In this document: positions 1 through 64,000 of the stretch, piece after piece
Layout of the letters: every line of letters starts with the position of its first letter
How positions within the stretch are numbered: the stretch's first letter is position 1
Origin: Pseudonocardia hierapolitana
GTDB lineage: Bacteria > Actinomycetota > Actinomycetes > Mycobacteriales > Pseudonocardiaceae
Direction: 5' to 3'
NCBI RefSeq assembly: GCF_007994075.1
Contig: NZ_VIWU01000001.1
Location: 124,001-188,000 of the forward strand
DNA: 64,000 nucleotides
Position numbers and translations under genes: made by a program
The notes under the pieces: model-generated
The model's input: the letters and a program-made list of their open reading frames with translations, nothing else
What the model was told of the DNA's origin: nothing
The model's database searches: none

Positions 1-138
1 GCCGTCCTCGCGGCCGCGTCGGCGTGGTCCGCGCGCGAGACGTACCGGATCCGGCTGGACGACCTGGGCACCGAGGACGCCGCCCCGGTACCGGCCGACG
101 ACTACGCCCGGCTCCGCGCGGCGGCCAGGGCGGTCTGA
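1..138 (+). CDS. C-terminal end of a probable Gfo/Idh/MocA-type oxidoreductase (partial)
   Basis: Only the last 45 codons are in the window; the reading frame is open from base 1 and ends in TGA at 136-138. The visible tail, with a helix rich in Ala and Ser (ASAWSARETYRI) followed by an acidic stretch, resembles the C-termini of Gfo/Idh/MocA oxidoreductases, but it is too short for a firm family call. The stop overlaps the ATG of the dehydroshikimate dehydratase gene (TGATG), so the two are translationally coupled and probably share a quinate/shikimate or cyclitol breakdown operon. Confidence 0.5.
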   Translation, partial: AVLAAASAWSARETYRIRLDDLGTEDAAPVPADDYARLRAAARAV

Positions 139-1976
139 TGTCCCTCCCGCTCGGCATCGCCACCGTCTGCCTCTCGGGAACGCTCGAGGACAAGCTCGCC
201 GCGGCCGCCGCGGCGGGCTTCTCCGGCGTCGAGATCTTCGAGAACGACCTCGTGGCGGCCGCGTCGACCCCGGAGGAGATCGCCGCGCGATGCGCGGACC
301 TCGGGCTCTCGATCGACCTCTACCAGCCGTTCCGCGACTTCGAGGCGGTCCCGCCCGCCGAGCTCGCCCGGAACCTGCGCCGGGCCGAGCGGAAGTTCGA
401 CCTCATGCGACGGCTCGGCGCCGACACGGTGCTCGTCTGCTCGTCGGTCTCGCCGCACGCCCGAGCCGACGACGACCTGGCCGCCGAGCAGCTCCACGCG
501 CTCGCCGCGCGCGCCGCCGACCACGGGATCCGCGTGGCGTACGAGGCCCTCGCATGGGGCCGGTTCGTGAACACCTGGCAGCACTCGTGGCGGATCGTGC
601 AGGCCGCCGATCACCGGGCCCTCGGTCTCTGCCTCGACAGCTTCCACATCCTGTCCCGCACCCAGGACGTCTCCGGCATCGCCGACGTACCCGGCGACCG
701 CCTGTTCTTCGTGCAGCTGGCCGACGCGCCACGCCTGGACATGGACGTCCTGCAGTGGAGCCGCCACCACCGGCTCTTCCCCGGTCAGGGGGCCTTCGAC
801 CTGCCGGGCTTCCTCGACCAGGTGCTGCGCACCGGCTACGCGGGGCCGCTGTCGCTCGAGGTGTTCAACGACGTCTTCCGGCAGGCGAACCCGCACCGCA
901 CGGCCGTCGACGCGATGCGCTCGCTGCTCGATCTGCGGGAGCGGCACGGGCGGCGCTTCCGCGGTGTCGACCTGCTGCCACGCGCGCCCCACCTGGCCGG
1001 CCACGCGTTCACCGAGCTCTCCGCCGGACCGGACACACTCGACCCGGTCACCCGCACGCTGGCCGCGCTCGGGTTCACCCGGACCGGCCGGCACCGCTCC
1101 AAACCGGTGCAGCTGTGGCAGCAGGGCACGGCCCGCGTGGTGGTGAACGAAACGTCGTCAGCGGGGGTGGCGGAGATCGGGGCCATCGCGGTGGAGAGCG
1201 CCGACCCGGCCCGGTCGCGGACACGTGCGGAGGCCCTGCTCGCACCGGTCCTGCCGCGCGCCCGCGGCGTGGCCGAAGCGGACCTCGCGGCCGTCGCCGC
1301 ACCGGACGGGACGCAGGTGTTCTTCTGCCGCACCGGTGGCGACGACACCTGGCTCGCCGACTTCGCGCCGACCGGCGAGGACGCGGGATCCGACGTCGGG
1401 CTCACCCACATCGACCACGTGACGCTCGCCCAGCCCTTCGACGCCTTCGACGAGGCCACACTGTTCTACCGCTCCGTTCTCGGGCTCGAGCCGCGCGACG
1501 ACAGCGAGTACGTCGCCCCGTACGGCGTGATGCGCAGCCGCTCGGTCGGAGATCCGGACGGGCACACCCGCATCACGCTGACCGGCACCCTGCTTCGCCG
1601 CGGCGACTGGGCGCCCGGTGTGCCCGACCCGCAGCACGTCGCGTTCGCGACCGGCGACATCGTCGCCTCCGCCCGCGCGATGCGGGCCCGCGGCGCGCCA
1701 CTGCTGCCGATCCCGGACAACTACTACGACGACCTCGACGCACGCCTCGCACCGCCGCCCGAGCTGCTCGCGACCATGCGCGAGCACGGCATCCTCTACG
1801 ACCGGGACGACGGGGGCGAGTTCTTCCACGTCTACACCGAGCTGGTCGGGTCCCGCGTGTTCTTCGAGGTGGTCCAGCGAGTGGGCGGGTATCGCGGTTA
1901 CGGCGCGGTGTCCGCGCCCGTGCGCATGGCCGCCCACCGCAGGCACCGGCTCGCCCAGGAGAAGAGGTCACCCTGA
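138..1976 (+). CDS. qsuB: 3-dehydroshikimate dehydratase fused to an HPPD-like VOC domain
   Basis: The 612-residue product has an N-terminal xylose-isomerase-like TIM barrel (about 1-275, with metal-site stretches such as YEALAWG, CLDSFH and LEVFND). It is followed by a C-terminal VOC domain resembling 4-hydroxyphenylpyruvate dioxygenase (about 290-600, HIDHVTL and the FFEVVQR ending). This two-domain layout and length match QsuB/QuiC1 enzymes, which turn 3-dehydroshikimate into protocatechuate. The ATG at 138 is chosen because it overlaps the upstream TGA and starts directly at the barrel. The VOC half keeps the HPPD-like fold, but its activity cannot be judged from sequence. Its 3' end overlaps the next gene. 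Confidence 0.85.
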   Translation: MSLPLGIATVCLSGTLEDKLAAAAAAGFSGVEIFENDLVAAASTPEEIAARCADLGLSIDLYQPFRDFEAVPPAELARNLRRAERKFDLMRRLGADTVLVCSSVSPHARADDDLAAEQLHALAARAADHGIRVAYEALAWGRFVNTWQHSWRIVQAADHRALGLCLDSFHILSRTQDVSGIADVPGDRLFFVQLADAPRLDMDVLQWSRHHRLFPGQGAFDLPGFLDQVLRTGYAGPLSLEVFNDVFRQANPHRTAVDAMRSLLDLRERHGRRFRGVDLLPRAPHLAGHAFTELSAGPDTLDPVTRTLAALGFTRTGRHRSKPVQLWQQGTARVVVNETSSAGVAEIGAIAVESADPARSRTRAEALLAPVLPRARGVAEADLAAVAAPDGTQVFFCRTGGDDTWLADFAPTGEDAGSDVGLTHIDHVTLAQPFDAFDEATLFYRSVLGLEPRDDSEYVAPYGVMRSRSVGDPDGHTRITLTGTLLRRGDWAPGVPDPQHVAFATGDIVASARAMRARGAPLLPIPDNYYDDLDARLAPPPELLATMREHGILYDRDDGGEFFHVYTELVGSRVFFEVVQRVGGYRGYGAVSAPVRMAAHRRHRLAQEKRSP

Positions 1977-2731
1977 ACCGCATCGCCCTGCACCACTCGA
2001 CGGTGCTGCCGCTCTCCCCACTCGAGCTCGTCGCCGTCGCCCGCGAGGCCGGCTACGACTCGATCGGCGTCCGCGTCGCCTCGGCCGACGAGGCGGAGCC
2101 GTGGTGGCAGCGGGGCATCGGCTCGCCGATGCTCCCCGCGCTGGTCGACGCGCTGCTCGGGTCGCGGGTCACCGTGCTCGACGTCGGCCGGGTCGAGCTG
2201 GGCCCCGAGCTGCACAGCGTCGACTACGCCCATCCCTACCTGCGAGCCCTCGAGCTGGGAGCCCGGCTCGGGGCGCAGTTCGTCACCGCGCGGGCGACCG
2301 CGGGCCCGGGCCAGCGCGAGCACTTCGCCGCGCTCGCGGAGCTGGCGCACCGCTACGGCCTCCGGCCGCTGCTGCACGCCGTTCCCGGCACCGGGGCGCC
2401 GACCCTGCACCAGGCGCTGGACGTCGTCGGAACCAGCGGCGGGGGTGTCGTGCTCGACGTGCTGTCACAGGCCGGGCCGACCGCGGACGCCGTCGACCAG
2501 ACGGTCGTGGAGCTCGGCGACCGGCTCGGCTACGTGCGGCTGCTCGTCGACGAACTCGAGCACGGCGCACCCACCCCCGGTCTGCTCGCGACGCTGCCGC
2601 CGCAGGTGCCGCTCGCGATCGGCACCGATCATCCCGGCCGTCTCGACCGGGACCACGCGGCACGGCTGCGGGCGGTGCTGGACACGGTCGACGGGCTGCT
2701 GCGCCATCCCCGGGCGTCCGACGGCGACTAG
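1973..2731 (+). CDS. Sugar phosphate isomerase/epimerase-like TIM-barrel protein
   Basis: A 252-residue xylose-isomerase-like barrel, smaller than the upstream dehydratase domain and without a VOC partner. No ATG or GTG lies at the expected start. The best initiator is CTG at 1973, which overlaps the upstream TGA (CTGA) and sits a few bases after the purine run AGGAGAAGAGG, a strong Shine-Dalgarno match. Conserved stretches include ALELGARLGAQFV and GGVVLDVLSQAG. It lies in the same operon as the dehydroshikimate dehydratase, so an isomerase, epimerase or second dehydratase role in the same catabolic pathway is likely. The substrate is not known. Confidence 0.65.
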   Translation: MNRIALHHSTVLPLSPLELVAVAREAGYDSIGVRVASADEAEPWWQRGIGSPMLPALVDALLGSRVTVLDVGRVELGPELHSVDYAHPYLRALELGARLGAQFVTARATAGPGQREHFAALAELAHRYGLRPLLHAVPGTGAPTLHQALDVVGTSGGGVVLDVLSQAGPTADAVDQTVVELGDRLGYVRLLVDELEHGAPTPGLLATLPPQVPLAIGTDHPGRLDRDHAARLRAVLDTVDGLLRHPRASDGD

Positions 2732-2764
2732 GAGCTGCGACTAGGAGCTGCGACTAGGAGCTGC
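2726..2764. repeat. 13-bp tandem repeat, three exact copies, covering two convergent stop codons
   Basis: The unit GACTAGGAGCTGC occurs three times head to tail (2726-2738, 2739-2751, 2752-2764). The first copy supplies the TAG of the plus-strand TIM-barrel gene (2729-2731). The third supplies, on the other strand, the TAG of the cyclodeaminase gene (2754-2756). The whole gap between the two convergent genes is therefore repeat. Confidence 0.9.
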
Positions 2765-3341
2765 GCCCGGCACCGCGGGTCAGCGCCGCCTCGGCGAGCG
2801 CGCGAGCGGAGGCCCCGATCTCCCGGGCCCGGTCCCGCTCCGCCGCCTCCGCGTCATCGACGACGTTCGCCGCGATCAGCTCGGCGGCGGTCGTCGCGGC
2901 CGCGGCGGCGAGATGGACGGCCGCGGCGGCGTCACCGTGCAGGTTGGGGTTGCCGCTGCGGGCGAGGTCGGCGGCGATCTCCGCCACCTCCCCCGCGAGC
3001 TCGGTGATCCGCGCGGGCACCTCGATCGTCCCGCGGCGGGCCGCGGCGATCGCCTCGGCGCGGCCGGGGTCGTCGCGCGGCAGGCGGGTGGCGGCGAGGT
3101 AGTCGCGGTAGGCCGCCGCGTCGGCGTCGGCGAGCGGGGTGACGGCGGCGCGCAGGTCGTCGGCCCGCTCGGCCGCTCGTTCGGCCTCGGCGCCGTTCGC
3201 GAACCGGGCCGCCATGCCCGTGAGCGCGGCCGCCAGCGCGGTGGTGAGCGCGGCCGCCCCACCCCCGCCGGGGGCCGGGGTACGCGCGGCCGCGGCGTCG
3301 AGCAGCTCCCGGACGGTCAGGTCGAGCAGGGACTCGGGCAC
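2754..3341 (-). CDS. Cyclodeaminase/cyclohydrolase family protein
   Basis: The protein (about 195 residues from the GTG at 3341) has the Gly/Ala-rich opening PAPGGGGAAALTTALAAAL and the all-helical pattern of the FTCD_C/FchA family (formiminotetrahydrofolate cyclodeaminase or methenyltetrahydrofolate cyclohydrolase). Helices with RAREIGASARALAEAAL near the end fit this fold. The GTG at 3341 leaves 4 bases after the upstream cobA stop. An ATG at 3374 would add 11 residues and overlap cobA by 29 bp. It is the last gene of the cobH-cbiX-cobA run, so it may be co-transcribed with cobalamin genes, although its own family role is in one-carbon folate chemistry. Confidence 0.75.
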   Translation of the reverse strand: MPESLLDLTVRELLDAAAARTPAPGGGGAAALTTALAAALTGMAARFANGAEAERAAERADDLRAAVTPLADADAAAYRDYLAATRLPRDDPGRAEAIAAARRGTIEVPARITELAGEVAEIAADLARSGNPNLHGDAAAAVHLAAAAATTAAELIAANVVDDAEAAERDRAREIGASARALAEAALTRGAGRSS

Positions 3342-3345
3342 GGGA

Positions 3346-4578
3346 TCAGTGTTCCCGCGACGTGACCGGCTCATCGGCGAGGCCTGCCACCGGCCCGACG
3401 ACGACCACCGCGGGCGGGTTGATCCCCTGCTCGCGCACCTCGTCGGCGACGGTGGCGAGCGTCGCGCGCAGCGTCCGCTGGATCCGCATGGTGCCGTCCT
3501 GCACCACGGCCACGGGCGTGTCCGCCGGGCGACCGCCCGCGATCAGCGCATCGGCGAACGCGCCGATCCGCTCCACCGCCATCATCAGCACGACCGTGCC
3601 GCGCAGCCGGGCGAGCGCGGCCCAGTCGACGAGGCTGCGCGGGTCGTCCGGGGCGACGTGCCCGGACACCACCACGATCTCGTGGGCGACCCCGCGGTGG
3701 CTGACCGGCACGTCGGCCACGGCCGGGGCGGCGAACGCGCTGGTCACGCCGGGGACCACGGTGACGGGCACCCCGGCCTCGGCACACGCGAGTGCCTCCT
3801 CGAAGCCGCGGCCGAAGACGTAGGGGTCCCCGCCCTTGAGGCGCACCACGAACTTGCCGGCGCGGGCGTGCTCGACGAGCAGCTCGTTGATCCGCGCCTG
3901 GTTCATCGCCCGGCCGTACGGGATCTTGGACGCGTCGATGACCTCGACCTGCGGGGCGAGCGTGTCGAGCAGATCCCGCGGGCCGAGGCGGTCGGTGACC
4001 ACGACGTCGGCCCGCGACAGCAGCCGCCTGCCGCGCACGGTGATCAGGTCCGGGTCGCCCGGCCCGCCCCCGACCAGTGCCACGCCCGGCCGCACGGGCT
4101 CCGCCGCGTCGTCGACGACGCCCGCGTGCAGGGCCTCGACCAGGGCGGTGCGCACGGCGGCCGAGCGGCGGGGGTTGCGGCCGGCGAGGACGCCGACGGT
4201 GAGCCCGCCGTGCCGCCCGACCGCCGGGGTCACCGCGCTGCCCTGCGGGGCGTCGTCGGCGCGGACGCAGAACACCCGCCGCTCCTGCGCCTCCGCGCCC
4301 ACCTGCGCGTTCACCGCCCGGTCGTCGGTGCAGGCGATCGCGTACCACGCGCCGTCCAGGTCGCCTGCCCGGAAGCCGCGCGCGGTCCAGCGGACCTCGC
4401 CCGCGGTGGCCATGGCCTCGACGGCCGGGGTGACCTCCGGCGCCACCACCTCGACGTCCGCCCCCGCCGCGAGCAGCCCGGCGAGCCGGCGCTGGGCGAC
4501 GACCCCACCGCCCACCACGACCACGCGGCGGCCGGCCAGGTCGAGGCCGACGAGATAGGGATCCACGTGCGTCATCAT
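3346..4578 (-). CDS. cobA: Siroheme synthase/uroporphyrinogen-III C-methyltransferase fusion
   Basis: About 410 residues in two parts. Residues ~8-150 form a CysG/Met8-like NAD-binding precorrin-2 dehydrogenase domain (VVVVGGGVVAQRR). Residues ~165-405 form a SAM-dependent tetrapyrrole methylase (VGGGPGDPDLITVRG; VRLKGGDPYVFGRG; VVPGVTSAFAAPA). The enzyme makes precorrin-2 from uroporphyrinogen III and can oxidise it to sirohydrochlorin, the branch point to siroheme and cobalamin. Tandem ATG codons (4578 and 4575) overlap the cbiX stop (ATGATGA), showing tight coupling. A CysG-type ferrochelatase part is absent; the next gene upstream (cbiX) can provide chelatase activity. Confidence 0.93.
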   Translation of the reverse strand: MMTHVDPYLVGLDLAGRRVVVVGGGVVAQRRLAGLLAAGADVEVVAPEVTPAVEAMATAGEVRWTARGFRAGDLDGAWYAIACTDDRAVNAQVGAEAQERRVFCVRADDAPQGSAVTPAVGRHGGLTVGVLAGRNPRRSAAVRTALVEALHAGVVDDAAEPVRPGVALVGGGPGDPDLITVRGRRLLSRADVVVTDRLGPRDLLDTLAPQVEVIDASKIPYGRAMNQARINELLVEHARAGKFVVRLKGGDPYVFGRGFEEALACAEAGVPVTVVPGVTSAFAAPAVADVPVSHRGVAHEIVVVSGHVAPDDPRSLVDWAALARLRGTVVLMMAVERIGAFADALIAGGRPADTPVAVVQDGTMRIQRTLRATLATVADEVREQGINPPAVVVVGPVAGLADEPVTSREH

Positions 4579-5456
4579 CCCGCGATCACGTGCCCGTGGC
4601 CGTGCCCGTGCCCGTGTGAGGGGTCGTCCGGGTGGTGGTGCGGGGTCTGCGCGGCACCGAGCTTGTCCTCGAACCCGGGCAGCAGGACCCGGTAGGCGCA
4701 GGTGTCGCAGTTCATCCGGATGTCGCCGTGCAGCGCCTCGCGGTAGCGCTCCAGCACCAGCTCCGCGAGCTCGGCGCAGTCGCCGATGTGCCGGGCCACG
4801 CGCACGTCGAGGTCCGGGTGCTGCGCGGCGAACGCGCGGGCCTGGTCCCCCACCCGGCGCGGCAGCACCCCGTCGAACAGGAAGTACGGCGCCACCACGA
4901 CCCGACGCGCGCCCAGCGCCTTGCAGCGGGCGAGCCCGCCCGGCACGTCCGGGCCGGTCAGGGAGACGAACGCAGGCTCGACGAAGTCGTACCCGCGGCC
5001 CTCCTGCAGCAGCCGCGCGACCTTGCAGATCTCGGCGTTCGCGTCGGGGTCGGTGGAGCCGCGGCCGACGAGCAGCACCGCCGTGTCCTGGGCGGGCGCC
5101 ACCTCCGCGACGCGTGCCGCCACCACCTCCTGCAGCAGCGGGTGCGGTCCGAGCGGGCGGCCGAAGACGAACGCGGTGGCCGGGTCGCGCACGACCTCGC
5201 GCTGCAGGGCAGCCGGGATGTCGCCCTTCGCGTGACCGGCCGCGACCAGCACCATCGGCACGGCCGCCATCGTCGTGTTCCCGCGCGCGGACAGCTCCGT
5301 CCACGCCTCGTGGACGGTGGGCGCGGACAGCTCGATGAACCCGCCTGCCACGTCCACGTCGAGCAGACCGCGCACGCGGTCGGTGAACGCGACGAACTCC
5401 TCGACACCCGTCGCGTCGACCGTGCCGTGCCCGACGAGCAACAGGGGCGAGGTCAT
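4575..5456 (-). CDS. cbiX: Sirohydrochlorin cobaltochelatase/ferrochelatase, CbiX family
   Basis: A 293-residue two-lobed CbiX, the long form. The N-terminal half carries the metal-site motif LLLVGHGTVDATG, and the second half has LLVGRGSTDPDAN, the duplicated chelatase signature. The tail contains CDTCAYR and a His-rich segment (HHHPDDPSHGHGHGHGH) that probably binds or buffers metal. CbiX inserts Co(II), or Fe(II) for siroheme, into sirohydrochlorin. Start and stop overlap cobH and cobA by 4 bp each. Together with the CobN-type helper chelatase at 22.2-24.2 kb, the window encodes parts of both early and late cobalt insertion. Confidence 0.92.
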   Translation of the reverse strand: MTSPLLLVGHGTVDATGVEEFVAFTDRVRGLLDVDVAGGFIELSAPTVHEAWTELSARGNTTMAAVPMVLVAAGHAKGDIPAALQREVVRDPATAFVFGRPLGPHPLLQEVVAARVAEVAPAQDTAVLLVGRGSTDPDANAEICKVARLLQEGRGYDFVEPAFVSLTGPDVPGGLARCKALGARRVVVAPYFLFDGVLPRRVGDQARAFAAQHPDLDVRVARHIGDCAELAELVLERYREALHGDIRMNCDTCAYRVLLPGFEDKLGAAQTPHHHPDDPSHGHGHGHGHVIAG

Positions 5457-6049
5457 CGGACCACCTCCGCGTAAAGCAGCGCGTTGACGGCGGCGGCCGC
5501 GACGGCCGCCCCACCCCGCTCGCTGCGGTTGCTGACCGCGGGCAGCCCGGACGCGCGCAGCGCCGCCTTCGCGGCCACGGCCCCGACGAACCCGACCGGC
5601 AGCCCGACCACGAGCGGCGTACGCACCAGGCCGTCGGCGGCGCAGCGCACCAGCTCGTGGAGCGCGGTCGGCGCGTTCCCGATCGCCCACACCGCGCCGT
5701 CCGGGTGCTGCGCCACCGCGGCGCGGATCCCGGCCGCGGACCGGGTCGTCCCGGGCTCCGGGCCACCGGCCAGGTCGAGCGCCACCACGGCCGGCCGCGC
5801 GGTGATCCCGGCGGCCACCATCCGCACGTCCGTGACCAGCGGCGCCCCCGCGAGCAACGCCTCCCGCCCCGCGCGCAGGGCGTCCTCGCCGGCGACCAGG
5901 TCGCCGACCCACGTGGTGTCGGCGCTCGTGTGCACGACCCGCTCGACGACCGCGCGCGTGAGCGGCGGCAGATCGGAGGTGTCGAGCCTGCTGCGCAGGA
6001 TCGCGTAGGACTCCTGCTCGATGGGATGCACGGCGGCGCGCGCGTTCAC
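5453..6049 (-). CDS. cobH: Precorrin-8X methylmutase
   Basis: A 198-residue CobH/CbiC. The sequence opens with HPIEQESYAILRSRLD and has the conserved acidic region (GDLVAGEDALRAG), TDVRMVAAGI and the ending GNAPTALHELVR...VGFVGAVAAKAAL, as in the family. It moves the C-11 methyl group to C-12 to give hydrogenobyrinate. The GTG at 6049 is chosen because GAGGAG lies 5 bases upstream. A longer in-frame extension would run through the riboswitch and is not credible. It is the first gene after the cobalamin riboswitch and overlaps cbiX by ATGA. Confidence 0.92.
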   Translation of the reverse strand: MNARAAVHPIEQESYAILRSRLDTSDLPPLTRAVVERVVHTSADTTWVGDLVAGEDALRAGREALLAGAPLVTDVRMVAAGITARPAVVALDLAGGPEPGTTRSAAGIRAAVAQHPDGAVWAIGNAPTALHELVRCAADGLVRTPLVVGLPVGFVGAVAAKAALRASGLPAVSNRSERGGAAVAAAAVNALLYAEVVR

Positions 6050-6084
6050 GAGTGCTCCTCCCCGGGTGTCCACGCCCGGACGGG

Positions 6085-6195
6085 GTCGGTGGTGGGTGTG
6101 CCGCGCGAGGTCTGGCTCACCGCGAGGATCGCGGGTCACAGTGGCGGGACCGCCCCGGGTTCGCACCGGGTTCCCGCGCAGCCGGCCGAGCCTAA
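6085..6195 (-). promoter_or_regulatory. Cobalamin (B12) riboswitch in the cobH leader
   Basis: Read on the minus strand, the leader contains the hallmark core GGTCCCGCCACTGTGACCC, with GCCACTGTGA at 6136-6145. It is preceded by the GGGAACCCGGTGCGAACCCGG hairpin (6155-6176) and followed by the B12-box-like AGCCAGACCTCGC (6103-6118). These match the conserved J3-4, L4 and B12 box of adenosylcobalamin riboswitches. Between the B12 box and the cobH ribosome-binding site a GC-rich segment (6060-6090) can pair, in keeping with masking of the site when B12 is bound. Exact ends are approximate. Confidence 0.92.
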
Positions 6196-6261
6196 CCCGC
6201 CGCCCGCCGCCGCTCCCCCGCCGCGTGCCGGAGGTCGCACCCACGAGTCCACCGCAGCGAC

Positions 6262-6351
6262 TCACGCTGCGAGCTGCGCGGCGATCTTCTCCAGGTCGTC
6301 GAGGGTGCCTGCGGCGACGGCCATGACCAGTTCGAAGACATCATCCTGCCG
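6262..6351 (-). pseudogene. C-terminal remnant of a Doc (death-on-curing) toxin
   Basis: On the minus strand the last ~28 codons before a TGA at 6262-6264 read QDDVFELVMAVAAGTLDD, then LEKIAAQLAA. This is the characteristic C-terminus of Fic/Doc-type death-on-curing toxins. The catalytic HPFxxGNKR region and all upstream sequence are missing, and the frame is closed by a TGA a few codons before the homology. No Phd-like antitoxin is present nearby. It is therefore a scar of a lost toxin-antitoxin module between the riboswitch and the sigma-factor gene. Confidence 0.6.
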
Positions 6352-6380
6352 GCGATCGGGGGACTCCCGTCACCGACGGA

Positions 6381-6408
6381 ACCGCGGTGATACCACTCAG
6401 CTCCACCG
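6381..6408. repeat. 28-bp 3'-end repeat, copy 1
   Basis: Shares 26 of 28 bases with 9216-9243. On the minus strand it encodes the last residues and stop of the sigma-factor gene (Arg-Trp-Ser-stop), followed by GTGGTATCACCGCGGT with the palindrome ACCGCGGT. Confidence 0.8.
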
Positions 6409-7605
6409 AGAACCCGGGTGCGACGCCAGACGCGCCCGTCGCGTCTCCAGGAAGGTGCGTTCCGTGTCGTTGGTGACCAGGGTGATCGCCTCGTCGTAGG
6501 CGGCGACGGCTTCGGCGGTGCGGCCGAGGCGGGCGAGCAGGTCCGCGCGGGTGGCGGGAAGCAGGTGGTAGCCGGGGAGGTCCAGCTCGTCGATGACGGC
6601 CAGTGCCGGCGCCGGTCCGTGCACCTCCGCGACGGCGACCGCGCGGTTGAGCGCCACGATCGGCGTGGGGGTGTGCTGCAGCAGCTGGTCGTAGAGCGCC
6701 AGCACCTGCGTCCAGTCGGTCGACGGCCCGTCGGTGTGCACGGCGTTGAGCGCGGCCTGCAACTGGTACGGCCCCGGCTGGTTGCGGCGCAGGCACCGCC
6801 GCACCAGCTCATGCCCCTCGGCGATCAGCTCCCGGTTCCACAGCGACCGGTCCTGGTCCGCGAGCACCACCAGTTCACCCGACGGCCCCACCCGCGCGGG
6901 CCGCCTGGCCTCGATGAGCAGGAGCAGCGCCAGCAGCCCGATCACCTCGGGCTCGTCGGGCACCAGCTCGGCGAGCGCCCTCGCCAGGCGGACGGCCTCC
7001 CGGCAGAGGTCGGTCCGCAGCAGGTCCCCCGAGGTGGACGTGTATCCCTCGTTGAAGATCAGGTAGAGCACGGTGAGCACCGAGGCCAGCCGATCCGGGA
7101 GGTCGGCGTCGTCGGGCACGCGGTAGGGGATGCCGGCGTCGCGGATCTTCTTCTTCGCCCGGACGATCCGCTGCGAGACGGTCACCTCCGGCACCAGGTA
7201 TGCCCGCGCGATCTCCGCCACCTCCAGCCCGCCGAGCAGGCGCAGCGTGAGCGCGGTCTGCGCGAGCGGAGACAGCGCCGGATGGCAGCAGGTGAAGATC
7301 ATGCGGAGCTGGTCGTCGCGCACCGGTCCCACCTCCTCCGGCTCGTCGGGTCGGTGCAGCAGCAGCGCCTGCGCGTGGCGGGCCTCCCGGGTGGACTCCC
7401 GGCGCAGGCGGTCGATTGCCCGGTTGCGGGCGGTGGTCACGATCCAGGCGCCCGGATTGGGCGGCAGCGCCTCGCCCCACTTCCGGACGGCCACCGCGAA
7501 GGCGTCCTGGACGGCCTCCTCGGCGAGCCCGATGTCACCGAGCAGGCGCGTCAGCGTGGCCACGCTCCGGCCGTACTCCGCCCGGTAGACGCCGTCCAGA
7601 TCCAT
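6397..7605 (-). CDS. ECF42-type RNA polymerase sigma factor with C-terminal TPR-like extension
   Basis: A 402-residue protein. Residues ~10-75 are sigma region 2 ([38 protein letters not shown]). Residues ~100-160 are region 4 ([36 protein letters not shown]). Residues ~175-400 are the long helical DUF6596 domain that defines ECF42. In this group the C-terminal domain is needed for activity and replaces an anti-sigma factor. The gene lies 6 bp after a DGPF-domain gene, the normal genomic partner and target. Four co-directional genes (9013 down to 6397) form the likely operon. The last three codons come from a 28-bp repeat, so its native C-terminus may be altered. Confidence 0.92.
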
Positions 7606-7611
7606 CCGCTC

Positions 7612-7965
7612 TCACGTCCACTGCGCGTCTTCGAAGGGGCGCACCTCGATCGGGCGCCTGCAGGCCAGCGCACACTTCTCGGCCCAGGCCAGCGCCTGGT
7701 CGATGTCGTCGCACTCGATCACCCAGAACCCGCCGAGCTGCTCCTTCGTCTCGGCGAACGGGCCGTCGGTCATCGTGGTCGTGCCGCCCGCGGGGAGGAC
7801 GACCGTGGTGGCGTACGAGGGCCGCAGACCGCCGACGAACACCCACGTCCCGGCGGCCTGCATCTCGGCGGTGACCTGCGCCGTCCGGGCCAACTGCTCC
7901 CGCAGATCCTCGCCGGACTCGGGCGTGCCCTCGTCGACCTGGACGGCGAGCAGGTACTTCGCCAT
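7612..7965 (-). CDS. YCII/DGPF-domain protein
   Basis: A 117-residue single-domain protein with the namesake motif TDGPFAETKEQLGGFW and the YCII-type ferredoxin-like fold (MAKYLLAVQVDEG; FWVIECDDIDQALAWAEK). ATG at 7965 follows GGGAG. These proteins are the main targets of ECF42 sigma factors and may act as small enzymes or binding proteins; their biochemical role is unknown. It is placed directly upstream of the sigma gene, as expected. Confidence 0.92.
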   Translation of the reverse strand: MAKYLLAVQVDEGTPESGEDLREQLARTAQVTAEMQAAGTWVFVGGLRPSYATTVVLPAGGTTTMTDGPFAETKEQLGGFWVIECDDIDQALAWAEKCALACRRPIEVRPFEDAQWT

Positions 7966-7978
7966 GGCGAGCTCCCTC

Positions 7979-8563
7979 TCAGCCGTGCAGGGTGGGCCGG
8001 TAGGTGAGCTCCTGGATGTTGCCGTCGAGCGTCCGGCTCTCGAGCAGCTCGAGGTCGAAGTCGGCCGCACCCCCGAAGATCGGTTCCACCCCGGTCCTAC
8101 CGGTGATCACGGGGAAGATCGTCACCTGGACCCGGTCGACCAGGCCGGCGGCCATCAGCGCCCAGTTCAGCGACAGGCTGCCGTGCGAGCGCAACGGCAC
8201 GTCGGACCCCTCCTTGAGCCGTGCGACCACCTCGACGGCGTCGCCGCTCTCGACGGTCGCGTCCGGCCAGTCCAGCGGCCCGTCCAACGTGGACGACACG
8301 ACCGTGGCCGGCATGCTCCGCATCCGGGTGACCCACGGGTCACGCACCTCGGACTCCTCGGTGCTCGCAGCCAGCATCTGCACGAACTGCCGGAACGTGG
8401 TGGCCCCGAAGACCATCCGCTGCTCCGCCTCGAACGAGGCGAGGCGGTGGTCGAGCAGCTCGGGGCCCTGCTTGCCCCAGTAGCCGCCCCAGTCGCCGTC
8501 GCCCCCGTAGGAGCCGTAGCCGTCGAGGCTGCTGAAGATGTCGAAGGTGTAGGTGGCGCTCAT
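7979..8563 (-). CDS. Dihydrofolate reductase family protein (RibD C-terminal-like)
   Basis: A 194-residue protein of the RibD_C/YyaP-type reductase family. It opens TYTFDIFSSLDGYGS, has the MVFGATTFRQF and LWPD-like region with SGDAVEVVARLK, then GSLSLNWALMAAGLVDRVQVTIFPVITG, the signature for NADPH-linked reductases of this fold. It is 13 bp from the DGPF gene in the ECF42 operon. Members are often found with DGPF proteins, but a physiological substrate is not established. Confidence 0.88.
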   Translation of the reverse strand: MSATYTFDIFSSLDGYGSYGGDGDWGGYWGKQGPELLDHRLASFEAEQRMVFGATTFRQFVQMLAASTEESEVRDPWVTRMRSMPATVVSSTLDGPLDWPDATVESGDAVEVVARLKEGSDVPLRSHGSLSLNWALMAAGLVDRVQVTIFPVITGRTGVEPIFGGAADFDLELLESRTLDGNIQELTYRPTLHG

Positions 8564-8599
8564 GATGTCTCCTCGCGTGCGGTGGGTCGGCGGTGGTGG

Positions 8600-9013
8600 T
8601 CAGGACAGCCGGCGGGCGACGGCGGGGATCACGATCGCCGCTGCCACGACGTGGGTCAGCATCAGGAACACCTTCGTGGCGATGGTGGCGTCGACGAGCA
8701 CGTCGGGCACGAAGGACAGCACGGTGAGTGCGACCGCGATGCGGATCCACGCGACGCGCGGGCTGCGGGCGAACCGGCGCAGCGCCGTCGCGATTCCGAG
8801 GCCGAGCACGGAGAAGATCACCGTCAGGACGGCGAACCCGGACGGCGGGATCGACGCACCGGAGACGGCCGTGCTGATGCCGACCGCCTGGCCGGCGGCG
8901 GCCACGACGGCGGTGGCGACCGCCGCGGCGACCGTCGCGGCGGAGCCGGCCAGCAGCAGCGAGCCGACGGTCGGGGCGGCGGGAGCGGTGATCGAGGCGG
9001 TGGTGCTGGACAC
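8600..9013 (-). CDS. DUF6069-like four-helix membrane protein
   Basis: From the GTG at 9013, which follows a strong GGAGGTCCC, the product has 137 residues and four predicted membrane helices: ~13-38 (LLLAGSAATVAAAVATAVV), ~52-76, ~85-104 and ~110-132. This matches small actinobacterial DUF6069-type proteins. A longer frame reaches 9166 but is poorly supported. It is the first gene of the ECF42/DGPF operon, 36 bp ahead of the reductase gene. Function unknown. Confidence 0.75.
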   Translation of the reverse strand: MSSTTASITAPAAPTVGSLLLAGSAATVAAAVATAVVAAAGQAVGISTAVSGASIPPSGFAVLTVIFSVLGLGIATALRRFARSPRVAWIRIAVALTVLSFVPDVLVDATIATKVFLMLTHVVAAAIVIPAVARRLS

Positions 9014-9067
9014 GGGACCTCCGGTGGGTGCGGAGACCGGCGCGGATGCCGGTCCCTCACCATGGCC

Positions 9068-9093
9068 ACGAACGAGGTCATCGCGATTCGACA
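9068..9093 (-). promoter_or_regulatory. Candidate ECF42-type promoter
   Basis: On the minus strand TGTCGA (9093-9088) is followed after about 13 bases by CGTTCG. ECF42 promoters are reported to have TGTCGA in the -35 and CGA/TC in the -10 region. The -10 match here is imperfect. The site lies about 60-80 bp before the GTG of the membrane-protein gene, so it could give autoregulation of the cassette. The rest of 9014-9231 holds no gene that I recognise. Confidence 0.35.
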
Positions 9094-9215
9094 CGCCGCG
9101 GAATTCTTGCCAAGATTTTTTCCGGCCTGCGGCGAGCCGGCGCAGCGCTTCCGCCCACCTGCTCACGCCCGCGGCCGGTGCCCGTCCTGCTCAGCGTCGT
9201 CGCGGCATCACGCGT

Positions 9216-9243
9216 ACCGCGGTGATGCCACTCAGCTCCAGCG
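9216..9243. repeat. 28-bp 3'-end repeat, copy 2
   Basis: Shares 26 of 28 bases with 6381-6408. On the minus strand it encodes the final Arg-Trp-Ser-stop of the CbiG-CobJ fusion and continues GTGGCATCACCGCGGT. Confidence 0.8.
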
Positions 9244-10905
9244 GTAGCCGCGCGGCGTGACCATCCGCCCCGCCACCATCCGCGTCGCCGACGACCCGAC
9301 GACCACGGTCGTGAGCATGTCCACCTCGGTCGGGTCGAACTCGGCCAGCGGCGCCGCCCACACCCGCTGCCCCGCCCGGCTCGCCTGCCGCACGGCACCC
9401 ACCGGCGTCGACGGCGGGCGGTACGCCCGGAAGGCGTCCAACGCGGCGCCGAGCTGCCAGTGCCGATCGCGGCTGCGCGGGTTGTAGAAGCAGGTCACGA
9501 GGTCGGCCTCGGCCGCGGCCGCGATCCGCTTCTCGATCACCGGCCACGGGGTGTGCAGGTCCGACAGCGAGATCAGCACGTGGTCGTGCCCGAGCGGGGC
9601 GCCGAGCAGCGCGGCCGCCGCGAGCGAGGCCGTGACGCCGGGGACGCCGACGACCTCGATGTCGGCCCCGGCCTGCTGCAGCGCCGGGCTCGCCATCGCG
9701 TAGACACCGGCGTCGCCGGAGCCGATCAGCGCGACGGCGCGGCCCTTCGTGGCCAGCGCGACCGCATCGGCGGCGCGCTGCTCCTCGTCACCGAGGCCGC
9801 TCACGCGCACTTCGGTGCCGGGGCGCAGCAGGTGGCGGACCTGCTCGACGTACTGGTCCAGCCCCACCACCACGGACGCGCGGCGCAGCTCGGCCTCCGC
9901 ACGCGGGACCCGCAGGTCGGCGGCGCCCGGCCCGAGCCCGATGATCGCCAGCCGCCCGCGGGGCCGGATCCGCGCGGCGGCGACCGTGACGTTCTCGCCC
10001 TTGACCTTCTCGACGACCAGCTCGACCGGCGCCCCGCCGCCCAGCTCGGCGGCGGCGTGCAGGGCGGCGGCCTCGGCGACGCTCGGCGTGCCGACCTCGG
10101 CACGCACCACCTCGCTCGGGTTGGGCACGGCGACCCCGGCGAGCACCTGTGCCGGGTAGGTCCGCAGCTCCGCGGGCGCGATCGCGGCGAGGATGCCGGC
10201 CTCGTCCGCCTTGAGGTCGACGCTCGCGTACGCCCGCACGGCGCGCAGGTCGAAGCCGTGCTCGGTCTCGATGCGCCGCACGGTGTCGGCGACGGCAGCC
10301 GCCGCCACGCCCCGCGCGGACCCGATGCCGAGGACCAGCGTCCGCGGCACGACCCGGGTGACGTCCGCCTCGAGGCGGTCGGTGACGACGATGCGGTGCC
10401 CCGGCCGTACCGCGGGATGCCGCGGTACGGGCGTGGGGGGAAGCGGGAAGGCCAGGGGGTTCTCGACCACCGCCGCGCCGTCCAGCAACGCACGACCGGC
10501 CGCCGCCGCGTCCCCGTCCACCACCGCGTCGAGGGCCGCGGCCATGTCCTGGATGCCGGTCGTCGCCGTGGCGTCGGAGGCCGTCGTGATCACCGGCTGG
10601 GCACCGAGCAGCGCGCCGACGCGCTCGGCGAGTGCGTTGGCACCGCCCTCGTGCCCGCCGGTGACGGCCACGGCGAAGCGGCGGGCCTCGTCGACGCAGA
10701 CCACACCGGGGTCGGTCTGCTTGTCCGCCAGCAGCGGGGCGACGAGCCGCACGGTGGCGCCCGTGGCGAGGAAGAACACGGCGGCGTCGAGGCGTGGCCA
10801 CAGCCGCTGCAGTTCGTCGAGCGGGTGCACCTGGGCGTCGAGCGCGGGGGCGACCTCGGCCGCGGCGCGCCGCCCGGCGTCGGTGACGGCGAACAGGGCG
10901 ATCAT
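9232..10905 (-). CDS. cobJ: CbiG-CobJ fusion: cobalt-precorrin-5A hydrolase / precorrin-3B C17-methyltransferase
   Basis: A 557-residue fusion. Residues ~1-300 are CbiG-like: an N-terminal core with FFLATGATVRLVAPLLADK and GGHEGGANALAERVG, and a C-terminal part with VLGIGSARGV. Residues ~310-555 are a tetrapyrrole methylase of the CobJ/CbiH type (IIGLGPGAADLRVPRAE; SGDAGVYAMASPALQ; VVGVPGVTASLAAAALLGAPLGHD; CFYNPRSRDRHWQLG). CobJ performs ring contraction and C17 methylation. A CbiG domain belongs to the oxygen-independent route, so the fusion mixes route markers. ATG 10905 overlaps the cobL stop by 4 bp. The last codons derive from a 28-bp repeat. Confidence 0.92.
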   Translation of the reverse strand: MIALFAVTDAGRRAAAEVAPALDAQVHPLDELQRLWPRLDAAVFFLATGATVRLVAPLLADKQTDPGVVCVDEARRFAVAVTGGHEGGANALAERVGALLGAQPVITTASDATATTGIQDMAAALDAVVDGDAAAAGRALLDGAAVVENPLAFPLPPTPVPRHPAVRPGHRIVVTDRLEADVTRVVPRTLVLGIGSARGVAAAAVADTVRRIETEHGFDLRAVRAYASVDLKADEAGILAAIAPAELRTYPAQVLAGVAVPNPSEVVRAEVGTPSVAEAAALHAAAELGGGAPVELVVEKVKGENVTVAAARIRPRGRLAIIGLGPGAADLRVPRAEAELRRASVVVGLDQYVEQVRHLLRPGTEVRVSGLGDEEQRAADAVALATKGRAVALIGSGDAGVYAMASPALQQAGADIEVVGVPGVTASLAAAALLGAPLGHDHVLISLSDLHTPWPVIEKRIAAAAEADLVTCFYNPRSRDRHWQLGAALDAFRAYRPPSTPVGAVRQASRAGQRVWAAPLAEFDPTEVDMLTTVVVGSSATRMVAGRMVTPRGYRWS

Positions 10906-12128
10906 CGGCTCGTCCCCCAGAGGATCGTGATCGGGTTGGTGGCGGCGAGCCGGACGGAGCCGTCCGGCAGGTCGGCGAAGCGGGACGCCGCGAGCTGCAC
11001 GCCGTCCACGGCCAGGCCTGCGGCCTGCAGCGCGGCGCGGGTGGGCGCGATCCGGTCGAGCGCCGCGAGCGCCACGACGACGCGCTCCGGCCCGGCGGCC
11101 GCCGCGGCGGCGACCACGTCGGGACCGCCGCCTCCGACGAACACCGCGTCCGGGCGGGGCAGTCCGGCCAGTGCCGCCGGGGCCTCGCCGGCCACGACGC
11201 GGACGTCGACGCCGTGGGCGGCCGCGTTGGCGGCGACGCGCGCGGCGTCGTCGGTCCGCCGCTCGACGGCGAGCGCTGCAGCGCCGAGCCGTGCGCACTC
11301 GACGGCCACCGAGCCGGACCCGGCGCCGACGTCCCAGACGAGGGCACCGGGACGCGGGGCGAGCCGGGCCAGCGCGAGCGCCCGCACCTCGGCCTTGGTG
11401 ACCATGCCGGCACGGTGGTCGAACGCGTCGTCGGGAAGCGCCCACCCGCCCGCGGGCGGGACGGGTTCTCCGCCTGCGTACCAGCCGCGGGCCGGCACCG
11501 CGTCCGGCTCGCGGAGGCTCAGCACGACCGTGAGCGGGTGCCACTCGCGGGCGGCGGCCTCGCCGGCGGGCAGCGTGACGAACCGCTCCCCGTGCCCACC
11601 CAGGTCCTCGGCGACCACGAGCGTGCGCGGCCAGCCCTCCAGCGCGGCCCCGATCTCCGCGGGCCCGGCCCCCGGCGCGGTGAGCACGGCGACGGCGGGC
11701 CGCGCGCGGCAGACGTTGACGGCCGGACGCAGGTCCCGCCCGTGCGCGCTGACGACGGTGACGTCGTCCCAGGAGCGGCCGATGCGCGCGAACAGCAGCT
11801 GCAGGCTGGAGCGCGCCGGGAGCACGACCGGCTCGTGCCCGCGCTCGCGCAGCAGCCGCACGATGCCGAAGAACCCCGGATCCCCGCTTGCGAGCACGAC
11901 ACCGCGCCGCCCGGCCAGCCGCTCCACCCCGGCGTCCACCGACCCCAACACAACCCGCTCCGCGGCGGTCGGTACCGGGACGGCCTCGAGATGCCGAGCG
12001 GCCCCCACGACGACCTCGGCACAGGCGAGTGCATCCCGTGCAGGCGCGGAAAGGGGCTCCCCGTCGATCCCGATCACGGCGAGCGTTTCCGACGAACGCG
12101 CCGTCCGTCGGTCGAGGGCAGGGCTCAC
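10902..12128 (-). CDS. cobL: Precorrin-6Y C5,15-methyltransferase (decarboxylating)
   Basis: A 408-residue two-domain enzyme. The N-terminal CbiE-like methylase (~8-195) has LAVIGIDGEPLS, LASGDPGFFGIVRLL and VSAHGRDLRP. The C-terminal CbiT-like domain (~235-400) has the class I SAM motif VWDVGAGSGSVAVECARLG and AVFVGGGG. It methylates C5 and C15 and decarboxylates the C12 acetate. GTG at 12128 overlaps the cobM stop (GTGA) and the cobJ start overlaps its own stop, so the three form one unit. Confidence 0.93.
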   Translation of the reverse strand: MSPALDRRTARSSETLAVIGIDGEPLSAPARDALACAEVVVGAARHLEAVPVPTAAERVVLGSVDAGVERLAGRRGVVLASGDPGFFGIVRLLRERGHEPVVLPARSSLQLLFARIGRSWDDVTVVSAHGRDLRPAVNVCRARPAVAVLTAPGAGPAEIGAALEGWPRTLVVAEDLGGHGERFVTLPAGEAAAREWHPLTVVLSLREPDAVPARGWYAGGEPVPPAGGWALPDDAFDHRAGMVTKAEVRALALARLAPRPGALVWDVGAGSGSVAVECARLGAAALAVERRTDDAARVAANAAAHGVDVRVVAGEAPAALAGLPRPDAVFVGGGGPDVVAAAAAAGPERVVVALAALDRIAPTRAALQAAGLAVDGVQLAASRFADLPDGSVRLAATNPITILWGTSR

Positions 12129-12934
12129 GAGGATCGGCGCGCCCGCAGTTCGCGCCGGGCGGCCCGGTCCGGCTTGCGGAAGGTGTGGAAGTGGCCCGGG
12201 TGGTAGAGGTGGCTCCTCGTCCCCGCCGCGGCCAGGGCCGGGCCCACCAGGAACAGGGTGTGGCGCCACAGCTTGTTCTGCTTGCAGACGTGCTCGACCT
12301 CGTCGAGCCGGCAGCGCATGGTCAGCTCGTCGGGCCAGCTGGTGCGGTGGGCGACGACCACGGGGGTGTCGTCCGGGTAGCCGCCCGCCCGCAGCTCGGC
12401 CACCATCTGACCGGACCGCGCAGCGGACAGGAAGATCGCCATCGTGGTGCCGTGCCGGGCGAACTCCCGCAGCTTCTCCTTCGGCGGCATCGGCGTCTTG
12501 CCGCCTTCGAGCCGGGTGAGCACCACCGACTGCGCGACCTCGGGGATGGTCAGCTCCCGCCCGGCGACGGCGGCGGCCGCGCCGAACGCCGACACCCCGG
12601 GCACGATCTCCACCTCGAGCCCGAGGTCCTCGGCAGCGTCGTACTGCTCCTGCACCGCCCCCCACAGGGACGGGTCACCGGAGTGCACGCGCGCGACCTT
12701 CAGGCCATCGGCGGCGGCCCTCCGGTAGAGGGCGAGGACGTCCTCGTGCGCGATCTGCGAGGAGTCGACCAGCTCGGCGTCCGGCCGTGCGTGCTCGGTG
12801 ACGCACTCGGCCATCACGAGGCTGGCCGCCCAGATCACGACGTCCGCCTCGGCGATCCGCCGCGCTCCCCGCAGCGTGATGAGGTCGGCCGCGCCCGGCC
12901 CGGCCCCCACGAATGACACCTTTCCGCGCTTCAC
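12125..12934 (-). CDS. cobM: Precorrin-4 C11-methyltransferase
   Basis: A 269-residue CobM/CbiF methylase. It starts MKRGKVSFVGAGPGAADLIT (cofactor loop), has VHSGDPSLWGAVQEQYD, VPGVSAFGAAAAVAGRELT, and the family-specific RTPMPPKE-like segment (GGKTPMPPKEKLREFA). It is first in the cobM-cobL-cbiG/cobJ operon. Only 58 bp separate it from the TetR gene upstream and no riboswitch is visible there, so a short promoter in that gap or read-through is required. Confidence 0.93.
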   Translation of the reverse strand: MKRGKVSFVGAGPGAADLITLRGARRIAEADVVIWAASLVMAECVTEHARPDAELVDSSQIAHEDVLALYRRAAADGLKVARVHSGDPSLWGAVQEQYDAAEDLGLEVEIVPGVSAFGAAAAVAGRELTIPEVAQSVVLTRLEGGKTPMPPKEKLREFARHGTTMAIFLSAARSGQMVAELRAGGYPDDTPVVVAHRTSWPDELTMRCRLDEVEHVCKQNKLWRHTLFLVGPALAAAGTRSHLYHPGHFHTFRKPDRAARRELRARRSS

Positions 12935-12992
12935 GCCGGTCAGTCTGTGCCCCGGGGCGCCGCGGAGTCCATGCGGCTGCGACGTTGCGCAC

Positions 12993-13529
12993 TCATCCCG
13001 GCCGCAGCGCCCGCGCCGCCGACGCGACCGCGGCCTCGGCGTAGCCGTCCAGGGGTTCGTCGCCCATCAGCACCACGCAGTCCTGCAGCCCGCCGAAGGC
13101 GATGATCGCCCGGACGCGGTCGGCAGGCACGTCGCTGCCGACCAGCAGCCGGTCCACCTCGAGCCGCCGGTAGAGCACCTGGGTGAGGGTGCCCAGCCGG
13201 GCGAGCACCGTGGGATCACGCAACACGCTCTGCAGCAGCTTGCGGTGCCGGTGACACAGTTCCAGGTACCGGCGCAGGATGGCGGCGGGATCGCCCGGCC
13301 CCACCTCGCGCACGTGGGCGAAGAAGGCCTCCAGCTCGTCGGTCAGCGGCCGGGCCAGCTCGGCGAGCAGCTCGTCCTTGGACGGGAAGTGGTAGTAGAG
13401 CGCGGCCTTGGTGATGCCGAGCCGCTCCGCGATCTGACGCAGGCTCGTCTGCTCGACCCCGTTCTCGGCGAACAGCTCCAGAGCGACGGCGCGGATGTCC
13501 TCCCGCGTGTCGGCGTTGCGGCGCGGCAC
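12993..13529 (-). CDS. TetR/AcrR-family repressor
   Basis: A 178-residue regulator with an N-terminal HTH (ALELFAENGVEQTSLRQIAERLGITKAALYYHFPSKDELL, ~15-55) and a helical ligand-binding domain. It is divergent from a FAD-dependent monooxygenase gene, and a perfect 11-bp inverted repeat lies in the shared promoter region. The likely role is local repression of the monooxygenase and of itself. The ligand is unknown. Confidence 0.9.
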   Translation of the reverse strand: MPRRNADTREDIRAVALELFAENGVEQTSLRQIAERLGITKAALYYHFPSKDELLAELARPLTDELEAFFAHVREVGPGDPAAILRRYLELCHRHRKLLQSVLRDPTVLARLGTLTQVLYRRLEVDRLLVGSDVPADRVRAIIAFGGLQDCVVLMGDEPLDGYAEAAVASAARALRPG

Positions 13530-13550
13530 GGCGCAAAGCCTACCGGTTAT

Positions 13551-13594
13551 CTACTTGCCGCCCGGTCAGTTGTTCCTTACCGTGCGGCAAGTAG
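13551..13594. promoter_or_regulatory. TetR operator candidate between divergent genes
   Basis: CTACTTGCCGC (13551-13561) is matched exactly by its inverse GCGGCAAGTAG (13584-13594), with a 22-bp spacer. The site lies 20-65 bp from both starts, where bound repressor would block both divergent promoters. Confidence 0.75.
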
Positions 13595-13613
13595 GCACAT
13601 CGGAAGGAACCCC

Positions 13614-14843
13614 ATGACCCGCACAGTCCTGATCTCCGGCGCGAGCATCGCCGGGCCGGCGCTCGCGTTCTGGCTGCACCGCCACGGCTTCCGGCCCGTC
13701 GTCGTCGAACGCGCCCCGGCCATCCGGGCAGGCGGCTACCCGATCGACGTCCGCGCGGGCGCGGTCGAGGTCGTCCAACGCATGGGTCTGCTGCCCGCCG
13801 TCCGGGAGGCACACGTCGACACCCAGCGGGGGAGGTTCGTCGACGCCCGCGGGCGGGTGATCGCCCGCATCACGCCGGACGAGTTCACGGGAAGCCCGGA
13901 GGGCCGCGACGTCGAGCTCCCCCGCGGCGACCTCGCGCGCCTGCTCCACCAGCGGACCCGCGACGACGTCGAGTACCTGTTCGACGACACGATCACCGGG
14001 CTCGACCAGCGCGAGAACGGCGTGCACGTGACGTTCGGGAAGGCGTCGCCACGCACGGTCGACCTCGTGATCGGGGCCGACGGGCTCCACTCGACGGTCC
14101 GCGCGCTCGCATTCGGGCCGGAGAGCGACTACCGGCACGACCTCGGATTCGCCTTCGCCGGGTTCTCCCTCGACCCCGCCGCGGTCGCCGGCCGGAAGCT
14201 GGAGCAGGAGTTCGTCGCGCACAACACGCCGGGACGGATGGCCGCCGTCTACGCCGTGCGCGGGCAGCAGCGGCTCACCGGGATGCTCGCCTTCTCCACG
14301 CCGCCCGGGTTCGCGGTCGATCCCCGTGACCTCGCTGGCCAGCGCGACGTCGTGGCCGCGGCGTTCCGCGCAGGCGGGTGGGAGGTGCCCGGGCTGGTCG
14401 CCGCCATGCGGACCGCGGAGGACTTCTTCTTCGACACCGTGAGCCAGATCCGGATGCCGCGCTGGAGCACCGGACGGGTCGCGCTGGTCGGCGATGCGGC
14501 CCACGCCCCGGCGCTGCTGTCCGGCCAGGGCACCAGCCTCGCCCTGATCGGGGCCTACGTGCTCGCGGGCGAGCTCGCCGCGGCGGAGGGTGACCCCGCG
14601 GCCGCGTTCGCCGCCTACGAGCGGGCCCTGCGCCCGTTCGTCGAACGCAACCAGCAGCTCGCGACGTCCGGCGGCGCCACCTTGATCCCCCGGACCCGCA
14701 CGGCCCTCTGGCTGCGCAACCGCGTGCTCGCCGTGCTCCCCCACCTCGGCCCGGCGAAGCGGCTGTTCACGGGCCGCGTCGACGAAGCGGCGCGCTCCTT
14801 CCCCCTCCCCGACTACCCGAGCCCGGTCGCCGACGTCGCGTGA
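13614..14843 (+). CDS. FAD-dependent monooxygenase (PHBH-like)
   Basis: A 409-residue class A flavoprotein hydroxylase. N-terminal dinucleotide fold ISGASIAGPALAFWLHRHG and VVVERAP (~5-40), the IGADGLHSTVR motif (~160), and the second FAD motif GRVALVGDAAHAPALLSGQGTSLALIGAYVLAGEL (~290-325). Similar proteins hydroxylate aromatic compounds or inactivate tetracycline- and rifamycin-like drugs. Control by the adjacent TetR gene suggests induction by its substrate. ATG at 13614 follows GGAAGGAA. Confidence 0.88.
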   Translation: MTRTVLISGASIAGPALAFWLHRHGFRPVVVERAPAIRAGGYPIDVRAGAVEVVQRMGLLPAVREAHVDTQRGRFVDARGRVIARITPDEFTGSPEGRDVELPRGDLARLLHQRTRDDVEYLFDDTITGLDQRENGVHVTFGKASPRTVDLVIGADGLHSTVRALAFGPESDYRHDLGFAFAGFSLDPAAVAGRKLEQEFVAHNTPGRMAAVYAVRGQQRLTGMLAFSTPPGFAVDPRDLAGQRDVVAAAFRAGGWEVPGLVAAMRTAEDFFFDTVSQIRMPRWSTGRVALVGDAAHAPALLSGQGTSLALIGAYVLAGELAAAEGDPAAAFAAYERALRPFVERNQQLATSGGATLIPRTRTALWLRNRVLAVLPHLGPAKRLFTGRVDEAARSFPLPDYPSPVADVA

Positions 14844-14848
14844 CCCGC

Positions 14849-15901
14849 TCAGGCGGCCGTGCTGCGGCCCGCCACCACCGCGGCGTCCAGCGCCCGGGCC
14901 GACGTCGAGAGGGCCGTGTCCAGCACCTGGAGGCGGCGGCGCGGGTTCATCAGGTTGCCGCCCATCGCCTGCAGGTCCGCAGGCCCCGGGGTCAGCACGG
15001 TGACGCGCGTGCCCAGCTCACGAACGGCCCGCACCTCCGCGTCGAGCCAGCGGGTGAGCAGCCGGCGCACCCGCCGCTCGACCACCGCGACCGGGTCGGC
15101 CGGGCGGTCGTAGTCGTAGCTCGCCATCGGCGCGAGGACGTACACCTCGTCCAGCACCGGCGCGCCCGGCCGCGCGAGCAGCGCGAGCGACGTGGCCGAG
15201 GCGACGCCGCCGTCGACGTAGCGGCGTCCCGCGATCACCTGCGGCGCGAACCAGCCCGGAATCGCGCACGAGGCGAGCACGGCGTCGGCCACGGACGCGG
15301 CCGGAGCGCCCGCACGCCCGAACACCACCCGGCGCCCCGAGTCGTAGTCGACGGCCACCACCCACAGCGGGTTGCCGGGCACCCAGCCGTCCGCCTGCGC
15401 CCCGCCGCGCGCCTGGAGTGCGTCGACCATCCGCACGAGCGAGGTCATCCGCCGCCGCCCCAGCGGCAGCAGGCCGGACGCGGCCACCACGGGGTTCATC
15501 CGGCACGGCGAGACGGCGGCCACGGCGAGCAGCCGGGGCGACCCGGGCCGCGGCAGCGGCACCGGAGGCCTGCCGTCGCCGGACTCACGTTCGATCGTGC
15601 GCAGCTCGGGCAGCTCGTCGGGCCTGCGGTCGGGAACGGCGGCCGGATCGGCACCGCGCTGGTGGGCGAGCAGCTCCGGTACGTCCATGCCGCACCGCAA
15701 CGCCGCCCCGAGAACCGCGCCCGCGCTGGTACCGAGCACGAGATCGAGCTCGCCCGGCGGCCGGCCGAGGCGCTCGGCGAGGAGGGTGAGCACACCCGCC
15801 GTCCAGGCCGATCCGAGCAGGCCACCTGCGCCGAGCACGAGCCCGATCCGGGGTGCGTGGCGCCGGCGGGAGCGGGAGCGAGGCATGATCGTGTCCGGCA
15901 C
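14849..15901 (-). CDS. Patatin-like phospholipase
   Basis: A 350-residue patatin-fold acyl hydrolase. It shows the Gly-rich oxyanion loop IGLVLGAGGLLGSAW (~19-33), the nucleophile elbow GTSAG with Ser59, and the catalytic dyad partner in YVDGGVAS (~220). GTG at 15901 is preferred because GGGGAGGT lies just upstream; an ATG at 15886 would shorten it by five residues. It is convergent with the monooxygenase gene, ending 5 bp from it. Role probably lipid hydrolysis; no signal peptide. Confidence 0.87.
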   Translation of the reverse strand: MPDTIMPRSRSRRRHAPRIGLVLGAGGLLGSAWTAGVLTLLAERLGRPPGELDLVLGTSAGAVLGAALRCGMDVPELLAHQRGADPAAVPDRRPDELPELRTIERESGDGRPPVPLPRPGSPRLLAVAAVSPCRMNPVVAASGLLPLGRRRMTSLVRMVDALQARGGAQADGWVPGNPLWVVAVDYDSGRRVVFGRAGAPAASVADAVLASCAIPGWFAPQVIAGRRYVDGGVASATSLALLARPGAPVLDEVYVLAPMASYDYDRPADPVAVVERRVRRLLTRWLDAEVRAVRELGTRVTVLTPGPADLQAMGGNLMNPRRRLQVLDTALSTSARALDAAVVAGRSTAA

Positions 15902-16011
15902 GGCGACCTCCCCGTCGAGCGTCGGTTACTGAACGGTAGCAATTGGCCCGGCCGACGGCATCCACTGATCAGGGATCTCCGCCGGCGACGGGCAGTGATG
16001 AGGCGCGCGGG

Positions 16012-17412
16012 TCAGCCGGTGATACGCCGCACGAAGCGCGTCACGGCGGCGGCATCCCCCGCGGGGTGCGTGTGCAGGAACGATGCGTGCACACCGCCCG
16101 TGACGAACCCCTCCGGGCCGGCCCCGCGCCAGCCCCACGCCGCGGCGGCGCCGGCACGCGGGGTGACCGACCAGTGGTGGAACTCGTGTCCGGTCACCCG
16201 CGCACCCGCCGGGTGCAGCGCCGAGTCGGTGAGCGCGACGGCGTCCCGGTAGCCCAGGGTGAGCCGCTCGGCGCGGGTCGCCTCGGCCGGGAGCACGCCG
16301 CACATCCGCGTGCCGTCGAGCGTCCCGCACAGGTACAGCAGCCCGCCGCACTCGGCGTGCACCGGCGCCCCGGAGGCCGCCAGCTCCCGCACCGCGGCGA
16401 GCAGCGGCGCGTTGGCCGCGAGCCCGGCGACGTGCTCCTCCGGGAAGCCGCCCGGCAGCACGAGCCCACCGGTGCCCGGAGGAAGGGCGGTGTCGCGCAG
16501 CGGGTCGACCGTGACCGGCTCCGCCCCCGCGGCGGCGAGCAGCTCGACGTGCTCGGCGTAGCCGAACGTGAACGCCGGCCCACCCAGCACCGCCACCACG
16601 CCACCCGACCCGGGCGGCGAGTCCGACGTCTCGACACCGCGAGTGCCGCGTTCGTGCACGGCGTCGGCAGGTGACCACGCCGGACCGGCCGGCAGCGGAG
16701 CGGCCAGCCCGAGCACCGCGTCCAGGTCGACGTGTGCCGCCACCAGCTCCGCCATCGCGTCGACGGCCGCGGTGGCCGCGCCCCCGTGCTCGGCGGCGGT
16801 GACGAGCCCGAGGTGCCGCGACGGGACCTCGAGGGCGTCGCGGCGCGGCAGGGCGCCGAGCACCGGCAGCCCGGCCTCGTCCGCCGCGGCGCGCAGCACC
16901 TCCTCGTGCCGTGCGCTGCCCACGCGGTTGAGCACGACGCCTGCGATCCGCGCCCTGTCGATGCCCGCTCCGCCCACGCTCCGCGGGGCGGGGTCGAAGG
17001 AGCGGAAGCCGTGCAGCAGCGCGGCCAGGCTGCGCGCCTGGCCGCGGCAGTCGACGACCAGCAGCACCGGTGCCCCCAGGAGCCCTGCGACCTCGGCGGT
17101 GGACCCGGCGCCGTCCGGAATGCGCCCGTCGAACAGGCCCATCACGCCCTCGACCACGGCGATCTCGGCACCCGCCCCCCCGTGCCGGGCCAGCGGGGCG
17201 ATCCGGTCGGCGCCGACGAGCACCGGGTCGAGGTTGCGACCGGGCCGACCCGCGGCCAGCGTGTGGTAGCCGGGGTCGATGTAGTCCGGCCCCACCTTGA
17301 ACGGCGCCACGGCCGTCCCCCGCCGCCGCAGCGCGGCCATCAGACCCGTGGCGACCGTGGTCTTCCCGCTCCCGGAGGCAGGAGCGGCGACGACGACCGC
17401 CCGCGCACTCAC
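16012..17412 (-). CDS. cobB: Cobyrinic acid a,c-diamide synthase
   Basis: A 466-residue ATP- and glutamine-dependent amidase. P-loop VAAPASGSGKTTVATGLMAAL (~7-27), APFKVGPDYIDPGYH, GVMGLFDG, and a C-terminal type I glutamine amidotransferase domain (VLPGGFPEEH; APVHAECGGLLYL with the catalytic Cys; GHEFHHWS with the His). It amidates the a and c acetate side chains of (hydrogeno)cobyrinate. GTG 17412 overlaps the AKR stop by 4 bp (GTGA). It is split from cobO by about 4.2 kb of accessory genes and an insertion sequence. Confidence 0.93.
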   Translation of the reverse strand: MSARAVVVAAPASGSGKTTVATGLMAALRRRGTAVAPFKVGPDYIDPGYHTLAAGRPGRNLDPVLVGADRIAPLARHGGAGAEIAVVEGVMGLFDGRIPDGAGSTAEVAGLLGAPVLLVVDCRGQARSLAALLHGFRSFDPAPRSVGGAGIDRARIAGVVLNRVGSARHEEVLRAAADEAGLPVLGALPRRDALEVPSRHLGLVTAAEHGGAATAAVDAMAELVAAHVDLDAVLGLAAPLPAGPAWSPADAVHERGTRGVETSDSPPGSGGVVAVLGGPAFTFGYAEHVELLAAAGAEPVTVDPLRDTALPPGTGGLVLPGGFPEEHVAGLAANAPLLAAVRELAASGAPVHAECGGLLYLCGTLDGTRMCGVLPAEATRAERLTLGYRDAVALTDSALHPAGARVTGHEFHHWSVTPRAGAAAAWGWRGAGPEGFVTGGVHASFLHTHPAGDAAAVTRFVRRITG

Positions 17413-18380
17413 TGGTGCCCGAGCACCGGGTGCGGGACGTAGGGCGCTTCCAGCGCGGCGATCTCGTCGTCGGAGAGCTCCACGCCGACCGCGGCGACCG
17501 CGTCCTCGATGTGGCCGGGCTTCGTGGCCCCGACGATCGGCGCGGTGATCGCCTCCTTGTGCAGCATCCACGCGAGTGCCACCTGCGCGAGCGGCAGGTC
17601 ACGGCCCTTGGCGACCTCGGCGACCGCGCGCACGACGGCGTCGTCGGACTCGGTGTACATGTTGTCGGCGATCGGGTCGCTGCCGGAGCGGGTGGTGGTG
17701 CGCTCCTCGGGGAGGCGGGCGAGCCGCCCGCGGGCGAGCGGGCTCCACGGGATCACGCCGACGCCCTGGTCGAGGCAGAGCGGGTGCATCTCCCGCTCCT
17801 CCTCGCGGTAGATCAGGTTGTAGTGGTCCTGCATCGAGACGAACCGGGTCCAGCCGCCCAGGTCGGCCGTGGCCTGCGCCTTGGCGAACTGCCACGCGAA
17901 CATGCTGGAGGCGCCGATGTAGCGGGCCTTGCCCGCGCGCACGACGTCGTGCAGCGCCTCCATCGTCTCCTCGATCGGGGTCTCGGGGTCCCACCGGTGG
18001 ATCTGGTAGAGGTCGACGTGGTCGGTGCCGAGCCGCCGCAGCGACCCGTCGATGCTCGCCATGATGTGCTTGCGCGACAGCCCGCGGTCGTTCGGCCGGT
18101 CGCTCATCGGGAAGAACACCTTGGTGGCGAGCACGTAGTCGTCGCGGCGCGCGAAGAACTCCCGCAGGAGCGTGCCCGTGACCTCCTCACCCACCCCGAG
18201 CGAATAACCGTCGGCGGTGTCGAAGAACGTGATCCCCGCCTCCACGGCGCTGCGCACGAGCGGCCGCGAGGCGTCGACGTCCAGCACCCACTCCCGCCAG
18301 GACGGCGTGCCGTAGCTCATCATCCCCAGGCAGATGCGCGAGACCTGCAGGCCGGTCGAGCCGAGTCGCGTGTACTCCAT
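17409..18380 (-). CDS. Aldo/keto reductase
   Basis: A 323-residue AKR with (beta/alpha)8 features. Catalytic Asp/Tyr stretch FFDTADGYSLGVGEE (~50-65), Lys in YVLATKVF (~85), His in YQIHRWD (~128), and the C-terminal cofactor region with ITAPIVGATKPGHIEDAV. It is closest in look to the YajO/IolS group. The gene sits immediately upstream of cobB with a 4-bp overlap and 9 bp after a MarR regulator, so cobB may now depend on a promoter upstream of the MarR/AKR pair. Substrate unknown. Confidence 0.9.
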   Translation of the reverse strand: MEYTRLGSTGLQVSRICLGMMSYGTPSWREWVLDVDASRPLVRSAVEAGITFFDTADGYSLGVGEEVTGTLLREFFARRDDYVLATKVFFPMSDRPNDRGLSRKHIMASIDGSLRRLGTDHVDLYQIHRWDPETPIEETMEALHDVVRAGKARYIGASSMFAWQFAKAQATADLGGWTRFVSMQDHYNLIYREEEREMHPLCLDQGVGVIPWSPLARGRLARLPEERTTTRSGSDPIADNMYTESDDAVVRAVAEVAKGRDLPLAQVALAWMLHKEAITAPIVGATKPGHIEDAVAAVGVELSDDEIAALEAPYVPHPVLGHQ

Positions 18381-18389
18381 GCGGTCTGT

Positions 18390-18845
18390 CTACTCCTGGC
18401 GCGTGACCTCGCGCTCGTAGGCCTGCAACGTCTCGACGAACAGCCGCCGTTGATCGGCCGTCAGCGGCTCCAGCGCCGTCTGCCATGCCCGTCCACCGGC
18501 GGCGAGCCAGTCGGTGACCGACCGCTCGTGCGCGGGCGCGATGCTGACGATCGTGCGCCGCCGGTCGGCGTCGTCCTCGCGGCGTTCGAGGACTCCCTGC
18601 CGGGAGAGGTCGGCGACCATCAGGCTCACGGTGGCGGGCGCGACCTCCAGCCGCGCCGCGAGCTCCTTGACCCCCAGCGGGCCGTCGAACACCAGGTAGG
18701 CCAGCAGCGACAGGTGCCGTGGCGCGAGCTGCAACGCGCGGAGCGGTTCGGGCGGCGGGATCCGCTTCGCCCGGCCCACCAGGCGCGGCATGAGCAGCAG
18801 GAGGGCGCGGGTGGCCTCGTCGACGCCGTATGCGCCTGCGGACAC
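18390..18845 (-). CDS. MarR-family regulator
   Basis: A 151-residue winged-helix regulator: LAPRHLSLLAYLVFDGPLGVKELAARLEVAPATVSLMVADLSRQGVLERREDDADRRRTIVSI contains the HTH and wing with the typical D-x-R-D/R pattern. GTG at 18845 follows GGAGGTGGAGGC; an upstream ATG at 18875 would add ten Gly-rich residues. It is in the same direction as the aldo/keto reductase and probably controls it. Confidence 0.87.
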   Translation of the reverse strand: MSAGAYGVDEATRALLLLMPRLVGRAKRIPPPEPLRALQLAPRHLSLLAYLVFDGPLGVKELAARLEVAPATVSLMVADLSRQGVLERREDDADRRRTIVSIAPAHERSVTDWLAAGGRAWQTALEPLTADQRRLFVETLQAYEREVTRQE

Positions 18846-18903
18846 GCCTCCACCTCCGAACCGACCTGTCAGCACAGCAGTCTAGGGACTAGCGTCGATC
18901 ACC

Positions 18904-19179
18904 ATGGACGTCACGGACGCGCCCGAACGCCGACGCTACGAGGGCCGGATCGACGGCGAGCTCGCCGGCATCGCCGAGTACCGGGCATCCGACGAGGTCG
19001 TGACGTTCGTCCACACCGAGGTCATGCCCGGGTTCGAGGGCAAGGGCGTCGGAAGCACGCTGGTGCGCGCGGCCCTGGACGACGTGCGCGCGCACGGGAA
19101 GAAGGTGCGCGCGGTGTGCCCGTTCGTGAAGGGGTACGTGGAGAAGCACTCCGACGAGTACGGCGACCTCGTCGCCTGA
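18904..19179 (+). CDS. GNAT-type acetyltransferase of the short YjdJ class
   Basis: A 91-residue protein matching the compact Gcn5-related family (PF14542 type). It shows the acetyl-CoA loop EVMPGFEGKGVGSTLVRAALDD and the family ending VRAVCPFVKGYVEKHSDEYGDLV. Standalone members are thought to be small-molecule or peptide acetyltransferases of unknown substrate. It is divergent from the MarR gene with 58 bp between them. Confidence 0.9.
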   Translation: MDVTDAPERRRYEGRIDGELAGIAEYRASDEVVTFVHTEVMPGFEGKGVGSTLVRAALDDVRAHGKKVRAVCPFVKGYVEKHSDEYGDLVA

Positions 19180-19254
19180 CGCCGCGCTCACGGGGGTCGG
19201 GCGGGACGGAGCCCGGGCGCCCGGCCCATGTCGAGAATGCGACCGCTGGGTCAC

Positions 19255-19380
19255 GGCCTTCGGTGGCGGCCCTTGGGTCAGGGCCTTCGGAGGCAAACCC
19301 TTGGGTCAGGGCCTTCGGAGGCGGCCCTTCGCCAAGGCCTTCGGTGGCGCCTTCCGGCAAGGCCTTCGGTGGCGCCGCGC
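19255..19380. repeat. 27-bp tandem array (GGCCTTCGGWGGC units)
   Basis: GGCCTTCGG recurs at 19255, 19282, 19309, 19336 and 19361, with spacing 27, 27, 27 and 25 bp. Units also share CCCTTGGGTCAG or CCTTC.GCAA. The last unit merges into the 19-bp terminal inverted repeat of the MITE-like element at 19362. No gene is seen between 19180 and 19417. Confidence 0.8.
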
Positions 19381-19433
19381 ATTCTGCGGGGCCGCCCCTC
19401 AGAGCTCAAGGGCGCCTCAGTGTCAGGCTGAGG

Positions 19434-19622
19434 GCTGCTGCTGTTGATCGGCAGCGGTTAGGGTCCGGCCCTGATCACGTGGTGACTCTCAAGGGCGCTG
19501 CCACCGTTGGTTGGCTTGCCGCAGAACTGTCGAGCGTGGTCAGGGTTCGGGCCGGCTGGCCTGACTTGATAGAAGCGTGGGCTAGACGCCATCCCCTCGA
19601 CTGAGGTGTGTCCGACCAGCCG
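19434..19622 (+). ncRNA. Putative IS110 bridge RNA
   Basis: Three hairpins can be drawn. The first is CTGCTG/CAGCGG near 19437-19457. The second is closed by CCCTGATCACG (19469-19479) and CGTGGTCAGGG (19535-19545). The third is closed by GGCTGG (19554-19559) and CCAGCC (19616-19621). Hairpin 2 carries CTCAAGGGCGC (19488-19498), identical to the left target flank 19405-19415, and GCCGCAG (19518-19524), complementary to the right target CTGCGGC (20731-20737). Hairpin 3 carries ATAGAAGC (19569-19576), identical to the right element end 20721-20728, and ACTGAG (19600-19605), complementary to the left end CTCAGT (19416-19421). This is the target-loop plus donor-loop plan of bridge RNAs. RNA ends are approximate. 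Confidence 0.75.
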
Positions 19623-19675
19623 ACCCGATCCGGATGCCTGTCTCCTGATCTGGAAGGAAGGACACCCGGACGTTC

Positions 19676-20719
19676 ATGGTGGTCATTGGGATCGATCCGC
19701 ACAAGCGGACCCACACCGCGGTCGCCGTCGACGAGGTGGGGCGCAAGCTGGGCCAGGTGACGGTCGCCTCCACCCCGGAGGGGTGGTTGCGGTTGTGGGC
19801 GTGGGCGGGCGGGTTTGGGCCGGACCGGCGGTGGGCGGTCGAGGACGGCCGCGGGGTGGCCGGGCGGCTGGTGCGCACCCTGATCGGGCACGGCGCGGCG
19901 GTGGTGTGGGTGCCGCCCAAGCTGATGGCCCAGAGCCGGGCCAGCGCGCGCACGCGCGGCAAGTCCGACCCGATCGACGCGCTGGCCATCGCCCGCGCCG
20001 CGCTGCGCGAGCCGGACTTGCCGGCCGCGCACCTGGATGAGGTGGCCGCTGATCTGCGGCTGCTGACCGACCGGCGCGAGCAGCTGGTCAAGTGGCGCAC
20101 CCAGACGATCAACCAGCTGCGCTGGCACCTGCACGACCTGGACCCCGGCCTGGACCCCGGCGCCGGGCGGTTGAACAGTGCCCGTCAGCTGGACCGGCTG
20201 ACCGCCGGGCTGGAGGCGCTGCCGGCGAGCGTGCGCCGCGACCTGGCGCTGGAGCTGGTCGGCGAGATCCGTCGGCTGCGCGAACAGATCCGCCGGTTGG
20301 ACAAGCAGCTGGGCGAGCTGGTCGTCCCGCTGGCCCCGACCCTGCTGGCCATCGTCGGGGTCAACGTGGTCACCGCCGCGAAGATCATCGGTGAGGTTGC
20401 TGGGATCTCCCGGTTCCGGTCCGCGGCGGCGTTTGCCATGCACGCCGGTGCCGCCCCGATCCCGGTCTGGAGTAGTAACCGGCCCCAGGTGCGGCTCAAC
20501 CGCGGCGGCAACCGGCAACTCAACGCCTGCCTGCATCGCATCGTCATCGCCCAGCTCAGCCACAAACCCGAGGCGCGGGCCTGGCGCGAACGCTGGACCC
20601 AGCGCCGACCCAACGCCACCGGCAAGGCGGCGCTGCGCGCCCTCAAACGCCACCTCGCCGACGTCGTCTACCACGCCCTGCTCACCGACCACCGCCGCCA
20701 ACTCCCAGCGACCGCTTGA
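19676..20719 (+). CDS. IS110-family transposase (DEDD recombinase)
   Basis: A 347-residue transposase. The N-terminal RuvC-like DEDD domain has VIGIDPHKRTHTAVAVDE (first Asp), VEDGRGVAGRLVR, and ARTRGKSDPIDALAIARAAL (last two Asp). The C-terminal Tnp domain (~205-320) has LLAIVGVNVVTAAKIIGEVAGISRF, AFAMHAGAAPIPVWSSN with the nucleophilic serine region, and GGNRQLNACLHRIVIAQL. Length and motifs are complete, so it looks active. It acts with a bridge RNA from its own left end to recombine the circular element with a CT-containing target. Confidence 0.95.
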   Translation: MVVIGIDPHKRTHTAVAVDEVGRKLGQVTVASTPEGWLRLWAWAGGFGPDRRWAVEDGRGVAGRLVRTLIGHGAAVVWVPPKLMAQSRASARTRGKSDPIDALAIARAALREPDLPAAHLDEVAADLRLLTDRREQLVKWRTQTINQLRWHLHDLDPGLDPGAGRLNSARQLDRLTAGLEALPASVRRDLALELVGEIRRLREQIRRLDKQLGELVVPLAPTLLAIVGVNVVTAAKIIGEVAGISRFRSAAAFAMHAGAAPIPVWSSNRPQVRLNRGGNRQLNACLHRIVIAQLSHKPEARAWRERWTQRRPNATGKAALRALKRHLADVVYHALLTDHRRQLPATA

Positions 20720-20955
20720 CATAGAAGCTTCTGCGGCGTCGCTCCGCGATCGCTGCGCGACCCTTGACCTCCGAGCCTCTGCGACCCCTCCGGGCAGCAC
20801 TACGCGGGCAGGCCGGGGGCCTGCCCGGAGGGCGCGCGGCGCCACCGAAGGCGGTCCCACGGCCAAGATCAAGGCCTCGTCGCGAAAACGGTCGAAAACG
20901 ACACGAGAACCCGCCGAACTGCCGATCACACCGCCCGTGGCCCTGGCACAGCCGA

Positions 20956-21023
20956 CTTCACACACCCAGTACGGACTTCACACAAGGCCGGCCTTGTGTG
21001 AAGTCGCCACTGGGTGTGTGAAG
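20956..21023. repeat. 68-bp near-perfect hairpin (34-bp arms)
   Basis: The arm CTTCACACACCCAGT, then GACTTCACACAAGGCC (20956-20989), is mirrored by GGCCTTGTGTGAAGTC, then ACTGGGTGTGTGAAG (20990-21023). Three mismatches fall in the middle and there is no loop at the centre. Outside it the pairing continues for about five more bases (CAGCC/GGCTG) after a one-base bulge. It lies between the two MITE-like copies; no gene is seen from 20853 to 21241. It could be a REP-type or cruciform element or a strong bidirectional terminator. Confidence 0.85.
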
Positions 21024-21214
21024 TGGCTGGGAGAGGGCCCGTGATCGGCCCGAGGTGTACATCAGCGTCTCCGCCGAGCCCGCGATGTGCTGATCGGAGC
21101 GATCTCCGCAACCGAGGCACCGCTCCCCCGCCCACGCGCCCCGTCGACCGGGTGCGTGGGCCGACACGGGGCGCGCGAGCACACCAGGTGCGTGACCGGC
21201 ACGGAGATCCACCA

Positions 21215-21538
21215 TCACGTGCCCGTGATACCGGCCTGCTGGCGGCGCCGCGCGCCCCACCGGGCAGGCCCCGGCCTGCCCGCACCGCATGCCCGAGGGG
21301 TCGCAGAGGCTCGCAGGTCAAGGGGCCGCGGAGCGGCTCGCGCAGCGACGCCGCAGGCGCCCTTGAGCTGGGAGGGGCGGCCCCGCACAATGCGCGGCGC
21401 CGCCAGGAGGCCCAGGACGGGCTCACCTGATGGACCGATCCACCGATCCTCCATCGGCGCGGCCACGAGCTCGGCCTCAGCACGCGAGTAGGCGACTACA
21501 CGCAGGTCGAGCAGCGCCGGCCCGTATCGAGACACCAC
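21215..21538 (-). CDS. Doubtful hypothetical protein running into a repeat
   Basis: A GTG at 21538 preceded by GGAGGG opens a 107-codon frame. The first ~39 residues (VSRYGPALLDLRVVAYSR, then AEAELVAAPMEDRWIG) look protein-like. The remainder is translated MITE-like repeat (21242-21401). It may be the front of a gene disrupted by the repeat. No family recognised. Confidence 0.2.
   Translation of the reverse strand: MVSRYGPALLDLRVVAYSRAEAELVAAPMEDRWIGPSGEPVLGLLAAPRIVRGRPSQLKGACGVAARAAPRPLDLRASATPRACGAGRPGPARWGARRRQQAGITGT
21242..21401. repeat. MITE-like repeat, copy 2 (uninterrupted, inverted)
   Basis: About 160 bp bounded by a 13-bp inverted repeat GGCGGCGCCGCGC and its inverse. On the minus strand it aligns with 19371-19417 joined to 20731-20843, and so shows the IS110 target before insertion. 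The intact target site is at 21349-21367 on the minus strand. Confidence 0.85.
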
Positions 21539-21587
21539 CGGGCCCTCCGCGCGCAGAAGCCGTGGCTCGACCAGCGGCGTTCTGCAG

Positions 21588-22202
21588 TCACCACTCGATC
21601 CCGCGCTGCCCCTTCTGGCCCGCGTCCATCGGGTGCTTGACCTTGGTCGTCTGCATCACGAGGTCGGCGGCGTCGATCAGTTCGGGCGCGGCGTCGCGCC
21701 CGGTGATGATCACGTGCTGGCGGCCCGGCCGCGCGGCGAGCACCTCGACGACCTCGCGCACGTCCACCCACCCCCACTTGATCGGGTAGGTGAACTCGTC
21801 GAGCACGTACAGGTCGTGCGCCTGCGCCTCGAGGCGGCGGCGGATCTCCGCCCAGCCCTCGGCCGCCGCCGCGGCGTGGTCGTCCTCGGAGCCCTTCTTG
21901 CGCGTCCAGGACCAGCCCTCGCCCATCTTGTGCCACTCGACGGGCCCGCCCTCGCCGGTCTGCTCGTGGACGCGGCCGAGCGCGCGGAAAGCGGCCTCCT
22001 CGCCGACCTTCCACTTCGCCGACTTCACGAACTGGAACACCCCGATCGACCAGCCCTGGTTCCAGCCGCGCAGCGCCAGCCCGAACGCGGCGGTCGACTT
22101 GCCCTTCATCTCCCCCGTGTGCACGACGACGAGCGGCCGGTTGCGGCGCTGGCGGGTGGTGAGCCCGTCGTCCGGCACGGTGACGACCTGACCTTGCGGC
22201 AT
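21588..22202 (-). CDS. cobO: Cob(I)yrinic acid a,c-diamide adenosyltransferase
   Basis: A 204-residue CobO/BtuR enzyme. P-loop VVVHTGEMKGKSTAAFGLALR (~26-46), then GVFQFVKSAKWKVGEEAA, LDEFTYPIKWGWVD, VIITGRDAAPELIDAADLVMQTTKVKHP and the C-terminal GQKGQRGIEW, all typical. It transfers adenosyl from ATP to the cobalt of corrinoids. It lies 8 bp after the chelatase gene, in the order cobQ-chelatase-cobO. Confidence 0.95.
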   Translation of the reverse strand: MPQGQVVTVPDDGLTTRQRRNRPLVVVHTGEMKGKSTAAFGLALRGWNQGWSIGVFQFVKSAKWKVGEEAAFRALGRVHEQTGEGGPVEWHKMGEGWSWTRKKGSEDDHAAAAAEGWAEIRRRLEAQAHDLYVLDEFTYPIKWGWVDVREVVEVLAARPGRQHVIITGRDAAPELIDAADLVMQTTKVKHPMDAGQKGQRGIEW

Positions 22203-22210
22203 GTTCCCTC

Positions 22211-24193
22211 CTACGCGGCCCGGGCGGCGCGCACGACGCCCGCGACCTGGTCCGCCGACAGCTCCGCGAGACCGAGTGCCGGCCCACCGGCCGCGGCCGC
22301 CACCCGGGCGGCGAGGCCGAGCCGGACGGGGCCGCTCTCGCAGTCGACCACGATCGTCGCCACCCCGTCGGCGGCGAGCAGGCCCGCGGCCCGGCAGGCG
22401 TCCTGCACCGGGTCGCCGCCCGGGCGGGCCGCCACGGTGGCGCGGCCGTCGGTGAGCAGCACGAGCAGCGCACGCCGCCGCGGGTCCCGCAGCCGTTCCA
22501 CGCGCAGCACGGCCCGCGCCCGCAAGAGCCCGTCGGCCAGTGGCGTGCGGCCACCGGTGCGCAGCTGCGCGAGCCGGGCCTGGGCGGCGGGCACGCTCGA
22601 CGTCGGTGGCAGCACCAGCTCGGCACCGCCCGCCCGGAACGCGACCAGCCCGACCTTGTCCCGGCGCTGGTAGGCGTCGCGCAGCAGCGAGAGCACCGCC
22701 CCGGTCACCGCGGCCATCCGCTGCCGGGCGGCCATCGATCCGGACGCGTCCACGGCGAAGAGCACGAGGTTGCCCTCCCGGCCCTCGCGCTCGGCGCTGC
22801 GCAGGTCGGCCGCGTGCAGCCGCAGGCCGGCGCCGGTGCGACCGCGGCCCCGCTGGTGCGGGGCGGCCGCGGCGATCGTGGCGGGCAGGTGCAGGTCGGC
22901 GGCGCGACGCGGTGCCGTCCCGGACGCGCGGACCACCCGGCCGGTCTCGGTGCGCGCCCGGGACCGGCGGCCCGGAGCACCTTCCCCGATCCCCGGTACC
23001 TGCAGCAGCCGTGCCCGGAACGGCGCCGAGGCCGGCGGTGCGGCCTGGGGCCTGCCGTCACCCGCGGGGCGAGGCGTGGTGTCTGCATCGGAGTCGCCGG
23101 AGGCCGGGGCCTCGCCGGGTTCGGGGGCGCCTCCGCCCCCGGGCCCCCCGTCGTCCGGACCCTCCGGGGGTTCGTCCTCCCCCGCCTCGCGCAGCGCGTC
23201 GTCGAGTGCCTGTTCGTCCATCCCCGGCTCGTCGAACGGGTCGCGGCGGCGCCGGTGCGGCAGCGCGAGCCGCGCGGCCACGCGCACGTCCTCCTCGCCG
23301 ACCGCGCCCGCTCCGCGCCAAGCCGCGTGGGCGACGGCGGCGCGGGCGATCACGAGGTCGGCGCGCATGCCGTCGACGTCGAAGGCCGCGCAGACGGCCG
23401 CGATGCGCCGCAGTTCCGCGTCGGGGAGCACGACGGCGCCGACCCGCTCCCTCGCCTCGGCGATCTGCCGGGCCGTGCCCCGCTCCTCGTCCTGCCAGGC
23501 GGCGACGAAACCGGTGGGATCCGCCTCGAACGCGAGCCTGCGCCGCACGACCTCCACGCGCGTCTCGACCTCGCGCGCCGCCCGGACCTCGACGGTGAGC
23601 CCGAACCGGTCGAGCAGCTGCGGGCGCAGCTCACCCTCCTCCGGGTTCATGGTGCCGACCAGCAGGAACCGCGCCGCGTGCGAGATCGACACCCCGTCGC
23701 GCTCCACGTGGGCGCGGCCCATTGCGGCGGCGTCGAGCAGCAGATCCACCAGGTGGTCGTGCAGCAGGTTGACCTCGTCGACGTACAGCACGCCGCGGTG
23801 CGCGTCGGCGAGCAGGCCAGGCTGGTAGGCGCGCACGCCCTCGGAGAGCGCTCGCTCCAGGTCGAGGGATCCGACGAGGCGGTCCTCGGTGGCCCCCACC
23901 GGCAGTTCGACGAGCCGGGCCGGGCGGACGTCTGCTGCGACGCCCGCCGGGTGCTGCCCGTCGGGGCAGGCGGGGTCGGGCGAGCCCGGCGCGCACGCGA
24001 ACCGGCAACCGGACACCACGTCGAGCGCCGGCAGCAGCGCCGCGAGCGCGCGCACGGCCGTCGACTTCGCGGTGCCCTTCTCCCCGCGCACGAGCACCCC
24101 GCCGACGCCGGGGTGCACGGCGTTGAGCAGCAGCGCGAGCCGGAGGTCGTCGTGGCCGACGACGGCGGAGAAGGGGAACTGCGGACCGCTCAC
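22211..24193 (-). CDS. Cobaltochelatase-type AAA+/VWA subunit (fused ChlI-ChlD)
   Basis: A 660-residue fusion of a magnesium-chelatase I-like AAA+ ATPase (~1-330; Walker [15 protein letters not shown]; Walker [42 protein letters not shown]) with a Pro/Gly/Asp-rich linker (~335-420) and a VWA domain (~475-655). The VWA domain carries the MIDAS motif DASGS and the TPLADGLL and LLTDGRA segments. Such proteins serve with CobN for late cobalt insertion in actinobacteria. CobN is not in this window. ATGA overlap with cobQ. Confidence 0.88.
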
Positions 24194-25707
24194 CCGGGCG
24201 AGCCTGCCAGACCGGTGGTCACCACCGGGAGGCCCGCGGGCACACCGTGATTGATGACATGTTCAAGTGCGCGGACGTCGATGTGGGTCTCGACGAGATC
24301 GGCCAGCACGTCGAGCTGGGCCGCGCGGTGCGCCGCGAACGAGGTGTCCGGGGCGGGGACGAAGCCGGTCCGACCGGCCTGGTCCGCCACCCTGCGCAGC
24401 AGCGCGCGCCGGAAGCCGTCGTTCTCCAGCAGGCCGTGCCAGTGCGTGCCGAGCACGGCGCCCGCGTCGGAGCCCTCGCCGTCGAGCAGGTGCGGGTCTC
24501 CGCTGCGCACCACCCGGCCGTGGTGGATCTCGTACCCGCGCACCGCCTCGCCCCACGCCGTGGATTCGGGGTTGCCCAGGTGCTTCTCGACGTCGAACGT
24601 GACGTCCAGGTCGAGCAGCCCGAGCCCGTCGGCGTCGCCGGACTCCACCCGGTGCGGGTCGAGGATCCGCCGCCCGAGCATCTGGTAGCCGCCGCAGATG
24701 CCCAGCACCGGCCGTCCGACGGCGGCGTGCCCGCGCACGGCGTCGGCGAGCCCGGTGCGGCGCAACCAGGCCAGGTCGCTGACGGTGGCCTTCGAACCGG
24801 GAAGCACCACCAGGTCGGCGTCGGTGAGCCGGGACGGCTCGGTCACGTACCGGACGGCGACGCCCGGCTCCGCGGCGAGCGCCTCCGCGTCGGTGGCGTT
24901 GGAGATGCGCGGCAGCCGCACCACGGCCACCCGCAGCCACTGCGAACCCAGCGGTGGCGCGGGCCGCCCCAGCACGCCGTCGGCCACGGCGGACAGCGAG
25001 TCCTCCGCGTCCAGCCACAGCCGCTCCTCCCACGGCAGCACGCCCAGCGTGGGACGGCCGGTGAGCGCGCCGAGCTGGTCGAGGCCGGGCGCGAGCAGCG
25101 TCGGGTCGCCGCGGAACTTGTTCACGACGAACCCGGCGATGCGCGCCTGGTCGGCCGGGTCGAGCACGGCGAGCGTGCCGAAGAGGTGGGCGAGCACGCC
25201 GCCGCGGTCGATGTCGCCGACGATCACGACCGGCAGGTCGGCGGCCTGCGCGAGGCCCATGTTGGCGATGTCGTTCGCCCGCAGGTTGATCTCCGCGGGC
25301 GAGCCGGCACCCTCGCAGATCACCACGTCGTAGCGGGCGCGCAGGTCGGCGAGGCTCGCGGTGACGACGTCGAGCAGCGCGGCCTTGCGGTGCTGGTAGG
25401 ACCGGGCGCTGACCGTCCCGTCCACCCGCCCGCGCACCACGACCTGCGAGCTGCGGTCGCTGCCCGGCTTGAGCAGCACGGGGTTGAACGCCACGCTCGG
25501 CGCGAGGCCGCACGCGAACGCCTGCACCGCCTGCGCGCGGCCGATCTCGCCGCCGTCGAGGGTGACGACGGAGTTGTTCGACATGTTCTGGGCCTTGAAC
25601 GGCGCCACCGCGACGCCCCGGCGCGCGAGCAGCCGGCAGATCCCGGTGACCAGGGCGCTCTTGCCGGCGTCCGAGGTCGTGCCCGCCACCAGCAGTGCCC
25701 CGTGCAT
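24190..25707 (-). CDS. cobQ: Cobyric acid synthase
   Basis: A 505-residue amidotransferase. P-loop [23 protein letters not shown] (~5-27), [62 protein letters not shown], and the glutamine amidotransferase domain with [11 protein letters not shown] (Cys) and [18 protein letters not shown] (His). It amidates side chains b, d, e and g. ATG 25707 fits the family start; longer frames upstream read through a repeat element. Confidence 0.95.
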
Positions 25708-25711
25708 GGCG

Positions 25712-25885
25712 CAAGTGTCCCCCGCCGGGAGTCCGTTGCGTGTATCGGCGGATCCAGGTTCCTGCTGAGTGCGCCGGCGAGGCGTCCCTCGTATCCGGAC
25801 CGGCATACTCGGGCGGCTCGCCGGTGCGCTCAGCGGGGAGCTGGGCCGTCGAGACATGTGGCGGGCTCCCGGTGGGGGGCACTTG
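25712..25885. repeat. CTAG-family repeat, degenerate copy (CAAG/CTTG ends)
   Basis: Ends CAAGTGTCCCCCGCCGGGAG and, inverted, CAAGTGCCCCCCACCGGGAG (18 of 20 match). Interior blocks such as TATCGGCGGATCCAG, CCCTCGTA and GGGGAGCTGGGCCG match the other three copies. It occupies nearly all of the divergent gap between cobQ and the SURF1 gene. Confidence 0.7.
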
Positions 25886-25898
25886 TATCGTCCGGGGC

Positions 25899-26708
25899 GT
25901 GAGGTTCCTCCTGCGTCCCGGTTGGCTCGCCCTCATCGCGGTGGTCATCGGGTTCGCGGTCGCCGCGTTCACGCTGCTCGCCCCGTGGCAGTTCGGCCGC
26001 GAGGCGCAGCGCGACGCCCAGCAGCGCGCGATCGACGCCGCGTCCGCCACCGCGCCCGTGCCGCTCGCGGAGATGGTGCCCCCCGGCGAGCCGGTGACGC
26101 GGGAGGACGAGTGGCGGCAGGTCACGGTCACCGGCACGTTCGTGCCGGAGGGCGAGGGGCTCGTGCGGCTGCGGGTGGTGGACGGCCAGCCCGCCGTCGA
26201 GGTGCTCACCCCGTTCCGCACCGATGACGGGCGTCTCGTCACGGTGAACCGCGGATCGGTCGCCGCCGCGTCCGGCGCCACCGTGCCCGACTACGCGCCG
26301 CCGCCCGCAGGCCCCGTCACGCTCACCGCCCGGCTGCGGCTCGACGAGACCGACCCGCAGGGCCGTGCCGCGATCGAGACCGACGGGCACCGCCAGATCT
26401 ACGCCTCCGACTCCCGCGCGCTCGCCACCGCGACCGGCCTCCCGCTCGAACCGGGGTTCCTGCAGCTCGCCGACGGGCAGCCGGGCGTGCTGCGCCCGCT
26501 CGACGTGGCCCCCACCGCCGGCGGCGACGCCCCGTTCACCAACTTCTCCTACGCCCTGCAGTGGCTCACGTTCGGCGTGATCGCCCTGTTCGCGCTCGGC
26601 TACTTCGTGCGGCTGGAGCTGCTGCAGCGCCGCGGCACCGACCGGCGCGGGCAGCGGGCGGCCCTGCGCCGCGCCCTGGCAGGCGAGGACGAGCCCGGAA
26701 AGCACTGA
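25899..26708 (+). CDS. SURF1 family cytochrome oxidase assembly protein
   Basis: A 269-residue membrane protein with the SURF1 plan. Membrane helix ~7-28 ([26 protein letters not shown], keeping the W-Q...R signature), an extracytoplasmic domain with [29 protein letters not shown] and [14 protein letters not shown], and a second helix ~230-250. It helps assemble the aa3 oxidase. GTG 25899 is used because no better in-frame initiator exists near the first helix. It is divergent from cobQ. Confidence 0.9.
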
Positions 26709-26732
26709 GTCCCGCGTGAAGGGAGCTTCTCG

Positions 26733-26880
26733 ATGTCCACGGCGCGCGAGCTCCTGGATGCGGCCGTGGCGGTGGTGCAGGCGGGGCTCGACGCCGGCAC
26801 CCTCGACCCGGATGCGGCCCGCCGCTACGCACTTCCAGAGCTACGAACTGATGTTCTGGAACACCCTCGCCGACGCCTGA
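26733..26880 (+). pseudogene. Frameshifted or internally deleted small gene
   Basis: ATG 26733, with a good GAAGGGAG just upstream, reads MSTARELLDAAVAVVQAGLD, then AGTLDPDAARRY. In the next frame (+1) the sequence continues HFQSYELMFWNTLADA and stops at 26880. Both parts look like real coding sequence of one small helical protein. The original frame would instead run on to 26945 with an unlikely tail. No family recognised. Confidence 0.4.
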
Positions 26881-26919
26881 TGCCACGCTGCTGCCGCCGC
26901 ACAGGGCCCGTGGACCGGC

Positions 26920-27322
26920 TCATGCCTGCGCAACCGCCATCGTGACGGCGGTGAGGAAGTGCCGCAGCACGCCGGGATCGGGAGCGTGGTCAGGATTAAT
27001 CTCGGTGAGGACGAGCCCTGCGAATCGAGGACTGGAGGCGAACACGGCCAGGCTCGCGGCCAGTTCGTCCAACCGCAACCCGATCGGGTCGCCGCCGGAG
27101 TCCGGTACGTCGGCGAGAGGCGTGTCGGCGAAGGCCAGGACGTCCACGTCGCAGTGGACGACGAAGTGGGCCCTCGCCTCCTCTGTCGCGCGCCGGGCCC
27201 GCAGGGCCGCCCCCGCCGGGTCGGCATGCACCTCGTCGACGTGCAGGTGCGTCACGCCGAGTTCGTCGAGCAGACGCAGCTCGATATCCCCCGCAGGCAG
27301 GGTGTGCCCGTAGGAGACCGAG
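26920..27322 (-). pseudogene. C-terminal fragment of an arginase/agmatinase-family gene
   Basis: The last ~133 codons of the minus-strand frame read SYGHTLPAGDIELRLLDELG, HFVVHCDVDVLAFADTPLAD, and GLVLTEINPDHAPDPGVLRHF. This matches the second metal motif (D-V-D) and C-terminal helix region of ureohydrolases. The N-terminal two thirds, with the first His/Asp cluster, are absent. Upstream of about 27322 the frame is cobD out of frame. The fragment appears joined to the 3' end of cobD. Confidence 0.65.
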
Positions 27323-28280
27323 GGCGGGCGATCGCTCCCCGGCGAACGCCACAGGCGATCGCCGCCGCCAGGACGGCCGCGGCGGCGCCGACCAGGCGGG
27401 ACAGGCGCGCGGCTCGCGCGAGGTCGGCCGGACCGGGAGGCGGGCCATCGCCGAGCCGGGGCCGGTCCTCCACGCCGTGCGGGTAGACCGTGCGTCCGCC
27501 CAGAGCGACGCCCAGCGCGCCGGCGGCGGCCGCCTCCACCGGGCCTGCGTTGGGGCTCGGATGCGCCGAGCCGTCGCGGCACCATGCGGCGAACGCTCGG
27601 CGCGGCGCTCCACCGACGGCGGGCGCGAGCCCGGCGAAGAGCAGCGCCGACACGCGGGCGGGCACCAGGTTGGCTACGTCGTCGAGCCGCGCGGAGGCCC
27701 AGCCGAAGCGCCGGTACCGGGCGGACCGGTAGCCGACCATCGCGTCGAGGGTGTTCACGGCCCGGTAGGCGAGCAGGCCGGGCACCCCGCCGACGGCGCC
27801 CCACAGCAGGGGCGCCACCACGGCGTCGGAGGTGTTCTCGGCCATCGACTCGGTGCCCGCACGGGCCATCCCCCCGGCATCGAGCGCCGCCGGGTCGCGT
27901 CCGCAGAGCGACGGCAGGCGGGTGCGCGCGGCGGTCAGGTCACCGGCGGACAGCTCGCGGGCCAGGGCGGCACCGTGCGCTGCGAGCGAGGAGCCGCCCA
28001 GCACCGCCCAGGTCGCGAGGCCGGTCAGCGCCACCCCTGCGGCGGGATGACGTGCCGCCGCCCGCTCGGCCAGCACCCCCAGCGCGGCGGCCCCGCCGAC
28101 GAGCACCGCGGCGTACAACGCCCCGGACGAACGCCGGTCGCCGTAGCAGCGTGCCTCGAGCGCAGCGGCGGCACGACCGAACCCGGCGACCGGGTGCCGG
28201 CGCCGCGGATCACCCAGCAGGGCGTCGGCCAGCGCTCCCACGAGCAGCCCGGCCGGACGGACCCACCTCCGCGGGCCCAC
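27252..28280 (-). CDS. cobD: Adenosylcobinamide-phosphate synthase, with foreign tail
   Basis: A 342-residue integral membrane protein of the CobD/CbiB family: LLVGALADALLGDPRRRHPVAGFG (~11-34), GMARAGTESMAENTSDAVVAPLLWG (~136-160), YRAVNTLDAMVGYR, RLDDVANLVPARVSALLF, and SPNAGPVEAAAAGALGV. It attaches aminopropanol phosphate to adenosylcobyrate. Homology appears to end near AAAVLAAAIACG. The last ~28 residues are read from the arginase remnant in another frame, so the native stop was lost. GTG 28280 lies 3 bp after the preceding gene's stop. Confidence 0.9.
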   Translation of the reverse strand: MGPRRWVRPAGLLVGALADALLGDPRRRHPVAGFGRAAAALEARCYGDRRSSGALYAAVLVGGAAALGVLAERAAARHPAAGVALTGLATWAVLGGSSLAAHGAALARELSAGDLTAARTRLPSLCGRDPAALDAGGMARAGTESMAENTSDAVVAPLLWGAVGGVPGLLAYRAVNTLDAMVGYRSARYRRFGWASARLDDVANLVPARVSALLFAGLAPAVGGAPRRAFAAWCRDGSAHPSPNAGPVEAAAAGALGVALGGRTVYPHGVEDRPRLGDGPPPGPADLARAARLSRLVGAAAAVLAAAIACGVRRGAIARPRSPTGTPCLRGISSCVCSTNSA

Positions 28281-28283
28281 CCG

Positions 28284-28511
28284 TCAGTCGCCGGCGACCG
28301 CCTGGCCGAGGCGCAACCCGTGCAGGCGTTGCGCCTCGGTGGCGATCTGATGCAGTGAGCAGGGCCAGCGCTCGCCCGAGCCGCTGGCGGTACGGCAGGA
28401 CCTGCAGCGGCCCAGCCGGTCGGGCAGGTGCGCGGCGAGCAGCCGGCGCCACACCTCGGGCATGCCGGCCATGACGTCGGCGATGCCGCCAGCCGACTCG
28501 GGTTGCGTCAC
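28284..28511 (-). CDS. Small cysteine-containing hypothetical protein
   Basis: A 75-residue protein with CRSCRTASGSGERWPCSLHQIA, a possible C-x2-C...C zinc site, flanked by helices (MPEVWRRLLAAHLPDRLG). It is directly upstream of cobD (3-bp gap), so probably co-transcribed. No named family recognised. Confidence 0.6.
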   Translation of the reverse strand: MTQPESAGGIADVMAGMPEVWRRLLAAHLPDRLGRCRSCRTASGSGERWPCSLHQIATEAQRLHGLRLGQAVAGD

Positions 28512-28672
28512 GACCGTTCCAACACGCGCAGGTCAGGCGAGCTATTCCAGGTCGTGCGGCCGGTCGCCGAGCGGCGGAATTCGCACGATCGACCGCGCGT
28601 GACGTGCGTCATAACGTTGTTCACAACCGATCGTCCGATGGCGAGGCCCGCTGGGCGCGAACGGGCCGTGAC

Positions 28673-30358
28673 TCAGAGTGTGTACTCGCCCACGGGCGAG
28701 GTAGTCCCATCAGCGTGCAGTTCGCTCTCGCGCCCCCGCAGCTCCACGCGGCGGATCTTGCCGGAGATCGTCTTGGGCAACGCCGCGAACTCCAGCCTGC
28801 GGACCCGCTTGTACGGCGCCAGGTTGTCGCGCGCGAACTCCAGGATCGACCGGGCCGTCTCCTCGGTCGGCTCGTGGCCCGCGGCCAGCACGACGTACGC
28901 CTTCGGCACGGCGAGGCGAACCGGGTCCGGCGACGGCACGACGGCCGCCTCCGCGACCGCCGGGTGCTCGATGAGCACGCTCTCCAGCTCGAACGGGCTG
29001 ATCCGGTAGTCCGAGGCCTTGAACACGTCGTCGGAGCGCCCGACGTAGGTGATGTAGCCGTCCGCGTCGCGCGAGCCGACGTCCCCGGTGTGGTAGTAGC
29101 CACCCGCCATCGCCTCGGCGTTGCGCTCGGGGTCGCCCCGGTAGCCGACCATCAGCCCCAGCGGGCGCTGCGACAGGTCGATGCAGATCTCGCCCTCGTC
29201 GCCCGGCTGATCCGTGGCCGGATCGACGAGCACGATCGGGTAGCCGGGGATCGGCCGCCCCATCGACCCGGGCTTGACGGTCTGGCCGGGCGGGTTGCCG
29301 ATCTGCAGCGTGGTCTCGGTCTGCCCGAAGCCGTCGCGGATGCGGATGCCCCACGCCTTCTCGACCTGCTCGATCACCTCCGGGTTGAGCGGCTCCCCCG
29401 CGCCGACGACCTTGGTGGGCGGGTTCGCCAGGCTCGACAGGTCGGCCTGGATGAGCATCCGCCACACGGTGGGCGGCGCGCAGAAGCTGGTGACGTTGCA
29501 GCGGTCCAGCACGCCGAGCACGGACTCGGCGTCGAACTTCGCGTAGTTCATGACCAGCACGCAGGCCTCGGCGATCCACGGCGCGAAGACGTTGCTCCAG
29601 GCGTGCTTCGCCCAGCCCGGCGAGGAGATGTTGAGGTGCACGTCGCCGGGCTGCAGGCCGATCCAGTACATGGTCGACAGGTGCCCGACCGGGTAGGACG
29701 CGTGGGTGTGCTCCACGAGCTTGGGCTTCGCCGTGGTGCCGGAGGTGAAGTACAGCAGCAGCGTGTCCGTGCCGCGGGTGATGCCGTCGGGCGTGAACTG
29801 CGCTTCTGCGGTCGCCGCGTCGGCGTAGTCGAGCCAGCCCTCCGGGGCGCCACGCACGGCGATCCGCGTGTAGTCACCCTCGACGTCGTCGAACTTGCCG
29901 GCGTCACCGCCGCCGACCACCACATGCTTCGCGCCGCCTCGGTCGAGGCGGTCCCGCAGGTCGGAAGCGGTGAGCAGCGTGGTGGCCGGGATGACGATCG
30001 CGCCGAGCTTCATCGCCGCGAGCAGGGTCTCCCACAGCTCCACCTGGTTGCCGAGCATGAGGATGATCCGGTCGCCACGGGCGACGCCGTGCTGCCGCAG
30101 CCAGTTGGCCACCTGGTTCGAGCGGGCGGACAGCTCGGCGAAGGTCCAGTACGCCTCGCTACCGTCCTGCTCGACGATCCAGAGGGCGCGGGCGGCGCCC
30201 CGCTCGGGGTCGGCGGCGACGGCGTCGAAGTGGTCGAGTGCCCAGTTGAACTCGTCGATCTCGGGCCAGCGGAAGTCGCGGTAGGCCGTGTCGTAGTCCT
30301 CGCGGTGCGCCACGAGGAACTCGCGGGCCGCGTAGAAGTTCTGTACGGACGGGTTCAT
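28673..30358 (-). CDS. AMP-dependent acyl-CoA synthetase (medium-chain ACSM-like)
   Basis: A 561-residue adenylate-forming enzyme. A3 loop LLYFTSGTTAKPKLVEHTH (~200), FGQTETTLQIGNPPG, YYHTGDVGSRDADGYITYVGRSDDVFKASDYRISPFELE (A7-A8 hinge, ~420-460), and the C-terminal catalytic Lys in PKTISGKIRRVEL (~530). It activates a carboxylic acid via acyl-AMP to acyl-CoA. ATG 30358 follows CGAGGTGAGGTC. The substrate is uncertain; the length and hinge sequence fit medium-chain or aryl acids. It is a single gene flanked by non-coding gaps of about 150 bp. Confidence 0.9.
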   Translation of the reverse strand: MNPSVQNFYAAREFLVAHREDYDTAYRDFRWPEIDEFNWALDHFDAVAADPERGAARALWIVEQDGSEAYWTFAELSARSNQVANWLRQHGVARGDRIILMLGNQVELWETLLAAMKLGAIVIPATTLLTASDLRDRLDRGGAKHVVVGGGDAGKFDDVEGDYTRIAVRGAPEGWLDYADAATAEAQFTPDGITRGTDTLLLYFTSGTTAKPKLVEHTHASYPVGHLSTMYWIGLQPGDVHLNISSPGWAKHAWSNVFAPWIAEACVLVMNYAKFDAESVLGVLDRCNVTSFCAPPTVWRMLIQADLSSLANPPTKVVGAGEPLNPEVIEQVEKAWGIRIRDGFGQTETTLQIGNPPGQTVKPGSMGRPIPGYPIVLVDPATDQPGDEGEICIDLSQRPLGLMVGYRGDPERNAEAMAGGYYHTGDVGSRDADGYITYVGRSDDVFKASDYRISPFELESVLIEHPAVAEAAVVPSPDPVRLAVPKAYVVLAAGHEPTEETARSILEFARDNLAPYKRVRRLEFAALPKTISGKIRRVELRGRESELHADGTTSPVGEYTL

Positions 30359-30512
30359 GACCTCACCTCGTAGTAGCCGCGCTGCCGACCCGACCCTAAT
30401 GATTCCCACCGCCCGTGGCTCACCCCCGAACGGAGAGGTGGGGCACGCGATCCCCCGGACGCGCGGGACGTGCCGGCTCTCGACAGCACAGCTGCGCCCG
30501 TACGGTGGCGCG

Positions 30513-30992
30513 GTGATCGCGACCGGCCGACGAACCTCCCGCCCGATCGTCGCCGGAAGGGTCGCCGCCGGGAGGATCGTCACAGCAGGTGTGCTCGCCG
30601 CGTTCGTGCTCGCGGGATGCGCCCCCGCCCCCGCTCCGGGCCCGGATGTCGCCCGCCCGGTGCCCCCGGCCCCGACCGCGCCGGCACCCGAGCAGGCGTC
30701 GGCGGCCGCGGAGGTGACTCTGCCGTGGCCCGCGGCGACCCCGGAGGCCGCCGCCGAGCTGCAGGCCCAGGTGGACCGCGGCGCCCAGCCGTGGCTGCTG
30801 GACCCGTCCGAGGTGGCCATCGCCTACGCGGCCGCGGCCCACGACTGGCCCGACGCCGAGGCGTACCCGGGCCCCGACGGCACCAGTGTCGACGTCCGCA
30901 ACGCCGACGGCGAGCGCCTCACCCTCAGCCTCGCCCAGCCCGGCCGGACGGGCAGCGACGGCATCTGGGTCGTGACGGCGGAGCAGGGGTAA
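30513..30992 (+). CDS. Hypothetical lipoprotein
   Basis: A 159-residue protein with a type II signal: basic N-terminus (ATGRRTSRPIVAGR), hydrophobic core GVLAAFVLAG and lipobox Cys36 (LAGC). A Pro/Ala-rich linker (~37-70) is followed by a small domain rich in Asp and Ala (DPSEVAIAYAAAAHDWPDAE; GSDGIWVVTAEQG). No family recognised. GTG 30513 is the start that gives a complete signal peptide. Confidence 0.75.
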   Translation: MIATGRRTSRPIVAGRVAAGRIVTAGVLAAFVLAGCAPAPAPGPDVARPVPPAPTAPAPEQASAAAEVTLPWPAATPEAAAELQAQVDRGAQPWLLDPSEVAIAYAAAAHDWPDAEAYPGPDGTSVDVRNADGERLTLSLAQPGRTGSDGIWVVTAEQG

Positions 30993-31154
30993 CTCCCCCG
31001 TCGCAACCGGCGCTCACGCTACGTGCCGATACAGGTGCCCACTCGCTTGTTCGGGTGAAGTCTCCCCACGAGTGCAGCGTTCTTGAGGCATGCTGCGATG
31101 CAGAGGGTGACGCCGCCGCACGAGCGAGCGGCCCCAGTGCCCAGGGGGGCGACG

Positions 31155-31568
31155 ATGACGAACGATCTCGTCCAGCAGGACATGTTCACGGTGCTGCACG
31201 GCCAGCCCGCGCCGGTGGTGACGCGGTGGAGCTACAGCGCGTACGACCCGTTCGCAGTGTCCCTCGCGGTGCGAACGAGACATGACCGGTGGGTCGAGTG
31301 GCTCATCGGGCGGGAGCTCGTGATCGCCGCGCTCGACGAGCCCACCGGCGAGGGCGACGTGCGGATGCGCCCGCTCACGGTGCAGGGCTACGACATCGTC
31401 GAGATCGAGATCCGCTCGCACGACGGGCGCGCGGTGCTCGAGGTCGACCAGGAGCTCCTGCGGTCCTTCGTGGACGCCACGCTCGAGATGGTCCCGGTCG
31501 GCACGGAGGCCGACCGGATGGACCTCGACGGCGAGATCGCCCGCATCACCCGCAGCTGCGCCGAGTAG
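31155..31568 (+). CDS. SsgA-like sporulation/cell-division regulator
   Basis: A 137-residue SsgA-like protein (SALP): DMFTVLHGQPAPVVTRWSYSAYDPFAVSLAVRT and WVEWLIGRELVIAALDEPTGEGDVRMRP, with RSFVDATLEMVPVGTEADRMDLD near the end. All match the family that directs septum placement and cell-wall events in morphologically complex actinomycetes. ATG 31155 follows AGGGGGG. It appears to be a single gene. Confidence 0.92.
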   Translation: MTNDLVQQDMFTVLHGQPAPVVTRWSYSAYDPFAVSLAVRTRHDRWVEWLIGRELVIAALDEPTGEGDVRMRPLTVQGYDIVEIEIRSHDGRAVLEVDQELLRSFVDATLEMVPVGTEADRMDLDGEIARITRSCAE

Positions 31569-31574
31569 GAGGAC

Positions 31575-32243
31575 CTACTCCCACGCCTCGGACCCGGCGT
31601 CCTGCCGACCGTCCACCCCGGCCGCACCTGCGGACTCCGGATCCCGGTCGATCCGTTCGGCCGGCGATCCGGCGCCGCGCTCCCCCGCCCTCCGCTCGCC
31701 GGGAAGGCCCGGGTCGAACACCTCGCCGTCCGACCGCACATCCCGTGCGGCCTGCGCCACCGCGGTGTCGGCCTCCGGGTCGGCCCCCAGCGCGGTGTCC
31801 AGCTCGGGATCGTCGAGCTCGGGAACACCCGCGACGGACGGCTCCATCGCCACCGGCGCGCCCGGATCGTCGGTGGTGTGCACGGCGGCCTCCTCGGCCC
31901 CGGCGGCTCCACCGTCGATACCGACGTCCACCCCGTCCATGGCGTCGGGCGTCTCCAGCGCGGCTCCCTCGCCGGCGAGCTCGATCCGGCCGGACCGATC
32001 GGCGTCGACGGGGTCGTCCCCGCGCTCGCGGCTCAGCCGCTCGTCGAGCGAGTCACCTTCGCGCATGCCCCGCGCGGTGACCTCGTCCTCCTCGGCGAGG
32101 TAGGGCCGGTCGGGTGGCGAGTAGCCGGCGTCGAGGCCGTCCCGGTCACCGGCGGGCGCCGCGAGGGTCTCCTCGCTCTCCAGCTGGACGGACGCACCCA
32201 GGTCGGGCGCCTCCGGCTGCTCCTCGTAGTCGCGCTGCGCCAT
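31575..32243 (-). CDS. DUF5709-type acidic protein
   Basis: A 222-residue, highly acidic, low-complexity protein without membrane helices. The N-terminus (SVQLESEETLAAPAGDRDGLDAGYSPPDRP) is the recognisable DUF5709 stretch, followed by E/D-rich repeats and RGMREGDSLDERLSRE. Probably soluble; function unknown. It ends 6 bp from the convergent SsgA-like gene. Confidence 0.8.
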   Translation of the reverse strand: MAQRDYEEQPEAPDLGASVQLESEETLAAPAGDRDGLDAGYSPPDRPYLAEEDEVTARGMREGDSLDERLSRERGDDPVDADRSGRIELAGEGAALETPDAMDGVDVGIDGGAAGAEEAAVHTTDDPGAPVAMEPSVAGVPELDDPELDTALGADPEADTAVAQAARDVRSDGEVFDPGLPGERRAGERGAGSPAERIDRDPESAGAAGVDGRQDAGSEAWE

Positions 32244-32321
32244 GACGACGTGCACCTCCTGGCGTCGGGCTGCGTACGGGCCCCGCGTACCCGGCGCCTC
32301 CTGGCCCCACACCCGGTGCGC

Positions 32322-33041
32322 TCAGCCGCTCACCCGGTGGGTCTCGACCCGCACGCCGCCGCGCGGCCTCCCACCGAGGTCGCGCGTCAGCCGCAGGCAC
32401 GTCTCCACCCACAGGTTCAGCTGGATCTCCTTCGCCAGCCGCAGCCGCGTGTACAGCAGGTGCGACAGCCGGTCGCCGGAGCGCGCCCACGACTCGATCT
32501 CGAACAGCAGACCCTCGCCGTCGGCCCGGCACCGGAACTCGATCTGCCCGGCCTCCAGGTGCCCCCGCAGGGTCGCCAGCCGGAACGACGCAGGCCCCAT
32601 GCCGACCACCCGCACCGGCCCGTCCCACGGGCCGGGCATCCGGATGAGGAACTCGTCGCCGGGGCACATCAGCCCGTCGGTCCCGCGGACCTTCACGAAC
32701 ACGGCGACCTCGGCTGGGGCGCCGCAGTTGGGGTCGCCGGAGAACCGCCCGATCACCTCCTCCGGTGATGACGAGGCGCCCGCGACCCGGACCGAGTACC
32801 GACGGTGCACCAGCGGGCCCACACCGTCCTCGATGCGTTGCAGGTCGTCGTCGACCAGGTCGTCCGGGATGGTCCACGGCCGTTCGGAGCTGTCCCCCAC
32901 CGTCTCGGTGCGACGCATCGGCGTGGTGCGCCACATGTAGCGCCACGCGACGCGGGCCAGGCCGAGCGGCCACCCCAGCACGATGGCCGCCCGGTAGGTC
33001 AGGCTGCCCGGGGCACGGCGCGGGCGATGGCGTAGCGACAC
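32322..33041 (-). CDS. DUF1990-family protein
   Basis: A 239-residue protein with an Arg-rich N-terminus, then the DUF1990 pattern: HRRYSVRVAG, VVGMGPASFRLATLRGHLEAGQIEFRC and a C-terminal helix (LYTRLRLAKEIQLNLWVETCLRL). It is divergent from a second DUF1990 gene unit at 33065-33999. Function of the family unknown. Confidence 0.8.
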   Translation of the reverse strand: MSLRHRPRRAPGSLTYRAAIVLGWPLGLARVAWRYMWRTTPMRRTETVGDSSERPWTIPDDLVDDDLQRIEDGVGPLVHRRYSVRVAGASSSPEEVIGRFSGDPNCGAPAEVAVFVKVRGTDGLMCPGDEFLIRMPGPWDGPVRVVGMGPASFRLATLRGHLEAGQIEFRCRADGEGLLFEIESWARSGDRLSHLLYTRLRLAKEIQLNLWVETCLRLTRDLGGRPRGGVRVETHRVSG

Positions 33042-33064
33042 AGGAGGCCGGGTACCCGCCGCGC

Positions 33065-33292
33065 ATGATCCCGAACGCAGCCCTGCTGCGTCGCGCCGCG
33101 TTCACCTGCCGCGCCGCGTCGGTCGCCTCCATCGGACTCTGCATCGGGCTCTGGATCCGCGCCAAGACCGTCGACCAGGACGAGCGCGGCAACGCAGAGC
33201 GGCGTGCGCTCTTCGTCGGGCTCTGGCCCCCCATGTTCTGGTTGATCAGCGACACCATCGACGACGCCTCCCGACGCCTCGCCGACCGGTGA
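33065..33292 (+). CDS. Small single-pass membrane protein
   Basis: A 75-residue protein with one likely membrane helix (SVASIGLCIGLWI, ~19-31) and a second hydrophobic part (ALFVGLWPPMFWLI, ~48-61). Its TGA overlaps the GTG of the downstream DUF1990 gene (GTGA), which supports a real coupled gene. Only 23 bp separate it from the divergent gene, so promoters overlap. No family recognised. Confidence 0.65.
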   Translation: MIPNAALLRRAAFTCRAASVASIGLCIGLWIRAKTVDQDERGNAERRALFVGLWPPMFWLISDTIDDASRRLADR

Positions 33293-33999
33293 GGCGCCCC
33301 TCGCTCGCCGACGCCGTCGCCGCCCTGCACGACCTCCCCGTCAACTACGACGAGGCGGCCGCACCGCCCGCGGTCACCGCGGGCTGGCACATCGACCGCC
33401 GGGTGCTGGAGCTGGGCCGGGAGGCGCCGGGCGAACCGGAGCCGGGCGGCCTGCTCGAGACCGCGGGGGCGCTGGTGAACAACTACGAGTTCAGCGACCC
33501 CTCGATCCTGCGCGCGGCCTTCCGGTACCCCGGCGACCTCATGGGCCGGGACATGCTGCTGGAGGCCCGGTTCCTCGTGCTGCGCTTCCTGCTGGGAGTG
33601 CGCATCACCACGGAGCACGACGAGGTGCGTGACGGTTCGCGCGGCCCGGAACGCGTGATCGGCTGGTCGTACCAGACCCTGCGCGGCCACCTCGAGCAGG
33701 GCCGGCTGGCCTACGAACTGGCCAAGGAGCTGGAGACCGGGCGCGTGGAGTTCCGGATCGTCGCATACTCGCGGCAGGCGCCGATCCGCAACCCGGTGCT
33801 CCGGCTGGGGTTCCGGCTGTTCGGGCGGCGCACGCAGCTGAAGTTCTACCGGCTCGCGCTGGCCCGGTTGCGCGGTCTCGTGCACGCGCCACCCGCGCCT
33901 CCGCGACCGGGTCCGGACGGTCTCGTCCGGGCACCCAGCGGGGTGGAGCCGGGCCGTTTCGAGACGTTCACCCTGCGCTTCGCCCACCCCGGGCGCTAG
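33289..33999 (+). CDS. DUF1990-family protein
   Basis: A 236-residue protein with the family core IGWSYQTLRGHLEQGRLAYELAKELETGRVEFRI (~121-155), preceded by LEARFLVLRFLLGVRI, and ending in a conserved helix (RRTQLKFYRLALARLRGLV). It is paralogous to the divergent gene at 32322-33041. Its TAG stop (33997-33999) is supplied by the CTAG end of a repeat element, so the last residues could have been reset by insertion. Confidence 0.8.
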   Translation: MRRPSLADAVAALHDLPVNYDEAAAPPAVTAGWHIDRRVLELGREAPGEPEPGGLLETAGALVNNYEFSDPSILRAAFRYPGDLMGRDMLLEARFLVLRFLLGVRITTEHDEVRDGSRGPERVIGWSYQTLRGHLEQGRLAYELAKELETGRVEFRIVAYSRQAPIRNPVLRLGFRLFGRRTQLKFYRLALARLRGLVHAPPAPPRPGPDGLVRAPSGVEPGRFETFTLRFAHPGR

Positions 34000-34152
34000 T
34001 GCTTCCCGCCGGAGGTTCGTCGGGGGTATCGGTGGATCCAGCTTCTCGCTGGGCGTGGCGGCGGGCAGCCCTCGTACCGGGCGTACTCGGGCTGTCCGCC
34101 GCTACGTCCAGGGTGGAGCTGGGCTTGGCGAACTTCCGGCGGGGAGCACTAG
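33996..34152. repeat. CTAG-family repeat, copy 2
   Basis: 157 bp from CTAG to CTAG, with inverted ends CTAGTGCTTCCCGCCGGAGG and its near-exact inverse. It lies between convergent genes and contributes the stop of the left one. It is shorter than copies 3 and 4 by a deletion near the right arm. Confidence 0.9.
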
Positions 34153-34163
34153 CCAATGCGCGC

Positions 34164-34781
34164 TCACGCAGGCGGGTACCGGTCCTGCTTCAGCAGCCGC
34201 GCGAGGTGCGCGGCGTTCGCGGCCATCGTCTTCAGCGTCGACGCCACGGCCTTCGGGGTCTCGTCGAGATCCTTGTAGTCCGTGGTGGTCATGGCCTCGC
34301 CGTTCCAGTACACGCCGCCGTTCGCCGGGATCGTGAAGCCGACGTCGTTGAGGCTCTGGAACAGGCCGGCCGTGATCGCGTGGCCGCCGTCCTCGTTGCC
34401 GACGACGACGGTGAGCGCAACCTTGCCGAACGTCTCCAGGCGGCCCTCGTCGTCGGTCATCGACAGCTCGGCGTCGAGCCGCTCGATCACGCGCTGCGCG
34501 ACGCTGCTGCGGTGCCCGACCCACGTCGGCGTCCCGATGACGAGGATGTCCGCGCCGAGCATCTGCTGCCGGATGCCCGGCCACGCATCGCCCGCGCCCA
34601 TGTCGGCCTCCACGCCGGGCTTCACGTCGAGATCGACCACCCGGACGCTGCGGCCGTCCACGCCGTGCTCGCGGAGCGCCTCGAGGACCTGGTCCGTCAT
34701 GAGCTCGGTGCTGGACTCGCCGGGCGACGGGGTCAGCGTGCAGTTCAGGGCGAGCGCCGTCAGCGGTGTCGGGCTGGTCAT
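34164..34781 (-). CDS. Flavodoxin/NAD(P)H-dependent FMN reductase family protein
   Basis: A 205-residue flavodoxin-fold protein: LTALALNCTLTPSPGESSTELM (phosphate-binding loop), ADILVIGTPTWVGHRSSVAQRVIERLDAEL, and KVALTVVVGNEDGGHAITAGLFQSLNDVGF. It is likely an NADPH-linked quinone or nitro reductase. ATG 34781 follows GCGAGGAC. It is divergent from the histidine kinase gene with 41 bp between. Confidence 0.88.
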   Translation of the reverse strand: MTSPTPLTALALNCTLTPSPGESSTELMTDQVLEALREHGVDGRSVRVVDLDVKPGVEADMGAGDAWPGIRQQMLGADILVIGTPTWVGHRSSVAQRVIERLDAELSMTDDEGRLETFGKVALTVVVGNEDGGHAITAGLFQSLNDVGFTIPANGGVYWNGEAMTTTDYKDLDETPKAVASTLKTMAANAAHLARLLKQDRYPPA

Positions 34782-34822
34782 GTCCTCGCGGTACCCGGCG
34801 ACGACGGGGGCAACCACCGGGC

Positions 34823-35995
34823 ATGATCCGGGACGTGCCGACCGACACTCCGCGCGATCCCCGCCTCGGCCGGGCGCGGGTGGCCGTCCTCGGCTCGCTG
34901 GTCGTCTCGGTCGCCTCCACGGTGATCTGGCCGGGGATCGGCGCCCTGCGCTTCGAGGCGCGCCCGCTGTGGCAGGTGCTCGGCTCCGCCGGGATCCTCG
35001 CCGTCGCGATCACCCAGGCCGCCGCGCTGTACGCGGCCGCGACGCCGGGCCTCGCGGAGCGGACGCGCCGCCGGTACGTCGTCGCGTTCCTGGTGGCCGT
35101 GCTCGCGTCGGTGCCGCTGGTGGCGCCGGTCGCCACCGAGGGACCGGAGGGCTGGGACACCTGGGCGTGGTTGGGCGCCGCTGTGGTCGGGTCGGTCCCG
35201 CTGCTGATGGGAACCGGCCCGGCGGTGGGCGTCGCCGTGCTGGCCACCGCGCTCTCCGCCGCGACCGGGGCTGCGACCGGCGGATCCGCCGCGACCTTCG
35301 CGGTCATCACCGCGGGGGTGGGGCTGAGCCTGCTCGCCATCCACGGGCTGCCGGTCGTGCTGTGGCACCTCGTGCTCGAGGCCCGCGACGGCCGCGAGGC
35401 GCAGGCCCGGCTCGCCATCACCGAGGAGCGGCTGCGGTTCGCCCGCGACGTGCACGACCTGCTCGGCCACCACCTGTCGGTGATCGCGTTGAAGGCCGAG
35501 CTCGCCCAGCGGCTCGCGGTCACCGACCCCGAGCGTGCCGGGCGGGAGGCGGGTGAGGTGCGCGAGCTCGCGGCCGGGGCGCTGGCCGAGATGCGCGAGG
35601 TCGTCCACGGCTACCGGGCGGTCGACCTCGCCGCCCAGCTGGACGCCGTCGCGCGGGTGCTCGGTTCCTCCGGCGTGCGCTGCACGGTCGTCGGCAGCCC
35701 CGGCCCCCTCCCGGAGACGATCGCCACCGGTCTCGCCGCCACCGTGCGCGAGGCCGGCACCAACGTGCTGCGTCACAGCCGGGCGAAGTGGTGCAGGATC
35801 GATCTCGTGCGGACCGTGGACGACGTGCGGCTCACCGTCGCGAACGACGGCGCGGGCGACGCCCGGCCGGACACCTACAGCTCGGGGCTGCAGGGCCTGT
35901 CCGATCGGCTCGCGAGGTCCGGCGGGCGCCTGCGCACGACCGTGGTGGACGGGGTGTTCACCCTCGACGCCCTGCTGCCGGTGCCCCGGCCATGA
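34823..35995 (+). CDS. Sensor histidine kinase (NarL-type two-component system)
   Basis: A 390-residue kinase with about four to five membrane helices (~18-170), then a HisKA_3 dimerisation segment LRFARDVHDLLGHHLSVIALKAELAQR with the phospho-accepting His (~205), and a C-terminal ATPase domain (TVREAGTNVLRHSRAKWCRID; GLQGLSDRLARSGGRL). The DesK-like membrane sensor suggests envelope or membrane sensing. It overlaps the response regulator by ATGA. Confidence 0.92.
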   Translation: MIRDVPTDTPRDPRLGRARVAVLGSLVVSVASTVIWPGIGALRFEARPLWQVLGSAGILAVAITQAAALYAAATPGLAERTRRRYVVAFLVAVLASVPLVAPVATEGPEGWDTWAWLGAAVVGSVPLLMGTGPAVGVAVLATALSAATGAATGGSAATFAVITAGVGLSLLAIHGLPVVLWHLVLEARDGREAQARLAITEERLRFARDVHDLLGHHLSVIALKAELAQRLAVTDPERAGREAGEVRELAAGALAEMREVVHGYRAVDLAAQLDAVARVLGSSGVRCTVVGSPGPLPETIATGLAATVREAGTNVLRHSRAKWCRIDLVRTVDDVRLTVANDGAGDARPDTYSSGLQGLSDRLARSGGRLRTTVVDGVFTLDALLPVPRP

Positions 35996-36597
35996 TCCGC
36001 GTCCTGCTCGCCGACGACGAGGAGCTGATCCGCACCGCGGTGGCAGCCCTGCTGGGCCTCGAACCCGACCTCGAGGTCGTGGCGCAGGCGGGAGACGGCC
36101 GGGGGGCGGTCGACGCGGCGGTGGCGCACCGCCCCGACGTCGCGGTCGTGGACCTGGAGATGCCGGGTCTCGACGGGATCGCGGTCGCGGAGGAGCTGAC
36201 GACGGCCGCGCCGACCTGTGCGGTCGTGATCCTCACCGGACACGGTCGGCCATCCCACCTGCAGCGCGCGCTCGCCGCCGGGGCGAAGGGGTTCCTCCCG
36301 AAGGGCTCCCCGGGCGGCACGCTGGCCGATGTGATCCGGCGGGTGCACGGCGGCGCCCGCTACGTCGACCCGGCACTGGCCGCCGACGCCCTCACCGCCA
36401 GGCCCTGCCCGCTCACCCCGCGCGAGCTGGACGTCCTGCGGGAGGCTGGCACCGACACCCCGGTCGCGGTCGTCGCCCGCCGCGTGCACCTGTCGCAGGG
36501 CACCGTCCGCAACCACCTCGCCGCGATCACCGCGAAGCTCGCCGTCCCCACCCGCGCCGAGGCCTACCGCACCGCCCAGGAACAGGGCTGGCTCTGA
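35992..36597 (+). CDS. Response regulator, NarL/FixJ (LuxR) type
   Basis: A 201-residue regulator. The receiver domain has acidic pocket LLADDEELI, phosphoacceptor Asp54 (VVDLEMPG), Thr in ILTGH and Lys in FLPKGSPGG. The C-terminal LuxR-type HTH (~135-195) reads LTPRELDVLREAG, HLSQGTVRNHLAAITAKLAV. It is translationally coupled to the kinase gene. Confidence 0.94.
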   Translation: MIRVLLADDEELIRTAVAALLGLEPDLEVVAQAGDGRGAVDAAVAHRPDVAVVDLEMPGLDGIAVAEELTTAAPTCAVVILTGHGRPSHLQRALAAGAKGFLPKGSPGGTLADVIRRVHGGARYVDPALAADALTARPCPLTPRELDVLREAGTDTPVAVVARRVHLSQGTVRNHLAAITAKLAVPTRAEAYRTAQEQGWL

Positions 36598-36746
36598 CCG
36601 GCGAGTCCGACATCCCGCCACGCCGAACCCCGCGTTCCGAACGGCCGGCACCCCCAACCGCCCGCGCCCGAACGCCCGACACAGCGGCCCGAACGCAAGA
36701 CTCGCCCGCAAGAGGCCCGGCCTCCCGCCCGCGAGTCGGACACCCG

Positions 36747-36900
36747 GACACGGCGAGTCGGGCGTTTCGACACGGCGAGTCCGACATCCCGACACGGCGA
36801 GTCCGACATCCCGACACAGCGAGTCCGACATCCCGACACAGCGAGTCCGACATCCCGACACAGCGAGTCCGACGTACCAGCGCGGCGAGTCCGGCGCGGG
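36747..36900. repeat. 22-bp tandem array, seven units
   Basis: Seven exact-length 22-bp units from 36747 to 36900. The consensus is GACACRGCGAGTCCGACATC plus CC; the first and last two units are diverged. Looser GAGTC-containing sequence precedes it from 36600. It fills most of the 314-bp gap between the convergent response-regulator and methyltransferase genes. No spacers of unique sequence are present. Confidence 0.92.
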
Positions 36901-36911
36901 GGCCGGCCGCG

Positions 36912-37469
36912 CTATCGGACCGCGCGGAAGCGGAAGGCCCTCGGCACCGCATCGACCTCGACGTCGGTGAATCCCACGGCACGGAGCCGGTCGGGCAGGG
37001 TGGCCGGGTCGACGACCGTCATCGTGTCGCCGATGTGAATCAGCCGGAACCGCAGGTTGAGCCGGCTGTCGAGCCCCGCGAACACGCCGCCGGGCCGCAG
37101 CACACGGGCGGCCTCGGCGAACAGCCGGTCCTGCTGCTCCGGGGTGGGAACGTGGTGCAGCATCGTGAAGCAGACGACCGTGTCGAACGACGAATCGGGG
37201 AACGGCAGGGCCGCCCCGTCCCCGGTGTGCACGTCGACGCGGTCCCCGAGGCTCGCGCGCACGCCTGCGGCCAGGTCCGGGTCCACCTCCACCGCGGTGA
37301 GCCGCCCGCCCTTCCCGGCGAGCCACCGGGTGGTCACCCCGTAGCCGGGCCCGATCTCGAGCACGTCGCCGTTGAGCGGAACCGTCTGGCACACCCACGG
37401 CAGCACCTCACCGTGCATTCGGGTGGCCCACGTGTCGGAACGGCAGATCCGGCGGTGCAGCAGGTTCAT
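36912..37469 (-). CDS. Class I SAM-dependent methyltransferase
   Basis: A 185-residue methyltransferase. Motif I VLEIGPGYGVTTRWLAGKGG (~35-54), VEVDPDLAAGVR (acidic end of beta-2), GDGAALPFPDSSFDTVVCFTMLHHV and RVLRPGGVFAGLDSR. ATG 37469 follows AAGGTG. It is divergent from an AraC-type regulator with 61 bp between. Substrate unknown. Confidence 0.9.
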   Translation of the reverse strand: MNLLHRRICRSDTWATRMHGEVLPWVCQTVPLNGDVLEIGPGYGVTTRWLAGKGGRLTAVEVDPDLAAGVRASLGDRVDVHTGDGAALPFPDSSFDTVVCFTMLHHVPTPEQQDRLFAEAARVLRPGGVFAGLDSRLNLRFRLIHIGDTMTVVDPATLPDRLRAVGFTDVEVDAVPRAFRFRAVR

Positions 37470-37530
37470 CGGCACCTTCGCGAGGCTAGGGCCGCGCTGC
37501 GCTGTCCGGTACCGGCTAACGTGCCGTTTC

Positions 37531-38298
37531 GTGTCGCGTTCCGGCCATCCACCCACGCTGCTCGCCCCACCGCTCGGCGCCGCGCTCGTCGGCCGCTTCG
37601 CGCTCGCCCGCGGGCACCGGTTCGCCGAGCACGTCCACCCGACCCACCAGCTCGCATGGGCGGAGCGGGGCGTGCTGTCGATCTCGGCGGGCGACACGAC
37701 CTGGGCGCTCCCCCCGACCCGCGCGCTGTGGATCCCGGCCGGCGTCCGGCACACCACCGCCGCGGCCACCGTCACCGCGATGCACAGCCTCTACCTGCGT
37801 CCCGAGCGGTCCCCGGCGGGCTTCGACGACCCGACCGTGCTCGCGGTGGCCCCCCTGCTCGCCGCCCTCATCGCCCATCTCGGCCGGGCAGAGCTGGGTG
37901 ACGACGAGCGCGCCCGCGCCGAGGCCGTGCTGTTCGACCAGCTCGTGCCCGCCCCGGTGGCCTCGGTCGAGCTCGCACTGCCCGCCGACGACCGTGCCCG
38001 CCGCGTGGCCGACGCCCTGCTCGCCGACCCCGCCGACGACCGCGGCGCCGAGGCGCTGTCCCGGCTCGCGGGCACCAGTCCGCGGACGCTGCACCGCCTC
38101 TTCCAGGACACCACCGGCTGCGGGCTGGGCGAGTGGCGCATGCGGGCGAGGATCCGCGCAGCGCTGGAGCTACTGGCCACCGGCATCCCGGTGGGCGTCG
38201 TCGCCAACCGGGTCGGCTACCGCACGCCGAGCGCCTTCGGGGCGGCCTTCCGCAAGGTGCTGGGCACGACACCGGCCCAGGTCTTCGGTCCTCGGTGA
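37531..38298 (+). CDS. AraC-family transcriptional regulator with cupin domain
   Basis: A 255-residue regulator. The N-terminal cupin-like sensor (~20-90) has FAEHVHPTHQLAWAERGVLSI and TRALWIPAGVRHTTAAA. The C-terminal double HTH has LSRLAGTSPRTLHRLFQDTTGCGLGEWRMRARIRAALELL and GYRTPSAFGAAFRKVLGTTPAQV. GTG 37531 gives the usual length. It may control the divergent methyltransferase. Confidence 0.9.
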   Translation: MSRSGHPPTLLAPPLGAALVGRFALARGHRFAEHVHPTHQLAWAERGVLSISAGDTTWALPPTRALWIPAGVRHTTAAATVTAMHSLYLRPERSPAGFDDPTVLAVAPLLAALIAHLGRAELGDDERARAEAVLFDQLVPAPVASVELALPADDRARRVADALLADPADDRGAEALSRLAGTSPRTLHRLFQDTTGCGLGEWRMRARIRAALELLATGIPVGVVANRVGYRTPSAFGAAFRKVLGTTPAQVFGPR

Positions 38299-38383
38299 GC
38301 ATCGGCAGTCCGGCTCGGCGATGCAGTGATCGAGGGCCGCGCACTCGACGCGAAGACCACCCCGATCTGGATCTCGATCCGCG

Positions 38384-38704
38384 TCATCGACGCCCTCGGC
38401 CGACGAGGACCCGCACCGACCGCCCGTCGGCCGACAGCAGCCCGTGGCGGCGGGCCTCCTCGAGCATCGCGGCCCAGCGCTTCGACCAGGCGGATGCCGA
38501 CGTCGGATTCATGCTCATCACGGCGAGCGATCGGAGCACACCCACGTCCAGCAGCGCGGTGTCGCCGTCCGAGAGCTCCCCGGTACCGGTGGTGGTGAGG
38601 GCCTTGCCCAGGCGTTCGGGGTCGAGGTCGGTGTCCAGTCGCAGGTCGGCGAGGTCGTCGGGGTCCTGCACGACGGCGCCCGCGGTCGACAATCGCACGA
38701 TCAT
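38384..38704 (-). CDS. Hypothetical protein
   Basis: A 106-residue protein, acidic in the first half (DPDDLADLRLDTDLDPERL) and with a helix ASAWSKRWAAMLEEARRHGLL followed by a short strand SVRVLVGRG. No domain recognised. Codon usage fits the genome and the start is an ATG. It is divergent from the DUF6158 gene. Confidence 0.55.
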   Translation of the reverse strand: MIVRLSTAGAVVQDPDDLADLRLDTDLDPERLGKALTTTGTGELSDGDTALLDVGVLRSLAVMSMNPTSASAWSKRWAAMLEEARRHGLLSADGRSVRVLVGRGRR

Positions 38705-38754
38705 CCGAACGATACTGCCGCATGTGGAGCGCGTCCGGCGGGCACTCCTGCCCC

Positions 38755-39021
38755 ATGACGGACCGATCGCACGGTATCGCCCCGGCCGAGCTCGCCGACG
38801 ACGTCCTGCGCCGCGAGCTGGCCCACCTGCACGAGACCCGCCACGACACGCTGCTCGGCGGCAGCGAGTCCGCCCTGCACGCGCACACCGAGCGGATGCT
38901 CGCGCTGGAGCAGGAGTTCCTGCGGCGGTTCCCGGAAGCGGGCGCTCCCGACCCGCGGCGCACCCGCGCCGGCAGCCGGGAGAACGCGGGCCAGCCGGTG
39001 TCCGGGCGCCGGATCGACTAG
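38755..39021 (+). CDS. DUF6158-type small protein
   Basis: An 88-residue helical protein: LADDVLRRELAHLHETRHDTLLGGSESALHAHTERMLALEQEFLRRFP is the family core, followed by a polar tail. Function unknown. ATG 38755 is used; an upstream ATG at 38722 lacks support. The TAG stop (39019-39021) is part of the CTAG end of repeat copy 3. Confidence 0.8.
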   Translation: MTDRSHGIAPAELADDVLRRELAHLHETRHDTLLGGSESALHAHTERMLALEQEFLRRFPEAGAPDPRRTRAGSRENAGQPVSGRRID

Positions 39022-39185
39022 TGCTTCCCGCCGGAGGTTCGTCGGGGGTACCGGTGGATCCAGCTTCTCGCTGGGCGTGCCGGCGGGCAGCCCTCGTACC
39101 AGGCGCACTCGGGCTGTTCGCCGGTGCGTCCAGCGTGGAGCTGGGCCGCTGAGACCCTTGGCGAACCTCCGGCGGGGAGCACTGG
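39018..39185. repeat. CTAG-family repeat, copy 3
   Basis: 168 bp between convergent DUF6158 and YibE/F genes. The left end is CTAGTGCTTCCCGCCGGAGG; the right end is its inverse with CTGG in place of CTAG. The left CTAG holds the stop of the DUF6158 gene; the right stop (39186-39188) follows immediately. Confidence 0.9.
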
Positions 39186-40448
39186 CTACCGACCCGCCAC
39201 CCGCCGGCTGCGGGTCACCACCGCCACCGCGACCGCTGTCGTGACCGGAACGGAGGCCACCAGGCCGATGCTCCCGACGAGGGTGCGAACCACCTCGGTG
39301 GCGATCACCTGCGTCGTGAGGACGTCGCCGAGGCCGCGCTGAGCGGCCGAGAACAGCAGGAGCAGCGGAAGGGTCGTGCCGGCATAGGCGAGCACGAGCG
39401 TGTTCACCGCCGAGGCGACGTGGTCACGCCCGATCCGCATGGCCGCGCGGAACAGCGCGATGCTGCGCAGGCCCGGGTCCGCCTGCCGCAGCTCCCAGAC
39501 CGCCGAGGTCTGGGTCACGGTCACGTCGTCGAGTGCACCGAGTGCACCGATCATCAGGCCGGCCAGTACCAGCCCCCTGCTGTCGACGCCCGTACCGAGC
39601 GCCGCTGCCAGGTTGGCGGTGTCCTCGTCGGCGCCGCTGAGCCGGGCGAGGTGGGCGAACGCGGTGCCGAGCAGCCCGATCAGCACGAGGCTCGCCAGCG
39701 TGCCCAGCACGGCGGTCGACGTCCGCGCCGACAGGCCGTGCGTGAGGTACAGCGCCCCGAACATGATCGCGCAGCAGCCGACGACGGCGACCGCGAGCGG
39801 GTCGCGGCCGGCCAGGATCGCAGGGAGCACGAACGCGATCAGCGTCGTGCCCGTGAGCGCGAGCGCTGCGAGCGCCGCGAGACCGCGCCTGCCTCCGAGC
39901 CCGACCACGGCGGCCGCGAAGAGCAGGGCCAGAACCAGCAACGGGGTGGAGCGCTGGAAGTCGACCACCGCGTAGGCCACCGGTTCGGTCAGCTCGTCCT
40001 CCGGCACGGAGAGGACCACGTCGTCCCCGGCCCCGAAGGGCGCCTCACCCCGGACGACCGAGACCTCGGTCACGATGCTCTGCCCGGCGAGTGGTCCCTC
40101 GGCGATCGCGACGGTGAGCGCGAGGCAGCCGTCCGCGTTGGGATCGTCGCTGCAGGCGGTCTCCGTGGCCGTGGTGACGTGCCCGTCGACGCGCACCGCC
40201 GTCACGTCGTCCGCCGGAGCCGGTTCCCCGAACGGGTACAGCAGCACGAGGCCCACCACCGTCGCGAGCGCGCAGGGCACCAGCAACGCCGCGATCAACA
40301 TCCGCACCCGGCGATCGGCCGGTGGCGCGGGCGAGTGACCGTGGCCGTGGCCGTGGCCACCGCCGTGCCCACCGTTACCGTGCCCACCGTCGCCGTCGAG
40401 CCGCCGGTGCCGGGCCGGGCGCCGCGCGTGGCGATCCGTGGAACTCAC
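39186..40448 (-). CDS. YibE/F family membrane protein
   Basis: A 420-residue protein with a Gly/His-rich cytoplasmic N-terminus (GHGNGGHGGGHGHGHGH), one membrane helix (MLIAALLVPCALATVVGLVLL), an extracytoplasmic domain (~65-140) and about seven further helices containing the YibE/F core (GALDDVTVTQTSAVWELR; RIGRDHVASAVNTLVLAYAGTTLPLLLLF). Transport role suspected; substrate not known. The His-rich start could bind metal. GTG 40448 follows GAGGATC; GTG 40463 is an alternative. Confidence 0.9.
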   Translation of the reverse strand: MSSTDRHARRPARHRRLDGDGGHGNGGHGGGHGHGHGHSPAPPADRRVRMLIAALLVPCALATVVGLVLLYPFGEPAPADDVTAVRVDGHVTTATETACSDDPNADGCLALTVAIAEGPLAGQSIVTEVSVVRGEAPFGAGDDVVLSVPEDELTEPVAYAVVDFQRSTPLLVLALLFAAAVVGLGGRRGLAALAALALTGTTLIAFVLPAILAGRDPLAVAVVGCCAIMFGALYLTHGLSARTSTAVLGTLASLVLIGLLGTAFAHLARLSGADEDTANLAAALGTGVDSRGLVLAGLMIGALGALDDVTVTQTSAVWELRQADPGLRSIALFRAAMRIGRDHVASAVNTLVLAYAGTTLPLLLLFSAAQRGLGDVLTTQVIATEVVRTLVGSIGLVASVPVTTAVAVAVVTRSRRVAGR

Positions 40449-40516
40449 GCGCCAGATCCTCACCGGTGCCCGGTGCCGCCCACGCCCCGGGTCGCGCTAC
40501 ACCGCCTGGCCCCCGG

Positions 40517-41359
40517 TCAGGACGCCATGGCCGCGGCAGGCGGGTTCCAGCGGAGGCTGTGCCACGTGCGGAAGGCGCCGGGGCGGTTGGTGATCACCCC
40601 GTCCACACCCGCCACCCCCGCGGCGCCCCACTCGTCGGGCTCGTCGAGGGTCCACGGGTAGACGCTGTAGCCCGCCTCCCGCAGCCGGGCGGCGAGGCCG
40701 GGCATCTCCATGGGCAGCTGACCGATCGGGTTGCAGCCGGCCGCCCCGAGCTCCTGCAGGCGCTCCATCAGCCCGTTCAGGTGCTCGGGCCGGAAGACGA
40801 GCAGCGACCGCGGCAGGTCGGACGCGACGTCACGGGCGGCCGCGACCGTCTCCGTCTCGAAACCCTGCAGGATCGTGCGCCCGGCCAGACCGTGGCGGCG
40901 GATGGTGGTGACCGGCCCGTCCATCTGCGCAGCGGTCCAGCTGCCCTTGAACTCCACGAGCCAGCCGACGTCGGGATGCGCGGCACCCCACTGCGCGACC
41001 TCGGTGAACGTCGGCACGCGGGCGCCGGCGAACCCGGGATCGAACCAGCTTCCCGCGTCGGCGGCGCCGAGCGCGTCCGAGCTGGTCAGGGCCACCTCGG
41101 CGTCGATTCCGGTGGTCCGCAGCGCCGACCCGTCGTGGATGATCACGGGCACGCCGTCGGAGGCGATCCGCACGTCGATCTCGATGAGATCGCACCCTGC
41201 GGCGACGGCGGCGTCGAAGGCCGCGATCGTGTTCTCCGGCGCCGACGACGAGTCGCCGCGGTGCGCGATGGTGCGGATGTGCCCCGGTTCGGGGCGCAGG
41301 GTCTCGGGAAGCCGGTCGCTCGGCAGAGCCCTAGATGTAGCGCGCAACGTTCTGCTCAT
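40517..41359 (-). CDS. Glycerophosphodiester phosphodiesterase
   Basis: A 280-residue GDPD: IAHRGDSSSAPENTIAAFDAAVAAGCDLIEIDV (catalytic His and metal-binding Glu/Asp), VIIHDGSALRTTG (second His) and the C-terminal YPWTLDEPDEWGAAGVAGVDGVITNRP. No signal peptide is obvious. ATG 41359 overlaps the end of the solute-binding-protein gene by 29 bp, so it belongs to the ABC operon. With UgpB-like neighbours, this suggests uptake and cleavage of glycerophosphodiesters. Confidence 0.92.
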   Translation of the reverse strand: MSRTLRATSRALPSDRLPETLRPEPGHIRTIAHRGDSSSAPENTIAAFDAAVAAGCDLIEIDVRIASDGVPVIIHDGSALRTTGIDAEVALTSSDALGAADAGSWFDPGFAGARVPTFTEVAQWGAAHPDVGWLVEFKGSWTAAQMDGPVTTIRRHGLAGRTILQGFETETVAAARDVASDLPRSLLVFRPEHLNGLMERLQELGAAGCNPIGQLPMEMPGLAARLREAGYSVYPWTLDEPDEWGAAGVAGVDGVITNRPGAFRTWHSLRWNPPAAAMAS

Positions 41360-42680
41360 ACGAGGTCTTGATCTCCGCGGCGGCGGCGGAGAACGCGGTG
41401 GCCGGGTTCTCGTTCTGCAGGACGATCTTCTGGATGGCGGTGGTGAGGTACTGGTCGCCCGACGGCACGAACGCGCGGACCCAGTCCTGCACGCGCGTCG
41501 TGGCGAGCTGGTCGACGGCCGTGCGGGCCTGCGGGGTCTGGGCGAACACGGCGGCCATGTCCGGGCTCTCGATCGCCGAGGTGCGCACGGGCATGTAGCC
41601 GGTGCCCGCCGAGAAGTGCGCGGTCTGCGCGGCGTCGGTGAGGAACTTCAGGAACATACCCGCGGCAAGCTGCTGCTCCGGCGACCTCGCCGATGCGATC
41701 GCGACGCCCGTGCCGCCCGTCGGGCAGCCCGGCCCTGCCGGGCCCTTGGGCAGGAAGCCGGTGCCGACCTCGAACTGCGCCTGCTGCAGGATGCCGCGCA
41801 GCGAGCCCGTGGATGCCATCGTGCAGGCGGTGACGCCCGCCGAGAAGTCCGCCACGTACCCGTCGTCGCCGCCCTGGGTCGGCGCCGCGACCTTCTTGTC
41901 GTGGACCAGCCCGCGGACGTACTCGCCCGCGTCCAGGGTCTCCGGCTTGTCGAGGGTGAGCGTCCACTCCTGCGAGTACGTCCCGCCCCGGCCCCACATG
42001 AAGTTGTAGAACCACCAGGCCGCCCACGAGGTGGCCGTTCCGAGGCCCAGCGGCGGCCGTCCGACGACCTGCGCCAGCGCGGGCGCCCACTGCTCGAACT
42101 CGTCCCACGTCTCGGGCGCGCGGTCGGGGAGGCCTGCCCGCTGCCAGACGTCGCGGTTGTAGTAGAAGAGCGGCGTCGACCTGGCGTACGGCAGCGCCCA
42201 GTGCTGACCGTTGAACGCGTAGTCGGCGTAGAGCGTGGGGATGTAGTCGCCGGTGTCGATCTGGAGGTGCTGGGCCAGCCCCTCCAGCGGGATGATCTGA
42301 CCGTTGATCATGTAGCGGAACCACCAGACGTCGCTGGCGCCCACCAGGTCGGGCGTGTTGTCGGTGCCGGCGGCCGCCTGGAACCGCTGCGCGACCTCGT
42401 CGTAGTTCTTGCCCGCCGTGACCAGGTTGACCGTGATGCCCGGGTTCTGCTCCTGGAACCGGCGGATGTACTCCTTCTCCATCTCGATCGAGGTGCCCGG
42501 GTGGTTGCTCCACCAGGTGATCCGGGAGGCCGGCTGCACCCCGGACCAGTCGATGTCGGCCTGCGCCGCCCCGCCCGAGTCGGAGATGGTGGGCCCGCCG
42601 CACGCCGCGAGGGCGGCCGTGCCGCCCAGCAGGGCGCCGAGGCGCAGCAGCCCGCGCCGGGACAGTTCGGGTGTGGTCAT
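41331..42680 (-). CDS. ABC transporter solute-binding lipoprotein (UgpB/sugar type)
   Basis: A 449-residue extracellular binding protein. Tat-like SRRGLLRLG with lipobox LAAC (Cys27), then ITWWSNHPGTSIEMEKEYIRRFQEQNPGI, DLVGASDVWWFRYMINGQIIPL, ALPYARSTPLFYYNRDVW and FLKFLTDAAQTAHFSAGTGYMPVR, typical of family 1 sugar and glycerol-3-phosphate binding proteins. It lies 26 bp downstream of the UgpE-like gene. The ATPase is not encoded here, so a shared MsiK-type ATPase is likely. Confidence 0.92.
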   Translation of the reverse strand: MTTPELSRRGLLRLGALLGGTAALAACGGPTISDSGGAAQADIDWSGVQPASRITWWSNHPGTSIEMEKEYIRRFQEQNPGITVNLVTAGKNYDEVAQRFQAAAGTDNTPDLVGASDVWWFRYMINGQIIPLEGLAQHLQIDTGDYIPTLYADYAFNGQHWALPYARSTPLFYYNRDVWQRAGLPDRAPETWDEFEQWAPALAQVVGRPPLGLGTATSWAAWWFYNFMWGRGGTYSQEWTLTLDKPETLDAGEYVRGLVHDKKVAAPTQGGDDGYVADFSAGVTACTMASTGSLRGILQQAQFEVGTGFLPKGPAGPGCPTGGTGVAIASARSPEQQLAAGMFLKFLTDAAQTAHFSAGTGYMPVRTSAIESPDMAAVFAQTPQARTAVDQLATTRVQDWVRAFVPSGDQYLTTAIQKIVLQNENPATAFSAAAAEIKTSYEQNVARYI

Positions 42681-42706
42681 GTCGTGCCTCTCGGTGGAGA
42701 AGGGGT

Positions 42707-43615
42707 TCAGCCGGTGACGGCGCCGGTGACCAGCCCGGCGACGATCCGGCGCTGGAGGAGGAAGAAGACGGCGAGGACGGGCACGGTGACCAGTACGGTG
42801 CCGGCCATGATCACGCCCCAGTCGGGGATCCCGTCGAAGTTCATCAGCAGGGTCAGGCCGACCGGGAGCGTCATCATCTCCGGCCGGTCGATCACCAGGA
42901 GCGGCCAGAGGTAGTCGTTCCACTCGGTGACGATCGAGACGAGCCCGACGGCGGCGATCGTGGGCCCCGACAGCGGCACGACGAAGCGCCACAGCCGCCG
43001 CCAGTGGCCCGCACCGTCCAGCTCCGCGGCCTCGAGGATCGAGCGCGGCAGCGTCAGGAAGTGCTGCCGGAACAGGAACGTGCCGAACGCGCTCGCCAGC
43101 CCCGGGACGATCATGCCCTGGTAGGTGTTGAGCCAGTCGAGCTGAGCCACCAGCGCGTAGTTCGGGATGAGCACGATCTGCTGCGGCACGAGCAGCGCGC
43201 ACACCACCACGTAGAAGAAGAACCTGCGGAACGGGATGTCGACGAACACCAGCGCATAGGCCGTCATGAGCCCGAGCAGCATCTTCAGCCCCGCGCCGAG
43301 CACCGTGGTGATCGCGCTGTTGACGAAGAACATCCCGAACGGGACGCTCTGCGCGGCCGTCACGTAGTTGGTCGGTGCGAGCGAGTCGGGGAGCCACTGG
43401 ATCGGCAGCCGGTAGAGCTCGTCCATGCCCTTGAAGCTGGCCAGCGCCATCCAGACCAGCGGCAGCACCATCACCGCGACGGCGAGCGCCATCGTGAGGT
43501 ACCCGCCGACGGCCGGGCGCGAGCCGCGTCTCGGCGGGGCCGGGTCCACGATCACGCCCACGCCACTCGTGCCCACGCCACTCGTGCCCACCCCACTCGT
43601 GCCCACCCCACTCAT
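42707..43615 (-). CDS. ABC transporter permease (UgpE type)
   Basis: A 302-residue permease with six membrane helices and the EAA loop EAAELDGAGHWRRLWRFVVPLSGPTI (~195-222). The N-terminus is unusual: MSGVGTSGVGTSGVGTSGVG, encoded by four 15-bp tandem repeats that include the start codon. ATG 43615 overlaps the upstream permease stop by 4 bp. Confidence 0.93.
   Translation of the reverse strand: MSGVGTSGVGTSGVGTSGVGVIVDPAPPRRGSRPAVGGYLTMALAVAVMVLPLVWMALASFKGMDELYRLPIQWLPDSLAPTNYVTAAQSVPFGMFFVNSAITTVLGAGLKMLLGLMTAYALVFVDIPFRRFFFYVVVCALLVPQQIVLIPNYALVAQLDWLNTYQGMIVPGLASAFGTFLFRQHFLTLPRSILEAAELDGAGHWRRLWRFVVPLSGPTIAAVGLVSIVTEWNDYLWPLLVIDRPEMMTLPVGLTLLMNFDGIPDWGVIMAGTVLVTVPVLAVFFLLQRRIVAGLVTGAVTG
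43556..43615. repeat. 15-bp coding tandem repeat at the 5' end of the UgpE-like gene
   Basis: Four 15-bp units (43556-43570, 43571-43585, 43586-43600, 43601-43615), GCCCACGCCACTCGT or near variants on the plus strand. The unit encodes VGTSG on the minus strand. The fourth, changed to end in CAT, carries the ATG. Copy-number change keeps the frame and adds or removes five residues. Confidence 0.92.
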
Positions 43616-44574
43616 GCGTAGTGCACCTTCCGCTCGACGAAGCGCAGCTGCACGACGGTGATGACGAAGAGCACCAGGAACAGGATCGTGGCGATCGCCG
43701 ACGAGTAGCCGGCGCGCCCCGCGGCAAATCCTTCGAGGTAGATCGAATACATCATCGTGGTCGTTCCCTCGAGCGGCCCGCCATTGGTCATGGCGCGGAT
43801 GATGTCGAAGGACTGCAATGACGTCAGCAATGTGGTGATGCTGAGGAAGAACGTGGTCGGCCCGAGCAGCGGGAGCACCACGGAAACGAATGACCGGAGC
43901 GGCGACGCGCCATCCAGGGAAGCCGCTTCGAGCAGATCCCGCGGCACTGCCTGCAAACCGGCGAGATAGATGAGCGCCACGTAGCCGACGTTCTTCCACA
44001 GGTACACGATGATGACCATCACCAGGGCCCATTGCGGGTCGGTGTACCAGTCCGGCGACCCGATGCCGACCGCCCGCAACAATGCCGACAGCACGCCGAA
44101 GTTCGGGTCGAACACGAACAGCCACAGCAGGCCGACCGCGACGCCGGACAGCACGTACGGGGCCACGACGATGGTGCGCGCCGCGCCGCGGAAGCGCAGC
44201 TTGCGGTTCAGCAGCACCGCGAGCAGCAGGCCGAGCACCATTCCCCCGCCCACGGTGGCGAGCGTGAAGATCGCGGTGACGGCCAGCATGCGCGGGGTGC
44301 CGGGGTCGGCGAAGAAGTCGCCGTAGTTGGCCAGGCCCACGGGGATGGCGGTGGGCGAGCCGAGGTTCCACTGCAGCGTCGACAGGTAGAACGACTGGAG
44401 CAATGGCCGGTAGGTGAACACCACCAGCAATGCGATGTTCGGCCCGGCGAGCACGGCGAAAAGCAGCCAGTTCCGCAGCCGGTTGCGGGATCGTGCGCGC
44501 GGCCGGGCCCGCAGCGCGCGGTGCGGCCCGGCCCGCCGGACCGGGGTTTCCGGCGGCGTGGTTGCGGTGGCCAT
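43612..44574 (-). CDS. ABC transporter permease (UgpA type)
   Basis: A 320-residue permease: Arg-rich N-terminus, first helix LLFAVLAGPNIALLVVFTY, five more helices, and the EAA loop EAASLDGASPLRSFVSVVLPLLGPT (~220-245). ATG 44574 is preferred; a GTG at 44610 is possible but would place the ribosome site poorly. It is first gene of the UgpA-UgpE-UgpB-GDPD operon and divergent from the TRAP operon across a 289-bp gap. Confidence 0.93.
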   Translation of the reverse strand: MATATTPPETPVRRAGPHRALRARPRARSRNRLRNWLLFAVLAGPNIALLVVFTYRPLLQSFYLSTLQWNLGSPTAIPVGLANYGDFFADPGTPRMLAVTAIFTLATVGGGMVLGLLLAVLLNRKLRFRGAARTIVVAPYVLSGVAVGLLWLFVFDPNFGVLSALLRAVGIGSPDWYTDPQWALVMVIIVYLWKNVGYVALIYLAGLQAVPRDLLEAASLDGASPLRSFVSVVLPLLGPTTFFLSITTLLTSLQSFDIIRAMTNGGPLEGTTTMMYSIYLEGFAAGRAGYSSAIATILFLVLFVITVVQLRFVERKVHYA

Positions 44575-44863
44575 GTGGGGAGAGGTCCTCCGTTGTCGGT
44601 GCGCGCTCACCCTAAGCCGCGGGGACGGCTGGTATCGAGCGTGGAACCGCAGAAGTCCGATGTTCTCGAATCGATGTCAGGTGCTGTTCACGTGCCGTTC
44701 TCCCGATCCCTGCGCGGTTCATCCGTGCGCCACCGGAAAGACAGCCGGAGATCTTGATCACGGGCACCATACATGCCCGCCCCCGCGCGGGCCAGCATGC
44801 GGTCCGGGACACATCAGACATCTGGACTTGACAGCGCTGATCGTCATCACCGAGGTTGTCGCC

Positions 44864-45964
44864 ATGGGTGGCTACGCGCGCCGAAGCGTGTCCTCGCAGG
44901 GTCCGGGGAGTCTGCGAGGACCGCACGGCGCGCGCGGAGCGTTCGGTCGGCGAGCCTTCCTCGCCGCCGCCGGGCTGGGGGCCGCCGGCCTCGGCTCTGC
45001 CGGACTGACGGGCTGCGGCCGCGCGGACGCCGCCGGGAGCATCACCACCGCCACCTACATCCCCGCGTCCTACGACGACCTCTACCCGGGTGTCCAGACG
45101 TTCATGGACACCCTCGCCACCGCGAGCGGTGGGCGCCTCACCTGCGACATGTACGACGCAGGCACCCTGCTCGGGGCCGAACAGCTGCTGCCGGGCCTCC
45201 TGCTCGGGGTGGCGGACGTGATGTTCCAGACCAGCTCGTACGTGTCGTCGAGCTTCCCGATCCTCGGGGCGATGGAGCTGCCGTTCGGGGCGGAGGACTA
45301 CGCCAAGCAGCGCCGGGCGATCGACCCGGCCGGCCCGCTGTTCACGCTGGTGAACGAGCAGCTCGCCGCCCAGGGCGTGCGGCTGCTCGGCGGGATGCCC
45401 TGCACGTTCGAGTACATCTGGACGATCGGCAGGCCGATCCTGCGCCCCGAGGACGTCCGCGGGCTGCGGATCCGGGTCGCAGGCGAGATCGAGGGCGAGA
45501 CCGTCAAGGCGCTCGGCGGCGCACCGGTGTTCATGGGCTCGTCGGAGGTGTTCGAGGCCCTGGAACGCGGCACGATCGACGGCCTGATGAGCTACCTCGG
45601 CACGGTCGTGTCCCGCGACCTGCAGGAGATCGTCCGATACGGCACGCGCGCCCACTTCGGCGCCTACACCGTCGATGCGTACTGCCGCAGCGACTGGTAC
45701 GCGGGTCAACCGCCCGAGCTGCGCGCAGCGCTGGACGAGGCGGGCCGCGCCCTCTACCGGGACGGCACCGAGGTGATGGTGGGCGTGCACGAGGGCGACT
45801 ACCTGGCGCAGGTCCTCGAGGGCGGGGTCGAGCTGGTGGAGCCGAGCGGTGCCGAGCTCGAGGCGTTCCGGACGGCGGTCGAGCCGGTGTACGGGCGGTG
45901 GGAGCACCTGATCGGCGACGCGAGCATCGCCGACCGGGCCGTCGGCCTGATCAACGAGGCGTAG
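44864..45964 (+). CDS. dctP: TRAP transporter solute-binding protein (DctP)
   Basis: A 366-residue binding protein with Tat-like GRRAFLAAAGLGAAG and lipobox LTGC (Cys51), so it is probably a lipoprotein, as expected without an outer membrane. DctP features: YDAGTLLGAEQLLPGLLLGVADVMFQTSSYV, LRIRVAGEIEGETVKALGGAPVFMGSSEVFEALERGTIDG and the conserved Arg in these segments that binds a carboxylate. ATG 44864 follows GAGG. It is first gene of a three-gene operon. Confidence 0.9.
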   Translation: MGGYARRSVSSQGPGSLRGPHGARGAFGRRAFLAAAGLGAAGLGSAGLTGCGRADAAGSITTATYIPASYDDLYPGVQTFMDTLATASGGRLTCDMYDAGTLLGAEQLLPGLLLGVADVMFQTSSYVSSSFPILGAMELPFGAEDYAKQRRAIDPAGPLFTLVNEQLAAQGVRLLGGMPCTFEYIWTIGRPILRPEDVRGLRIRVAGEIEGETVKALGGAPVFMGSSEVFEALERGTIDGLMSYLGTVVSRDLQEIVRYGTRAHFGAYTVDAYCRSDWYAGQPPELRAALDEAGRALYRDGTEVMVGVHEGDYLAQVLEGGVELVEPSGAELEAFRTAVEPVYGRWEHLIGDASIADRAVGLINEA

Positions 45965-45972
45965 GAGGAGTC

Positions 45973-46497
45973 GTGATCCGAGTACGCCGGGGCGTGCTGG
46001 CCTGCACCCGGGCGATGGCCGTCGTGGCGATGGTCGTCGTCGGGCTGATGATGATCACGATCACCTACGACGTGGCGGCCCGCTACCTGTTCGCCGCCCC
46101 GACCGACTGGGCCTACCCGCTCAACTCCACGGGCGTCCTCGTCGCGACGATGCTCGCGGTACCGCACCTCTACGCCACCGGTCACCACATCTCGATGGAC
46201 CTGCTCTACCGCGCCATGCCCGGGCGGGCGCGCCGGGCGGCCGACGTCATCACCACCGTGGCGACGGCGTTCCTCGGGCTCGTGCTCGCGGTCAGCTCGT
46301 TCCGCTCGATGACCGTGGCGTACGCAGGCGGCCTCACCGGGGCAGGCACCTTCAACATCCCGCTCTGGATGCCGGACGCCGTGCTGACCGTGTCCGGGGT
46401 GTTCCTCCTGCTGGTCGCCCTGCTGTTCCCGGCCGCGCCGCCGCAGGCGCCACCTGGCGAGGCGGAAGTTCCGGCCGAGGCGCAGGGGGTGGCGTGA
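45973..46497 (+). CDS. dctQ: TRAP transporter small membrane subunit (DctQ)
   Basis: A 174-residue protein with four membrane helices (~10-35, 48-70, 85-105, 128-150) and the DctQ pattern TYDVAARYLFAAPTDWAYPLNSTGVL and HHISMDLLY. GTG 45973 follows AGGAGGAGTC. It is 8 bp after dctP and overlaps dctM. Confidence 0.9.
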   Translation: MIRVRRGVLACTRAMAVVAMVVVGLMMITITYDVAARYLFAAPTDWAYPLNSTGVLVATMLAVPHLYATGHHISMDLLYRAMPGRARRAADVITTVATAFLGLVLAVSSFRSMTVAYAGGLTGAGTFNIPLWMPDAVLTVSGVFLLLVALLFPAAPPQAPPGEAEVPAEAQGVA

Positions 46498-47804
46498 TGG
46501 TCGCGGACGGGCTGGTCGTCACCCTCGCCGTGGTGCTGCTGCTGGTGCTGATCGCGCTGCGCACGCCGATCTTCGTGGCACTCGCCGTCGCGGGCGTGGC
46601 GGGACTGCTGGGCCTCGGCGGGTTCACCGCCGTCGAGCTCGTCCCGCTCGCGCTGGTGTCGCAGCTGCAGGAGTACGCGCTGGTGGCCGCGCCGCTCTAC
46701 ATCCTGCTCGGCGAGGCGCTCGCCGTGAGCGGGCTGGGGCGGGACCTGTTCCGCGCCGCGCACCGCTGGTTCAACCGGGTGCCCGGCGGGCTGGGCGCCT
46801 CGGCGGTCGGGGCGTCCACGGTGTTCGGGGCGATGTCCGGGGTGAGCATCTCCTCGGTGGCGGTGATCGGCCGGATGGCCGTGCCCGAGATGCTGGAGCG
46901 CGGCTACAAACCGGGGTTCGCGAGCGGCGCCGTGGCCGCGTCCGGCGCGCTCGCCATGCTGATCCCGCCGAGCCTGATGTTCATCCTCTACTCGTCGATC
47001 ACGGGTGAGAGCGTGGCCGACCTGTTCGCAGGCGGTCTCCTACCGGGCCTCGTGCTCTCGGCCATGATGATCGTGTACATCGTGGTGCGCGCGAAGCTGG
47101 CGCCGGAGAACGCCCCCGTCGACCCCGACCGGTTCACCTGGCGCGAGCGCATCGTCGCGATCGGGCGCATCTCGCCCGCCCTGCTGCTGATCCTGCTCGT
47201 GCTGGGATCGATCTACACCGGGATCGCGACCCCCACCGAAGCGGCGGCCGTCGGTGCGCTCGCCGCGTTCGGCGTCACCGGGGCGATCTACCACAAGCTC
47301 GGCTGGTCGAACCTGAAGCGGATCTTCGTCTCGACGGCGCAGGTGACCGCGGCCGTCCTCGCGATCGTCGGCGCAGCGTTCGTGTTCACCCAGATGCTGG
47401 TGCTCGCCCGCGTGCCGGACGCGTTCACCGGGTTCATCGTGGGCCTCGACGTCCCGCCGACGGTGATCATGATCGGGATCATGATCGTGCTGGTGCTGCT
47501 GGGATGCCTCGTCGACGCCGCGTCGCTGCTGCTCGTCGTCACGCCGATCCTGGTGCCCGCGATCGAGGAGCTGGGCTACGACCCCCTGTGGTTCGGCGTG
47601 CTGCTGGTGGTGAACCTCGAGATCGCAGTGATCACGCCCCCGGTCGGGCTGAACCTCTACACGATGAAGTCGGTGGTGCCCGAGCTCGACCTCGCCGACA
47701 TCTTCCGCGGCATCGCCCCGTACGTCGCGATCGAAGGGCTCCTGCTCGCGATCATGATCGCGTTCCCGCAGCTGGCGACGTGGCTGCCCGGCCTACTGTC
47801 CTAG
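46494..47804 (+). CDS. dctM: TRAP transporter large membrane subunit (DctM)
   Basis: A 436-residue protein of the ion-transporter superfamily with 11-12 hydrophobic helices. Typical motifs: AAPLYILLGEALAVSGLGRDLFRAAHRW, GASTVFGAMSGVSISSVAVIGRMAVPEML, ASGALAMLIPPSLMFILYSSITGES, and the ending TPPVGLNLYTMKSV. GTG 46494 overlaps the dctQ stop, and ATG 46497 is equally possible. Its last 12 bp overlap the convergent DinB-type gene. Confidence 0.95.
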   Translation: MMVADGLVVTLAVVLLLVLIALRTPIFVALAVAGVAGLLGLGGFTAVELVPLALVSQLQEYALVAAPLYILLGEALAVSGLGRDLFRAAHRWFNRVPGGLGASAVGASTVFGAMSGVSISSVAVIGRMAVPEMLERGYKPGFASGAVAASGALAMLIPPSLMFILYSSITGESVADLFAGGLLPGLVLSAMMIVYIVVRAKLAPENAPVDPDRFTWRERIVAIGRISPALLLILLVLGSIYTGIATPTEAAAVGALAAFGVTGAIYHKLGWSNLKRIFVSTAQVTAAVLAIVGAAFVFTQMLVLARVPDAFTGFIVGLDVPPTVIMIGIMIVLVLLGCLVDAASLLLVVTPILVPAIEELGYDPLWFGVLLVVNLEIAVITPPVGLNLYTMKSVVPELDLADIFRGIAPYVAIEGLLLAIMIAFPQLATWLPGLLS

Positions 47805-48314
47805 CCGCTCCACGACCCCCCGCACGAACGCGGCCTGGCCCGCGTGCTGGGCGCAGTCGTCGATCACGCTCACCAGACGGACGCCGAGCGTGACGGGCGG
47901 GTCCCACGCCTCGTCCACCACGCGGTCGAGATCGCCTTCGGTCAGGCCTCCGACGTACTCGAGGGTGCGCGCGGCGACCGCGTCGTAGTAGCCGGTGAGC
48001 AGCTCCGGCGACTCCACCCGCACCTGCGCGACGTCGTCCGAGGAGTGCCCGTAGCCGATCGCCCGCACCGGGAAGGGAAGCCCGAACTGGTCGGCCCAGC
48101 CCTGCGTCCTCCACACCTGCTCGGTCCCGGCCACCCCTGCAACGTGGTCGTCCTGCACGCGCGACAGGTGCCAGACCAGCCACGCGATCGAGTTGGCCTC
48201 CGGGTCGATGCGATGGGCGAGCTGCTCCGCGGAGAGCCCGTCGGCGGCACCGTGCACCTCCTCCCCGATCCGGGAGAACGCGTCGGTCAGCAAGGCGGCA
48301 ACATCCACGCCCAC
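47793..48314 (-). CDS. DinB/DUF664-type mycothiol transferase-like protein
   Basis: A 173-residue four-helix DinB-fold protein: LSAEQLAHRIDPEANSIAWLVWHLSRVQDDHVAG with the metal-binding His, and LVSVIDDCAQHAGQAAFVRGVVERL with the second His. Actinobacterial members are thiol (mycothiol) transferases. The specific reaction is unknown. It is convergent with dctM with a 12-bp overlap. Confidence 0.88.
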   Translation of the reverse strand: MGVDVAALLTDAFSRIGEEVHGAADGLSAEQLAHRIDPEANSIAWLVWHLSRVQDDHVAGVAGTEQVWRTQGWADQFGLPFPVRAIGYGHSSDDVAQVRVESPELLTGYYDAVAARTLEYVGGLTEGDLDRVVDEAWDPPVTLGVRLVSVIDDCAQHAGQAAFVRGVVERLGQ

Positions 48315-48442
48315 GACCCTACGACCCGCGAGATGCGCACGTGTCGACGTGTCACAGGGTGTGACCGGCGGTCACACTTCCCGCAGCGGATGGATCACGT
48401 TAGTGTCGGCGCGCGCACGGGCGGGCGGCCGGAGGGGGAACG

Positions 48443-49249
48443 GTGGACGAGCAGTCGCCCGCGCCGTTCGACGTCGACTTCTCCCGCGCGTCCATCGCCC
48501 GCGTGTACGACTACCTGCTCGGCGGCAAGGAGCACCTCGAGGTCGACCGCCGGGCCGCCGACGCCGCACGCAACGTCGTTCCCGAGGTCGCGCAGATCGC
48601 CAAGGACAACCGCTCGTTCCTGCGCCGCGGGGTGAAGTACCTGGTGCGCGACGCCGGCATCCGCCAGATCGTCGACGTCGGCTCCGGCCTGCCCGGCGAG
48701 GACAACGTCAACGAGGTGGCCCAGGCCATCGACGCACGCGTGCGGGTGGCCTACGTCGACAACGACCCCGTCGTGCTGGCGCATGCTCGGGCGCTGCTCG
48801 CGACGGACGAGCAGACCGCCGTGGTCACGGCCGATCTGCGCCGTCCCGAGTCGCTCTTCGACAAGGTCACCGCACTGGGGCTGCTCGACCTCGACGCGCC
48901 GTTCGCGGTGCTGCTCTCCGGCGTGGTGCACCACCTGTCCGACGACGACGATCCCGGTGGGATCGTCGCCTTCGTGCGGGATCGGCTCTCCCCCGGCAGC
49001 TACCTGCTCCTGTCGCATTTCCTCTACGACGACGAGTCCCGCGCCCACGCGCTCGAGCGCGCATTCCTGCACGGTGGCCTCGGTTCTGGCCGCTTCCGCA
49101 CCTGGGAAGAGCTGCGCGGCTACTTCAACGGGCTCGAACTCGTGGAGCCGGGCCTCGTGTACGCGAACGACTGGCGCCCCGACGAGTTCACGCCGTCAGG
49201 GAGCCCGGTGCACACGCTCTACGCCGGCGGAATCGGGCGCAAGCCGTGA
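48443..49249 (+). CDS. DUF574 (PF04672) SAM-dependent methyltransferase
   Basis: A 268-residue protein of the actinobacterial DUF574 family: FSRASIARVYDYLLGGKEHLEVDRRAAD, NRSFLRRGVKYLVRDAGIRQIVDVGSGLP (SAM motif), VAYVDNDPVVLAHARALL and the C-terminal DEFTPSGSPVHTLYAGGIGRKP. GTG 48443 follows GGAGGGGGAACG. Many paralogues exist in such genomes; substrate unknown. Confidence 0.93.
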   Translation: MDEQSPAPFDVDFSRASIARVYDYLLGGKEHLEVDRRAADAARNVVPEVAQIAKDNRSFLRRGVKYLVRDAGIRQIVDVGSGLPGEDNVNEVAQAIDARVRVAYVDNDPVVLAHARALLATDEQTAVVTADLRRPESLFDKVTALGLLDLDAPFAVLLSGVVHHLSDDDDPGGIVAFVRDRLSPGSYLLLSHFLYDDESRAHALERAFLHGGLGSGRFRTWEELRGYFNGLELVEPGLVYANDWRPDEFTPSGSPVHTLYAGGIGRKP

Positions 49250-49279
49250 ACCGCGGTGCCAGAGCAGCGGCACCGGGTC

Positions 49280-49519
49280 TCAGGCCGTCAGGTCGTCGAA
49301 CTCGCCGTCCTTCGCACCCATGACGAAGGCCGCGATCTCGGCGCGCGTGTACACCAGCGCGGGGCCCTGCGGGTCGCGGGAGTTGCGCACGGCGACGGCA
49401 CCGCTGTCCAGTGCGGCGACCTCGATGCAGTCCCCACTCGGGTTGCTGGCGCTGCTCTTGCGCCACACCACGGCACCGAGCTGATCTGCCGCGATGCCGT
49501 TGTCCTCGATCTGGTGCAT
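49280..49519 (-). CDS. DUF397 domain protein
   Basis: A 79-residue protein with the DUF397 signature WRKSSASNPSGDCIEVAAL, AVAVRNSRDPQGPALVYTRAEIAAFVMGAKDGEFDDLT. Such proteins usually sit next to an XRE-type regulator (often scored as a toxin-antitoxin-like or BldB/WhiJ-like pair). No HTH gene is adjacent here; the divergent neighbour is a small Cys/His protein. Possibly a developmental regulator partner. Confidence 0.93.
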   Translation of the reverse strand: MHQIEDNGIAADQLGAVVWRKSSASNPSGDCIEVAALDSGAVAVRNSRDPQGPALVYTRAEIAAFVMGAKDGEFDDLTA

Positions 49520-49611
49520 TTGCGCCTCCCCGATGCTCGTCAAAGATGTACGCGGCGAATGTACTTGCAGACGCGCTTGCATCCGCAAGCCGGACTAGGG
49601 ACACTCGTTCC

Positions 49612-49878
49612 ATGAGCAGTGGCGATCATCCTGGTCGACGCTCTGTCGACACGATCACGGTCACCTGCTCCATCGACTCCCGGGCCCACGAGGTGCCCGA
49701 CGCCGAGCTCGCCGCGGCGGCCCGGCGCAGCGACGGCCACTACCAGGCGCTCTGCGGCCACATGGTCGCCGCGGCGCCGATGGTGGAGCCGGACGGCCAG
49801 CCGTGCCTGCTGTGCACCGCGATCCTCGAGCGCACGGAAGCCACACGCCGCTCCGCACGCCAGCGCATACTCGGCTGA
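49612..49878 (+). CDS. Small Cys/His-containing hypothetical protein
   Basis: An 88-residue protein with CGHMV and CLLC (ALCGHMVAAAPMVEPDGQPCLLCTAIL), a likely zinc-binding C-x2-H...C-x2-C site, and an Arg-rich tail. Similar short proteins are common beside DUF397 and XRE genes in actinomycetes. Function unknown. It is divergent from the DUF397 gene across 92 bp. Confidence 0.75.
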   Translation: MSSGDHPGRRSVDTITVTCSIDSRAHEVPDAELAAAARRSDGHYQALCGHMVAAAPMVEPDGQPCLLCTAILERTEATRRSARQRILG

Positions 49879-49980
49879 CCCGTCTCGGCAGGATCGATCC
49901 ACCCCCGGCTTGCAGGGCGGCGCCTCGTAGGGCGCCGGAAGCCCGCCGGAGTGAAGCGGAGGCAATTCAACACAGCGAAC

Positions 49981-50007
49981 AGCACCCGCCCGGGCAGGGC
50001 GGGTGCT
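49981..50007. terminator. Strong GC hairpin, probable terminator
   Basis: AGCACCCGCCC and its exact inverse GGGCGGGTGCT enclose a five-base loop. There is no T run, as is usual in actinomycetes. It lies about 100 bp after the small Cys/His gene. The rest of 49879-50198 has further GC-rich pairing (GGCGCC, CCGGCCGG) but no gene and no riboswitch class that I recognise. Confidence 0.6.
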
Positions 50008-50198
50008 GCCGCCGGCCGGAGCGAACCCCGGCCGGACGCGCCCGCGGCCGGGGGGATCACCGCGGACGCCTGGTTGACTCCGTACGCGCCGCCCGTTCGT
50101 TACCTCCCGACGTGGATGTTCCCGCTCACCGATCAGCGGTTGGTACTCGCGGGTGGAGCGGGCGAAGGTGGAGGGCGCATCGGAGTGAAGGAGGTTCC

Positions 50199-52115
50199 GT
50201 GACCGCCACCGAGCACCGCCCGTCCACCACCGTCACGCACCCGCTGGAACCGCTCTCGGCCGCGGAGATCAGCGCAGCGGCCACCGCGCTGCGCGACGCG
50301 GGCCACGTCGGCCCCACCTGCCGGTTCGTCTCGCTCGGGCTGCGCGAGCCCGCGAAGGAGGCCCTGCTCGCGTTCGACTCCGCCGAGGCGGCCGTGCCAC
50401 GGGAGGCCGCGGCGGTCGTGCTCGACCGGACCGACGGGCGCACCTACGAGGCCACCGTGTCGCTGTCCGACTCCACCGTCACCCGATGGGACCACGTGCC
50501 CGGTGTGCAGCCGCAGGTGCTGCTGGAGGAGTTCTTCGCCTGCGAGGAGATCGTCAAGGCCGACCCGGGGGTGCAGGACGCGCTGCGGGCACGCGGGATC
50601 ACGGAGTTCGACGGCGTGATGGTCGACCCCTGGTCGGCCGGGCACTACGGCGACGAGGTCGAAGGCAGGCTGGTCCGCGCCCTCGTCTGGATCAAGATCG
50701 GCGGCCCCGACGACAACGGCTACGCCCACCCCGTCGAGAACCTGGTCGTCTACGTCGACACGCTCGCCGGCCGGGTCGCGCGGCTCGAGGACCACGGCGT
50801 CGTGCCGGTCCCGCGGCAACCCGGCAACTACACGGCCGCCGACGTCGAGCCGAGGACCGACCTGAAGCCGGTCTCGATCACCCAGCCCGACGGCACCTCG
50901 TTCCAGGTGGACGGGCACGAGGTGCGCTGGCAGAAGTGGCGGTTCCGGGTCGGGTACACCGCGCGCGAAGGCCTCGTCCTGCACACCGTGCGCTACACCG
51001 ACGGCGGCCGGGAGCGGCCCGTGCTGCACCGGGCGTCGCTCTCGGAGATGGTGGTCCCCTACGGCGACCCGGCGCCCACCCACCGGCGCAAGAACGCCTT
51101 CGACGCGGGCGAGTACAACATCGGCACGCTCGCCAACCCGCTCGCGCTCGGCTGCGACTGCCTCGGGGAGATCCGCTACTTCGACGCCGTCCTCGCCGAC
51201 GGCGACGGCAACCCGCTCACCATCCCCAACGCCGTGTGCCTGCACGAGGAGGACCACGGCCTGCTGTGGAAGCACACCGACTTCCGCACGGAGAAGACCG
51301 AGGTGCGCCGCGGCAGGCGGCTGGTCGTGTCGTTCATCGCCACGGTCGGCAACTACGAGTACGGCTTCTTCTGGTACCTCTACCAGGACGGGTCGATCGA
51401 GTTCGACGTCAAGCTCACCGGCATCATGTCCACCGGCGCCGTGCCGCCGGGCACCAGGCCGACGCACGGCCAGCTGCTCAACACCGAGGGGCTCTACGCC
51501 CCGATCCACCAGCACGTGTTCAACATGCGGCTCGACTTCGACGTCGACGGGACCGCCAACTCGGTCTACGAGATCGACACCGTCACCGACCCGGCGGGCC
51601 CGGACAACCCGCTCGGCAACGGCTTCCGCACCGCAGCCACGCGGCTGGACACGGAGCTCGGAGCGCGGCGGCGGGCGAGCCTGGACCGCGCCCGGTACTG
51701 GGAGGTGCGCAGCAGCGACGCCCGCAACGCCGTGGGCGAGCCGACCGCGTACGCGATCAAGCCGCACGGCACCGTCGTGCCGTTCGTCCGCCCGGAGGCG
51801 AGCGTGATGCACCGGGCCGGGTTCATGGCCCACCACCTGTGGGTCACCCCGTACGCCGAGGACGAGCGGCACGCCGCGGGCGACTACCCCAACCAGCACG
51901 CCGGTGGCGACGGCCTGCCCCGCTGGACCGCAGCCGACCGCGACGTCGCCGACTCCGACGTCGTGGTCTGGTACACGTTCGGCTCCCACCACGTCGCGCG
52001 GCTGGAGGACTGGCCGGTGATGCCGGTGCAGCACGTCGGCTTCCTGCTCCAGCCCGCGGGCTTCTTCGACCGCAGCCCGGCACTGGACGTACCACCGCCG
52101 CACCACCACGGCTGA
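50199..52115 (+). CDS. Copper-containing primary amine oxidase (tyramine oxidase type)
   Basis: A 638-residue amine oxidase. The topaquinone-forming Tyr is in ATVGNYEYGFFWYLYQDG (about residue 386); copper ligands include HQHVFNMRLDFD and a later His (MHRAGFMAHHLWVTPY). Other conserved blocks are YNIGTLANPLALGCDCLGEI and VVWYTFGSHHVARLEDWPVMPV. It oxidises primary amines to aldehydes, releasing ammonia and peroxide. GTG 50199 follows GAAGGAGGT. No signal peptide, so it is probably cytoplasmic. Confidence 0.95.
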   Translation: MTATEHRPSTTVTHPLEPLSAAEISAAATALRDAGHVGPTCRFVSLGLREPAKEALLAFDSAEAAVPREAAAVVLDRTDGRTYEATVSLSDSTVTRWDHVPGVQPQVLLEEFFACEEIVKADPGVQDALRARGITEFDGVMVDPWSAGHYGDEVEGRLVRALVWIKIGGPDDNGYAHPVENLVVYVDTLAGRVARLEDHGVVPVPRQPGNYTAADVEPRTDLKPVSITQPDGTSFQVDGHEVRWQKWRFRVGYTAREGLVLHTVRYTDGGRERPVLHRASLSEMVVPYGDPAPTHRRKNAFDAGEYNIGTLANPLALGCDCLGEIRYFDAVLADGDGNPLTIPNAVCLHEEDHGLLWKHTDFRTEKTEVRRGRRLVVSFIATVGNYEYGFFWYLYQDGSIEFDVKLTGIMSTGAVPPGTRPTHGQLLNTEGLYAPIHQHVFNMRLDFDVDGTANSVYEIDTVTDPAGPDNPLGNGFRTAATRLDTELGARRRASLDRARYWEVRSSDARNAVGEPTAYAIKPHGTVVPFVRPEASVMHRAGFMAHHLWVTPYAEDERHAAGDYPNQHAGGDGLPRWTAADRDVADSDVVVWYTFGSHHVARLEDWPVMPVQHVGFLLQPAGFFDRSPALDVPPPHHHG

Positions 52116-52170
52116 GCATCGGCGCGCGAGCTGCTCCGCGATCGGGTGGGGCCCGGACGCGGGGCGGGAG

Positions 52171-52593
52171 TCACGCGCCGACGATGACCTGCCCCCCGGT
52201 GGCCTCGTCGTGGCCGCGCCGCGCCGCGTGCAGTGCCGGGACGTGCTGGTCCGCCCACTGCGACACCGTGTCCACCACGCCGAGCAGGCTCCGGCCGAGC
52301 GCGGTGAGGGCGTAGTCCACCCGCACCGGCACCCCTGCGGTGACCGTCCGCGTGACCAGCCCGTCGCGCTCCAGCCCGCGCAGCGTCTGGGTGAGCACCT
52401 TCTGCCGGGCGCCTGCCACCGTGCGGGCCAGCTCGCCGTGGCGCCGCGGGCCGTCACGAAGTGCTCGGAGCACCAGCGGCACCCACTTGTCACCGAGCCG
52501 CCCGAGCACTTCCTGGGCGGGGCAGGCCGCCACGGCCGCCCGGTGCTCGATCCGGCGCGCCTCCTGCCGCTCGACAGCCGTTCGCGTGGTCAC
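52171..52593 (-). CDS. HxlR-family regulator
   Basis: A 140-residue winged-helix protein: AACPAQEVLGRLGDKWVPLVLRALRDGPRRHGEL (with the Cys near residue 22 often used for redox or electrophile sensing), KVLTQTLRGLERDGLVTRTV, PVRVDYALTALGRSLLGVVDTVSQW. GTG 52593 follows AAGGAG. It is divergent from the NADP-binding oxidoreductase gene and probably controls it. Confidence 0.93.
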   Translation of the reverse strand: MTTRTAVERQEARRIEHRAAVAACPAQEVLGRLGDKWVPLVLRALRDGPRRHGELARTVAGARQKVLTQTLRGLERDGLVTRTVTAGVPVRVDYALTALGRSLLGVVDTVSQWADQHVPALHAARRGHDEATGGQVIVGA

Positions 52594-52671
52594 GAACGCT
52601 CCTTCCGGTGCCCTGGGATCTTCGAAGTGCCTACTCCCACCCGTTCTACCCCCCGCCATAGCGTCGCGACC

Positions 52672-53313
52672 ATGACACCCAGGATCGCCGTCCTCGGCAC
52701 CGGCAACGTCGGCACCGCGCTCGCCGGCGCGCTCGTCCGCGCAGGCCACACCGTCACGGCCGGGTCCCGCGACCCCGGCCGCCGCGCGGCCGGCTGGACG
52801 GTTCCGGTGCCCCTCGCGGGACTCGCCGACGCGGCCGAGCGCGCCGACGTCGTCGTGAACGCCACCCCGGGCCACGAGTCCGTCGACCTCCTGCGCCCGC
52901 TCGCCCCCCAGCTCGACGGCGCCGTGCTCGTCGACGTCGCCAACGCGGTGGGGCTGGGCCCCGACGGGTTCGCCACGGCGCTGCGCTACCCCGGGTCGAG
53001 CGTTGCCGAACAGCTGCAGCTGGCGCTGCCGGAGACCCGCGTGGTGAAGGCCCTCAACACCATCGGTCCGGCGGAAGCGATGATCGCGCCGAACGCGCTC
53101 GCGACGCCGCCGTCGGCGTTCCTCTCCGGTGACGACGACGCGGCCAGGACGCTCGTCGCGGCCCTGCTCGGCGACATCGGCTGGCAGCCGGAGTGGATCA
53201 TCGACCTGGGCGGCCTCGCCACCGCCCGGGTGACGGAGGCGTTCGTGCTGCTCGTCCGCCCGCTCGTGCACGCGCTCGGGCCGGTGCCGTTCGGGCTCGC
53301 CGTGGCCCGGTGA
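52672..53313 (+). CDS. NADPH-dependent F420 reductase-like oxidoreductase
   Basis: A 213-residue Rossmann protein: IAVLGTGNVGTALAGALVRAGHTVTAGSRDP (nucleotide loop and Ser/Arg for NADPH), VVVNATPGHESVDLLRPL, LVDVANAVG, VVKALNTIGPAEAMIAPNAL, and VAALLGDIGWQPEWIIDLGGLATARVTEAFVLLV. It resembles F420H2:NADP reductases. F420 use is not certain. It is under a divergent HxlR gene. Confidence 0.88.
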   Translation: MTPRIAVLGTGNVGTALAGALVRAGHTVTAGSRDPGRRAAGWTVPVPLAGLADAAERADVVVNATPGHESVDLLRPLAPQLDGAVLVDVANAVGLGPDGFATALRYPGSSVAEQLQLALPETRVVKALNTIGPAEAMIAPNALATPPSAFLSGDDDAARTLVAALLGDIGWQPEWIIDLGGLATARVTEAFVLLVRPLVHALGPVPFGLAVAR

Positions 53314-53509
53314 GCCGCCTGCGCCGCACGGTCGGGCGGACGACCTGGCCCGGCCGCACGAGGCCGTGCAGAAGGGCTCGTCGCGGTCCGTTCGTCGGTA
53401 TGCCCACGGCGCGGGTGGGTCTAGCGTCCCCCCAGCACGGCCGTGGTGGGGACCGCGCCGCCCGGGGCGCGAGGCCGGTGTCCCGCCTCGCCCGCAGGAG
53501 GTCCGCGCC

Positions 53510-54706
53510 ATGATCTCGCGCACCATCGCCGCCCTGGCCGCCGCTGCGGCTCTGACCGCCTGCGCCGAGCCGCCCGCCGCCCCACCTCCCGCTGCCCCGG
53601 ACGTGCCCGCCTACGGCACCGCACTGCAACCGGAGCTCGAGCAGCTCGCCCGGGACATGCTGGTCACCGGCGCGGTCGTCCACGTGCACTCCCCGGAACT
53701 CGGCGACTGGACAACCACGCTGGGCACGCGGACGTTCCGCGGAACCGATCCGACGCAGGTCGACGACCACGTCCGCATCGGCAGCGTCACCAAGACCTGG
53801 ACCGGCACGGTGGCGCTCCAGCTGGTCGACGAGGGCCTGCTCCGGCTGGAGGATCCTGTCGCGAAGTACCGCCCGGACGTGCCCGGCGGGGAGAACATCA
53901 CGATCGAGCAGCTGCTCGACATGCGCAGCGGGCTCGGCAACTACACGACGGCCCCCGAGCTCAACCAGACCATGGACACCGCACCCGGGACGGTCTTCAC
54001 CCCCGAGGAGCTGATCGCGATGGGCCTGGCGATGCCGGCGAAGTTCTCCCCGGGCGAGGGCTTCTTCTACTCCAACACCAACACCGCCCTGCTGGGCCGG
54101 ATCGTCGAGGAGCTCACCGACAACCCCCTGGAAACCGAGATCCAGCGGCGCATCCTCGACCGGGCGGGGATGACGGAGTCGTCCTTCCCGACCACGTCCG
54201 CCGCGCTCCCCGACCCGCACCCGCAGGGCTACACCTACGGCACCAACGTCGAGACGACCGACTCGAACGTGCTGTCGCCGGAGAAGCAGGAAGCCGCCCG
54301 CGCCGGCACGCTGGCCCCGCTCGACGTCACCAACGCCAACCCGTCATGGGCCTGGGCAGCCGGCGCCGGCATCTCGACAACCGGCGATCTCACCAGGTAC
54401 GTCGAGGCACTGGTCGGTGGCGGGCTGCTCAGCCCCGCCACGCAGAGGCTGCGGCTGGACAGCATCCGACCGATCGACCCCGCCCGGCCCGATGGCCTCG
54501 GCTACGGGCTCGCGCTGGCGCGCTTCGGCCCCTTCTACGGGCACACCGGCGAGCTGCCGGGGTTCAACACGTTCGCCGGGCACGACCCGGAACGGGAGAC
54601 CACGGTCGTGGTCTGGACATCGCTCGCACCCTCGCCCGACGGCCGCGACCCGGCGGCCGAGATGGCCAGGACGATCATCGGCGAGATGTACGGCACCGGG
54701 AGCTGA
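53510..54706 (+). CDS. Serine hydrolase (class C beta-lactamase/D,D-peptidase fold), lipoprotein
   Basis: A 398-residue exported protein with lipobox LTAC (Cys18). Penicillin-binding fold motifs: SVTK (Ser92, Lys95), YSN (FFYSNTN) and HTG (FYGHTGELPG, ~343). Likely a D,D-carboxypeptidase or esterase. ATG 53510 follows GCAGGAGGTCC. The stop is 64 bp before repeat copy 4. Confidence 0.92.
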   Translation: MISRTIAALAAAAALTACAEPPAAPPPAAPDVPAYGTALQPELEQLARDMLVTGAVVHVHSPELGDWTTTLGTRTFRGTDPTQVDDHVRIGSVTKTWTGTVALQLVDEGLLRLEDPVAKYRPDVPGGENITIEQLLDMRSGLGNYTTAPELNQTMDTAPGTVFTPEELIAMGLAMPAKFSPGEGFFYSNTNTALLGRIVEELTDNPLETEIQRRILDRAGMTESSFPTTSAALPDPHPQGYTYGTNVETTDSNVLSPEKQEAARAGTLAPLDVTNANPSWAWAAGAGISTTGDLTRYVEALVGGGLLSPATQRLRLDSIRPIDPARPDGLGYGLALARFGPFYGHTGELPGFNTFAGHDPERETTVVVWTSLAPSPDGRDPAAEMARTIIGEMYGTGS

Positions 54707-54770
54707 CGCGGCGAGATCCCGGGGACCCGTCGCCGTTGCGAGCCGTTGCCGGCCTGTCCAGTGCCCGGCA

Positions 54771-54938
54771 CTAGTGCTTCCCGCCGGAGGTTCGTCGGGG
54801 GTATCGGTGGATCCAGCTTCTCGCTGGGCGTGGCGGCGAGCAGCCCTCGTACCGGGCGTACTCGGGCTGTTCGCCGCTGCGTCCAGCGTGGAGCTGGGCC
54901 GCCGAGACCCTTGGCGAACCTCCGGCGGGGAGCACTAG
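54771..54938. repeat. CTAG-family repeat, copy 4
   Basis: 168 bp from CTAG to CTAG between convergent serine-hydrolase and peroxiredoxin genes. Inverted ends of about 24 bp differ by one base. The right CTAG supplies the stop (TAG on the minus strand, 54935-54937) of the peroxiredoxin gene. Confidence 0.92.
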
Positions 54939-55480
54939 CCCCGCGACGCCGAGCGGAACCAGGCGAGGACCTCGCGGGCGTGCTCGCCCGGCGGGAAGAC
55001 CGGGTAGAAGACGTGCTCGATCACGCCGTCGCTGATCACGAGGGTGATCCGCTTGAACAGCGTCATCCCGCCCGCCTCGAAGGTCGGCAGGCGGAGTGCG
55101 CCGGCCAGCCCGAGCCCGCTGTCGGACAGCATCGCGAACGGCAGGTGCAGGCGGTCGACGGCCTCACGCTGGTAGTCGGTGTCCTGCGCGGACACCCCGT
55201 AGACGCCGGCCGCGCCCGCGGCGAGCAGGTCCTCGTGGTGGTCGCGGAAGTCGCAGGCCTCCGGGGTGCAGCCGCGGGCACCAGGGATGTCGTCCCACCC
55301 GTCCGGCACGACCCCGTCCGGCCCGGCGGTCAGGGGGTAGACGTACAGCACCGTCCGGCCGGGGCCGAGGGCGTCGAGGGTGACGCTCCCCCCGGACGTG
55401 CTCGGCAGGGTCACGTGCGGCGCGGCGAGCCCCCGGAGGTGGTCGGCGGCCCCGTCGTCCTCGGGCACGGGCAGAGTCAT
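54935..55480 (-). CDS. Peroxiredoxin (BCP/AhpC-TSA type)
   Basis: A 181-residue thioredoxin-fold protein with the paired cysteines GCTPEACDF (Cys71, Cys76; BCP-like 1-Cys/2-Cys motif), VLYVYPLTAGPDG, GVYGVSAQDTDYQREAVDRLHLPFAMLSDSG and ITLVISDGVIEHVFYPVFPPGEHA. It reduces peroxides with thioredoxin or mycoredoxin. It is 13 bp after a TetR gene, so probably in that operon. Confidence 0.92.
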   Translation of the reverse strand: MTLPVPEDDGAADHLRGLAAPHVTLPSTSGGSVTLDALGPGRTVLYVYPLTAGPDGVVPDGWDDIPGARGCTPEACDFRDHHEDLLAAGAAGVYGVSAQDTDYQREAVDRLHLPFAMLSDSGLGLAGALRLPTFEAGGMTLFKRITLVISDGVIEHVFYPVFPPGEHAREVLAWFRSASRG

Positions 55481-55493
55481 GATCGCTCTCCTC

Positions 55494-56063
55494 TCATCCG
55501 GACAGCCGGTCGATCAGCTCGCGAACCAGCTCCTCGGCGGTGGGGCTCGTGGGGCGCTTCGCGAGGTGGCCGGACAGGGCGAGGTCGACCGCGCCGTGGC
55601 CGAGCGCCCAGACCATCGCCGACACCCGCTCCGGCTCCCCCACCAGCGAGCCGTCCTCGATCGCGGCTGCCACGCACGCGTGCATGGCGTCCGTGGCGGC
55701 GCAGGCGGCCGCACCGAGCTCGTCGTGCGGTTCGGGCCCCCACGCACCGAAGACGAGCTTGAACCGCGCCGGGTGCTCGGCCGCCCACTCCAGGTAGGAC
55801 AGCGCGGCCCGCTGCACCCGCTCCGCGCCATCGCAGCGTGCTGCACAGGCCGCGCGGAGCCGCGCCGCCAGGTCGCGCAGCGCCCCGGCGGCCACGACGG
55901 CGAGCAGGTCGCGCTTGTCAGTGAAGTGCCGGTACGGCGTGTTGTGCGAGACCCCGGCACGCGCCCCGACCTCGCGGAGGGTCACGGCGGCCGGTCCACC
56001 CTCGTCGACGAGCTCCGCGGCGACCTCGATCAGACGCCCGCGCGTCCCGCGCTCCTCCGGCAC
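55494..56063 (-). CDS. TetR/AcrR-family regulator
   Basis: A 189-residue regulator: RGRLIEVAAELVDEGGPAAVTLREVGARAGVSHNTPYRHFTDKRDLLAVV (HTH, ~8-55) and a WHG/TetR_C-like C-terminal domain (YLEWAAEHPARFKLVFG). It is divergent from an SRPBCC gene, and two inverted copies of a 15-bp operator lie between the starts. Confidence 0.92.
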   Translation of the reverse strand: MPEERGTRGRLIEVAAELVDEGGPAAVTLREVGARAGVSHNTPYRHFTDKRDLLAVVAAGALRDLAARLRAACAARCDGAERVQRAALSYLEWAAEHPARFKLVFGAWGPEPHDELGAAACAATDAMHACVAAAIEDGSLVGEPERVSAMVWALGHGAVDLALSGHLAKRPTSPTAEELVRELIDRLSG

Positions 56064-56077
56064 CCGGCTCCCTCCCG

Positions 56078-56123
56078 GTTGACGTTGTCAACGTGGCGAC
56101 CCTACCCTGTTGACAACGTCAAC
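56078..56123. promoter_or_regulatory. Twin TetR operators
   Basis: GTTGACGTTGTCAAC (56078-56092) and its exact inverse GTTGACAACGTCAAC (56109-56123), each itself a near-palindrome, lie 16 bp apart in the 72-bp gap between the divergent TetR and SRPBCC genes. Sites on both promoters explain co-repression. Confidence 0.82.
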
Positions 56124-56135
56124 CTCGGAGATCTG

Positions 56136-56684
56136 ATGCATCGTCGTCGCAACCCGCCCGACTACACGGGCGACCGACCGGAACCGGCGGTCTCGGGCTA
56201 CGTGAGCCACACGGCGTCGGCGTCCGTCCCCGTACCCCGAGCGGCGTTCCTCGCCTGGGCGAACGGGCGTGAGCTCGGCGACCTGGTCGAGGCCGGCGAG
56301 GGCATGCCCGCGGTCGCCGGCACCACGCCGCTGCGCGGCAACTGGAACCCCGACCGCGACCGCACCGGCGACCGGCGGCGGGTGGAGTTCGCCGACGGCA
56401 CCTACCTCGCCGAGGAGGTGCTCACCGACACCCCCGACCGTTTCCGGTACATGATCTGGGGCTTCACCGGCACCCAGCGCTTCGCGGTGCGGTACGCCGT
56501 CGCCGAGTTCACCTACATCGAGCGCGCCCGGGGCACGGACGTGCACTGGACCTACTCGTTCCGCCCCACCAGCCCGCTGACCAGGCCCTTCGTGGCGGCA
56601 TTCGTTCGCAGGACGATGACCTCGATGATGAGCGCGACCCTCGAGAGGATGCGCTCGGGCGCCGAACGCGACCTCGTCCGCTGA
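56136..56684 (+). CDS. SRPBCC-family protein
   Basis: A 182-residue polyketide-cyclase/START-like protein: VSHTASASVPVPRAAFLAWANGRELGDLVEAGEGMPAV, RRVEFADGTYLAEEVL, RFAVRYAVAEFTYIERARGTDVHWTYSFRP and a long C-terminal helix FVRRTMTSMMSATLERMR. Probably binds a small lipophilic ligand. Controlled by the divergent TetR. Confidence 0.85.
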   Translation: MHRRRNPPDYTGDRPEPAVSGYVSHTASASVPVPRAAFLAWANGRELGDLVEAGEGMPAVAGTTPLRGNWNPDRDRTGDRRRVEFADGTYLAEEVLTDTPDRFRYMIWGFTGTQRFAVRYAVAEFTYIERARGTDVHWTYSFRPTSPLTRPFVAAFVRRTMTSMMSATLERMRSGAERDLVR

Positions 56685-56787
56685 CCCGGGACGCCGGACA
56701 GCACGAGCGCGGCGGCCAGAGCCCGAGGGCGAACGCGGGCGCGAGAACTCGTCGATCCGCTTCGGATATCGTCCGCACCGTCCGATC

Positions 56788-56805
56788 AGCTTAGGCTTGC
56801 CTGCT
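56788..56805. promoter_or_regulatory. Candidate iron box (DtxR/IdeR type)
   Basis: AGCTTAGGCTTGCCTGCT, 15 bp before the binding-protein start, has the TTAGGCT-GCCT core of actinobacterial iron boxes (11 of 14 positions of TTAGGCTAGCCTAA). It would repress the siderophore genes when iron is plentiful. Confidence 0.55.
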
Positions 56806-56819
56806 CTGCGAGGAGATCG

Positions 56820-57833
56820 ATGCGCTCCGCGATCGTCGCGGCACTCGCCGCCGTGTGCTCGCTCGTCCTGACGGCCTGCGGGGCCGCCCAGCCGTCCCCG
56901 GCGCCTGCGACGACCGGCGACCGGTTCCCCGTCACGATCTCCCACGCCTACGGCGAGACCACGGTCCCCGCCAGGCCGCAGCGGATCGTGGCGCTGGGCT
57001 ACAACGACATCGCGATCGCCGACGCGGTGGGCGCGCCGATCGTCGGGGCCCTGCGCAACTACAGCCCCGACGGCACCGGCGACCCGAACCTGCCGTACCT
57101 CCGCACACCGCTGTCGGAGGAGGTGCTCGGCATCGAGGAGGAGCCCACCGGCGGGGTGAACGTCGAGAAGGTGGCCTCGTACCGGCCGGACCTGATCCTC
57201 GCCGTCTCGTCGGCGCTGGTCCTCGACCGGGCCACCTACGAGCGGCTCTCCGGCATCGCCCCGGTCGTCGTCTACGAGCACTCGCTGTACGGCTCGCCGA
57301 TGCAGGACGATGCGCGCCGGATCGGACTGGCGATCGGGGCCTCCGAGGAGGTCGAGGCACTGATCGCCGAGGCCGACACCGCCGTCGCGGCGCTGCGCGC
57401 CGAGCTCCCGGCCCTCGCTGGGCGCACCTACCTCTTCGGCCAGGCACGCGGCGACATCCTGCCCATGGTGGTCGGCGAGCAGAACCTCTCCACCGTGTTC
57501 ATGCGCTCCCTCGGCCTGGACGTCCCGGAGAACTTCCGGAACGCGCCCGCCACGAACGCACTCGCCCCCGGCACCGTGGGTGTCAGCTACGAGCAGGTCG
57601 GCATGCTGGACAGCGCCGACGCGCTGTTCATGACCTTCGCCGCAGGCGACGACCGGGCGCGGTTCGAGGGCAACCCGCTGGTGCGGCAGCTGCGCCCGGT
57701 CCGCGAGGGCAACTACCTGCCGCTCAGCCTCGACCAGGCCATCGCGCTCCAGGCCCCGAACGTCGTCGCCGTCCGCTGGCTGCTCGACCAGCTGCGGCCG
57801 GCACTGCAGAAAGTGGCGAGCCCGCAGGGGTAG
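56820..57833 (+). CDS. Iron-siderophore ABC transporter binding lipoprotein
   Basis: A 337-residue class III binding protein (FhuD/FepB type) with lipobox LTAC (Cys20), VTISHAYGETTVPARPQRIVALGYNDIAIADAVGAPIVG, NVEKVASYRPDLILAVSSALVL and TYLFGQARGDILPMVVGEQN. ATG 56820 follows GCGAGGAG. It is followed 40 bp later by an MFS gene. No FecCD-type permease is adjacent; the two ABC half-transporters at 59.9-63.5 kb may take that part. Confidence 0.9.
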   Translation: MRSAIVAALAAVCSLVLTACGAAQPSPAPATTGDRFPVTISHAYGETTVPARPQRIVALGYNDIAIADAVGAPIVGALRNYSPDGTGDPNLPYLRTPLSEEVLGIEEEPTGGVNVEKVASYRPDLILAVSSALVLDRATYERLSGIAPVVVYEHSLYGSPMQDDARRIGLAIGASEEVEALIAEADTAVAALRAELPALAGRTYLFGQARGDILPMVVGEQNLSTVFMRSLGLDVPENFRNAPATNALAPGTVGVSYEQVGMLDSADALFMTFAAGDDRARFEGNPLVRQLRPVREGNYLPLSLDQAIALQAPNVVAVRWLLDQLRPALQKVASPQG

Positions 57834-57873
57834 CGGCACGATCAGGAGCCGCGCGCCGGTCGAGGAGGCCCTG

Positions 57874-59058
57874 ATGAGCGGTGAATCGCCCGGTGAGTCC
57901 ACGACGGCGGCGGGCAGCAGGCTGCTCCCGCTGTACGCGGCGGGGTTCGTCACCGCGTTCGGCGCCCACAGCATCGCCGCCAGCCTCGGCGGCTACACCG
58001 AGGCCGAGCACGCCTCGCTGCTCACCCTCGGCGTGCTGCTCGCGGTCTACGACGGCGCGGAGATCGTCCTCAAACCGATCTTCGGAGCGCTCGCCGACCG
58101 GGTCGGTCCACGTCCGGTCCTGCTCGGCGGCCTGCTGGCCTTCGCCGCGGCGTCCGCGGCGTTCGTCCTCGCAGGCAACCCGGCGCTGGTCGGCGTGGCG
58201 CGGTTCGGGCAGGGGGCGGCCGCGGCGGCGTTCTCACCGGCAGCGGGCGCGATGGTCGCCCGCCTCACCCCGCAGGCCGGGCACGGCAAGGCCTACGGCG
58301 GCTACGGCGCCTGGAAGGGCATCGGGTACACCCTCGGCCCCGTCCTGGGCGGCGTCCTGATCACACTGGGCGGCTACGCGCTGCTGTTCGGTACGCTCGC
58401 CGCGCTCGCGGTGGCCGTCGCCGCGTGGGCGGCGCTGGCGGTTCCCGCCGTGCCACCGCTCCCCCGCGCCCGGCAGACCGTGCTCGACCTGGTTCGCCGC
58501 CTCAGCACCAGCGGGTTCGTCCGCCCCACGCTCGCGCTGGCCGGCGCGACCGCCGCGCTCGCGGTGGGCGTGGGGTTCCTCCCCGTGGCCGGGGCGGCGA
58601 GCGGGCTCGGGCCGCTGGTCACCGGCGCGGCGGTGTCCGTGCTGGCCGCCACGGCCGCGCTGGTCCAGCCCCGTGCCGGACGGGCCCGCGACAACGGCCG
58701 GATCGCCGACGGGCCCGGTATGGCCACCGGCCTCGCCCTCGCCGCGGCGGGCATGGCCTGCGGAGCCGTGATCCCCGGCGCCGCGGGCCTCCTCGTCTCC
58801 GCCGTTCTCGTCGGCGTCGGAACGGGACTGGCGACGCCGATCGCGTTCGCACACCTGGCCGCGAGCACCCCGGCCGAACGGCTCGGGCAGACCATGGGCG
58901 CAGCCGAGGTCGGCCGGGAGGTCGGTGACGCCGGTGGCCCGCTGCTCGTCGGTGCCATCGCGGCCGCGGCAGGGGCCCTGGGCGCGGGCCTGATCGGGCT
59001 CGCGGTGGCGCTCGGCGCCCTGGCGGTGGCGGTGCTGCGGGCGACATCCTCCCGGTGA
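57874..59058 (+). CDS. MFS transporter (possibly siderophore-linked)
   Basis: A 394-residue protein with 12 predicted helices and the MFS loop 2-3 motif GALADRVGPRPVLLGG (~70-86). Ala/Gly-rich helices, SPAAGAMVARLTPQAGHGKAYGGYGAWKGIGYTLGPVLGG in the middle loop. It is next to a siderophore binding protein, so siderophore or drug export is plausible. Substrate not determinable. Confidence 0.88.
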   Translation: MSGESPGESTTAAGSRLLPLYAAGFVTAFGAHSIAASLGGYTEAEHASLLTLGVLLAVYDGAEIVLKPIFGALADRVGPRPVLLGGLLAFAAASAAFVLAGNPALVGVARFGQGAAAAAFSPAAGAMVARLTPQAGHGKAYGGYGAWKGIGYTLGPVLGGVLITLGGYALLFGTLAALAVAVAAWAALAVPAVPPLPRARQTVLDLVRRLSTSGFVRPTLALAGATAALAVGVGFLPVAGAASGLGPLVTGAAVSVLAATAALVQPRAGRARDNGRIADGPGMATGLALAAAGMACGAVIPGAAGLLVSAVLVGVGTGLATPIAFAHLAASTPAERLGQTMGAAEVGREVGDAGGPLLVGAIAAAAGALGAGLIGLAVALGALAVAVLRATSSR

Positions 59059-59163
59059 GATCACGGCTCACACGAAACCCCCGCGCGCGGGCGTAGGACG
59101 AGGTTGCGCCGTCGGGTCGGGGTGTCGCGATGATTCCGGCCCGTGGTGGGAGTCGACACCACC

Positions 59164-59922
59164 ATGCGGAAAACCGAGAGCACCACGACGAACGTCGCCC
59201 GACCGCCGATCGCGTCCCCGTCCGAGTGGCGGGCCGCACGCATGGACCTGCTCGCCGCGGAGAAGGAGGTCACCCGTGCCCGGGACGCGCTGGCGGCCCG
59301 GCGCCGTCGGCTGCCGATGGTCCGGATCGGGAAGGACTACCGGTTCGAGGGCCCGGACGGCGTGGTCGGTCTGGCCGACCTCTTCGCCGGGCACACCCAG
59401 CTCTACGTGCACCACTTCATGTGGCTGGACGAGCCGGACACCGGCTGCCCGAGCTGCACCCGGGCCGCCGATCGGCAGTTCAACGAGGCCCACTTCGGCG
59501 CGTTGCGGGAGCGGAACGTCGCGTTCGCCGCGATCGCCAGGGCGCCCTGGCCGTCCATCCGGTCCTACCGGGACCGGCGCGGCTGGACGTTCCCGTTCTT
59601 CTCATCGCACGGGTCGGACTTCAACTACGACTTCCACGTCACGCTCGACGAGTCCCGGGCACCCGTCGAGTACAACTACCGGACCAAGGACGAGCTGATC
59701 GCATCCGGGATCCCGGCCGAGCACCTGCACGGTGACTGGCCCGGAGCCAGCGTCTTCCTGCGCGACGGCGACACCGTCCACCACACCTACTCGGCCTACG
59801 CCCGCGGCCTGGACGGGCTCGCAACGGCGTACCAGTTCCTCGACCTGACCGTCTACGGCCGGCAGGAGGCCTGGGAGGACTCGCCGGACGGCTGGCCGCA
59901 GGACGTCACGTCGGGCCCCTGA
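59164..59922 (+). CDS. DUF899-family thioredoxin-like protein
   Basis: A 252-residue protein of the DUF899 family: EWRAARMDLLAAEKEVTRARDALAARRRRLPMVRIGKDYRF, GVVGLADLFAGHTQLYVHHFMW, and the Cys pair DTGCPSCTRAADRQFNEAH. The C-terminal part YDFHVTLDESRAPVEYNYR and TYSAYARGLDGL is typical. Likely a redox protein. ATG 59164 is preferred over GTG 59143. It overlaps the convergent ABC gene by 70 bp. Confidence 0.9.
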   Translation: MRKTESTTTNVARPPIASPSEWRAARMDLLAAEKEVTRARDALAARRRRLPMVRIGKDYRFEGPDGVVGLADLFAGHTQLYVHHFMWLDEPDTGCPSCTRAADRQFNEAHFGALRERNVAFAAIARAPWPSIRSYRDRRGWTFPFFSSHGSDFNYDFHVTLDESRAPVEYNYRTKDELIASGIPAEHLHGDWPGASVFLRDGDTVHHTYSAYARGLDGLATAYQFLDLTVYGRQEAWEDSPDGWPQDVTSGP

Positions 59923-61709
59923 GCGCGCCCGTCGCGACCGACCTGCCGCATCCGGTCGGCCGGTCGGTCGTCCCGCCGCTCACCCGGACCCACGAGGCGC
60001 CACCCCTGCGCGCGCCGCCGTTCCCGCCAGAAGTGGGCGTACCGGCCGTCGCGGGCGAGCAGGTCGTCGTGGCTTCCCCCTTCCACGGCTCGTCCGCCCT
60101 CGAGGACGACGATGTGGTCGGCCTCGCGCAACGTGTGCAGCCGGTGCGCGATCACCAGGACCGTGCGGTCCCGCGACAGGGCCGCCATCGCCTGCTGCAG
60201 GGCGTGCTCGTTCTCGGCGTCGAGGGCCGCTGTCGGTTCGTCGAACAGGACGATCGGGGTGTCCTTCAGCAGGGCGCGCGCGATCGAGATGCGCTGCCGC
60301 TCCCCACCGGACAGGCGGCTGCCACCCTCCCCCACCGGCGCGGCCCAGCCGCCCGGGAGGCGCTCGGCGATGTCGTCGACCCGCGCCGTGCGGGCCGCGG
60401 CGTAGACCTCCTCGTCGGTGGCGTCGGGCCGCCCGATCCGCACGTTGTCGAGAACGGTTCCGTCGAACAGGTAGACGTCCTGGAAGACCACCGAGATGAG
60501 CGAGGTGAGCTCCTCGGTCCGCATCTCGCGGACGTCCACGCCGCCCACCCGCACCACGCCGGCGTCGGGGTCGAAGAACCGCGCGACCAGCTTGATCACG
60601 GTGGTCTTCCCCGCGCCGGACGGACCGACGAGCGCGGTCATCCGCCCCTGCGGCACCCGCATCGACAGCCCGTCCAGCACCGGGGTGCCGTCGTAACCGA
60701 ACCGCACCCCGTCGAGTTCGACGTCGATGCCGCACGTCGGCCGCGACACCGCCGGCTCCGGCAACGTCGCGGTGGCGAGCAGCGCGTTGATCTCCGACAG
60801 CGCGTTCTCGGCGACCCGCATCGCGCCGCCGAGCTCGGCGATGAGCATCACGGGTTCGACGAAGCGGGCCGCCAGCACCAGCAGGGCGATCAGCTCGGCC
60901 GCGCCCAGCGAGCCGTCGAGCGCCAGGTACGTGCCCATGGCCAGCAGCACGATGAACGACGCCTGCGCCACGGCGCCGAGCCCGACCACGCCGGGGATGC
61001 CGGCGCGCAGCATCCGGCGACCGGCCCCGTGCTGCGCGGCGAGGGCGGCGTCGAGTGCGGCGTGCCCCTCCACCGTGCGGCCGAACGCCCGCAGCACCGG
61101 CTGGGCGCGGGCGAACTCCACGATCCGCCCGGCGGCGTCGGCGTGGATGCGGTCCGCGTCGCGGTCGGCCGCCTGCATGCGGCGGCTCGCCATCCGGTAC
61201 ACGACCGCGACCACCACCGCGGCGACCGACATCGACAGGGCCAGCCGCCAGTCGAACAGGAACATCGCCAGCACCACGACGAGCGGCGTGACCGTGGCGT
61301 CGACCAGCTGCCGCAGCAGGTGCGCCGGCACCCCCATGATGTCGAGGACACGCTGCGCGGCCAGGCGCCCGAGCCTGCCGACGCGATCGCTCGTGAACCA
61401 GGCCAGCGGCAGCTGCGCGACCTTGTCCCCGATCCGGTGGTGCAGGTCCCGGCTCAGGCCCGCCCCGGTCCGAAAACCGGCGAGCGTCGCCGAGTAGTTG
61501 ACCGCCGCGTAGCCGATCCACAGCACCGCGAGCGCGAGCACCCACGGCCAGGCCCGCGCCGGTTCGCCGCCGAGCAGTGCGCGCAACGCCGGGACCAGCA
61601 GGGCGAACGCCACCCCCTGCAGCAGCGCCGCGGCGGTGAGCAGGCCCAGCAGCCTGCGCAGGGCCCGGTCGTGCTCCGGGCCGAGCGCGATGAACAGCCG
61701 TCGGATCAT
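59853..61709 (-). CDS. ABC transporter, fused membrane and ATPase domains (IrtB-like)
   Basis: A 618-residue half-transporter. Six helices (~20-300), then ATPase (~335-570) with Walker A GPSGAGKTT, signature LSGGERQRISIARAL, Walker B IVLFDEP, and His in VIAHRL. The last ~45 residues (after WRLVGPGERRDD) are a polar extension that reads across the convergent DUF899 gene. ATGA overlap with the partner gene. Likely forms a heterodimer with it, as in IrtAB siderophore importers. Confidence 0.92.
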   Translation of the reverse strand: MIRRLFIALGPEHDRALRRLLGLLTAAALLQGVAFALLVPALRALLGGEPARAWPWVLALAVLWIGYAAVNYSATLAGFRTGAGLSRDLHHRIGDKVAQLPLAWFTSDRVGRLGRLAAQRVLDIMGVPAHLLRQLVDATVTPLVVVLAMFLFDWRLALSMSVAAVVVAVVYRMASRRMQAADRDADRIHADAAGRIVEFARAQPVLRAFGRTVEGHAALDAALAAQHGAGRRMLRAGIPGVVGLGAVAQASFIVLLAMGTYLALDGSLGAAELIALLVLAARFVEPVMLIAELGGAMRVAENALSEINALLATATLPEPAVSRPTCGIDVELDGVRFGYDGTPVLDGLSMRVPQGRMTALVGPSGAGKTTVIKLVARFFDPDAGVVRVGGVDVREMRTEELTSLISVVFQDVYLFDGTVLDNVRIGRPDATDEEVYAAARTARVDDIAERLPGGWAAPVGEGGSRLSGGERQRISIARALLKDTPIVLFDEPTAALDAENEHALQQAMAALSRDRTVLVIAHRLHTLREADHIVVLEGGRAVEGGSHDDLLARDGRYAHFWRERRRAQGWRLVGPGERRDDRPADRMRQVGRDGRAQGPDVTSCGQPSGESSQASCRP

Positions 61710-63466
61710 CGACTTCCTCCCGTCAGCGCGCCTGCGCCCGCCTGTTCCTGCAGCCGCCACATCCGGGCATACCGGCCCTCGGCGGCGAGAAGCTCCTCGT
61801 GCGTGCCGTGCTCGACGATCCGGCCATGGTCGAGCACCACGATCCGGTCGACGCCGACCACCGACGCGAGCCGGTGCGCCACGACGAGCACGGTCCGCCC
61901 GGCGGCCAGTTCGGACAGGGCGTCCTGGATCAGCGCCTCCGACTCGGGATCGGCGTGGGCGGTCGCCTCGTCGAGCACCACGACCGGGGTGTCGGCGAGG
62001 ATCGCCCGGGCGATCGAGATCCGCTGCGCCTCGCCGCCGGAGAAGCGGACGTCGCGGCCGACCACCGAGTCGTAGCCGCGAGGCAACGCGTCGATGCGCT
62101 CGTCGACGGCGGCGGCCCGCGCCGCGCGGCGCACCGTCTCCTCGTCCGCGTCGGGACGGGCGAGGCGGATGTTGTCGCGCACGGAGGCGTCCAGCAGCTG
62201 GACGTCCTGCAGGACGAACGTCACCAGCCGGTACAGCTGCTCCGGCGCGATGTCGCGCACGTCGACACCGCCGATCGTCACCGCGCCCGCGGTCGGGTCG
62301 AAGAACCGGGGCAGGAGCTTGGCGAGGGTCGTCTTCCCCGATCCCGACGCCCCGACCAGCGCCGTCACGGTGCCCGGTTCGAGCGCCAGGTCGATGTCGC
62401 GCAGCACCGGCCGGTCCGCGTCGTAGGCGAACTCCACGCCGGACAGCTCCACCCGAACGCCGTCATGGAGGTCCGGCCGTCGGGGTTCGGCGGGCACCAC
62501 CAGTTCCGGCGCCGCGAGCAGCGCCCCCACCCGCTTCGCCGCCGCGCTCGACTTCTCCACGTCGTGGCTGTAGTAGTGCAGCGCCTGCATGGGCCCGGCC
62601 AGGCCGAGTCCGAGGATCGCGAACGGCAGCAGCTCGATCGCCTCGAGGTGCCCGGCGGAGACCATGGCCGTCCCGCCGACCAGCACCGTCAGCAGGACGG
62701 TGACCGGGCTGAAAGCCAGCTCGGCTATCGCGCTCGTCCGGTAGGCCTTCGCGATCCAGGCGAGGAAGAAGTCCGCGAAGTCGTCGGCGGCCTGCGCGTA
62801 CTGCCGGTGAGCACGCCCTGCCTGCCCGAACATCTTCACCACGGCGATGCCCTCGACGAACTCGACGACCCGGCTGCTGATGCGCTGCTGCGCGCCGTCG
62901 AACGCGGCAGTCTGTCCTTCCATCGTCATCGCGGCCCGGACGAACGACGCCACCCCGATCACGATCGGGATCAGCAGGATCAGCGCCATCCGCCAGTCCA
63001 CCCAGAACAGGTAGACCAGCGTCACCAGCGGAGTGAGCGCGCTCGCGGTGAGGTTGAGCAGCGCGTGCGCCACGAGGTGGTGCATCGTGTCCACGTCGTG
63101 CTGGACGGCCTTCCCGATCCCGCCGGCGCCCCGGTCGGTGAACCAGCCCAGCGGAACCCGGCCGAGCCGGTCGACGAGGCGCCGCCGGACCGACAGCTGG
63201 AAGTCCAGGTCGGCGTGGTGGGCGAGCGCTCCCGCCAGGCTGCTCAGCAGCACCCAGACGACCAGCGCACCTGCCGCGAGCGCGGCGACCGCCCATGCCC
63301 GGCCTTCGTCGACCGGGCCGGTGACCAGCAGCACCCTGGCCAGCTCGGCGACCGCGGCGAACGGCACCACGGCGACCACGGCCGCAACGGCCTGCAGGCC
63401 GACCGCCGTGCCCAGCCGCGACCGGACCGGCCGCAGCAGTTCCGACAGACCTACCGCCTCGTGCAT
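61706..63466 (-). CDS. ABC transporter, fused membrane and ATPase domains (IrtA-like, no N-terminal reductase)
   Basis: A 586-residue half-transporter: six helices (~15-305) and ATPase (~340-575) with Walker A GASGSGKTT, signature FSGGEAQRISIARAI, Walker B VVVLDEAT, and HRL motif. The signature starts FSGG, not LSGG. It lacks the siderophore-interaction flavin domain of mycobacterial IrtA. Co-transcribed with the 59.9-61.7 kb partner. Confidence 0.92.
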   Translation of the reverse strand: MHEAVGLSELLRPVRSRLGTAVGLQAVAAVVAVVPFAAVAELARVLLVTGPVDEGRAWAVAALAAGALVVWVLLSSLAGALAHHADLDFQLSVRRRLVDRLGRVPLGWFTDRGAGGIGKAVQHDVDTMHHLVAHALLNLTASALTPLVTLVYLFWVDWRMALILLIPIVIGVASFVRAAMTMEGQTAAFDGAQQRISSRVVEFVEGIAVVKMFGQAGRAHRQYAQAADDFADFFLAWIAKAYRTSAIAELAFSPVTVLLTVLVGGTAMVSAGHLEAIELLPFAILGLGLAGPMQALHYYSHDVEKSSAAAKRVGALLAAPELVVPAEPRRPDLHDGVRVELSGVEFAYDADRPVLRDIDLALEPGTVTALVGASGSGKTTLAKLLPRFFDPTAGAVTIGGVDVRDIAPEQLYRLVTFVLQDVQLLDASVRDNIRLARPDADEETVRRAARAAAVDERIDALPRGYDSVVGRDVRFSGGEAQRISIARAILADTPVVVLDEATAHADPESEALIQDALSELAAGRTVLVVAHRLASVVGVDRIVVLDHGRIVEHGTHEELLAAEGRYARMWRLQEQAGAGALTGGSR

Positions 63467-63492
63467 CGCGCCCCCACGGCGTTCAGAGTTTC

Positions 63493-63522
63493 GCTACCTG
63501 AAGTATCGATACCAAGAGTAGC
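63493..63522. promoter_or_regulatory. Palindromic operator candidate
   Basis: GCTAC at 63493-63497 pairs with GTAGC at 63518-63522 around the central palindrome TATCGATA, 27-56 bp before the ABC-transporter ATG. The whole is an imperfect 30-bp palindrome fitting a TetR- or DtxR-like dimer. The regulator is not identified. Confidence 0.5.
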
Positions 63523-63530
63523 GCAAATGG

Positions 63531-64000
63531 CTACCGCTCGGCCGCGACCAGACCGCTCGGGCGCTCCGGTGCCAGGCGTATCCCGGGATGGACGAACGTG
63601 AAGACGGCGAGCCCCGCCAGCAGCACCACGCCGAGGAGGTAGGGCACGGTGGGGGCGATCTCGTACAGGCCGGTGCCCAGCAGCGGGCCGAGCATGAACG
63701 TGAGCGCGTTGCTGGTGCCGACCAGACCCGCCACGGCGCCCTGCTCCTCGCGGGTGGCCAGCAACGTCGGCGCGGCCGTGATCCCGGGCAGGCCGAACCC
63801 GAGGCCTGCGCCGAGCACGGCCATCGCGGCGCCGAGGAGCAGCCCGTCCGCGGCGACGGTCATGAGGACCATGCCGGCCGTCATGACGACCACGCCCACC
63901 CTGATGAGGCGCAGTGGCGCCCACTTCAGCCGCGGCACAGCCACCGCCTGGACGAGGATGACCGCACTCGCGCCGGCCAGCATCACCAGGCCCGTCGCCT
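63531..64000 (-). CDS. MFS transporter, C-terminal part (partial)
   Basis: The frame is open through the window edge (64000), giving about 155 residues: four to five membrane helices, the loop VPRLKWAPLRLIRVG, and AVLGAGLGFGLPGITAAPTLLATREEQGAVAGLVGTSNALTFMLGPLLGTGLYE, characteristic of TetA/Bcr-type drug:H+ antiporters. The N-terminal half lies outside. It ends 64 bp upstream of, and in the same direction as, the IrtA-like gene, so it could be part of the same operon. Confidence 0.85.
   Translation of the reverse strand, partial: ATGLVMLAGASAVILVQAVAVPRLKWAPLRLIRVGVVVMTAGMVLMTVAADGLLLGAAMAVLGAGLGFGLPGITAAPTLLATREEQGAVAGLVGTSNALTFMLGPLLGTGLYEIAPTVPYLLGVVLLAGLAVFTFVHPGIRLAPERPSGLVAAER

Follow-up and report, generated by a model that had tools for sequence, protein, structure and literature searches.

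An IS110-group insertion sequence of Pseudonocardia hierapolitana with a predicted bridge RNA matched to a dispersed palindromic repeat

Bridge RNAs have been predicted in 85.7% of IS110 elements (PMC11208160). The IS621 element of E. coli, as described in PMC11208160 and PMC11208158, has a long left end, a short right end and CT at its ends, and its RNA comprises a 5′ stem-loop, a target loop and a donor loop. In these accounts the left guide equals the left DNA half and the right guide is the complement of the right half, the core is paired in all four guide interactions, and the target is a palindromic repeat. A −35-like box in the right end and a −10-like box in the left end of IS621 form a promoter at the joined junction, a handshake pairing between RNA and donor has been described, and the second core base is almost invariably T, with T9 contacted by G63 of an EATG segment (PMC11208158). 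The IS1111 group, as presented in the seekRNA report (PMC11187229), likewise has a DEDD transposase and is RNA-guided, but carries its long non-coding region downstream, together with subterminal inverted repeats. ISPpu9, ISPpu10, ISPsy8, ISPa11 and other REP-targeting insertion sequences also enter extragenic palindromic repeats (PMC1525189).

The element reported here lies in a 64,000-nt stretch of the 8.86-Mb genome of Pseudonocardia hierapolitana (hereafter the window) and is an IS110-group insertion sequence with a predicted bridge RNA in its left end. On the forward strand, a left core CT (19416-19417) is followed by a 258-bp left end (LE, 19418-19675), a gene for an IS110 recombinase of 347 aa (19676-20719), an 11-bp right end (RE, 20720-20730) and a right core CT (20731-20732) that continues into the right target GCGGC (20731-20737 with the core). 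The layout is that of the IS110 group, with non-coding ends of 258 bp on the left and 11 bp on the right, as in IS621 and unlike the downstream arrangement of IS1111. Its palindromic target also resembles that of the REP-targeting insertion sequences, which occupy other hosts and other repeats and are likened here by description only.

The recombinase matches both Pfam families DEDD_Tnp_IS110 and Transposase_20 above curated cut-offs. Its PDB sequence matches are IS621 (E 1.5e-9) and ISCro4 (solved structure 9t56; E 4.9e-9), mainly over the C-terminal half, while the N-terminal stretch alone scored poorly (i-Evalue 2.2). The proposed catalytic residues D7, E56, D98 and D101 are spaced like D11, E60, D102 and D105 of IS621 and recur in nearly every one of 22 aligned proteins, among which L062 could not be aligned at the DEDD region and L087 has no N-terminus. 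The catalytic-serine region reads WSSN at roughly the expected place, its alignment to S241 being uncertain. Three relatives carry T or A near the expected serine (WTAN, WTGN and WAGN in L073, L060 and L061), and the genome of L073 (G148) nevertheless holds five closely matching copies.

Four guide-like segments had been proposed for the left end, and all were confirmed letter for letter. The left target 11-mer CTCAAGGGCGC at 19405-19415 recurs exactly at 19488-19498, and the right target guide GCCGCAG (19518-19524) is the complement of CTGCGGC at 20731-20737. The left donor guide, the 8-mer ATAGAAGC at 19569-19576, recurs in the right end at 20721-20728, and the right donor guide ACTGAG (19600-19605) is the complement of CTCAGT at 19416-19421. 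The two bases AA that follow the right target guide (19525-19526) occupy the handshake-guide position and are complementary to donor TT at 20729-20730. We shortened the left target guide from the proposed 11 nt to the 10 nt TCAAGGGCGC at 19489-19498, since C19488 belongs to a scaffold GTGACTC common to relatives with other guides, and since the target has G rather than C at this position in one genomic copy (L004) and in five repeat-inserted copies of Amycolatopsis bartoniae. When the 258-nt left end was shuffled 20,000 times with its dinucleotides preserved, the left target segment occurred in 2 shuffles, the right target in 528, the left donor in 10 and the right donor in 2,748; at least two segments were found in 66 shuffles and all four in order in none. 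The case from this single sequence rests mostly on the left-target and left-donor matches, and the two short segments add little.

Folding the predicted RNA in parts gave a 5′ stem-loop (19434-19458; z −4.8) and a target-binding loop (19468-19546) that, folded alone, has a 13-bp closing stem (19468-19480 with 19534-19546; z −1.9), the internal loop of which holds both the left and the right target guide. The donor-binding loop hairpin (19553-19622) folded alone has a 7-bp closing stem (19553-19559 with 19616-19622; z −1.4). This hairpin is absent from the minimum-energy fold of all 258 nt (z −2.3), where the LE start pairs with the donor arm, and the RNAalifold consensus of 19 sequences likewise pairs these two regions. 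Before counting pairs we removed this outer helix and two short helices from the consensus, which was our own choice; the outer helix was dropped on the ground that the RNA should begin downstream of the LE start. Across the 19 left ends, 96.1% of cells in the 5′ stem (helix 1) and target-loop stem (helix 2) can pair, and 18 of 34 pairs changed on both sides, including 13 of the 19 in helix 2. The covariation score of the stems, a structure itself derived from the same 19 left ends, was 0.546; sliding the partners by one to three columns gave at most 0.123, and shuffling gave a mean of 0.293. By eye, a stem enclosing the donor region is present in 24 of 26 folded left ends (not in L062 and L082); L060 was not matched. 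Of the two hairpins originally predicted, with stems of 11 and 6 bp, the target loop is backed by covariation with a stem of 13 bp, and the donor loop, with 7 bp and no place in the full-length fold, is the weaker. Rfam gave no match within the element at gathering scores, and a relaxed threshold returned six weak matches to unrelated families far below those scores, none of them a bridge-RNA family.

A genome search recovered four copies of the element with identical left ends and unchanged guides: L001 and L002 agree over 1,315 bp, L003 has 7 differences, and the gene of L004 is shorter by 12 bp. The original prediction had pointed to copies at unrelated sites as one finding that would speak against it; all four instead stand at TCAAGGGCGC-CT-GCGGCGTCGC, in different copies of one dispersed repeat whose halves at the target are, by eye, inverted repeats. 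The left target of the window copy (19406-19415, + strand) lies in this palindromic repeat. The exact empty motif TCAAGGGCGCNNNCGGCGTCGC occurs 34 times in the genome, always with CT and followed by G in 14 cases, A in 8, T in 7 and C in 5, and allowing up to two mismatches yields 54 occurrences, against 4 for a reversed control pattern. Of the 34 exact empty motifs, 14 are arranged as seven inverted pairs, with about 590-640 bp between partners, within a longer non-coding unit. In the window, such a unit is split at one end by the insertion, and the inverted other end (21345-21366, − strand) is an unoccupied second copy of the target. The interval 19405-21366 can be described as a dispersed repeat unit of about 650 bp with inverted palindromic ends, a central palindrome and no obvious gene.

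Because all four copies share one repeat, they are by themselves weak evidence for a choice made by the guide. The right guide reads G, and all four insertions are at CTG sites, which make up 18 of the 38 occupied and exact empty sites; right-guide specificity could explain this choice, although the post hoc p of about 0.04 is only suggestive. A. bartoniae provides a natural control. Its recombinase is 73% identical and its left guide is the same, whereas its right guide reads T instead of G, and the 33 exact empty motifs of its genome are followed by T in 28 cases and by G in 5. Five of the six copies fetched from this species lie in the same repeat family, with L026 among them occupying a CTCGG variant. 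The remaining copy, L024, is inserted outside the repeat at CCAAGGGCG-CT-TCGGC (also given as CACCAAGGGCG-CT-TCGGC), a site that resembles the repeat target only at the guide-matching bases. What the six A. bartoniae sites have in common is thus the match to the guides and not membership of the repeat. Unoccupied exact CAAGGGCGCTNCGGC was found neither in the A. bartoniae genome nor in that of P. hierapolitana.

Guides and targets were then compared across relatives, collected at E 1e-80 from genus genomes (7 of 62) and family genomes (25 of 390) and at 1e-85 from order-drawn genomes (21 of 397), with the window's own genome included in these overlapping sets and ten named loci added. Removing duplicates (L059, L071, L072, L088, L089) from the 83 relative loci (L001-L004, L019-L028, L059-L127) left 78, of which 71 were parsed as sites. 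Five dropped out for an unrecognised left-end start (L019, L077, L091, L095, L105) and two for an unreadable left guide (L081, L114); L061 and L064 were corrected by hand, and L084 and L100, which share flanks and are possibly one duplicated site, were both kept. Right-guide counts cover 63 of the 71 sites, leaving aside seven group C sites whose right guide was unparsed and L028, which has no right end.

Over the 71 sites (36 guide classes), a set tilted towards positive cases because parsing needed the scaffold pattern in the left end, the left guide matched its own flank at 8.37 of 10 positions, compared with 4.73 when cross-paired; the best of four offsets was allowed for own and cross-paired flanks alike, and 0 of 20,000 permutations reached the observed value. 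The right guide matched at 5.11 of 6 positions versus 2.44 (63 sites, 17 classes; 0/20,000). Within the closest group (22 sites, 7 classes for each guide), the values were 8.77 versus 5.26 on the left (6/20,000) and 5.33 versus 2.94 on the right (2/20,000). In group B alone, the left guide gave 7.77 versus 5.97 (1/20,000) and the right guide a modest 5.51 versus 3.91 (828/20,000).

The donor side follows the same pattern. Left donor guides track the right end (ATAGAAG with ATAGAAG, ATAGGAG with ATAGGAG), being identical in 63 of 68 cases and one mismatch away in the other 5, a count that is partly built in because the search patterns fixed four of the seven letters and left three free. Right donor guides, read by eye, vary along with the left end (CTCAGT, CTTAGT, GTCAAT); the pattern used for them is imperfect, with some rows shifted, none for L103, and plainly wrong entries for L109 and L125. 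Donor-guide mismatches affect both guides in L062 and the right donor guide only in L065, L070 and L080. At the handshake position, the dinucleotide that follows the right target guide complements the final two bases of the donor in 60 of 63 sites (AA/TT in 25, TT/AA in 35), the search pattern having limited the guide side and not the donor side. The proposal that the left end encodes a bridge RNA is supported by the covariation of guides with flanks, by donor guides that track the element ends (partly by eye) and by the L024 insertion.

Joining of the ends in a circle would bring a −35-like TTGACA (20716-20721), which overlaps the stop codon, to a distance of 17 bp from a −10-like CAGGCT (19424-19429), a predicted junction promoter with the same division of boxes between right and left end as in IS621. 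In joined junctions of the element and its relatives, for which TTGACA was part of the search pattern, the second hexamer has A at position 2 and T at position 6 in 64 of 70. Scanning the linear element for promoters gave no hit; the proposed promoter exists only with the ends joined, and its function in this element is suggested by the IS621 parallel.

Taken together, these observations make it very probable, as far as sequence comparison can carry the argument, that this is an autonomous IS110 element whose left-end bridge RNA directs the recombinase to the palindromic repeat, with exchange at CT. The left end would encode an RNA with target and donor loops. The recombinase would use the donor loop (ATAGAAGC, ACTGAG) to hold the joined ends of a circular form, while the target loop (TCAAGGGCGC, GCCGCAG) would hold the target, and the two would recombine at CT. 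The sequence addressed by the guide would be the dispersed palindromic repeat, of which the genome has dozens of copies. As in IS621, the RNA would be transcribed from the circle junction and the complex would then assemble, cleave and exchange strands.

Two other accounts of the shared target were weighed. If a repeat carrying the insertion had been copied around the genome, or the insertion sequence had moved from one repeat copy to another by homologous recombination, the common flank would say nothing of guidance. That one repeat family holds all four P. hierapolitana copies fits such a history, but the repeat variants to the left and right of the insertion differ among these copies, 34 exact copies stand empty, the L024 insertion matches its guides although it is not in the repeat, and covariation in 36 guide classes does not follow from copying; we regard this account as highly improbable. 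The site specificity of IS110 elements was recognised before the RNA was discovered, and it is conceivable on that ground that the recombinase protein itself reads the target and that the left-end matches are remnants or a regulatory leader. Against this stand guide loops that change together with their targets although the closest group has recombinases 67-100% identical to that of the window, and the placement of the guides in an internal loop whose stem itself covaries, so that a protein-read target has very little probability. The preferred account, guidance by a bridge RNA, draws on what the comparisons establish at sequence level: the matches, the repeated use of the target, guides that covary with targets and with element ends, and a conserved target-loop fold.

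The register of the left guide departs from that of IS621, and the "complete" guide-target agreement first claimed was to this extent overstated. The guide is offset by +1 in all four P. hierapolitana copies and in five of the six from A. bartoniae, with 10 of 10 matches versus 4 at offset 0. Unlike IS621, the window element leaves the core T unpaired by the left target guide. Its right target guide pairs CT. Offset 0, in which the last base of the guide falls on the core C, is found in Prauserella muralis, G060, G148, G169, G176, G206, G216 and L024. An offset above 0 fits best in 46 of 71 sites, and two guide pairs each occur with two offsets. We consider it rather probable that the left guide pairs over 10 bases and stops before the core, where a U-G wobble and then a mismatch follow; since it would pair only up to the core, the right guide and the donor would determine where the core lies. 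For the window's own element, a CC core in the shifted register was rejected, because the right junctions CTT-CT-GCGGC have a single C (left junctions, GCGC-CT-CAGTG).

The one-base shift may also be only apparent, the IS621 register being kept with one target base bulged beside the core. The guide TCAAGGGCG-CT set against the target TCAAGGGCG-C-CT lends itself to this view, as does L024, where the same guide stands in the unshifted register, whereas the more distant relatives with offsets of +2 and +3 would need larger bulges. We give such a bulge somewhat less than an even chance.

A further difference concerns the second core base of the target, which is A, C or G in four related lineages, unlike IS621, and which in the window's own element is part of an ordinary CT core. 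In G148 the motif CGAAAGCCACNTTCG occurs 654 times, with CA in all matches listed; 36 motifs in P. muralis are all CC, 37 in G176 all CA, and 60 in G060 all CG. Left junctions of the inserted copies in G148, P. muralis, G176 and G060 relatives nonetheless read CT, and of the 71 left junctions of the element and its relatives, 70 have T as their second base. The G060 copy has a right junction of GG and not CG. At the right junction, 21 of 22 closest-group sites have C as the first core base; of the 25 sites in the order-level set, 11 have T. The right guide tracks the second core base, with a class-mean match of 0.83 versus 0.25 cross-paired (0/20,000); agreement was found in 49 of 63 sites, and copies in G148, with guide G, account for five of the 14 exceptions.

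In 20 of the 22 aligned recombinases, that of the window included, EDGR or EDCR replaces the EATG of IS621 after the second catalytic residue; P. muralis has EHGR, and L062 is not alignable there. By spacing, and in a weakly aligned stretch, G63 of IS621 corresponds to R, and that this R is the cause of freedom at the second core base is a guess.

For this actinobacterial IS110 clade we find evenly balanced the view, taken as a whole, that the target need not share the CT of the element. Any base would then be allowed at target position 9 and be read by the right target guide, and the element would give T on the left and its own base, C in the closest group, on the right, which would place the exchange point between the two core bases. 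The left guide would lie 0 to 3 bases from the IS621 register, with the cut position set by the right guide and the donor. If this holds, target choice would be freer than under the IS621 rule of an almost invariant T9.

The original prediction presented the locus as a new natural bridge-RNA/recombinase pair. It is clearly a new member, but novelty in itself was overstated, since bridge RNAs are already predicted in most IS110 elements. It is best seen as a new example of a known RNA-guided system, and its clade, to judge by the sequences, looks like a variant with an elastic register and a free second core base. Searches of open-access literature, read at the level of titles and abstract openings, brought up nothing on this element, on variable second core bases in natural targets of IS110 elements or on offsets of the left guide. 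For the discovery of further bridge recombinases, the pair is useful as a natural example that a GC-rich host carries in several copies and whose target is mapped, with 34 sites still empty; the clade bears on the open practical question of how fixed core and guide register are. The published boundary pipeline took sequences repeated near element ends as cores and kept hits with concordant cores (PMC11208160); under that rule, as described, elements with differing junction dinucleotides, as in several relatives, could be missed.

Some observations concern the wider set of relatives. Those of about 50-58% identity (L063-L069, L078-L080, L096-L099, L101-L127) often have a left guide of the form TAnnnT and a right guide NCATG, and their 10-nt right end often finishes in TAGGAG plus three bases. 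In groups B and D, ATG or GTG lies 2-3 nt past the 10-nt right end in 27 of 41 sites (raw count). The relatives of about 50-58% identity may insert between promoter and start codon, supplying a ribosome-binding site. The more distant L082 and L084-L087 are, by eye, inserted near the end of an IS3-type orfA, and their guides resemble orfA sequence. A second IS110-like family (L005-L018) occupies seven places in the P. hierapolitana genome outside the window. Its DEDD and Transposase_20 matches (Pfam on one pair) fall in two separate stretches or frames, reflecting either a split recombinase or an old frameshift that spread. Elsewhere in the window, a cobalamin riboswitch lies at 6109-6175 on the − strand.
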